A program made the position numbers and the translations under genes. The notes beneath the pieces were generated by a model. It was not told the origin of the DNA, did not search any database, and was given only the letters and a program-made list of their open reading frames with translations. A DNA stretch of 26,584 nt from a virus. Location: the IMG/VR virus record IMGVR_UViG_3300038701_002658, positions 1 to 26,584 of that record; one strand, 5' to 3'. Positions 1-26,584 of this stretch are shown piece after piece; position 1 is the stretch's first letter; the number at the start of each line of letters is the position of its first letter.

Positions 1-1
1 A

Positions 2-58
2 AAAGCAAAGGAACTGAACGCTCTATTAGACCAGATTTTTGCTGACGGGCAGGATTGA
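2..58 (+). CDS. C-terminal end of an upstream gene (partial)
   Basis: An open frame enters from the left edge and reads KAKELNALLDQIFADGQD before a TGA. The next gene's TTG start overlaps this stop, as is usual for coupled genes in this operon. Only 18 residues are visible, so no function can be given. It shows that the small-gene operon extends to the left of the window. Confidence 0.5.
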   Translation, partial: KAKELNALLDQIFADGQD

Positions 59-435
59 GCGATGAGCGAAAAGTCTTTAAAGCAGACCTATACGGGGTAC
101 CCAAAATGGATAAAGAGCTGACAAAAGCATATGTTTACCAGCCATTCCCGCCACGCGAAGACGGGCGGTTTTATGGTGTAGGTGGGTTAGAGAATTATGG
201 TTTAACTCATGAAGAAGCAGACATTAGAGGCATAACAAAAGATTGCGCTGAAGAAATCGTTAAGGTTTGCAATGATTTGCCTCACTTTGCGAAAGATTTC
301 ATAAGCAAAATTAGGCATGTTATCGACAACGATCGCAACGCGATTTTTGATTGTGGGTGCAGATTTACAAATGAATTTTCTAATTCTGTTTCGCTCTGCG
401 AAGAATGTAGCAAGCTGCCTTGCCACAACCGGTAA
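55..435 (+). CDS. Small hypothetical phage protein with C-terminal cysteine cluster
   Basis: This 126-residue protein is not recognised. The start used is a TTG that overlaps the upstream stop, with a weak purine-rich CAGGA before it. An ATG at 106 would give a product 17 residues shorter and cannot be excluded. The last 30 residues contain CGC, then CEEC, then one more Cys (about residues 100-123), which could bind zinc or form disulfides. The middle is acidic and mostly helical in composition. It is the first complete gene of the plus-strand operon; the next gene starts 26 bases downstream. No catalytic motif is seen. Confidence 0.6.
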   Translation: MSDERKVFKADLYGVPKMDKELTKAYVYQPFPPREDGRFYGVGGLENYGLTHEEADIRGITKDCAEEIVKVCNDLPHFAKDFISKIRHVIDNDRNAIFDCGCRFTNEFSNSVSLCEECSKLPCHNR

Positions 436-461
436 GGTCTGCAAAAAGACGGATTGAGACT

Positions 462-653
462 ATGAAAATAACAAAGAGCGAAACATTATACGCGGTTGCC
501 CTGCTAACAATTTTTCTAGCAAGTATGGGCGGGTGCGCTTACAGCATGGCGCAGCTATCTAAGAGAATACAAGATTCGGGCGGCATGAAAAATATAATCA
601 TTGAGGCTGGCAAAGAAGTTAAAGATATTGCCGAGCAAATCAACGAGAGCTAG
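462..653 (+). CDS. Small membrane-anchored or lipoprotein-like protein
   Basis: This is a 63-residue protein. The frame opens earlier at 420, but that start lies inside the preceding gene, so the ATG at 462 is preferred. Residues 8-22 form a hydrophobic segment (LYAVALLTIFLASMG) followed by Gly-Cys. This could be a lipoprotein signal with an imperfect lipobox (MGGC) or a plain N-terminal membrane anchor. The remaining 40 residues are charged and probably helical (QLSKRIQ, EAGKEVKDIAEQI). It is followed after 8 bases by a second tiny membrane protein, and the two may work together. Function is unknown; small phage membrane proteins of this shape are often lysis or superinfection-exclusion factors, but nothing here decides that. 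Confidence 0.55.
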   Translation: MKITKSETLYAVALLTIFLASMGGCAYSMAQLSKRIQDSGGMKNIIIEAGKEVKDIAEQINES

Positions 654-661
654 GAAAAACA

Positions 662-811
662 ATGGATAGAGAACAGGTATTCGCTTCGGTTTTTATTGCT
701 TTGATGATAGCCGGAGTCCTAGGGGTAATGATCCACGGGTACAACGCGTGCAATGGATCATATGTTAGAACTCTGCTTTGGTTTGAGTGTATAGAGGATG
801 CTAAACGATGA
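662..811 (+). CDS. 49-residue single-pass membrane protein
   Basis: An ATG at 662 preceded by AGGAAAAAC opens a 49-codon frame that ends in a TGA overlapping the next ATG (ATGA). Residues 6-25 are strongly hydrophobic (VFASVFIALMIAGVLGVM), predicting one membrane helix after a short N-terminus (MDREQ). The tail contains two Cys and ends in charged residues (CIEDAKR). The good ribosome-binding site, the stop-start overlap and the fit between neighbours support a real gene despite its size. Its function is unknown. Confidence 0.6.
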   Translation: MDREQVFASVFIALMIAGVLGVMIHGYNACNGSYVRTLLWFECIEDAKR

Positions 812-1128
812 CTGAACTAAAGCCCTGCCCTAATCCTGATTGTGGTGGCGACGATGATGTGCACCTGTCCCCCGGCGTGCGAGATCAATACACGCATGTC
901 TACTGCATGAGTTGCGAGATGTGCGGGCCGATGAATGACCCTACCGGAGCGAAGTGGAATGCTTTGCCAAGGGGTGACGCTTTCTGGTTAATTCAAGAGT
1001 TTGTTCGGCGCTTGGTTGTGCTTGGGCTCGCGAATAGATCGTTATGCATAGATCTAGCAACAAATGTTTTTATGGATTGGCAGGAGGGGAAAATCAAATT
1101 AGACGCCGGAGAGAAAGAAAATGTTTAG
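808..1128 (+). CDS. Lar-like zinc-ribbon protein
   Basis: This 106-residue protein begins KPCPNPDC and continues to YCMSCEMCGP and then KWNALPR. This is the layout of the Lar/restriction-alleviation-like family of small phage zinc ribbons (KPCPFCG, then C..CG, then WN.R). Visible ligands are C7, C12, C33, C36 and C39; the first pair is CX4C rather than the usual CX2C. In Rac prophage, Lar modulates the host type I restriction enzyme, but most family members have no tested role. The C-terminal half (from about residue 56) is extra and contains an amphipathic stretch. The start has GAGGA nine bases upstream and overlaps the preceding stop by four bases. Confidence 0.65.
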   Translation: MTELKPCPNPDCGGDDDVHLSPGVRDQYTHVYCMSCEMCGPMNDPTGAKWNALPRGDAFWLIQEFVRRLVVLGLANRSLCIDLATNVFMDWQEGKIKLDAGEKENV

Positions 1129-1432
1129 CAAAAAACACTGTGAATATGCAGCGAAGAAACTGGGGTTGCCAAATGACATCGAAATAATTACTTCAGGAAT
1201 TTCTGTTAGCGTTATTGATGAAGCTGAAGTGTTAGAAACGTTGGGCTTCGAAGGGGACGAAGAACAAGAAACGTCTACGCTAACTAACTGGCAAATTCTT
1301 AGCGCTATAACGGACGCCGAGAACAATATGCGTCTTCCCAAAGGCTGGGTTTTTGTTGGGATAAAGCAGCCTGGAGCCAAGAAGCTGAAATATGAAATTG
1401 TTGATTTCTCTGAATTTGAGGTGGGTGAATGA
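1121..1432 (+). CDS. Hypothetical acidic phage protein
   Basis: This 103-residue protein is not recognised. The start ATG has GGAGAG upstream and overlaps the previous gene by 8 bases, while its end overlaps the next start by 4, so it sits in a translationally coupled chain. The sequence is acidic in the middle (FEGDEEQE), with a C-terminal beta-like stretch (WVFVGIKQPGAKKLKYEIVDF). No signal peptide, membrane segment or motif is visible. Confidence 0.65.
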   Translation: MFSKKHCEYAAKKLGLPNDIEIITSGISVSVIDEAEVLETLGFEGDEEQETSTLTNWQILSAITDAENNMRLPKGWVFVGIKQPGAKKLKYEIVDFSEFEVGE

Positions 1433-1734
1433 TGGTAGCTGAACATGAATACTGTTTTCATTGTGGTTCGCCAGCACACACTGGGTATGAATGCAAAGCC
1501 CGTTCTGCGCCTAAACTAGAGCATAACAAGGCCATTAATGAATGCAAAGCCGCCAAAGCATGCGGGAAGCCAGGTATCAGCAAGCAGGAATGCAAAGATG
1601 CCGCTGTGCTGTTATATGAAACAGAATCAGAGCATGAGCCTGGGATAATTTGCCGAGGTTACGAATGCAAAATTTGTGGTTCTTTCAGTAGCGCTACAGG
1701 ATTAAAGGAAGAGCAAGATTATGGAACAAGGTAA
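1429..1734 (+). CDS. Small CCHC zinc-knuckle protein with repeated ECK motifs
   Basis: This is a 101-residue protein with nine cysteines. Residues 9-22 read CFHCGSPAHTGYEC, an exact CX2CX4HX4C zinc knuckle, the fold that binds single-stranded nucleic acid in retroviral nucleocapsid and some cellular proteins. The tripeptide ECK recurs four times, always encoded GAATGCAAA (bases 1489, 1540, 1588, 1663), and the C-terminus has a further C..C (CKICG). Two ATGs lie in tandem; GAGGTGGG precedes them. It overlaps the preceding gene by 4 bases and the following one by 14. Nucleic-acid binding is inferred from the motif; the biological role is unknown. Confidence 0.65.
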   Translation: MMVAEHEYCFHCGSPAHTGYECKARSAPKLEHNKAINECKAAKACGKPGISKQECKDAAVLLYETESEHEPGIICRGYECKICGSFSSATGLKEEQDYGTR

Positions 1735-2185
1735 ATACACACAAGGCGTTTGCGAAGATGGTGCCGCCATACTGGAAAACGGACAGCCAATAACAATCGA
1801 AGAAATATTGGAACGGCTTCGCTCTCTCGATGAGCTGAGCACAACAATGGGCACGTTAACCACTCTGTTAACAGGCGTTGCCAACGCAGTAAAGGGTGAA
1901 CCACCCGAATTAACCCAACACAGCTGGCATGACCTCCCACAAATTTGCAGAGATATGGTCAAGCCTGTATTCGTCAGCAGGCCAAATAAGGAAGGCTTTG
2001 TCAGTGTGCCTACTGAACGCAACGCCACTGAAAAAGCAGTGCTGATCGGCGAGCACAAGCTGGTTGTGGAAATGTACGACCCCGAGGAAGAAGATCATTA
2101 CTTACAAGAGTACACCGTGCCTTGGACTCTACAAAAAGACATTATTCGCGACTTTATAGCGATATATAATGAAGGCGAGAAATGA
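1721..2185 (+). CDS. Hypothetical phage protein
   Basis: This 154-residue protein is not recognised. AAGGAAGAG sits about eight bases before the ATG, within the end of the preceding gene. The N-terminal third looks helical (ITIEEILERLRSLDEL, then TLLTGVANAVKG), and the C-terminal half is rich in acidic and aromatic residues. It carries no cysteine cluster, unlike its neighbours, and no membrane segment. It overlaps the next start by four bases (ATGA). Confidence 0.65.
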   Translation: MEQGKYTQGVCEDGAAILENGQPITIEEILERLRSLDELSTTMGTLTTLLTGVANAVKGEPPELTQHSWHDLPQICRDMVKPVFVSRPNKEGFVSVPTERNATEKAVLIGEHKLVVEMYDPEEEDHYLQEYTVPWTLQKDIIRDFIAIYNEGEK

Positions 2186-2553
2186 CCACCAAATACAAGC
2201 ATTCAAAGGATGTTCCGACTAGCGCCCTTGTTGCTCGACTTCGGGAACTGTCTGACGCTGTGACGAAGCGAGAATCACAAGAGCACGAATTTACAATGCG
2301 AGTACCAGCGGAGGCTGACCGAGACGCCGACTTGGTTCTGTCTGAAGCTGCAAACAGGCTCGAACAAAAACAAGGCTTTGTCAGCAACGAGCCTTTCGCA
2401 TGGGCTTACGTGTCGGAAGGGCCTGATGGCAAACAACTGATTGATATTGGGCTAAATAGGTCGGGCTTTTTGAAAGAGCACCCTAACAATTATATCGGAA
2501 ACCCAATTGAAGAAATTCCGCTATTTGCAGGACAAAAGCCGTCAGGTACTTAG
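2182..2553 (+). CDS. Hypothetical phage protein
   Basis: This 123-residue protein starts with an ATGA overlap and has AAGGCGAG upstream. The N-terminus is helical (SALVARLRELSDAV, LSEAANRLEQ), and the C-terminus reads EPFAWAYVSE and later EEIPLFAG. That pattern is seen at the ends of many small phage proteins of unknown function (a WA-containing strand and a terminal PL-aromatic motif). It is the last gene of the first block of the operon; a gap of about 120 bases follows. Confidence 0.6.
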   Translation: MTTKYKHSKDVPTSALVARLRELSDAVTKRESQEHEFTMRVPAEADRDADLVLSEAANRLEQKQGFVSNEPFAWAYVSEGPDGKQLIDIGLNRSGFLKEHPNNYIGNPIEEIPLFAGQKPSGT

Positions 2554-2674
2554 TACCGCTTTAAGCACTTAGCAGAATATGGAAACCGGCAAAAAGTAGG
2601 CGCTTTTTTTCAGAGTACATAGAAAGCCGAAAGATCTACAAACGTGAACGGAATTAATGCTAGGAGATTTATCA
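2554..2674 (+). other. Intergenic gap with weak terminator-like sequence
   Basis: This is the longest gap in the plus-strand operon. Around 2590-2615 an A-rich run (CAAAAAG) is followed by TAGGCG and then CTTTTTTT, which can form only an A-T-rich stem before a T run, so any terminator here is weak. AGGAG at 2662-2666 serves the next gene. No clear promoter is seen. Confidence 0.25.
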
Positions 2675-2968
2675 ATGAGTGGCGGAAGCATGGATTATTT
2701 GTGTTACAAGGTTTCAGATGCAGAGTTCCGAGAAAGCACCCCGGAGCGAAAAGCATTCAGGGCGCATTTAGAAAAAGTATCGAAAGCTTTACACGACATT
2801 GAGTGGGTGGATTCTGGCGACTGTAGCCCAGGCGATGAAAACGAAGCCATACGAGATTGCATCGGTCAACCTGCTGTCCTCGCACAACTTATCGAAGATT
2901 CAAGAAACCTGATTGAGAAAATGCAGGTTGAAATATCAAAGCACGAACAAGAACAAGAGGAAAAATAA
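2675..2968 (+). CDS. Conserved phage protein of the GGSMDYL type
   Basis: This is a 97-residue protein. The frame also opens at an ATG at 2657, but AGGAG lies eight bases before the ATG at 2675, so that start (MSGGSMDYLCYKV) is chosen. Conserved-looking features are the N-terminal GGSMDYL, then TPERKAFRAHLEKVSKALHDIEWVDSGD, then a long C-terminal helix (AQLIEDSRNLIEKMQVEI). From memory this matches a widespread phage family with no known function. The gene starts a second block of the operon and is followed one base later by a zinc-finger gene. Confidence 0.7.
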   Translation: MSGGSMDYLCYKVSDAEFRESTPERKAFRAHLEKVSKALHDIEWVDSGDCSPGDENEAIRDCIGQPAVLAQLIEDSRNLIEKMQVEISKHEQEQEEK

Positions 2969-2969
2969 C

Positions 2970-3215
2970 ATGTCAACCAATTGCGATTTTTGCGGCAAAC
3001 CAAACACCATTACCGGCCCACTGGTCAACAACGGCCCCGGCAACGTTCACATCTGCTATCCGTGTACCTTCATGGTCGTTGCCACCCATGTAGTAAATAC
3101 ATCCACCCCCATTGAGAAAGTCTCTGAACTTGTGGTGTCGGAGTGTAAAAAAATTCATGATCGGGTAGAACAGGCCGCGGAAAAAGAGCCCAAACCGGAA
3201 GAAGCGGAGGTGTAA
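2970..3215 (+). CDS. Stand-alone ClpX-type C4 zinc-finger protein
   Basis: This is an 81-residue protein. The ATG at 2970 is chosen over an earlier in-frame start because AGAGGA lies about eight bases upstream and the earlier start lies inside the previous gene. Residues 5-32 read CDFCGK, a glycine-rich link with GP, then HICYPC. That is CX2C-X20-CX2C, close to the N-terminal zinc-binding domain of ClpX (CSFCGK...GPSVYICDEC). No AAA+ domain follows, only a short helix and an acidic Pro/Glu tail. In ClpX this domain dimerises and docks adaptors and substrates. A role as mimic or decoy is inference; it could also be a generic small zinc finger. Confidence 0.65.
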   Translation: MSTNCDFCGKPNTITGPLVNNGPGNVHICYPCTFMVVATHVVNTSTPIEKVSELVVSECKKIHDRVEQAAEKEPKPEEAEV

Positions 3216-3216
3216 G

Positions 3217-3477
3217 GTGAACGTCGATGTTCCTGTACGTGAATTTGATTATGATCTGCTGGCTCGAAAGATCGCCGCGCAACAAAATAAAATGAATCCA
3301 AACGCGCTGTGGTCTATTGCCGATATCTGCAATTACCTGAACAAGAAGAAAAGCTCCGTGTATGACCTAGTAGATCAGCCTGGTTTCCCCGGATCGGTTT
3401 CTCCTGGTGGTGGACGCAGACAATGGATTGCGGGTGATGTCATGAAATGGGCAACTGGGAAAAGGCCAAGAGGTTAA
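3217..3477 (+). CDS. AlpA/excisionase-like helix-turn-helix protein
   Basis: This is an 86-residue protein with a GTG start and GGAGG six bases upstream. Residues 31-80 look like a winged helix-turn-helix of the AlpA/MerR type: ALWSIADICNYLNKKKSSVYDLV, then FPGSVSPGGGRRQW, then GDVMKWA. Phages use such proteins as excisionases or transcription regulators. Its place one gene away from the integrase, near the candidate attachment region, makes a recombination directionality factor plausible, but a regulator of the small-gene operon is equally possible. The first 30 residues are an extra polar segment. Confidence 0.7.
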   Translation: MNVDVPVREFDYDLLARKIAAQQNKMNPNALWSIADICNYLNKKKSSVYDLVDQPGFPGSVSPGGGRRQWIAGDVMKWATGKRPRG

Positions 3478-3510
3478 TTTTGTCTATAAACCGGACAGTT
3501 AACGGGGCGC

Positions 3511-3798
3511 ATGAAAATGGCTAAAAGATACAGAGCGCCGAAGTGTATCGAAGGCGAAATCAAGTTTCAAAAAGGCAAAGTAGATGGTGATATTGATATG
3601 TGCATCTTCTACGGTGGTGACGTGCCTAGATGTGACCAGGCGCTAGTTATAAACGCACTTTGTAGCGAGAGACAATACACGAATCTTTCGACGATGCGGC
3701 CCGCTTTTGAACGCTCATTAATTGATGAATTAGAAGCTCGCGGCTATGACCTCGAAACACTCAGGTTTTCTATTAAGCGAAAAACCGGCAAGCACTAA
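3511..3798 (+). CDS. Conserved hypothetical phage protein
   Basis: This is a 95-residue protein starting MKMAKRYRAPK; an ATG two codons later is an alternative start. Visible blocks are EIKFQKGKVDGDIDMCIFYGGDVPRCDQAL and ELEARGYDLETLRFSIKRK. The protein is basic at both ends. I recall similar sequences in phage genomes without an assigned role. It is the last plus-strand gene before the convergent integrase gene, only 25 bases away, with no terminator between them. Confidence 0.65.
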   Translation: MKMAKRYRAPKCIEGEIKFQKGKVDGDIDMCIFYGGDVPRCDQALVINALCSERQYTNLSTMRPAFERSLIDELEARGYDLETLRFSIKRKTGKH

Positions 3799-3823
3799 AG
3801 ACTGCTAAAAGACGATAGCCCCA

Positions 3824-4792
3824 CTAATCCAACCTAGCGGCCAATTCATCCGCTGTAGCATTGTAATAGCGCTGCAGCATTTTGATATCCCTATGCCCTA
3901 CCATGCGCGCCAGCTCCAACACATTGAGCTTACTGGCCAGTCGCGTGATGGCTTCGTGCCTGGTGTCGTGAAAAGTCAGGTCTTCGATATCGGTTTTATT
4001 TCTGGCCTTCCGGAACAATGTGCTTAACTGCTCGCCAGTCATATCAAAAAGCTTTTTTTGATCGAGTAGCTCCAACAATTCAAGCGCCCTTTTCGACAAC
4101 GGCACCTGACGTGCTGTTCCATTTTTGGTCATAGGTAGGTTAGCAACCCTGCCTTGAATATCCCCAGGCTTTAGGCCGCAAATCTCCCCTGCTCTCATGG
4201 CTGTTTCAATGGCGAACAAGAAAGCAACGGCAACGCGCTGAGATTTCGTTGAAGGCGACGATTCTTCGAAAAAACCCAAAGCTATGCAAAGCTTGTCGAT
4301 CTCTTCCTGGCTTATTCTTCGATCCCTGGCTGGCGGCGATCTGGGGCGCGAGATATCAGAAAGAGGGTTTGACTCAAGCCACCCCCACTCTTTTCTAGCC
4401 ACTTCAAAAGCATGGTGGAGGATATTCATTTCTCTTTGGACTGATGCCGGTGAAACCTGCTTTAAGCGCTCATCCCGCCACAACGCCCAGTCAGCCGGTT
4501 TCATCTCGATCAATTTAAGATCGGCAACAGAATCTCGCCCAAGCCTCTCAAGTCTCACCTGCTCATTGCGGCCGGTGCGTTTGGTGCTGGAGACTTCCTC
4601 GGAATACCTGGTAAATATGTTCCGCACTGTCCGGTTTGGGTCCACCCCCGCCTTGGCATTTGCCAGGCTAACCTCCATTTCGGCAGCCCAGGCTTTCGCC
4701 TCTTTCTGGGATTTGAAGCGCTTAGCCTTTCGCTTCCCAGCAACATATACCTCAGCTTTATACCCTGTTTCAGTCTTCCGAATGCTTGCCAC
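3824..4792 (-). CDS. int: Tyrosine site-specific integrase
   Basis: This 322-residue tyrosine recombinase integrates and excises the phage. The N-terminus (about 1-55) is an arm-binding-type domain (GYKAEVYVAGKRKAKRFKSQKEA), followed by a SAM-like core-binding domain (about 55-150). The catalytic domain holds R200 (AMRAGEICGL), K223 (TKNGTARQVPL), H275 and R278 (HDTRH), H300 (GHRDI) and the nucleophile Tyr, most likely Y309 of QRYYN. All expected residues are present, so it should be active. The start is a GTG with AGGA very close upstream, suggesting modest translation. Repeated TGTCGTAA elements lie directly before the gene, so binding of Int there may repress its own promoter. Confidence 0.95.
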   Translation of the reverse strand: MASIRKTETGYKAEVYVAGKRKAKRFKSQKEAKAWAAEMEVSLANAKAGVDPNRTVRNIFTRYSEEVSSTKRTGRNEQVRLERLGRDSVADLKLIEMKPADWALWRDERLKQVSPASVQREMNILHHAFEVARKEWGWLESNPLSDISRPRSPPARDRRISQEEIDKLCIALGFFEESSPSTKSQRVAVAFLFAIETAMRAGEICGLKPGDIQGRVANLPMTKNGTARQVPLSKRALELLELLDQKKLFDMTGEQLSTLFRKARNKTDIEDLTFHDTRHEAITRLASKLNVLELARMVGHRDIKMLQRYYNATADELAARLD

Positions 4793-5228
4793 TTTCCTGC
4801 ACCTGTCGTAATGCTGGCGTAAATTTGTCGTAACAGCGTAGCAGATAACTGGATTCTATTGGAGAGTGCTGGAATATCGGGAGAGGCTAAAAAGGTCTTC
4901 AGGGCCTGATTGGCGGGGGCTTTAGACTTGTTTGGAGCTTTCTGGATTTCGTTGGAATTTAGTACGTGGTGCCTAGAAGAGGCATAGATATAGCTTTATA
5001 TATCAGTAGATTAGATCGGTTTGTCGTAACCTTGTCGGAAGACCTGAGTTCAGTTCCCGGGGCCGGAAAAACCACCCCTTTTAATATCAATGCCTTATAG
5101 TAATTTGGTGCAAGCATGGTGCATGCATCGACGATCCATTCAATTTCCTGCTTGGAAACCAAGCCTATTTTTTTACCCCTCCTTGTCTCTATCTACGAAG
5201 GTGCATTTTTAATCCATTTGGGCCTTCT
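4793..5228. other. Candidate phage attachment region (attP), otherwise non-coding
   Basis: This stretch upstream of the integrase has no convincing gene. It carries the TGTCGTAA repeats near both ends of 4804-5040 and an AT-rich segment between them (about 4975-5015). A GC-rich patch (about 5041-5090) contains GAGTTCAGTTCCCGGGGCCGG, which superficially recalls a tRNA T-arm but does not fold as one. The position between the last tail gene and int is where attP lies in a lambda-type vegetative map. The core sequence cannot be fixed without a host junction. A minus-strand frame (4959-5162, TTG start) is open here, but no usable ribosome-binding site is close enough. Confidence 0.45.
4804..5040. 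repeat. TGTCGTAA direct repeats, candidate integrase arm sites
   Basis: TGTCGTAA occurs at 4804-4811, 4826-4833 and 5022-5029, all in the same orientation. The last two extend to an identical 11-mer, TTTGTCGTAAC, at 4824-4834 and 5020-5030. A degenerate copy (TGTCGGAA) follows at 5033-5040. Spaced direct repeats flanking a central segment beside an integrase gene are typical of arm-type Int binding sites. Confidence 0.55.
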
Positions 5229-5262
5229 GGTCGCTGCCACTGATCCGGCAGCGGCCTTTCTT
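5229..5262 (+). terminator. Strong intrinsic terminator (plus strand)
   Basis: A 10-bp stem (5229-5238 with 5247-5256, one G-U pair, otherwise perfect and GC-rich) encloses an 8-base loop and is followed by TTTCTT. It would stop plus-strand transcription coming from the left, through the region antisense to int, before the lipoprotein gene. Confidence 0.7.
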
Positions 5263-5300
5263 GATTATCTTCTAATAAATGTATACGTTAATTTATATTT
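5261..5300 (+). promoter_or_regulatory. Possible promoter of the lipoprotein gene
   Basis: Just after the terminator there is TTGATT (5261) followed by AT-rich DNA with TATACG (5282) and TATATT (5294). The spacing is not ideal for any pair (15 bp for the first). The AT-richness and the need for a separate start after a terminator are the main reasons for calling a promoter here. Confidence 0.3.
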
Positions 5301-5313
5301 AGGAGGGAATCTC

Positions 5314-5637
5314 GTGGTTAAGCTAATAGCTTTCTTGTCTGTCCTGGTAATTTCAGGCTGTGCAACTATTGAGCATGGCTCATCGGATGTTGACTTGATA
5401 ATCAATTCAGATGTTGAGGGGCTGGCCTACTTCATACCTAAAGGCATTTACAAAGAGGTAGGCCAGGACAAAGGCGGGTTTTATTATGAGGCAGGCCGCG
5501 TTGTGCCCAAGCTGCTCAGTCCAGAGGCTGCATTTATCTACGCAAAGAAAGACCCAGCTTATCAAAGCCTGTGTGTACAGCTCCACTCTGGCAAGCGCTA
5601 TTGTTACAAGGCAGACTTTGAAAGAAAGCCTATTTAG
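5314..5637 (+). CDS. Phage lipoprotein, moron-like
   Basis: This is a 107-residue protein. The frame opens from 5116, but AGGAGG at 5301-5306 lies eight bases before the GTG at 5314, which gives a textbook lipoprotein signal: VKLIAFLSVLVISGC with lipobox ISGC and Cys at residue 17. The mature part is small and polar, with two Cys near the end (SLCVQLHSGKRYCYKADF) that could pair in the periplasm. The gene lies alone between a strong terminator and the oppositely oriented late genes, as lysogenic-conversion genes often do. Phage lipoproteins are known superinfection-exclusion or receptor-masking factors, but this one is not recognised, so that role is inference. It ends 3 bases from the convergent fibre gene. 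Confidence 0.75.
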   Translation: MVKLIAFLSVLVISGCATIEHGSSDVDLIINSDVEGLAYFIPKGIYKEVGQDKGGFYYEAGRVVPKLLSPEAAFIYAKKDPAYQSLCVQLHSGKRYCYKADFERKPI

Positions 5638-5640
5638 CCT

Positions 5641-7050
5641 CTAAGCTGCGCTAAAGTCTAGTAAAGTCGCCGTTTTGGTGGTGGGTCCGGCGGTAACTTT
5701 AATCATTATGTCCCCATCGTCGCCGCTGCCGGTGCCGTCGCTCATCCAGATTACAAACTCGCCCTCGCTCGGGTCTGATGGGTTGCTTGATCGCTCAAGC
5801 CCTGCCAGTTGCTGACCTTTTATTTCCCCCGCCGCGCTAACATTTCCGTCTTGATCGAGGGTCATCACTTCGACGGGAGAAGGTGTCGCGCCCGACGTAT
5901 CGGGGGTCGTGAAAAACGCTAGGCCCATACCGGAGGCAGTATCTACACTATACGCCTGTGTCGCGTAGCCAAGAATTCCGGCTAAAAATTTTGGGTTAGT
6001 TGTTGTGAAGGAGGTATCCGTAGATCCGAATTTCAGGCCAGGGGTATATTTAGAGGTTACATTCATCCCACCAGCGGTAAGGAAAACCCCTGGCGTACTT
6101 TGTGAAACGCTGGTCGCCCCACTATCAGTATTATCTATATGGATTTCGTTTGCCGTACCGCTGGCGTTTATGCTGCCCGTAACATTAACATCCCCGCCGA
6201 AATTAGCATTACCGGTGCTTTGGTTAAAATCAACGTCGCCCCTCGCCCTCAAAATGTGCTGGTTAGTGTTGGTATTGTCGGCGGTTTTGATAGATAGCGA
6301 AGAGTTCGCGCTCCCGTCAGTATTCCGAAAAAGCGTTAGCTCTCCGATGTTTGCTGAAGTGATGTCGGGGAAATCGAATTTTAACTGGGTGTAGTCATCC
6401 GTACCGCCATCAGAAACGTACACCGCGGCGTTACTGTTAAAAGTTTGAGCCCCCTCGAGCGTGTAATTGCCGTTTTTATCGAATGTATGTTTCGGGCTGC
6501 TCGTACCGTCGGCCCCATAAAAAATAACATCGGCGTCGCCACTGGTATCCGTCGCACGGTTAATTCTAACGGTACCGCTGGCGGTCGATATGGTGTCGAA
6601 ATCGAAATCGATAAACCGGTTATCCGCGTTACTCGCGGTGTTCGTAAAGTGACTGGTCGTGCCGTTGGCGATATTAATATCCCCGACCGTTACCGAGGTA
6701 AAGCTGGCCGCGGCACCGTTGTAAACCGCGCTATCCAAAATGTTTAAGGCCCGACTTAATATCTCAGGGGTTCCCAAGTCGCCAGAATTAAGCAGCGGCA
6801 AGGAAAGGTTTGCGGTGAAATCATTCGTAAATAGCCCAGTAAACGTGCCGCTTGTGCCGGCGTAATTGCCGGTGAGAGTTACCGACGTATCGGCAACAAT
6901 GCTCGCGACTTCATATACCGAAGGGTAGGAGCCAGGAGTGTTTTCGTCGCTACGCTTAAAATAGCTGCCGACAACTATGCCGCTTGTGTCGCTTAATGTT
7001 ACTACTGCGCTGCCGTTGGTAGCCGTTACGCTGATTTGTTTTTGTGCCAT
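5641..7050 (-). CDS. Tail fibre or tail-associated surface protein
   Basis: This is a 469-residue protein, last gene of the late operon. The N-terminal 80 residues are a compact beta domain (ISVTATNGSAVVTLSDTSGIVVGSYF...). The rest is rich in Gly, Ser, Thr, Asp and Asn, with beta-helix-like stretches typical of trimeric fibres (NANFGGDVNVTGSINASG). The C-terminus (GEFVIWMSDGTGSGDDGDI, then TATLLDFSAA) looks like the end module of other fibre proteins. No peptidase S74 chaperone or enzyme motif is seen. It overlaps the preceding coiled-coil gene by 25 bases. A role in host contact beside the giant tip protein is inferred from position and composition. Confidence 0.75.
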   Translation of the reverse strand: MAQKQISVTATNGSAVVTLSDTSGIVVGSYFKRSDENTPGSYPSVYEVASIVADTSVTLTGNYAGTSGTFTGLFTNDFTANLSLPLLNSGDLGTPEILSRALNILDSAVYNGAAASFTSVTVGDINIANGTTSHFTNTASNADNRFIDFDFDTISTASGTVRINRATDTSGDADVIFYGADGTSSPKHTFDKNGNYTLEGAQTFNSNAAVYVSDGGTDDYTQLKFDFPDITSANIGELTLFRNTDGSANSSLSIKTADNTNTNQHILRARGDVDFNQSTGNANFGGDVNVTGSINASGTANEIHIDNTDSGATSVSQSTPGVFLTAGGMNVTSKYTPGLKFGSTDTSFTTTNPKFLAGILGYATQAYSVDTASGMGLAFFTTPDTSGATPSPVEVMTLDQDGNVSAAGEIKGQQLAGLERSSNPSDPSEGEFVIWMSDGTGSGDDGDIMIKVTAGPTTKTATLLDFSAA

Positions 7051-7331
7051 TGTTCTTCTCTCTCATGTGCAGCAGCAAGTTCATTTTTTAGCTGATCGTT
7101 CTCGGCCCGTAGCCCTACCAGATCACCACGCAGCTCTTCGCGCCTGGCTCTGTTTTTAGCGCACTGACTTTCTGCTTCTGCAATCCGCTCTTTGAGTTGC
7201 GCCGCAAGCTCATCAGCTGTTGCAAGCCTGCGCTCAGCATCTAGCCTAAGGTCGCGCTCAAGCCTGTATGCAGTTTCAAGCTTTTTAGTTTTGCTTTGCA
7301 TTGCCGGGTCTTCTTCGTTTTTGTTGCTCAT
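7026..7331 (-). CDS. Small coiled-coil protein of the tail-tip region
   Basis: This is a 101-residue, highly charged protein that is almost entirely predicted coiled coil (about residues 12-95; KKLETAYRLERDLRLDAERRL, ELRAENDQLKNELAAAHE). It overlaps the end of the giant tip gene by 47 bases and the fibre start by 25, so translation is probably coupled. The start is uncertain: an ATG ten codons later (7301) would shorten the first overlap, and neither has a strong ribosome-binding site. A structural or assembly role between tip and fibre is plausible; no family is recognised. Confidence 0.6.
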   Translation of the reverse strand: MSNKNEEDPAMQSKTKKLETAYRLERDLRLDAERRLATADELAAQLKERIAEAESQCAKNRARREELRGDLVGLRAENDQLKNELAAAHEREEQWHKNKSA

Positions 7332-10300
7332 GTTGTATCCATAGCGCGAAACGCTCGTCTAGTTTGAGTGGCCTGCCTATTTTTACTCTTTCGGGCTGAA
7401 CGAAATCACGCTCAAATATCTGAGAATCGTGCATTGGGCTTTCAACCTCGAAACCATCTGTGGCGCCATCTTGTCGAGTACCAACAATCAACAATTTGTA
7501 TTCGCCATCCTGATCGCTCGTGATTGTGATCTGGTTACCAGAAACCTCAGCAAACGCTCGCCCAAAATGCTTATCGGCCTGAATAAAAATATCAATGTCT
7601 TTGTTCAGTGGTGCAAACCAGTCAGGCATCTCGAGAACTGCAGTATTGCCGATCGTTGTAACCGATCGCCGATATACGTTTGCACCGCCCACATCAGATT
7701 CAACAACCGAATGTCTTAGCCAGTGGTCGGGCTTTGTTGGGTGAGGGATCTTAAAGTTTTTCGTGCCGTTAACATCGAGCGTACCCGCTATGTAGACATC
7801 GTCAGAGCTACCGCCGAGCGCAATTTCGTTGGCCGCAGAACTCGATACCCCGTTACCGATAGCGATCGCTCGGGTATACGCTGCCGCGCTGGCGTGTCCG
7901 AGCGCGTTAGAATTAACTCCGGTAGCATCGGCGTGCTGCCCCAATGCCGTTGACTGGGAAGCGGTTGCCGTGGTGTTCTGCCCAATAGAGCACGAAGCTT
8001 GCCCGGTTGCCGTGGCATTGTATCCAATGGCAGTGCCTTCGCTATTGCCCCCAGTAGTCCCGCTTTCTGCTTCTGCGCCAATCGAAGTACAATAATTTTT
8101 GCGAGCAATGGCCCCTGAACCAAAAGCAGATGCCCCAGATCCAGAGCATGTTGCCTGGTTTCCGATGGCCACTGTATCCGCTGACGTTGCTGCCGCCCCG
8201 TAACCGATAGCTGTATTGGTAGTTGCTCCAACCGAAGCCCCATAACCAATGGCTACACTAAAAGAGGAAGTGGCTAGAGCGTTGTAGCCAATAGCCACGC
8301 TGGACGTGGCAGACGCATCAGCAAGCTTACCTATAGCAACAGAATACGTTGCAGACGCATCAGCAGAAGACCCAAACGCAATAGAGTTAGAACCGACGCT
8401 TGCACCAGAACCGATGGCATCTAACTGCATAATCAGGGAAGACCCTGACCATTTCAGATAATTACTTGAATCACCAATGTGAAATTTATAGGTGCCAGAG
8501 TCGTCACCCATCCAGATGCCAGCAGTCGTGCTTGCGTAGCTCGGCTTATTTAATTCTATGTCACCCGTTAACGATAAATTGCCCGAAGCGTCCAGGTTGA
8601 AATTCGTCGTTGTGCCGTTCCAATATTTCAACCCGCTGGCGTTTAACTCGACTCTCCACCCGCTCAACGCGGTTTTGATTGTTTTGCCCACCATTTCACC
8701 GGCAATCAGCGAACCGGGAACCGTGACATTTCCAGATGTATCCCAACTGATAGCGCCACTGCTACCCAAAAACCCCGAGCCATCAACGGCAATCAAAAAC
8801 GTCCTATCACCGCTCGCGTTCTCGCCGTACAGCCCGCCCGTATCCATCTGGACTTTCGCCGTGGCGTTAGCTGTCCGGATAATCAGACCCTCGATGAGCC
8901 CAGCTGTAATCGTGCCAAGATTGGCTGTTATCGAGCTTAGAGTAGTTACATTGAGTTTGTCTGCTGTAATCGTGCCCGCCAATAACCTGGCTGCTGCCAG
9001 ATAGCCCGTTGTAATCTTGCTGGCGTCCAGCGCTTCAATGATCGCGTTCGTTATCGAGGCGTTTTCGAAAAAATCCCCAACCGTAGAATCGGTAATCTTA
9101 AACGGAGTAACTGGGCCTACTGCTGCGCTCTCGTCGCTCTCATTCCCGCTAACGTCGATTGTTTTCGTCTTGTAATAGTACGCCGTGCCGTTGGTTACGT
9201 TAGCGTCGATAATTTCGGAATCGGTACCGGCCCCGCCGGGAAATGTGGTAATCAGATTGCCGCCGCTTGGCGTAAAGCCTGAGCTTGTGCCCCTGTATAC
9301 TTTAACCGCTGCAAAATCAGTGTCGCCAGGATTCGTGTAGGCAAGGATAACTTTATCAAGTCCAGCGGTAGCAGTTAACCCTGTCACGTTAGCGGGGGCT
9401 GTGGTATCACCATCAGCCAACTGCGTCTCTGTGGCTGTCCATCCTGACAGATTAGAGGCCCAGTCAACTGCCTGCACTCTGACCGAATAGGTGCGCCCTG
9501 GTACTGCGTCCGTGATTCTGAATGATTCCACATTCGAAAAAGTTTGTATCTTTGTGCTGTCTACATCATCCCAATGCTCAACAAAGTAACCCGTTAAGAT
9601 CCCGTCATCAGTTGATGCATCCCAGGTCGCCGAAATAAAAGCTTTGGTATAAAGCCCGTTATCCTCGACGCCTGTTGTCAATACTAAATTGCTGGGATCC
9701 GTGGGTGGAGTGTCGTCCATGTCGGCGCTGGTTAACGCGCCAGTGTTAAACGTCTGCTCGCCAGAAGCATCCCCAGGGCCAAACGCATCATAAGGCACAT
9801 ATTGATAGTAATATGTTTGCCCTGCATTTAGATCGCCCACCATAATCGTTGTGTCGGGGCCATCCACCACCAGAGTGGACTCATTGAGAGTAAACCCGCT
9901 CGATGCAGACATGTAGACCCGGATACCGATCCAATCGGGATCGGTCGGTTTGTTGTAGGTTGCGTTGAAAAAATTATAGCCCGGTGCGGTTTGAATGGCG
10001 GGAATTTCGGGTGCGGGGTTTTGTACGGTTAACTCTGCAGGTGTTCTTGATGTTTTATTCTGCCGGGTTCTCTGAACAACGTTAATAGTAAACTGACGCA
10101 GAGCAGTCGTGTCGCCCAACTGAATGGAATCTTCTAAGTTTTTTTCGAAGGTATAAACATACATAGGATCCACAACGTGTTCGGTACGCCGCAACGTAGA
10201 ACCGTCATAGATTTTTACTTCGTAATCTAAAAAATGCAGATCAGTTGCGCCTTGGCCCAACCCTTGAGCCGGTGTTTCTGAGCCAGGATCGACCCAGGAC

Positions 10301-13300
10301 GATAGCGACGACTTGCGCCAAACAAACTTGGCGTCTTTGCCAGTAAAATCGGTATCATTGCCCTGCTCAAAAAGCTCTAACCCGGTAATGTTGAGCGCTG
10401 ATAGATAATCAGTGTCATCGATAGCACCGTCAACGTGTGATAGTTCAATGATTTGCGTTGGCCCGCTCGGTGAAAGCTCACCGGATTTTGAAACAGAACG
10501 CGCCCTGAACTCATAGGTGTTGCCATCGCTGGACAACACAACAAAAGCCTGGGGTTCAGCGGGGCCAACTTCAAACCACCCGATATCACCCTGTAGTCTG
10601 TATTCAATGTGGGCGTGTGAATAATTGGTATCTGATGGCGGGTCAACGGTCACCACGACGGTTGAAAGATTCGCCGCTGGTGTTGGTGGTGTGTTTATTT
10701 GCTCTACCAGTGACAGTGAAAGCACATCATCAGCGGTGCCGGTGACATCTGGGTTTAACGTGGCCTCTGGCGTAATGAAAAACGAACGAACCGCCACCCC
10801 ATTGTCTGAAAGCGTCATGTCAAAACCGCTTTTATCATCCCGAATAAAGTGGTCAATCTCGGCACTGATGCCGCTCGGGTATTGTGATGGCGAGCTATAG
10901 CGAATCGATGCAACCGCGTCACCTGATGTAATGGTGTCACCCACCGCTGCATTCACATGGCCCACCATGTCAGGCATGTTGGCGGTATATCCATCTAGGG
11001 CAATGACTACCGCCCCAGGTGATCCACCGGCGCCACCACCAGACCAAAGTGTTAAGCCAGAATAAAGCCAGCTCGAACCGGCTGAACCGTCAACGCCAGA
11101 ACAATCAATTAACGCACTACCGCCCATGGCCATGCCCCGGCAAACAATTGCCAAACCTGCGCCACCCGCACCACCATCACCGCCGGTGGCTTGGGGGTTC
11201 CAGTCAGAATCATGGCTGGTGCCCCCAAAAGAGCCGGCGCTGCCACGCAAATCATCAGGGAAACCTTGCACTGCGCTATTTTTTGAGTGCAAGTTAAGAC
11301 TGGGAACACCATGATTAGCCGCTTCGGTGGTCTTTTGGTACTCGGCGTACCGGGCTTCAATGAATCCACTGGTGTCAGAAACCCTGGTTCCCTGTTGAGA
11401 GAACAAAGCGGGGCCAATGTATCCAGTGGTACCAAAGTCGCTGGGGTAGGATCCGCCAGCATAGCCTTTACCCTTGCCGTATAGCTCGCCGTTGCAGGTC
11501 AGCGTGCCTTTGACGCGCAACTGAACATTGTTGTTGTAGGTGACACGAACACCCGCATCAATAATACAATCCCCATCAACGTAATAGATGGCTGATGCGC
11601 CGTTGATGCTGCTACCGCCCGCCAGATTGATGTCAGCGGTAATAGTAACAATCCCACCTGATTCGCTGGTTTGACTAGGAAAAGCGGTTTCAATGTTAGT
11701 GCCTTCTGATATGTAGTAGCTATCGGGCAACAACCCTGGCTCAGGTGGTAGCGGTGAAGCGTCCAAGGTGGATCCAAACAAATTTAAATCGACCCGACCA
11801 CGCACCCAATCCACTGACGCCCGCTGAACTTCAAAAGATCGGTTCAGAGTTGACGTGCCCGAAAAGTCACGCAACTGGGTTAAATCAGCCTTTACGATGT
11901 CACCCACTTCAATGGTGTTACCGCTGGGCAATACGGAAACTGACAGGCGAACAGGTGGCCCTGCAAATCGATCACGATAGGCATCAAAGTGTGTCTTTAA
12001 TGCGTCATAACTGTGGGCGGATCCATGCAACCCGCGAAACTTTAAACGCTTCAGCGGGGCATTGCCGTGAACATCAATACTGTTCTGATCCAGTAGCGCA
12101 TTTTTACGGGTATAAGCCCGCCGCTGGTGGTTCCAGTTCCATTCAATCAGAATGCGGTTGGCAACTGATTTCATATCATGCTTAAGCGCAGAATAACTGG
12201 TTATATTTGTTTCATTTAGGTTGGCCACATAACTCGCGCCGGATAAAACGCCGGTCATACGCTTAAGGCCCAAGGCGCCATCAGAGTGAACCGGTGAAAA
12301 AGCACCTAAAAACAAATAAATCTGTTCTTCAATGAATTGTTTACCATCAGTTTTTTCTAAACCCTCAAAGCGCACCTGGCGCCCTTTTTCATCATCACTT
12401 TGGTCGTACCAGTCCGAACCCACCAAGGTGAAATCAGTCAAACGCACATAGCTGGCATCTATGCCAAGATGCCAGTGGTCTGGCAGTGTTTCGCCAGCTT
12501 GCTGGTTTAGATTGCCTGTTAAAAGCGCGTAGGCCAGTTTAACCGCTGGCATTTCAAGGTAGATAAACTCTGTGACCTGAACGCCGTTTTCTTCGTTTGA
12601 GCCTTTGAGTTCCCAGCGTTTTTTCCGTGTACCCAGAACACCACGCGTCAGGTTTGAGAATTCAGTGGCAGTGGTTGCGGTATAACGCACGATTTCAAAA
12701 TCATCGCTAGTGCCTATGCGCAAATAGCCGACTTTTATGTTGGGCGCATCTGAATAGCTGGGGCCATGATCAACCCGTTCAAAGCCTTCAGTTCGATAAA
12801 CCGTGGCCGCTGTTGCGTCTTCTTCCAATGTTGCGCTTAAGGCGGTTTTCTTCGGTTCAAAAATGTCCTCGCGCATTTGTCGCTGAACATCCATACACTG
12901 AATTTTATAACTGCCAGAATCATTCACTACCTGTTCAATCAGCTGCGTTTGTAGCAGTGTGTAATCATCAAACGTGGTCAGCTCATCGAATCCCATATAA
13001 AACCGGCATCGCTTATGCCTTAAGCCTTTATCGTTGGAAAGCTTAGTTCTGAAAAGGGTTGTAATGTCGCCCGCCAGGTCAACCATTTCAAAAGAAATTG
13101 CACCAATGGTGGCGTTGGCTTTCTGCGGGTTGATGCTTTGGCTGGTGCCTGACAGGTTTTTAACAACACCCGAATGAACCACAGCACCAGATGGTGTCAG
13201 CGCGTCAGTGTGGCTAGTAAAGTGAACAAGGTCACCGGAAGCAAACTCAATTTCAACAACAAAAAAGGGGCGCTTAATGCGCCCCTGGTTTATCGTGCTG

Positions 13301-13323
13301 AACTCGTCGTTGTCGTATCTCAT
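7285..13323 (-). CDS. Giant tail-tip and receptor-binding protein with YadA-like head repeats
   Basis: This is a 2012-residue multidomain protein. Approximate order: 1-525, tail-tip/hub region (VVEIEFASGDLVHFTSH, a VDWVRGRVDLNLFG end) in the position of lambda gpJ. 530-830, beta and glycine-rich region (GGDGGAGGAG near 725, SGGGAGGSPGA near 765). 875-960, 1105-1200, 1205-1305 and 1308-1405, fibronectin-III-like domains (TPPTDPSNLVL, TAPANVTGLTA, TAYYYKTK). About 1415-1485, a gpJ-type ITADKLNVTTL segment. About 1635-1840, fourteen SVAIG-type repeats, mostly of 14 residues, as in the YadA head beta-roll. About 1850-1960, a terminal domain (GTKNFKIPHPTKPDHWLRHS). It probably forms a trimer at the tail tip and contacts the host surface. 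Its start overlaps the preceding gene by four bases. Confidence 0.85.
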   Translation of the reverse strand: MRYDNDEFSTINQGRIKRPFFVVEIEFASGDLVHFTSHTDALTPSGAVVHSGVVKNLSGTSQSINPQKANATIGAISFEMVDLAGDITTLFRTKLSNDKGLRHKRCRFYMGFDELTTFDDYTLLQTQLIEQVVNDSGSYKIQCMDVQRQMREDIFEPKKTALSATLEEDATAATVYRTEGFERVDHGPSYSDAPNIKVGYLRIGTSDDFEIVRYTATTATEFSNLTRGVLGTRKKRWELKGSNEENGVQVTEFIYLEMPAVKLAYALLTGNLNQQAGETLPDHWHLGIDASYVRLTDFTLVGSDWYDQSDDEKGRQVRFEGLEKTDGKQFIEEQIYLFLGAFSPVHSDGALGLKRMTGVLSGASYVANLNETNITSYSALKHDMKSVANRILIEWNWNHQRRAYTRKNALLDQNSIDVHGNAPLKRLKFRGLHGSAHSYDALKTHFDAYRDRFAGPPVRLSVSVLPSGNTIEVGDIVKADLTQLRDFSGTSTLNRSFEVQRASVDWVRGRVDLNLFGSTLDASPLPPEPGLLPDSYYISEGTNIETAFPSQTSESGGIVTITADINLAGGSSINGASAIYYVDGDCIIDAGVRVTYNNNVQLRVKGTLTCNGELYGKGKGYAGGSYPSDFGTTGYIGPALFSQQGTRVSDTSGFIEARYAEYQKTTEAANHGVPSLNLHSKNSAVQGFPDDLRGSAGSFGGTSHDSDWNPQATGGDGGAGGAGLAIVCRGMAMGGSALIDCSGVDGSAGSSWLYSGLTLWSGGGAGGSPGAVVIALDGYTANMPDMVGHVNAAVGDTITSGDAVASIRYSSPSQYPSGISAEIDHFIRDDKSGFDMTLSDNGVAVRSFFITPEATLNPDVTGTADDVLSLSLVEQINTPPTPAANLSTVVVTVDPPSDTNYSHAHIEYRLQGDIGWFEVGPAEPQAFVVLSSDGNTYEFRARSVSKSGELSPSGPTQIIELSHVDGAIDDTDYLSALNITGLELFEQGNDTDFTGKDAKFVWRKSSLSSWVDPGSETPAQGLGQGATDLHFLDYEVKIYDGSTLRRTEHVVDPMYVYTFEKNLEDSIQLGDTTALRQFTINVVQRTRQNKTSRTPAELTVQNPAPEIPAIQTAPGYNFFNATYNKPTDPDWIGIRVYMSASSGFTLNESTLVVDGPDTTIMVGDLNAGQTYYYQYVPYDAFGPGDASGEQTFNTGALTSADMDDTPPTDPSNLVLTTGVEDNGLYTKAFISATWDASTDDGILTGYFVEHWDDVDSTKIQTFSNVESFRITDAVPGRTYSVRVQAVDWASNLSGWTATETQLADGDTTAPANVTGLTATAGLDKVILAYTNPGDTDFAAVKVYRGTSSGFTPSGGNLITTFPGGAGTDSEIIDANVTNGTAYYYKTKTIDVSGNESDESAAVGPVTPFKITDSTVGDFFENASITNAIIEALDASKITTGYLAAARLLAGTITADKLNVTTLSSITANLGTITAGLIEGLIIRTANATAKVQMDTGGLYGENASGDRTFLIAVDGSGFLGSSGAISWDTSGNVTVPGSLIAGEMVGKTIKTALSGWRVELNASGLKYWNGTTTNFNLDASGNLSLTGDIELNKPSYASTTAGIWMGDDSGTYKFHIGDSSNYLKWSGSSLIMQLDAIGSGASVGSNSIAFGSSADASATYSVAIGKLADASATSSVAIGYNALATSSFSVAIGYGASVGATTNTAIGYGAAATSADTVAIGNQATCSGSGASAFGSGAIARKNYCTSIGAEAESGTTGGNSEGTAIGYNATATGQASCSIGQNTTATASQSTALGQHADATGVNSNALGHASAAAYTRAIAIGNGVSSSAANEIALGGSSDDVYIAGTLDVNGTKNFKIPHPTKPDHWLRHSVVESDVGGANVYRRSVTTIGNTAVLEMPDWFAPLNKDIDIFIQADKHFGRAFAEVSGNQITITSDQDGEYKLLIVGTRQDGATDGFEVESPMHDSQIFERDFVQPERVKIGRPLKLDERFALWIQHEQQKRRRPGNAKQN
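8309..8365. repeat. 15-bp direct repeat inside the YadA-like region
   Basis: GCAGACGCATCAGCA occurs at 8309-8323 and 8351-8365, 42 bases apart. That is exactly three codon-level units of 14 bases, or one 14-residue protein repeat. It shows a recent duplication of a repeat unit within the giant tip gene. Confidence 0.7.
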
Positions 13324-13655
13324 TTAGCTAGATCTGCCCGCACCTGGTTTTTGCTTACGTTTAACCTGTAATTGTTGTAAATCCACCAAATCGCCTTTTC
13401 TGGGTTTAATCCATGCTTGATCGACACCTTGTAGGCTCTCACTTCAGCCCAGTATCTAAACTCTGAATTGGTGAGATACTTAAAAAGCCATCTCAGCTGC
13501 CCTTTTTCTTTTTGCTCTTTAAGGTGCAACTTTTCGTGCTCGATCAACCAAGACGTGTTTTCCCAACCCTTCCGGACATAGATGTGCGGATAAATGGTTA
13601 TGGCTAACGCATCAGAAAAACGTTTAAAAGTTTTTTCCTCAATCACTTTAATCAT
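13320..13655 (-). CDS. Putative zinc metallopeptidase (HExxH) of the tail module
   Basis: This is a 111-residue protein with H40-E41-K-L-H44 (WLIEHEKLHLKEQ) and a downstream E71 in YWAEVRAYK. This is the arrangement of gluzincin-type peptidases: two His plus Glu binding zinc, with E41 catalytic. The residues between (GQLRWLFKYL) match the small phage HExxH proteins found in tail modules. It has no signal peptide. It lies between a minor tail protein and the giant tip protein, sharing one base with the first and four with the second, so it is made together with tail-tip parts. Processing of a tail protein or of a host envelope component is possible; neither is shown. Confidence 0.65.
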   Translation of the reverse strand: MIKVIEEKTFKRFSDALAITIYPHIYVRKGWENTSWLIEHEKLHLKEQKEKGQLRWLFKYLTNSEFRYWAEVRAYKVSIKHGLNPEKAIWWIYNNYRLNVSKNQVRADLAK

Positions 13656-14056
13656 TATTCAATGATCCGAATTGCAAATTGATATGTCCAAAGATCGATG
13701 GAGCCCAGCCTAGAGGGCGCATGGCTTTGGGATGTCAAAACACCGGTTTTGGGGTCATCCGGTGAGGCAATAGAACCGAAAGCATCAAAGGTGATATATT
13801 GCCCATCGATGGCGCTGGCTAGAAATTCGCGCACAGCATCACGCTCGGTGTTGTTAAGCGGAACCGTCAAACAGTTAAAGGTTTCATCAAGGCGATTAAA
13901 GTTGGTCTCAGTAGCGCCACCCAATGCAACGTGTGTAACCGCATTGACAACGTCGCCCGGCAATACTTCCGCCAGATCCACATCAATAGTGTATTGCGTG
14001 CTTGCTGTGTGCCCCGTGATCAGGCGGCGTTTCGCAATGTAGGTTACTGCAGCCAT
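13655..14056 (-). CDS. Minor tail protein
   Basis: This is a 133-residue protein directly downstream of the tape measure gene, with a one-base overlap there and another with the metallopeptidase gene. It reads as a compact beta-sandwich protein (MAAVTYIAKRRLITGHTASTQYT..., then DGQYITFDAFG, then SIDLWTYQFAIRIIE). Size and position fit the minor or distal tail proteins (lambda gpM region) that join tape measure and tail tip. The exact family is not certain. Confidence 0.7.
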   Translation of the reverse strand: MAAVTYIAKRRLITGHTASTQYTIDVDLAEVLPGDVVNAVTHVALGGATETNFNRLDETFNCLTVPLNNTERDAVREFLASAIDGQYITFDAFGSIASPDDPKTGVLTSQSHAPSRLGSIDLWTYQFAIRIIE

Positions 14057-16047
14057 TAAGCGGCCCCTGCTATCTGTTGCCCGTTTCGACTGGTGGTTTC
14101 AATCAAAACATGGTCACCGTCATTAATAAGCCCTTTGAATTCATCAAACAGCTTTTCGGCGTCATTCCCAACAATATCGCCGTTTACAATAATTGTTGTA
14201 CCTGCTTTTTGTTGCTCTGGTTTTTGAATTGGAGTTACTTGCTGAACCTGCGGATTAGACACATTGCCACCGGTACCAACTGCTGTAGGCGCTGCACCTG
14301 CCCCGCCCCCGCCAAATGATTGGGCCTTTATCGCTTTAACACGCTGCAAACCAGCTGCCAGATGCAGCCCAGCCATGATTCCCGCCAAAGGCCAAGGGTA
14401 GGATTCTAATGATTTAGCAACACCCGCATGAGTACTGATAACAGCATTGGAAATAGCCGCGACTTTGTTGATTTTAAACATCGTCTTGGAGTGCTGGGCG
14501 ACCCCTTGGGTCAATGTGCCCATTTCACCCATAACCTGAGCGGTCTGATCTTTGGTGGATTTGGCGGTGAACTTTTGCCGCGCCGTCCAACCTTTCTGCT
14601 CAATCGCTGTTAGCTTGGTCTGATGTTTTTGTGCCGTCATGGCGACGAGCTCGTTAAAGCGCTCGTCATCAATGAGTTTGAGATCGCGGTTTTGCTTTAT
14701 TACTTCGAGCCGCCTCATATAAGCGGCTTGCTCTTTCCCTTGCTCATCAAGCAAATAGGTTTCGACGTTAACGAGCTTCTTGGCGAGGTCTTCTTTCTGT
14801 TTGATGATCTCGGGAGAATCGCCGGTATTGCCTCCCCCGCCGGTACCACCGCCACCGCCCGAGTTCGCGGCAACTTCGGAGACTTTGTTCAGGTTCATAA
14901 CGAACGCATCTATCTGATCACTGGGCAGCGCTTGCATTGCCAAGTTATGCAGCTCGGCTCGAAGCGTTGAAACATCATTGCGCGCACGCTCGCCCAGATT
15001 GCTTAGGCCTTTCATGAATCCAGAATCGCTAACGGTATCGACCAAAGCGATATCAGCAACGCCGGGGATTCTGTTGAACTGCTCTATCGCAAAATTCAGC
15101 TTCGCAATAATTACGTTATCGATGATGAACGCCATCGACTTGGCGGTAGCTTCAAAAAGAGAGATAACGGCAGCGTTAAAACCAGCAGCGACTAAGTTCA
15201 ATCCTTTCCATGCAATTCGCAAGCCTTGTAGAGCATCAGCCACAAAGCCCACGCCCTTTAGGATGCCGTTAAAAACCTTTTCAGCAACCTGGCCCATGCC
15301 CCCTGCATCGATGGCCGCCTGCTCGAAATAGTCGCCGATCTTCTGGAGCGTTGGGGCAAACTTCGCGGCAAGCTTCGAGGTGAACGCGCTAAATCTGGCT
15401 TGTGAGATTTTAATAGTTTCTGAAAGCTTCGCGAGCTGGCCGACCTCGATCTCAGTTAACGCCAGACCGAGCTGGTCGGCTCTTTTCGCTTGTTCCTCAA
15501 ATGCTGCCCCGCCGTCTCGTAACAACGGTATAAGAGCCGTCGAATCGCTCGCTATCTCTTCCATGTACGAGGTCATTTCGGCTTGGCTAAGGTTCGCCTG
15601 CTCTAACGCGTTGTAATACTTTTGTAGAACTTGGTCACCTGAAAGGTTTTGAAAAGCGTTGGCCGTTAGCCCAACTTTCGGCGCGATCTCGGTAAAAAAC
15701 CGATCCATAGGGCCGGATCCGCTGCCGATGAACTCGCCCATTTTCTCAGTTGAGTCTTTTAGGATATCCGCGTATTTTTCTTGGGAGATATTTACCGAAT
15801 GGAGGGCGGGCGCCAAATGCTGAAAGCGTTCGATGGCCGTATTACCGACCTGCGCAAGCGACCTTAATTCGACAGCGCCGTCTGCCGCATTTTTTGCAAT
15901 CAATGCCAAGCCGCCAACGCTGATACCACCGAACAAAGCGGAAACTTTAGAGACGTGGCCCCCAATCTTGTTGAGGCTCGAGCGAACCGAGGTAAACGCT
16001 TTTTTCGTTTTATCGGACGCACTTATGATAAATTTTGCGTTACTCAT
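14056..16047 (-). CDS. Tail tape measure protein
   Basis: This is a 663-residue protein that sets tail length and is carried inside the tail tube. The N-terminus is helical (SDKTKKAFTSVRSSLNKIGG), followed by long helical stretches, hydrophobic segments around residues 270-330, a glycine-rich linker near 395-405 (GGGGGTGGGGN), a helical region, a second hydrophobic segment near 545-565 (SYPWPLAGIMAGLHLAAGLQ) and a C-terminal domain (GTTIIVNGDIVG). At the roughly 0.15 nm per residue known for siphophages, tail length would be near 100 nm. Position after the G/GT chaperones and before the tip genes fits. The start overlaps the end of the GT frame by eight bases. Confidence 0.9.
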   Translation of the reverse strand: MSNAKFIISASDKTKKAFTSVRSSLNKIGGHVSKVSALFGGISVGGLALIAKNAADGAVELRSLAQVGNTAIERFQHLAPALHSVNISQEKYADILKDSTEKMGEFIGSGSGPMDRFFTEIAPKVGLTANAFQNLSGDQVLQKYYNALEQANLSQAEMTSYMEEIASDSTALIPLLRDGGAAFEEQAKRADQLGLALTEIEVGQLAKLSETIKISQARFSAFTSKLAAKFAPTLQKIGDYFEQAAIDAGGMGQVAEKVFNGILKGVGFVADALQGLRIAWKGLNLVAAGFNAAVISLFEATAKSMAFIIDNVIIAKLNFAIEQFNRIPGVADIALVDTVSDSGFMKGLSNLGERARNDVSTLRAELHNLAMQALPSDQIDAFVMNLNKVSEVAANSGGGGGTGGGGNTGDSPEIIKQKEDLAKKLVNVETYLLDEQGKEQAAYMRRLEVIKQNRDLKLIDDERFNELVAMTAQKHQTKLTAIEQKGWTARQKFTAKSTKDQTAQVMGEMGTLTQGVAQHSKTMFKINKVAAISNAVISTHAGVAKSLESYPWPLAGIMAGLHLAAGLQRVKAIKAQSFGGGGAGAAPTAVGTGGNVSNPQVQQVTPIQKPEQQKAGTTIIVNGDIVGNDAEKLFDEFKGLINDGDHVLIETTSRNGQQIAGAA

Positions 16048-16683
16048 TTAGACTACTCTCGATTACTTCCATGGCTTGAAGGAATGCGTTGGGTTGCTGA
16101 AGAATTCCGCCGGAAAGCGGTAGAAAGTGGTTTTTGTAGTGGTTATAAAGGCGGGTATAGGCGTTGCTTTGTACTGATACCATCGGTTTAAGACAAACAT
16201 CCGATTCGATAACGCCTTGTATGGCCCACTTATTAAAAGGGGCCGGATTGCGTTCGTCGCAATGCCGACCCCATTTGCAGGTATCGCAATTAAAATCGGC
16301 GGCGTTTCTGCCAACCTCAATCGCGATGATTAGTTTTTTTCCGCTTCGGCTCCAAGCTCTGAACGCTCGATAATTTCGCCAGCCAGCTCTTGAAGTATTA
16401 GCGGGGGCACTTTGTTTAAATTATGGGGCGAGAACTTAATGTCTTTACCGGTCGAACCTTTGAAATTTTCCCAACCCACAACGCCAGAGCGAATCGCCTT
16501 CTGCATACCCTTTGAAGTGATAGCAAAATCGCCGCTATCGTGCTTTGTTACTTCGCTGATGACCTCCATGTATTCCAGACCGTCCAGAGGACGAAGATTA
16601 AAACGCGTTGGAACGTCTTCGTCCTTTTCACAATCTGGGGTATACCAGGAGGGAGATAGATTATCGATTGCTGTAATTGCCAT
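16040..16683 (-). CDS. Tail assembly chaperone GT (-1 frameshift product)
   Basis: A -1 slip at A AAA AAC (16340-16333) moves ribosomes from the G frame into an open frame that continues CTA ATC ATC GCG and ends with a TAA at 16042-16040. The T extension has 97 residues, giving a product of about 214. It reads well as protein: NCDTCKWGRHCDERNP (cysteines spaced X2 and X5), then NKWAIQGVIESDVC, then YTRLYNHYKNHFLPLSGGI, then FLQAMEVIESSLNE. There is no own start codon with a ribosome-binding site. The T domain in lambda binds the tube protein and recruits it to the tape measure. Gene order and the slippery site make this call strong even without a database match. Confidence 0.85.
16330..16683 (-). 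CDS. Tail assembly chaperone G
   Basis: This is a 117-residue protein between the tail tube and tape measure genes, the place of lambda gpG. It begins MAITAIDNLSPSWYTPDCEKDEDVPTRFNLRPLDGLEYMEV, a pattern shared by many siphophage tail chaperones, and ends in GAEAEKN. The final codons are GAA AAA AAC TAA, so a canonical slippery site lies right before the stop, giving a longer GT protein as well. Its job is to keep the tape measure protein soluble and to organise tube assembly. Confidence 0.85.
   Translation of the reverse strand: MAITAIDNLSPSWYTPDCEKDEDVPTRFNLRPLDGLEYMEVISEVTKHDSGDFAITSKGMQKAIRSGVVGWENFKGSTGKDIKFSPHNLNKVPPLILQELAGEIIERSELGAEAEKN
16333..16340 (-). promoter_or_regulatory. -1 ribosomal frameshift site A AAA AAC
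   Basis: Seven A followed by C on the minus strand, in phase as A AAA AAC with the G frame and followed at once by the TAA stop. Both tRNAs can re-pair after a one-base backward slip. The adjacent stop and downstream sequence may stimulate it; no clear hairpin was identified. Confidence 0.85.
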
Positions 16684-16692
16684 GTTTAAACC

Positions 16693-17841
16693 CTAAGAAA
16701 ATACGATTGATACTTCGTCATCGCCTGAGCTCTCCACAGCCCCAAACGACATTGCAAAAGTACGGATACCATCCCGGTCGCCTTGAGCAGCTTCCGAGTA
16801 GAAAACGGCAGGCATATCGATTTTGATCCGGTTGCCAGATGCACCCCCGATTTGGTTGGTCGTTAGCGCCATCGATGTTCCGTTACGCCAGTTTCCAATA
16901 AAATCATGCGTGGCAATCAGCGTTGCTTCAGGGTCAAAACTACCGGTCACACTTCTACCGGTCAGGTATACTGTACTAAAGCCATCTGGAGAGCTAGCAG
17001 ATGCAGGTGTGGCTATGGTTAGCCCCATATCAAACTCAAGCGCACTTATGACGGCTTCGTATGAATCAATGGAGAACGGAACAGCATTCACAATTGGAGG
17101 AACCGTTGAATCGAACGCAGGTGATACGATCGCTCGATCAATTGGCCCGTTATGAATCTTAAATCGACTGGTGTTGTCCGGGTTAGTCGTCCAGGTGGAT
17201 ACCGTGGCCACCTTGGTTGTGCCATCATAATCAGAGATGGTTTTAGACTGACCAACACCGGTACCGTGCGTGATCTCGATGACCATGCCATTGTATACAT
17301 CGTCGGTCGCCGTGGCAGCGGCTGGCAATGTAATCGATGTTGCTCCGCCTGCTTGGGCCGTGCCGAACTGCATAACATGGCCTGTGAACGTAAAGTTCAG
17401 CATGCCTTTGTTGCCCGCTTCAAGCGATGCGGTAAAGGATCCCACTGCCCCGGTTAAAACATAAAGCAGACCATCGGAATAATAGTAGATTGCTAGGCTT
17501 TCGTGACCACTTGACGCCGGTTCATATGTGACGCTTGTACCTACGCTAACTGTCTCGGACATGCCGCAACCACGAAGCAATACGCCAATTTCTGGCGGTG
17601 TATCCATGACGCCTGATCCCTTCAATTCGGCCTTGAATGAGATCGATTTTAACGCACCACCAAAAACGCTCTGCTTGGGTGCCATCGTACCGGCAGAACC
17701 AGGGCGCTCAACCATTCGTCCGCCTTCATATGACCAGCTCGGTTCTTCTACCAATACAGCATTAGCGGCGGCGGTCGGGGCCGAATCCCAGTTGTAGGTG
17801 CTCTCGACTTTAGCCAGTATGACTTCACGCCTTGTCAGCAT
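16693..17841 (-). CDS. Major tail (tube) protein with an inserted beta domain
   Basis: This is a 382-residue protein in the place of lambda gpV, just upstream of the G/GT chaperones. The N-terminus (MLTRREVILAKVESTYN) and the blocks SISFKAELKGSG and ALEFDMGLTI fit tail tube proteins. Residues about 165-230 form a separate module (ATATDDVYNGMVIEITHGTG, then DYDGTTKVATV, then TTNPDNTSRFKI), which looks inserted into the tube fold and resembles a small beta domain found in many phage structural proteins. This would make the tube protein longer than lambda's (about 250) and probably places an extra domain on the tail surface. The preceding small gene overlaps the start by 17 bases. Confidence 0.8.
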   Translation of the reverse strand: MLTRREVILAKVESTYNWDSAPTAAANAVLVEEPSWSYEGGRMVERPGSAGTMAPKQSVFGGALKSISFKAELKGSGVMDTPPEIGVLLRGCGMSETVSVGTSVTYEPASSGHESLAIYYYSDGLLYVLTGAVGSFTASLEAGNKGMLNFTFTGHVMQFGTAQAGGATSITLPAAATATDDVYNGMVIEITHGTGVGQSKTISDYDGTTKVATVSTWTTNPDNTSRFKIHNGPIDRAIVSPAFDSTVPPIVNAVPFSIDSYEAVISALEFDMGLTIATPASASSPDGFSTVYLTGRSVTGSFDPEATLIATHDFIGNWRNGTSMALTTNQIGGASGNRIKIDMPAVFYSEAAQGDRDGIRTFAMSFGAVESSGDDEVSIVFS

Positions 17842-17980
17842 CTTTCTTCACCTCGTCTTCTTTAGTTTCGATTGTTTCAACGGGGGCCGCTTTCGTTTTT
17901 ATCTTGGCCGTCGGCGGGGTTTCTTTTTCCGGTTCGATAACACGCGAACCGCCGTGATTAACTTTTAGCGTTTGTTTCAT
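17825..17980 (-). CDS. Small Lys/Glu-rich protein between tail genes
   Basis: This is a 51-residue protein. The frame opens earlier at 18037, but GGAG lies about ten bases before the ATG at 17980, and that start falls just after the stop of the upstream gene. Sequence: MKQTLKVNHGGSRVIEPEKE, then alternating Lys, Glu, Pro and Thr, ending KKDADKA; it is probably disordered. It overlaps the tail tube start by 17 bases, suggesting coupling. No family is recognised; a tail assembly helper is conceivable. Confidence 0.55.
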   Translation of the reverse strand: MKQTLKVNHGGSRVIEPEKETPPTAKIKTKAAPVETIETKEDEVKKDADKA

Positions 17981-17984
17981 TTTT

Positions 17985-18419
17985 CTATACTCCGGGGTTC
18001 GCTCGTGTCCTTCGGTATTGGATTGTGTATTCAACAATCGCTACGCCCGCTCGCCGCTCTCCAAGGGCATTAACATCTGGCGATGCTGACCGCTCGAAAA
18101 TATCGACGCAATAATCCAGCTCCAGCGGCGGCGAATCTGCCAACAAAGCCAAATTAATATCTTCACGTATTTCATTGAGTAGCGTTTCTACGTTTTCCAG
18201 AGATGCCTTCACTTGCAACTCAATCGTGACTTGAAGCTCAGAAGTCACGAGCGGATACTGCTCGCTAATGGGTGCGTCCGTGCCCTGGTAGACCGAGACA
18301 GCGGACAGCGCTTCTGCATCTACTGGGCGAGCTCTACCCCGCACAACATCACCGGTGTTATCTAATGCCTCGATCTTCGAAACCACACGCTGCATTATAT
18401 TTTCACATCGATGCGTCAT
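17985..18419 (-). CDS. Tail terminator or minor tail protein
   Basis: This is a 144-residue protein between the head-tail joining gene and the tube gene, the place of lambda gpZ/gpU. It starts with a four-base overlap of the upstream stop; an ATG eight codons later is an alternative. It contains an alpha/beta pattern (LQVTIELQVKASLENVETLLNEIREDINLAL) and a C-terminal strand, VAIVEYTIQYRR, typical of tail terminator proteins (a variable middle and a final YTIQYR-like strand). It probably caps the tail tube and mates it to the head. Confidence 0.65.
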   Translation of the reverse strand: MTHRCENIMQRVVSKIEALDNTGDVVRGRARPVDAEALSAVSVYQGTDAPISEQYPLVTSELQVTIELQVKASLENVETLLNEIREDINLALLADSPPLELDYCVDIFERSASPDVNALGERRAGVAIVEYTIQYRRTRANPGV

Positions 18420-18721
18420 TGTTTCTCCAGAATGAATTTAATCCAGCCGTTGTTGTTTGGCTCAGGGGTTGCAACAAGATAAACATCTCCATTGATCAGG
18501 AGCTGCTTACCCTTGGACACACCTTTTTCTGCTGCCTCAGATTCAGTGCATGAAAATACTGGCACGGTACCTTCCATGCCTGCACTGCCGACGGGTATTT
18601 CGAAATACTCGTTTTTGAAGGTACCGTTAACCGACGAACCACCCACTACACGCGCTGAGTCAACACCCAACTGCGTGACAACGTGTTGGTTCATTCGGTT
18701 AACGTGATTGCTAAACGACAT
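18416..18721 (-). CDS. Head-tail joining protein (gpFII-like)
   Basis: This is a 101-residue protein. The open frame reaches 18796, but this would lie inside the capsid gene; the ATG at 18721 (MSFSNHVNRMNQHVV) follows the capsid stop by a few bases and is chosen. The C-terminus (GKQLLINGDVYLVATPEPNNNGWIKFILE) matches the end of lambda gpFII-type proteins, in which a beta barrel forms the interface between connector and tail. Its place directly after the major capsid protein agrees. Confidence 0.7.
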   Translation of the reverse strand: MSFSNHVNRMNQHVVTQLGVDSARVVGGSSVNGTFKNEYFEIPVGSAGMEGTVPVFSCTESEAAEKGVSKGKQLLINGDVYLVATPEPNNNGWIKFILEKQ

Positions 18722-18725
18722 AAGA

Positions 18726-19757
18726 TTAAGTTCGCTTGCCTCGGAGAAGCATCTCAGGTCGCTTACAGATGAACAGCGGATAGCTATAAACCTCAAGATC
18801 TACAAACTGATCTCGGTTCATGTCAGGCACAACCATTGGATAGATCGGCTCGCCCAGCTGCCCTAAGTGAGAAAAGCTTTCGCCCGGTGAATGAGCAACT
18901 TCAAACACGGTATTCCCGCCACCTGAAGGGAAGAATTTAACTTTGTCAGTACCAACAGCCACTGTGCTGTTGTCATCGGTGCCGACATATTCTTCCCAGA
19001 CAACACCACCAAAACGGAACTCGGTGCCGTCATAGCCTTCTCTGAGTTCACTCGCAGCAACCTGACTGAGATACGATTCCCGTACTTCAGGGTGCGCAAT
19101 CAGGTCATCAAAGAACGCAGACCCACACAAGGCCCGAATCTCGGTGTATCGAGCACCCTTGGCCAGTCGGCGCATTGCTCGAACCACTTTGTCTTGAATG
19201 GTTTTGCGTAATACACCGGATGCTGGGCTGGCATTATCAAGATCGAAATCCGTCTCAGTGGCTTGCGTGATTCCGAACTCGTCGAACCAGTTGTAGATAA
19301 CCGATCCGTCAGCATCGGTCAGGATGCCTTGAACCGCGCCCAGGCGCATGTTTTCCCAAGTCATCTCGACTTCTGCAATCAATCCCGAAGGACCATCCAG
19401 GCGGCGAGCCAGTTCCATTTGCAACTGCATGATCATGTTTTCGGTACCAAACTGACGAACGAACGCCAACTCAGACGCGAGGATGTGGTCCTGCTTGGCA
19501 ACACGAGATGTGTTGAAGTTTCGGATTTTGCGCTTTTCAGTGGTGCGCTGGTCTAAAGGATCACCCCGCCCACTGGTTTGAATCAGCGACAGAGTTCCAG
19601 CGCGTTCTTCAATAGCGATGGTTTCTGTTCTGACCGGGTTGGTGTTGAAAATACCCAACTGACCGAGCCGGTTCGGTTTGGTATCAACACGTTCGACCGC
19701 TCCCAGCATCGATGTCAGGCTGAAAGCGTCTTGGTTAAAAATATCCATAAAAGGCAT
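18726..19757 (-). CDS. Major capsid protein, lambda gpE family
   Basis: This is a 343-residue protein, close to lambda gpE (341). It begins MPFMDIFNQDAFSLTSMLGAVERV and contains IEERAGTLSLIQTS, RRLDGPSGLIAEVEMTWENMRLGAVQGIL and the final PEMLLRGKRT, the usual blocks of the gpE family within the HK97 fold. AAAGGGG precedes the ATG at good distance, fitting high expression. It lies after the decoration protein, as in lambda. No N-terminal delta domain is needed because a separate scaffold is encoded within the protease gene. Confidence 0.92.
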   Translation of the reverse strand: MPFMDIFNQDAFSLTSMLGAVERVDTKPNRLGQLGIFNTNPVRTETIAIEERAGTLSLIQTSGRGDPLDQRTTEKRKIRNFNTSRVAKQDHILASELAFVRQFGTENMIMQLQMELARRLDGPSGLIAEVEMTWENMRLGAVQGILTDADGSVIYNWFDEFGITQATETDFDLDNASPASGVLRKTIQDKVVRAMRRLAKGARYTEIRALCGSAFFDDLIAHPEVRESYLSQVAASELREGYDGTEFRFGGVVWEEYVGTDDNSTVAVGTDKVKFFPSGGGNTVFEVAHSPGESFSHLGQLGEPIYPMVVPDMNRDQFVDLEVYSYPLFICKRPEMLLRGKRT

Positions 19758-19836
19758 GGTTATACCCCTTTGTTTAAGGTGGTTGTGATTTCGTTAAATA
19801 AGTGTTCGGAAAAGTGTGTTCGGGTTGAGAGTTGTA

Positions 19837-20790
19837 TTAGCGGGCGATAATACCCAGCTCTGCCAAATAGGTTTGGGCACTGGCTTGCTGAGCGGCGGTG
19901 ATTGCTGATGCATACTGCAACTCTGAAGCGTTCACCTCCGCGTCACGTGCAACCATAACGCCAGATACGTCTGCAAGAGATGCATCCACGTTATCGAACA
20001 GCACACCAGCGACACTTTGAGAACCATTAACAGCCGATGGCGCCCAAGCAGTGACTTTGTTGCTGCCAGCTGCTACCAGAATGTTGAAGTAATCGCCCGC
20101 GGCAAAGTCAGTGGAACCATCGGTCAATGTGAAATTAACGTGATCGTTGGCAAAAACAGCCGTGCCACCAGCGCCACCGGTGATAGCTTCAGGTGTACCG
20201 ATGCGGTTACCATCTGGATCAATCACTTGGAATGTGCCGGCGTTGGTGCCTGCTGTAACACACTCGACTCGATACGTACCGTTTTTCGCAAACTGACCCA
20301 GTGAGATAGCCGACATGACACCGTTACCAGTGCCAACCACAACAGGAGTTCCTGCGGCAGTCACTACGATGGTAAACGAATCACCGTCAGCAAAGTCAGT
20401 AGAGCCATCCGTTACCGTGAACTCAACCTGATCACTCACGTAATTGGTTGAAGCCCCAGCGCCTACCGTTAGTGTTAGATCCGGTAACGCATTGCCGTCC
20501 GGGTCAACCACACTGAACACGCCCCCATTCGTTACAACCGTGGCGCAGGTGACAACGTAGCTGCCAACTTTTCCGGCCTTGCCCAACTTGACGTTGGTCA
20601 TGGTGCCGTTACCCGTGCCCGATACAGTCGGATCTGGTGCAGCAGCCAAAGCTTTGGTTATGCGCCCAAGGACTGCACCAGCTTCAAGGTCTTGCCCGCT
20701 GATAACAGTCACCGACTCGCGAGAACGTGAGCAAGGCGCTTCGGATACAATGAACTCGCCAGCGTGCTGGCCTTCAGTTAGTACAGTCAT
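19837..20790 (-). CDS. Head decoration protein (gpD-like) with two inserted repeats
   Basis: This is a 317-residue protein; lambda gpD has about 110. Residues 1-57 (EGQHAGEFIVSEAP, then VTVISGQDLEAGAVLGRI) and about 242-317 (GVLFDNVDAS, then ARDAEVNASELQY) are gpD-like. Between them lie two related segments, about 58-145 and 152-241: GTGNGTM..VKLGKAGKVGSY and GTGNGVM..ISLGQFAKNGTY, each ending near FTVTDGSTDFADGDSF or FTLTDGSTDFAAGDYF. The insert is thus a tandem duplication of a beta domain of about 90 residues, likely displayed on the capsid surface. It lies directly after the protease/scaffold gene. Confidence 0.85.
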   Translation of the reverse strand: MTVLTEGQHAGEFIVSEAPCSRSRESVTVISGQDLEAGAVLGRITKALAAAPDPTVSGTGNGTMTNVKLGKAGKVGSYVVTCATVVTNGGVFSVVDPDGNALPDLTLTVGAGASTNYVSDQVEFTVTDGSTDFADGDSFTIVVTAAGTPVVVGTGNGVMSAISLGQFAKNGTYRVECVTAGTNAGTFQVIDPDGNRIGTPEAITGGAGGTAVFANDHVNFTLTDGSTDFAAGDYFNILVAAGSNKVTAWAPSAVNGSQSVAGVLFDNVDASLADVSGVMVARDAEVNASELQYASAITAAQQASAQTYLAELGIIAR

Positions 20791-21318
20791 CTACTTTTTT
20801 CCTCTGTTTAATTGCTTAAATACCATGTCCCAGTTGCTACCTTGCGCTTGGGTTTTTTGAGGTGGTTGGTTGTTGGTGTGGAGCTGAGAATCAGAGAGCG
20901 CCAAGGCATCAAAAAGCCGTGTTCGCACTTCATCAGCGGTTAATCCTGCGGCAATGTAGCTATCTGCCCTTTCAGACAGTTTCGCTGTTGCGCACAAGTC
21001 ACGGATTTGCTTGGCATCCTCAATCCGCTCTTTGGCTTCGCGCAAGGATGAGCATTCCGTAATGAGTCTGGATGCTAAACTGCCCACACCCGCAGTCGAA
21101 CACAGCGAGGCAATTTCAGCAGCAGCGGCCACGGACATTTCCTCGTCCTCGTCTTCGCCCTCCTTCGACTTGTCGTCAGACGCTGCCTCGGTTTCTTTTT
21201 CTTCCTCAGCCGCTTCTTCTTTGGATTTATCTTGCTCGTCCTGAGCCTTTTTCGTTTCCTTTTCTTCCTCGTCGGCAGCTTGTGTTTTTGCCTTCGGGCT
21301 TGTCGTCGCTAGGCTCAT
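20791..21318 (-). CDS. Nested scaffolding protein (Nu3-like)
   Basis: An in-frame ATG at 21318, codon 311 of the protease gene, is preceded by AAAGGAG (21333-21327) with 8 bases between, one of the best ribosome-binding sites in the window. It would give a 175-residue protein starting MSLATTSPKAKTQ. Its first 65 residues are extremely acidic and lysine-rich, followed by helical segments (REAKERIEDAKQIRDLC) and the basic end QLNRGKK expected to bind the capsid protein. Lambda makes Nu3 in just this way from inside gene C. The strong site supports independent expression, though only a protein experiment would show it. Confidence 0.75.
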   Translation of the reverse strand: MSLATTSPKAKTQAADEEEKETKKAQDEQDKSKEEAAEEEKETEAASDDKSKEGEDEDEEMSVAAAAEIASLCSTAGVGSLASRLITECSSLREAKERIEDAKQIRDLCATAKLSERADSYIAAGLTADEVRTRLFDALALSDSQLHTNNQPPQKTQAQGSNWDMVFKQLNRGKK

Positions 21319-22248
21319 GCTAAGAGCTCCTTTGTTACTGGAATGAATGTATTCTTTGAATACGTTAAGTGCGTCATGGCCGTTAACCAGTTCATCAGCC
21401 AGACCTATATCAATTGCAGCCTGACCGGTGAATACCGCCGCTTCCGTTGCATGAATGGCCTCAACGCTTAGCTGGGTGTTCTCTGAAACCAGTTGCACAA
21501 AATCCTGACGCAAGGAATCGGCTTCCGCCTGGAACATCTCCAACACTTCACCAGGTAAAGATTGATACGGATTGCCAGCCACTTTGAGCGCGCCAGAGTG
21601 AATCAGCGTCACCTCATAGCCTTCTTTGCTAAGCCGCTTTTCCATGCTGGCATGCATCATCACCACACCAATGGAACCTATTCTTCCGGTAGCGGTTATG
21701 TACCGTCGATCAGCAGCACTGGCGATGGCCATGGCAGCACTGCAAGCCATGTCGTAGCAAAGCGCTGCAATCGGCTTGGTCCCCCGTAGATTTGCAATCC
21801 TTCGGGCACAATCAAAACACCCGCTGACCTCACCACCAGGGCTATCGATATCGAGCAAAATGCCTTCGATCTCACCATCCGCCACTGCATCTTCAACCCG
21901 GGCAACTAAACCGTCATAACCCGTCAACCCGCTGTAAGGTTTAAGGTGTCCGTATTTATGGACCAGAGAACCAGACACCGGCAGAACCGCGATTCCGTCA
22001 ATGACTTGGTAAGGCCGGTTTCGTTCGCGCTGAGTTTCAAAAGAATCCGCTCTCATGCGCAGCTTTTCTTGTGACTCGATAACACCGTGCTCATCCAGTA
22101 GGTGAGACACGCCAATACGTGGCGCCAACGCACCAAGAAAAACCTTGGCATAGCCAGGCTCTAACAACAGAGGCGTATTCAAAACCCGCGCTGCAATGTT
22201 GTAGTACGCCGAAGCCATCTCAGGTTGTTCCGTTAGATTCTTTGGCAT
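20791..22248 (-). CDS. Capsid assembly protease (S49, gpC-like) with C-terminal scaffold
   Basis: This is a 485-residue S49/SppA-type peptidase. Catalytic Ser170 lies in DMACSAAMAIASAAD and Lys222 in SGALKVAGNPY, as in lambda gpC; GRIGSIGVVMMHA follows the serine. The protease domain spans about 45-300. From M311 the chain becomes a long acidic coiled region (EEEKETKKAQDEQDKSKEE) and then a helical end (WDMVFKQLNRGKK), the scaffold part. It matures the prohead by cleaving scaffold and itself. The start at 22248 overlaps the portal end by 29 bases; an ATG ten codons later (22218) is an alternative start right at the portal stop. Confidence 0.9.
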   Translation of the reverse strand: MPKNLTEQPEMASAYYNIAARVLNTPLLLEPGYAKVFLGALAPRIGVSHLLDEHGVIESQEKLRMRADSFETQRERNRPYQVIDGIAVLPVSGSLVHKYGHLKPYSGLTGYDGLVARVEDAVADGEIEGILLDIDSPGGEVSGCFDCARRIANLRGTKPIAALCYDMACSAAMAIASAADRRYITATGRIGSIGVVMMHASMEKRLSKEGYEVTLIHSGALKVAGNPYQSLPGEVLEMFQAEADSLRQDFVQLVSENTQLSVEAIHATEAAVFTGQAAIDIGLADELVNGHDALNVFKEYIHSSNKGALSMSLATTSPKAKTQAADEEEKETKKAQDEQDKSKEEAAEEEKETEAASDDKSKEGEDEDEEMSVAAAAEIASLCSTAGVGSLASRLITECSSLREAKERIEDAKQIRDLCATAKLSERADSYIAAGLTADEVRTRLFDALALSDSQLHTNNQPPQKTQAQGSNWDMVFKQLNRGKK

Positions 22249-23719
22249 CTTGCTCGTCTTCCTCTGGCTGAATTAAGGTGTCATGGGTGTATTGCAGACC
22301 CAAGTCTTTGGCGCGCTCATTGTCTTCGTGTTGCTGTCGATCTATTTCATCAGCATCCCACTGATCCTCAGCAACAACGGCTGATCGGGATGTCAAACCA
22401 CCGCCAATTTTCATTAACTTGGACTGAACATCTTGAACTGGATGCAGATACGGAAAGGCATCAGGGCGCCACTCAACAGCGACATAATCGTTACGTTTCG
22501 ATAGATAGTCCGGCGCATGTAGCAGACCGGCCATTACCGCATGATCAATAAATTGTTCCCAGGTTGGTACGCAGATCTGCGGGATCGTGAACAGCCACTG
22601 TGTTTGCTCAATCAACCGGTGGTATTCATTCAGAACGGCTCGAAGCGTCCGATCACTGATACCTTTCATGTCACCCGTGAGGTTTTCGTAAGGAACATCG
22701 AGACCAGCAGCGATACCCAGTAGCTGTTGCCGCATAAAATCAGCGTATCCAGACCCAGTGTTATCACCCTCGAACAGCGTAAATTCCTCGCCAGGCAACA
22801 GTTGAGTCCAGCTGCCCGGTTCTACAACCGAGGTACCCGTGCCATCATCCTCACGTTCCAGCGGTTCACCAGAAATCGGATCGAACAGATAGTCCTCTTC
22901 GCCATAATCCGGACGAGTAATCACCCCTGTGCGGGTTGAACGATCTCGTTTTCGCTCAAGCTCCGAATCATCGTACTGGTCAAAGCTTCGTGCTTTGATT
23001 AACGATGCAATGGTTTCAGGCTCACCTCGAATCTGACCAGGCTCTAATGGCATGTAATGGTGGGCAACAGCAGAGGCTGGAACTCTCACCATGTCATTGT
23101 ATTTACCAGTCACATCACCAGGGTGTTCACGGTGTATGTGATACGCCAGGCGATTCCCGCCGCCATCGAATTCGATTCCACTGCGAATACCCTTGGTCAA
23201 AAGCGTGTATTCAATAGGACACTGTTCCGAATCAATGACCTGAATCTGCAATGGAACTTTGACTCCGGACTTCAAGTACTTTGTACGAAACCGGATAAAA
23301 CATTCGCCGCCTTTTCGTCGGGCATTGACGGCCTGCCAGAGTTTGCCGTTAAAATCGAGTACTCCATCAAAATCGCACTCTTTTGCAAACTGTTTCCAAA
23401 GTGCGTTTGCATCCTTTCGAAACTTTTCATCTCTGCATCGGCTGCGAGGCTCAATACCGGTACCAATCTCATTGGATACCCAGTTCTTGTTGCCATGCCG
23501 GATCCAGGCATTATTTCGTGATGCATCTCGTGAGCGACTACGCAATAAGTGCAGGTTGCCTTGCAACAACGAATTGGCTGAGGCCCTGGTCGGTAACCAC
23601 GACTTTAATCGGCGACCTAAACTGGCAGCCTCATATCCTGATCCATTAACCCGGTTGTTGGCGTTTGTCGTCGTGGATGCGTTTCGCGTGGGAAACAAGA
23701 ACGACAATGGATTCTTCAT
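22220..23719 (-). CDS. Portal protein (lambda gpB type)
   Basis: This is a 499-residue protein forming the ring at the capsid vertex through which DNA passes. Recognisable blocks are SRSRDASRNNAWIRHGNKNWVSNEIGTG near residue 62, NGKLWQAVNARRKGGECFIRFR near 125, QVIDSEQCP near 160 and the stem/crown region DFMRQQLLGIAAGLDVPYENLTGDMKGISDRTLRAVL near 330-365. The length is a little below lambda gpB (533). The C-terminus is acidic (EEDEQDAKES). It overlaps the gpW-like gene by 4 bases and the protease gene by 29. Confidence 0.92.
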   Translation of the reverse strand: MKNPLSFLFPTRNASTTTNANNRVNGSGYEAASLGRRLKSWLPTRASANSLLQGNLHLLRSRSRDASRNNAWIRHGNKNWVSNEIGTGIEPRSRCRDEKFRKDANALWKQFAKECDFDGVLDFNGKLWQAVNARRKGGECFIRFRTKYLKSGVKVPLQIQVIDSEQCPIEYTLLTKGIRSGIEFDGGGNRLAYHIHREHPGDVTGKYNDMVRVPASAVAHHYMPLEPGQIRGEPETIASLIKARSFDQYDDSELERKRDRSTRTGVITRPDYGEEDYLFDPISGEPLEREDDGTGTSVVEPGSWTQLLPGEEFTLFEGDNTGSGYADFMRQQLLGIAAGLDVPYENLTGDMKGISDRTLRAVLNEYHRLIEQTQWLFTIPQICVPTWEQFIDHAVMAGLLHAPDYLSKRNDYVAVEWRPDAFPYLHPVQDVQSKLMKIGGGLTSRSAVVAEDQWDADEIDRQQHEDNERAKDLGLQYTHDTLIQPEEDEQDAKESNGTT

Positions 23720-23922
23720 AAACCTTTCCTGTGAATGGTTCTAAATACCCGAGGGCGGCGTGTAGTGTTAGTCGAACCAATTTCCGCACGCAGCTGGTTG
23801 ATGCGTCTCATCAAATCATCGCCGTTGGCATAGGTAACCCTCCGACCATCTTCCTGAACGGTGAGCACACCCGAGCCATATGCCTGGACTAACTCATCCA
23901 GCAATTCTTGTTTTGTTGCCAT
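23716..23922 (-). CDS. Head completion/connector protein (gpW-like)
   Basis: This is a 68-residue protein, the same length as lambda gpW. It reads MATKQELLDELVQAYGSGVLTVQEDGRRVTYANGDDLMRRINQLRAEIG: two helices flanking a beta hairpin (VLTVQEDGRRVTYAN), the gpW fold, and a basic tail. It stabilises packaged DNA and prepares the portal for tail joining. It lies between large terminase and portal as in lambda, sharing one base with the terminase end and four with the portal start. Confidence 0.88.
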   Translation of the reverse strand: MATKQELLDELVQAYGSGVLTVQEDGRRVTYANGDDLMRRINQLRAEIGSTNTTRRPRVFRTIHRKGL

Positions 23923-25973
23923 TAGCGGGATCCAAATCGGTAACGTGGTTGTCGTTTTCTTTTTGCGGGTGAAGTACTGTTCGTGTCCGAGCGCTGTTCA
24001 TCGCCCATGGTGACCAGCGGATTGTGCCCAGGTTCGCGAGCCCATGAAGGTGGCGCATTCCATTTGATGCGCTCCCCACCTGCTTTTATAAACGCGGCAA
24101 GGTTGTAAGCAGAAAGATCGAAAGCTTCGTTTGGCTTTTTACCAGGTGCCTCCCACTTGCCATCCGGGCGGCGAATTTCATAGGTCATCTCGTCATGCCA
24201 CCAACGACCTAACCAATCGGGAATATGCAGGTAATTGGGTCCAGGCTCTTCTCGGGTCAGCATGGATGCCACAGCATCTTTTAACAGATCGGTACCGAGC
24301 ATCCACAGGGGGACATCGCCCTTAACATTGGTTTTACGATCTTTTCTGCCCGTGTTGTTCGGACGGGTTTCACGAATTGGGTGAGGTGTGCGTGTTGATG
24401 CACCCTTTATCAGCATGGCGCGCCCTTGAAGACCGGATCTACGCAACCGCCGATACCAATCATAGGCATTTAACGTAACGCCATCTTCACCGCCGGTATC
24501 AACGGCCGTTAAATGGATTTGCATCCGGGCCCCTTCATGCCCTTCGATTCGATAACTGCGGTTCAATACATCTCGCGTTAACAAATCCCAGTCTTCAGGC
24601 CTCGAACCCGGATCTACTCGCCTTGGGTCATCATCCCCGTTCGGGCCTTTGTCCTCTGCGATATTAAATCGATCGACGATCCAGCATTCCTTACCAACGC
24701 CCCATGCATGAACTTGCACAACAAAGCGGCGGTGTTTGCCAGCCTGAACGTCGATAGCTGCAGTAAGGAATCTTGCTCCCTTTGGAACCACACGTTTAGC
24801 CAAGCCTTCTGATTTTTCCATTAACCGCTCGCTACTTCGTTGGTTAGCTGAAGTGCGATGCAGGTATGGTCGAGCCCAGTCCGTGTTTAAAACAGATTTT
24901 AAAGTTTCTTGGCTATCCGTGTTTTCATAGGATATTTCAGCATCAACGAGCTTTTGCCCCAGGCTTGGCCAAGACTGATAAGCAGCGGCCGGTCCCTCCA
25001 TCCAAAAGGAGGCAATTCGAGTATTCCGACGTTGACCAATCAATTCACCTTCAGGCGATAACTGGCAGCCTTCCGGAACCCAACGTGCAGCGCGATTTAA
25101 AACGCGCTTTCTTTTTGGATCGGTCAAGCATCCGCAATGGTTGCAGAATGTCTGGAACGCTTCGGCATTCCAATTTTCAAGAATCGGCTGATACCATTCA
25201 CCACAGTGGTCACATTGCCAATAAAGCCTGCGACGATCACCCCTGTTATAGAGCTCCATGATGCCAGGAGCCGGGGGCGACATATGCGGATTCTCTGCAG
25301 GCCTACGCCAATCCGGGTCGATAATTTCCTTGCCCGGACTGCTTTCAATCAATGTCATGCCCGTACTGCCGAACGTCTGCGTTCGCTTACTGGTCATAGT
25401 GAAGGCATCACCCTCACCACCAATATCCAGCGGCAATCGATCATAATCAGTTACTACGGTGAACCGATAGTCTGAGCTCGCCATCACGTTCTTGGATGGC
25501 CACTTTATCCCGAGATAATTGCCAGCCTTAAAAATCTTATCGTGGACGTTATTGTCGTGCGCTCTTGGCGAAAGCTTGCCCTCCAAATTCGGGCTACCAC
25601 GAAGCATTCTATCCAGGCGTTTCTTGCTGTATTCCCGAGCTTTGTCTTCACTGATTTGAATAATCAGCATGTCGGACGGATCACAAGAAACCATGTAGCA
25701 AACAAACCCGTCAACCAAGCCCATGGTTTTGCCAGATCTTGCAGGCCCTACAAAAATCACCGCGTCATAGAGTCGGCTCGATAGACAATCCATTGGCTCA
25801 GTCATATAGGGAGTGGTGTCTGGATTCCACAAACTTTTTCGTCCAGCGCCATCAACAACTTCCATGTTTTCCGATGCAGCTACACTGACAGGAACACGCC
25901 TTGGTGGGCGTATCAATTCTGCTACATCACGCCGAATTTGAGCGGCACTTGCTAGACCTCTGATCTCACTCAT
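23922..25973 (-). CDS. Terminase large subunit (lambda gpA family)
   Basis: This is a 683-residue packaging motor and cos-type nuclease. Walker A is GPARSGKT at 76-83, and the Walker B-like strand is FTVVTDYDRLP near 171-181. A four-cysteine zinc-ribbon insertion (C254, C257, C277, C280) lies between the ATPase and nuclease parts, as in many gpA proteins. The nuclease domain starts at TAAIDVQAG with D408; D492 in TAVDTGGEDG is a second likely metal ligand. The C-terminus is basic. It overlaps the small terminase gene by 8 bases. The gpA family generally works on cohesive ends, so packaging from a cos site is expected. Confidence 0.93.
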   Translation of the reverse strand: MSEIRGLASAAQIRRDVAELIRPPRRVPVSVAASENMEVVDGAGRKSLWNPDTTPYMTEPMDCLSSRLYDAVIFVGPARSGKTMGLVDGFVCYMVSCDPSDMLIIQISEDKAREYSKKRLDRMLRGSPNLEGKLSPRAHDNNVHDKIFKAGNYLGIKWPSKNVMASSDYRFTVVTDYDRLPLDIGGEGDAFTMTSKRTQTFGSTGMTLIESSPGKEIIDPDWRRPAENPHMSPPAPGIMELYNRGDRRRLYWQCDHCGEWYQPILENWNAEAFQTFCNHCGCLTDPKRKRVLNRAARWVPEGCQLSPEGELIGQRRNTRIASFWMEGPAAAYQSWPSLGQKLVDAEISYENTDSQETLKSVLNTDWARPYLHRTSANQRSSERLMEKSEGLAKRVVPKGARFLTAAIDVQAGKHRRFVVQVHAWGVGKECWIVDRFNIAEDKGPNGDDDPRRVDPGSRPEDWDLLTRDVLNRSYRIEGHEGARMQIHLTAVDTGGEDGVTLNAYDWYRRLRRSGLQGRAMLIKGASTRTPHPIRETRPNNTGRKDRKTNVKGDVPLWMLGTDLLKDAVASMLTREEPGPNYLHIPDWLGRWWHDEMTYEIRRPDGKWEAPGKKPNEAFDLSAYNLAAFIKAGGERIKWNAPPSWAREPGHNPLVTMGDEQRSDTNSTSPAKRKRQPRYRFGSR

Positions 25974-26460
25974 TTTCGGTATCAGCTATGATTTTCTGAT
26001 AGGTTTGTTCCCGCAAGCTATCGGTTACCTGCTGCACTCGTTCCAATGATTCTGGATCAAGCCCAACATCCCTTTCCAAAATATCCGCCAAGCCGTCCAA
26101 GGTTTTGGCTACCATCATGGCAAGATTAGCCATCTCCTTTGTGGACTCATCAACACTGACGAGCGACCGAAGATCCTTTTCCAGCTTGACTCTTTCATTC
26201 TCTGACTGGTACCAGGCTCTGCGCTCCATCGGGGGCAGCTCCTTTGGGTCAACGTCACCGCCGGATTGAGAGTACTCATTGAATAGTGCAGGCCCGACAT
26301 CCTTAAGAGCGTAAACCGGGTTCCCAGATTTCATACCGGCAGGAACCACATTCGCTTGCCTGATCCGTTTTCGGACAGTATCTCTATGAAAACCAAAGGC
26401 CTCTGCGAGTCTGACGATTGGCCATTTATAGGCGTCTTCAATGCTGCTAACTTCTGGCAT
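25966..26460 (-). CDS. Terminase small subunit (Nu1/DUF1441-like)
   Basis: This is a 164-residue protein. The N-terminus holds a winged helix-turn-helix (WPIVRLAEAFGFHRDTVRKRIRQANVVPAG), then a link (ELPPMERRAWYQSENERVKLEKDL), then a helical oligomerisation region with a coiled-coil look (STKEMANLAMMVAKTLDGLADIL). This matches the DUF1441/Nu1 type that recognises phage DNA at cos and loads the large subunit. It is the first gene of the late operon. The ribosome-binding site is weak. A lambda-like packaging strategy is inferred from this pair. Confidence 0.85.
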   Translation of the reverse strand: MPEVSSIEDAYKWPIVRLAEAFGFHRDTVRKRIRQANVVPAGMKSGNPVYALKDVGPALFNEYSQSGGDVDPKELPPMERRAWYQSENERVKLEKDLRSLVSVDESTKEMANLAMMVAKTLDGLADILERDVGLDPESLERVQQVTDSLREQTYQKIIADTENE

Positions 26461-26584
26461 TTAACTATTGTCCGATTTCGGCACCATCACCGTTCAGAAA
26501 TCCAGCAACCATGCAGGATTGAACGAAATGATGACGACGACCTAAGGGCCCGAAAATTAACTTTAAACCGGGCTTCTCTTTTCC
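26461..26584. other. Leader upstream of the small terminase, possible cos region
   Basis: No gene is seen in these 124 bases. On the plus strand GACGACGACCT lies at 26532-26542, followed by a hairpin (26548-26552 with 26569-26573, 16-base AT-rich loop, extendable by two G-U pairs) and a T-rich tail (TTCTCTTTTCC). The place just upstream of the small terminase is where lambda-type cos sites lie. The hairpin could alternatively be a plus-strand terminator. No clear sigma-70 promoter for the late genes is visible before the window ends. Confidence 0.3.

Follow-up and report, generated by a model that had tools for sequence, protein, structure and literature searches.

Genome context and organisation of the tail-tip gene

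The window, meaning the whole stretch of DNA analysed here, is a virus record of 26,584 bases (IMGVR_UViG_3300038701_002658) without a host genome. It encodes a terminase, a portal, a protease, decoration and major head proteins, head closure and tail terminator proteins, a minor tail protein, a tape measure protein and an integrase. As this gene set combines head and tail genes with an integrase, the record likely represents a temperate siphophage-like virus. The hub gene is situated downstream of the tape measure gene, from which it is separated by two small genes (Table 1). A homologue of the 133-aa product was found just before the hub in nine of the first ten relative records examined and was not seen in L011. 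The HEKLH motif of the 111-aa product corresponds to the HExxH pattern of zinc peptidases and the protein weakly matched phrog_15610, annotated as 'protease' (4e-4); a search of Pfam with the same protein yielded no match. The second fibre-like protein likely consists of a conserved anchor with a variable remainder, as judged from sequence comparison.

Table 1. Position of the tail-tip gene, its domains and its neighbours in the window.
Feature	Position	Strand	Basis or remark
Tail tape measure protein	14056..16047	-	phrog_9483, E=7.5e-93
Tail protein, 133 aa, encoded between tape measure and hub	13655..14056	-	Homologues in hub-relative records
HEKLH-motif protein, 111 aa, immediately upstream of hub	13320..13655	-	64% identical copy near L228 hub
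Whole tail-tip protein, 2012 aa	7285..13323	-	One open frame, no stop; residue r starts at 13323-3(r-1)
Hub, residues 1-560	11644..13323	-	Conserved in 65/65 complete relatives; AlphaFold and Foldseek
Glycine-rich domain, residues about 561-800	10924..11643	-	Family core; similarity in 49-65/65 relatives over 550-799
Fibronectin-III-like arm, residues about 870-1410	9094..10716	-	Pfam fn3; 71% identity to L228
gpJ-type linker, residues 1411-1639, 'DASKITTGYLAAARLLAGTITADKLN...'	8407..9093	-	phrog_1330 tail protein, 1421-1632, E=5e-8
YadA-type head of fourteen units, residues 1640-1845	7789..8406	-	Pfam and PDB matches, model, Foldseek
C-terminal cap domain, residues 1846-1940 ('KNFKIPHP...')	7504..7788	-	phrog_17490; viral-contig relatives; model
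Second fibre-like protein	5641..7050	-	In four relative records the sequence just behind the hub is matched by residues 45-107

An earlier note on this DNA described a single protein of 2012 residues, and the open frame on the minus strand was confirmed. The glycine-rich region which it named is present and belongs to the part conserved across the hub family. Its count of about four fibronectin-like domains held in part: one domain was matched strongly by Pfam fn3 (residues 1230-1287, E=9.4e-8), the further fn3-like matches were weak and below threshold, and about five fibronectin-like stretches were discerned in the arm by eye.

Predicted fold of the hub

Sequence searches of Pfam, PHROGs and the PDB with residues 1-560 returned no match, and the profiles of the lambda gpJ family (phrog_31 and PF13550) did not match this region, although they match L228, a contig discussed below. 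A single-chain AlphaFold model of residues 1-560, built from an alignment of ten sequences (the window protein and nine relatives from viral contigs), was obtained with a pLDDT of 77 and a pTM of 0.78. The best PDB matches found by Foldseek were to chain b of the T5 tail tip (E 3.9e-17 and 9.2e-16), followed by DT57C, hubs of contractile systems and of the gp27 type, the lambda tail tip (2.6e-8), gp18 of a Listeria prophage (4.1e-8) and MuSo2 hub proteins. TM-scores were moderate (0.51-0.55, with an rmsd of about 10), as expected for a multi-domain hub. Residues 1-560 are thus predicted to adopt the fold of a siphophage tail-tip hub, nearest to pb3 of T5. With the tape measure gene two small genes away, this agrees with the tail hub in gpJ position that had been proposed from the sequence.

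The window protein resembles T5 pb3 in its predicted hub fold, its place after the tape measure and its fibronectin-like domains, features also found in lambda gpJ and in hubs of the Tal/gp27 type, but has no sequence relation to pb3 detectable in Pfam, PHROGs or the PDB. In T5 the fibre and receptor-binding functions are served by the separate proteins pb4 and pb5 (PMC7291167), whereas hub, arm and tip form a single chain in the window protein.

The YadA-type head and the terminal cap

Fourteen SVAIG-type units were counted within residues 1647-1845, starting at residues 1647, 1661, 1675, 1689, 1703, 1717, 1731, 1745, 1763, 1777, 1791, 1805, 1819 and 1833; the spacing is exactly 14 in 12 of the 13 intervals and 18 in the remaining one. 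Identity at an offset of 14 across residues 1641-1840 was 0.333, compared with 0.123 ± 0.023 for composition shuffles and a maximum of 0.204 over 5000 shuffles, which bears out the fourteen repeats, mostly of 14 residues, recorded previously. The search against the YadA head family that had been proposed as a check was positive, with Pfam YadA_head (PF05658) matching at E=1.7e-14 (54.2 bits against a cut-off of 25). Sequence matches in the PDB to residues 1640-1847 comprised YadA (1p9h, 3.4e-7), 3s6l (1.6e-5), BpaC (7o23, 1.7e-5) and EibD (2xqh, 1.5e-4).

A single-chain model of the tip, residues 1620-1950, had a pLDDT of 81 and a pTM of 0.57 and displayed a short strand for every 14 residues through the head; it depends in part on the sequence assignment, because its alignment of 15 rows included other YadA heads. 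A separate alignment containing long head rows, in which MAFFT set heads against the cap, was discarded. High-probability Foldseek matches were to the heads of trimeric adhesins, namely BpaC (7o23, 3.7e-8) and BoaA (5e-4), followed by CbpF, AtaA, EibD and YadA. A prediction without a beta-roll had been named as grounds for refutation; the single-chain model contains one, with its strands 14 residues apart. Together, sequence and model support the reading of residues 1640-1845 as a YadA-type beta-roll head with one turn per 14 residues in the single chain. Profile, sequence matches to solved heads, predicted fold and gene position all agree with the proposed fusion of a tail hub to such a head.

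The same head was not found in a second contig, the only comparable case being a Tal-type hub at 29% identity. A tblastn search of phage records with the head yielded no match, but was uninformative as low-complexity filtering was on. A scan of viral contigs for a triple-VAIG pattern located 40 stretches, mostly in separate fibres or autotransporters and none on this hub.

The exact DNA repeat at 8309/8351, 15 bp in length, had been taken as a sign that the number of repeats is changing. In a null model encoding the same protein, with synonymous codons drawn at the phage's usage, an exact repeat of at least 15 bp occurred in 5% of draws and in 2.6% at offset 42, and the overall identity at an offset of 42 nt (0.422) equalled that of the null (0.411 ± 0.013). 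As a sign of recent repeat turnover the DNA match was rejected on these grounds; it arises because two peptide repeats are similar.

The cap that follows the head appears in the tip model as a confident beta domain. Relatives were detected at a minimum of 249 viral loci with an alignment as query, compared with none when the cap region was used as a lone protein query. In 77 loci the cap motif is situated 83-186 residues from the C-terminus, mostly 100-160, and in the window protein 157. Fibres bearing the cap include gp19 of Arthrobacter phage Mufasa8 and a tail fibre of Prochlorococcus phage P-SSM2. With a loose pattern, many YadA-like motifs were found in only a few of the fetched cap examples (15 in L105, six in L122 and in L124); a stricter paired pattern, which lacked a positive control, found none in these examples.

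Hub relatives and exchange of arms and tips

A profile search with the hub yielded 134 viral relatives, of which 80 were kept, and a further 13 in genomes or MAGs, where the genera represented include Marinobacter (with M. algicola), Microbulbifer and Hahella; the ten-sequence alignment was used for the search of genome contigs. The 65 complete relatives range from 887 to 2323 aa (median 1428). Similarity to residues 1-650 extends to all 65 and none shows similarity beyond residue 1600; the fibronectin arm is common to about a quarter. When the last 180 residues of 59 non-redundant proteins, the window protein included, were compared, 26 tip classes were obtained. YadA repeats were absent from all 65 complete proteins by a regular expression that gave 7 hits on the window as positive control, and PF05658 was not found in 10 whole records of hub relatives. 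Arms and tips of other relatives contain laminin-G-like, PKD and collagen domains and a near-threshold carbohydrate-binding domain.

Pairwise comparison of relatives revealed abrupt losses of similarity. L012 and L013 are 96% identical to about residue 1399 and 39% thereafter, and L196 and L207 are about 90% identical over about 900 residues, beyond which identity drops to about 30%. Between L012 and L018 the difference is an arm insertion of 119 residues, preceding a tip that is otherwise 96% identical; arm length therefore varies in the hub family, though not in YadA repeats. The tip of the window protein is apparently one among numerous exchangeable ends that this conserved hub can bear.

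Internal replacement within the arm was also observed: the first 1050 residues of L189 are about 98% identical to those of both L187 and L221, beyond which a replaced stretch precedes near-identical ends. In a single Microbulbifer variabilis genome, the contigs L147 and L148 encode one hub of the family apiece; the two hubs are 83% identical and perhaps belong to two related prophages.

The arm of the window protein recurs on a hub of another kind. L228 encodes, at 266-5239, a lambda-J-type hub (phrog_31, E=2.7e-96; PF13550, FNIII-A_GpJ) without BLAST similarity to the hub of the window. Residues 905-1571 of the window protein are 71% identical to its arm, rising to 88-96% within 1196-1395, and the same small gene lies nearby (Table 1). 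The two thus share an arm and a small gene but not a hub, and the tip is absent from L228, which is cut off at window residue 1571. That arm and tip constitute a portable cassette, transferred together among hub families that are unrelated (predicted T5-pb3-like and lambda-J-type), is a plausible but tentative reading of this comparison.

Comparison with known systems

YadA-type domains in phage fibres have precedents. In 2014 a YadA domain was reported at the C-terminus of a pelagiphage tail fibre (PMC3909814), a structural protein with a YadA domain was found by mass spectrometry in particles of cyanophage S-SZBM1 (PMC9146016), and a YadA-domain protein of S-TIM4 was mutated in all populations adapting to hosts (PMC6224464). 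Like the window protein, these tail fibres and structural proteins carry a YadA-type domain for which a role in adhesion was proposed; they come from T7-like and T4-like phages, whereas the head described here is covalently joined to a siphophage hub.

A Tal-type hub, a YadA_head and a Peptidase_S74 domain occur together in proteins of four viral contigs, a layout that was established with profiles in L034 and by eye in L023, L057 and L240; L023, L034 and L057 are close copies. As in the window, hub and C-terminal YadA-type head lie in one chain, but the hub is of the Prophage_tail kind, the proteins are shorter, a fibronectin arm was not seen, and an S74 chaperone domain takes the place of the cap. 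The novelty of the observation was overstated, since YadA-domain fibres had been published and Tal-type hubs in the viral contigs carry such heads. In the open-access literature, no paper was found that names a YadA head on a siphophage hub. A conserved hub with a variable tip is itself an established principle. Receptor specificity in lambda and some Drexlerviridae is determined, or probably determined, by the C-terminal portions of GpJ-like proteins (PMC8594841).

The heads of YadA, BpaC, BoaA, AtaA and CbpF share with the window protein the 14-residue repeat, the profile and the predicted single-chain fold. YadA-type autotransporters differ from it in that the window protein is without signal peptide, stalk and anchor, is built on a phage hub and carries a phage fibre cap after the head.

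Proposed architecture and alternative explanations

The known hubs of this kind form trimers, as do the known YadA heads. In the architecture we favour, the hub and the glycine-rich domain would seal the tail tube at its end, the fibronectin-III-like arm and gpJ-type linker would extend from it, and the C-terminus would comprise the beta-roll head of fourteen 14-residue turns followed by the small beta cap. Since hubs and heads of these kinds are trimers, three chains are proposed to form one central fibre, with head and cap in contact with the host surface. We infer trimeric assembly, a location in the virion and receptor contact for the window protein. A receptor role of the tip is probable, because of its position and by analogy with the precedents above. 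On the whole, it appears probable that the protein serves a temperate siphophage-like virus as its tail-tip hub, forming one central fibre with a swappable, receptor-contacting YadA-type tip.

Contact with the receptor could reside instead in the cap or in the product of the second fibre gene, with the YadA-type head acting as a stiff trimeric rod or spacer. Phage fibres lacking clear YadA repeats commonly carry this cap as their terminal domain, no folded domain follows it in the window protein, and the second fibre gene contains a stretch conserved in records of hub relatives. In solved adhesins, however, YadA-type heads are binding modules, as with CbpF in complex with CEACAM (structure titles), and the spacer role is considered unlikely. 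An assembly error that fused the hub with part of some unrelated adhesin is a far weaker prospect. The fusion is known from one metagenomic contig, and a search for a second contig with the same head-arm junction found none; yet the frame is open throughout, the linker just ahead of the head (residues 1539-1659) has a relative in L230, the cap next to the head is typical of phage fibres rather than of autotransporters, and hub-YadA proteins are present in the four Tal-type contigs.

The head repeats match the trimeric autotransporter adhesin family, which raises the question of a prophage-borne adhesin working on the surface of the lysogen. Neither YadA_anchor nor YadA_stalk gave a Pfam match up to E=1 in the window protein, whereas the autotransporter-like L036 does match YadA_stalk. 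The N-terminus, MRYDNDEFSTINQGRIKRPFF, has no hydrophobic signal-like stretch as judged by eye, and the first 560 residues model as a tail hub. With both anchor and stalk missing, identity as an autotransporter was rejected, and such a function is extremely improbable.

The window protein shows a head of bacterial-adhesin type covalently borne by a phage tail hub, in a hub family with at least 26 tip classes and with an arm shared by two hub types without detectable sequence relation. The natural swaps mark boundaries of tail-tip exchange, which helps to predict host range from phage sequence. If arm and tip do move as a cassette, the YadA-type head would fit different tail machines, and host recognition could switch in one natural recombination step.
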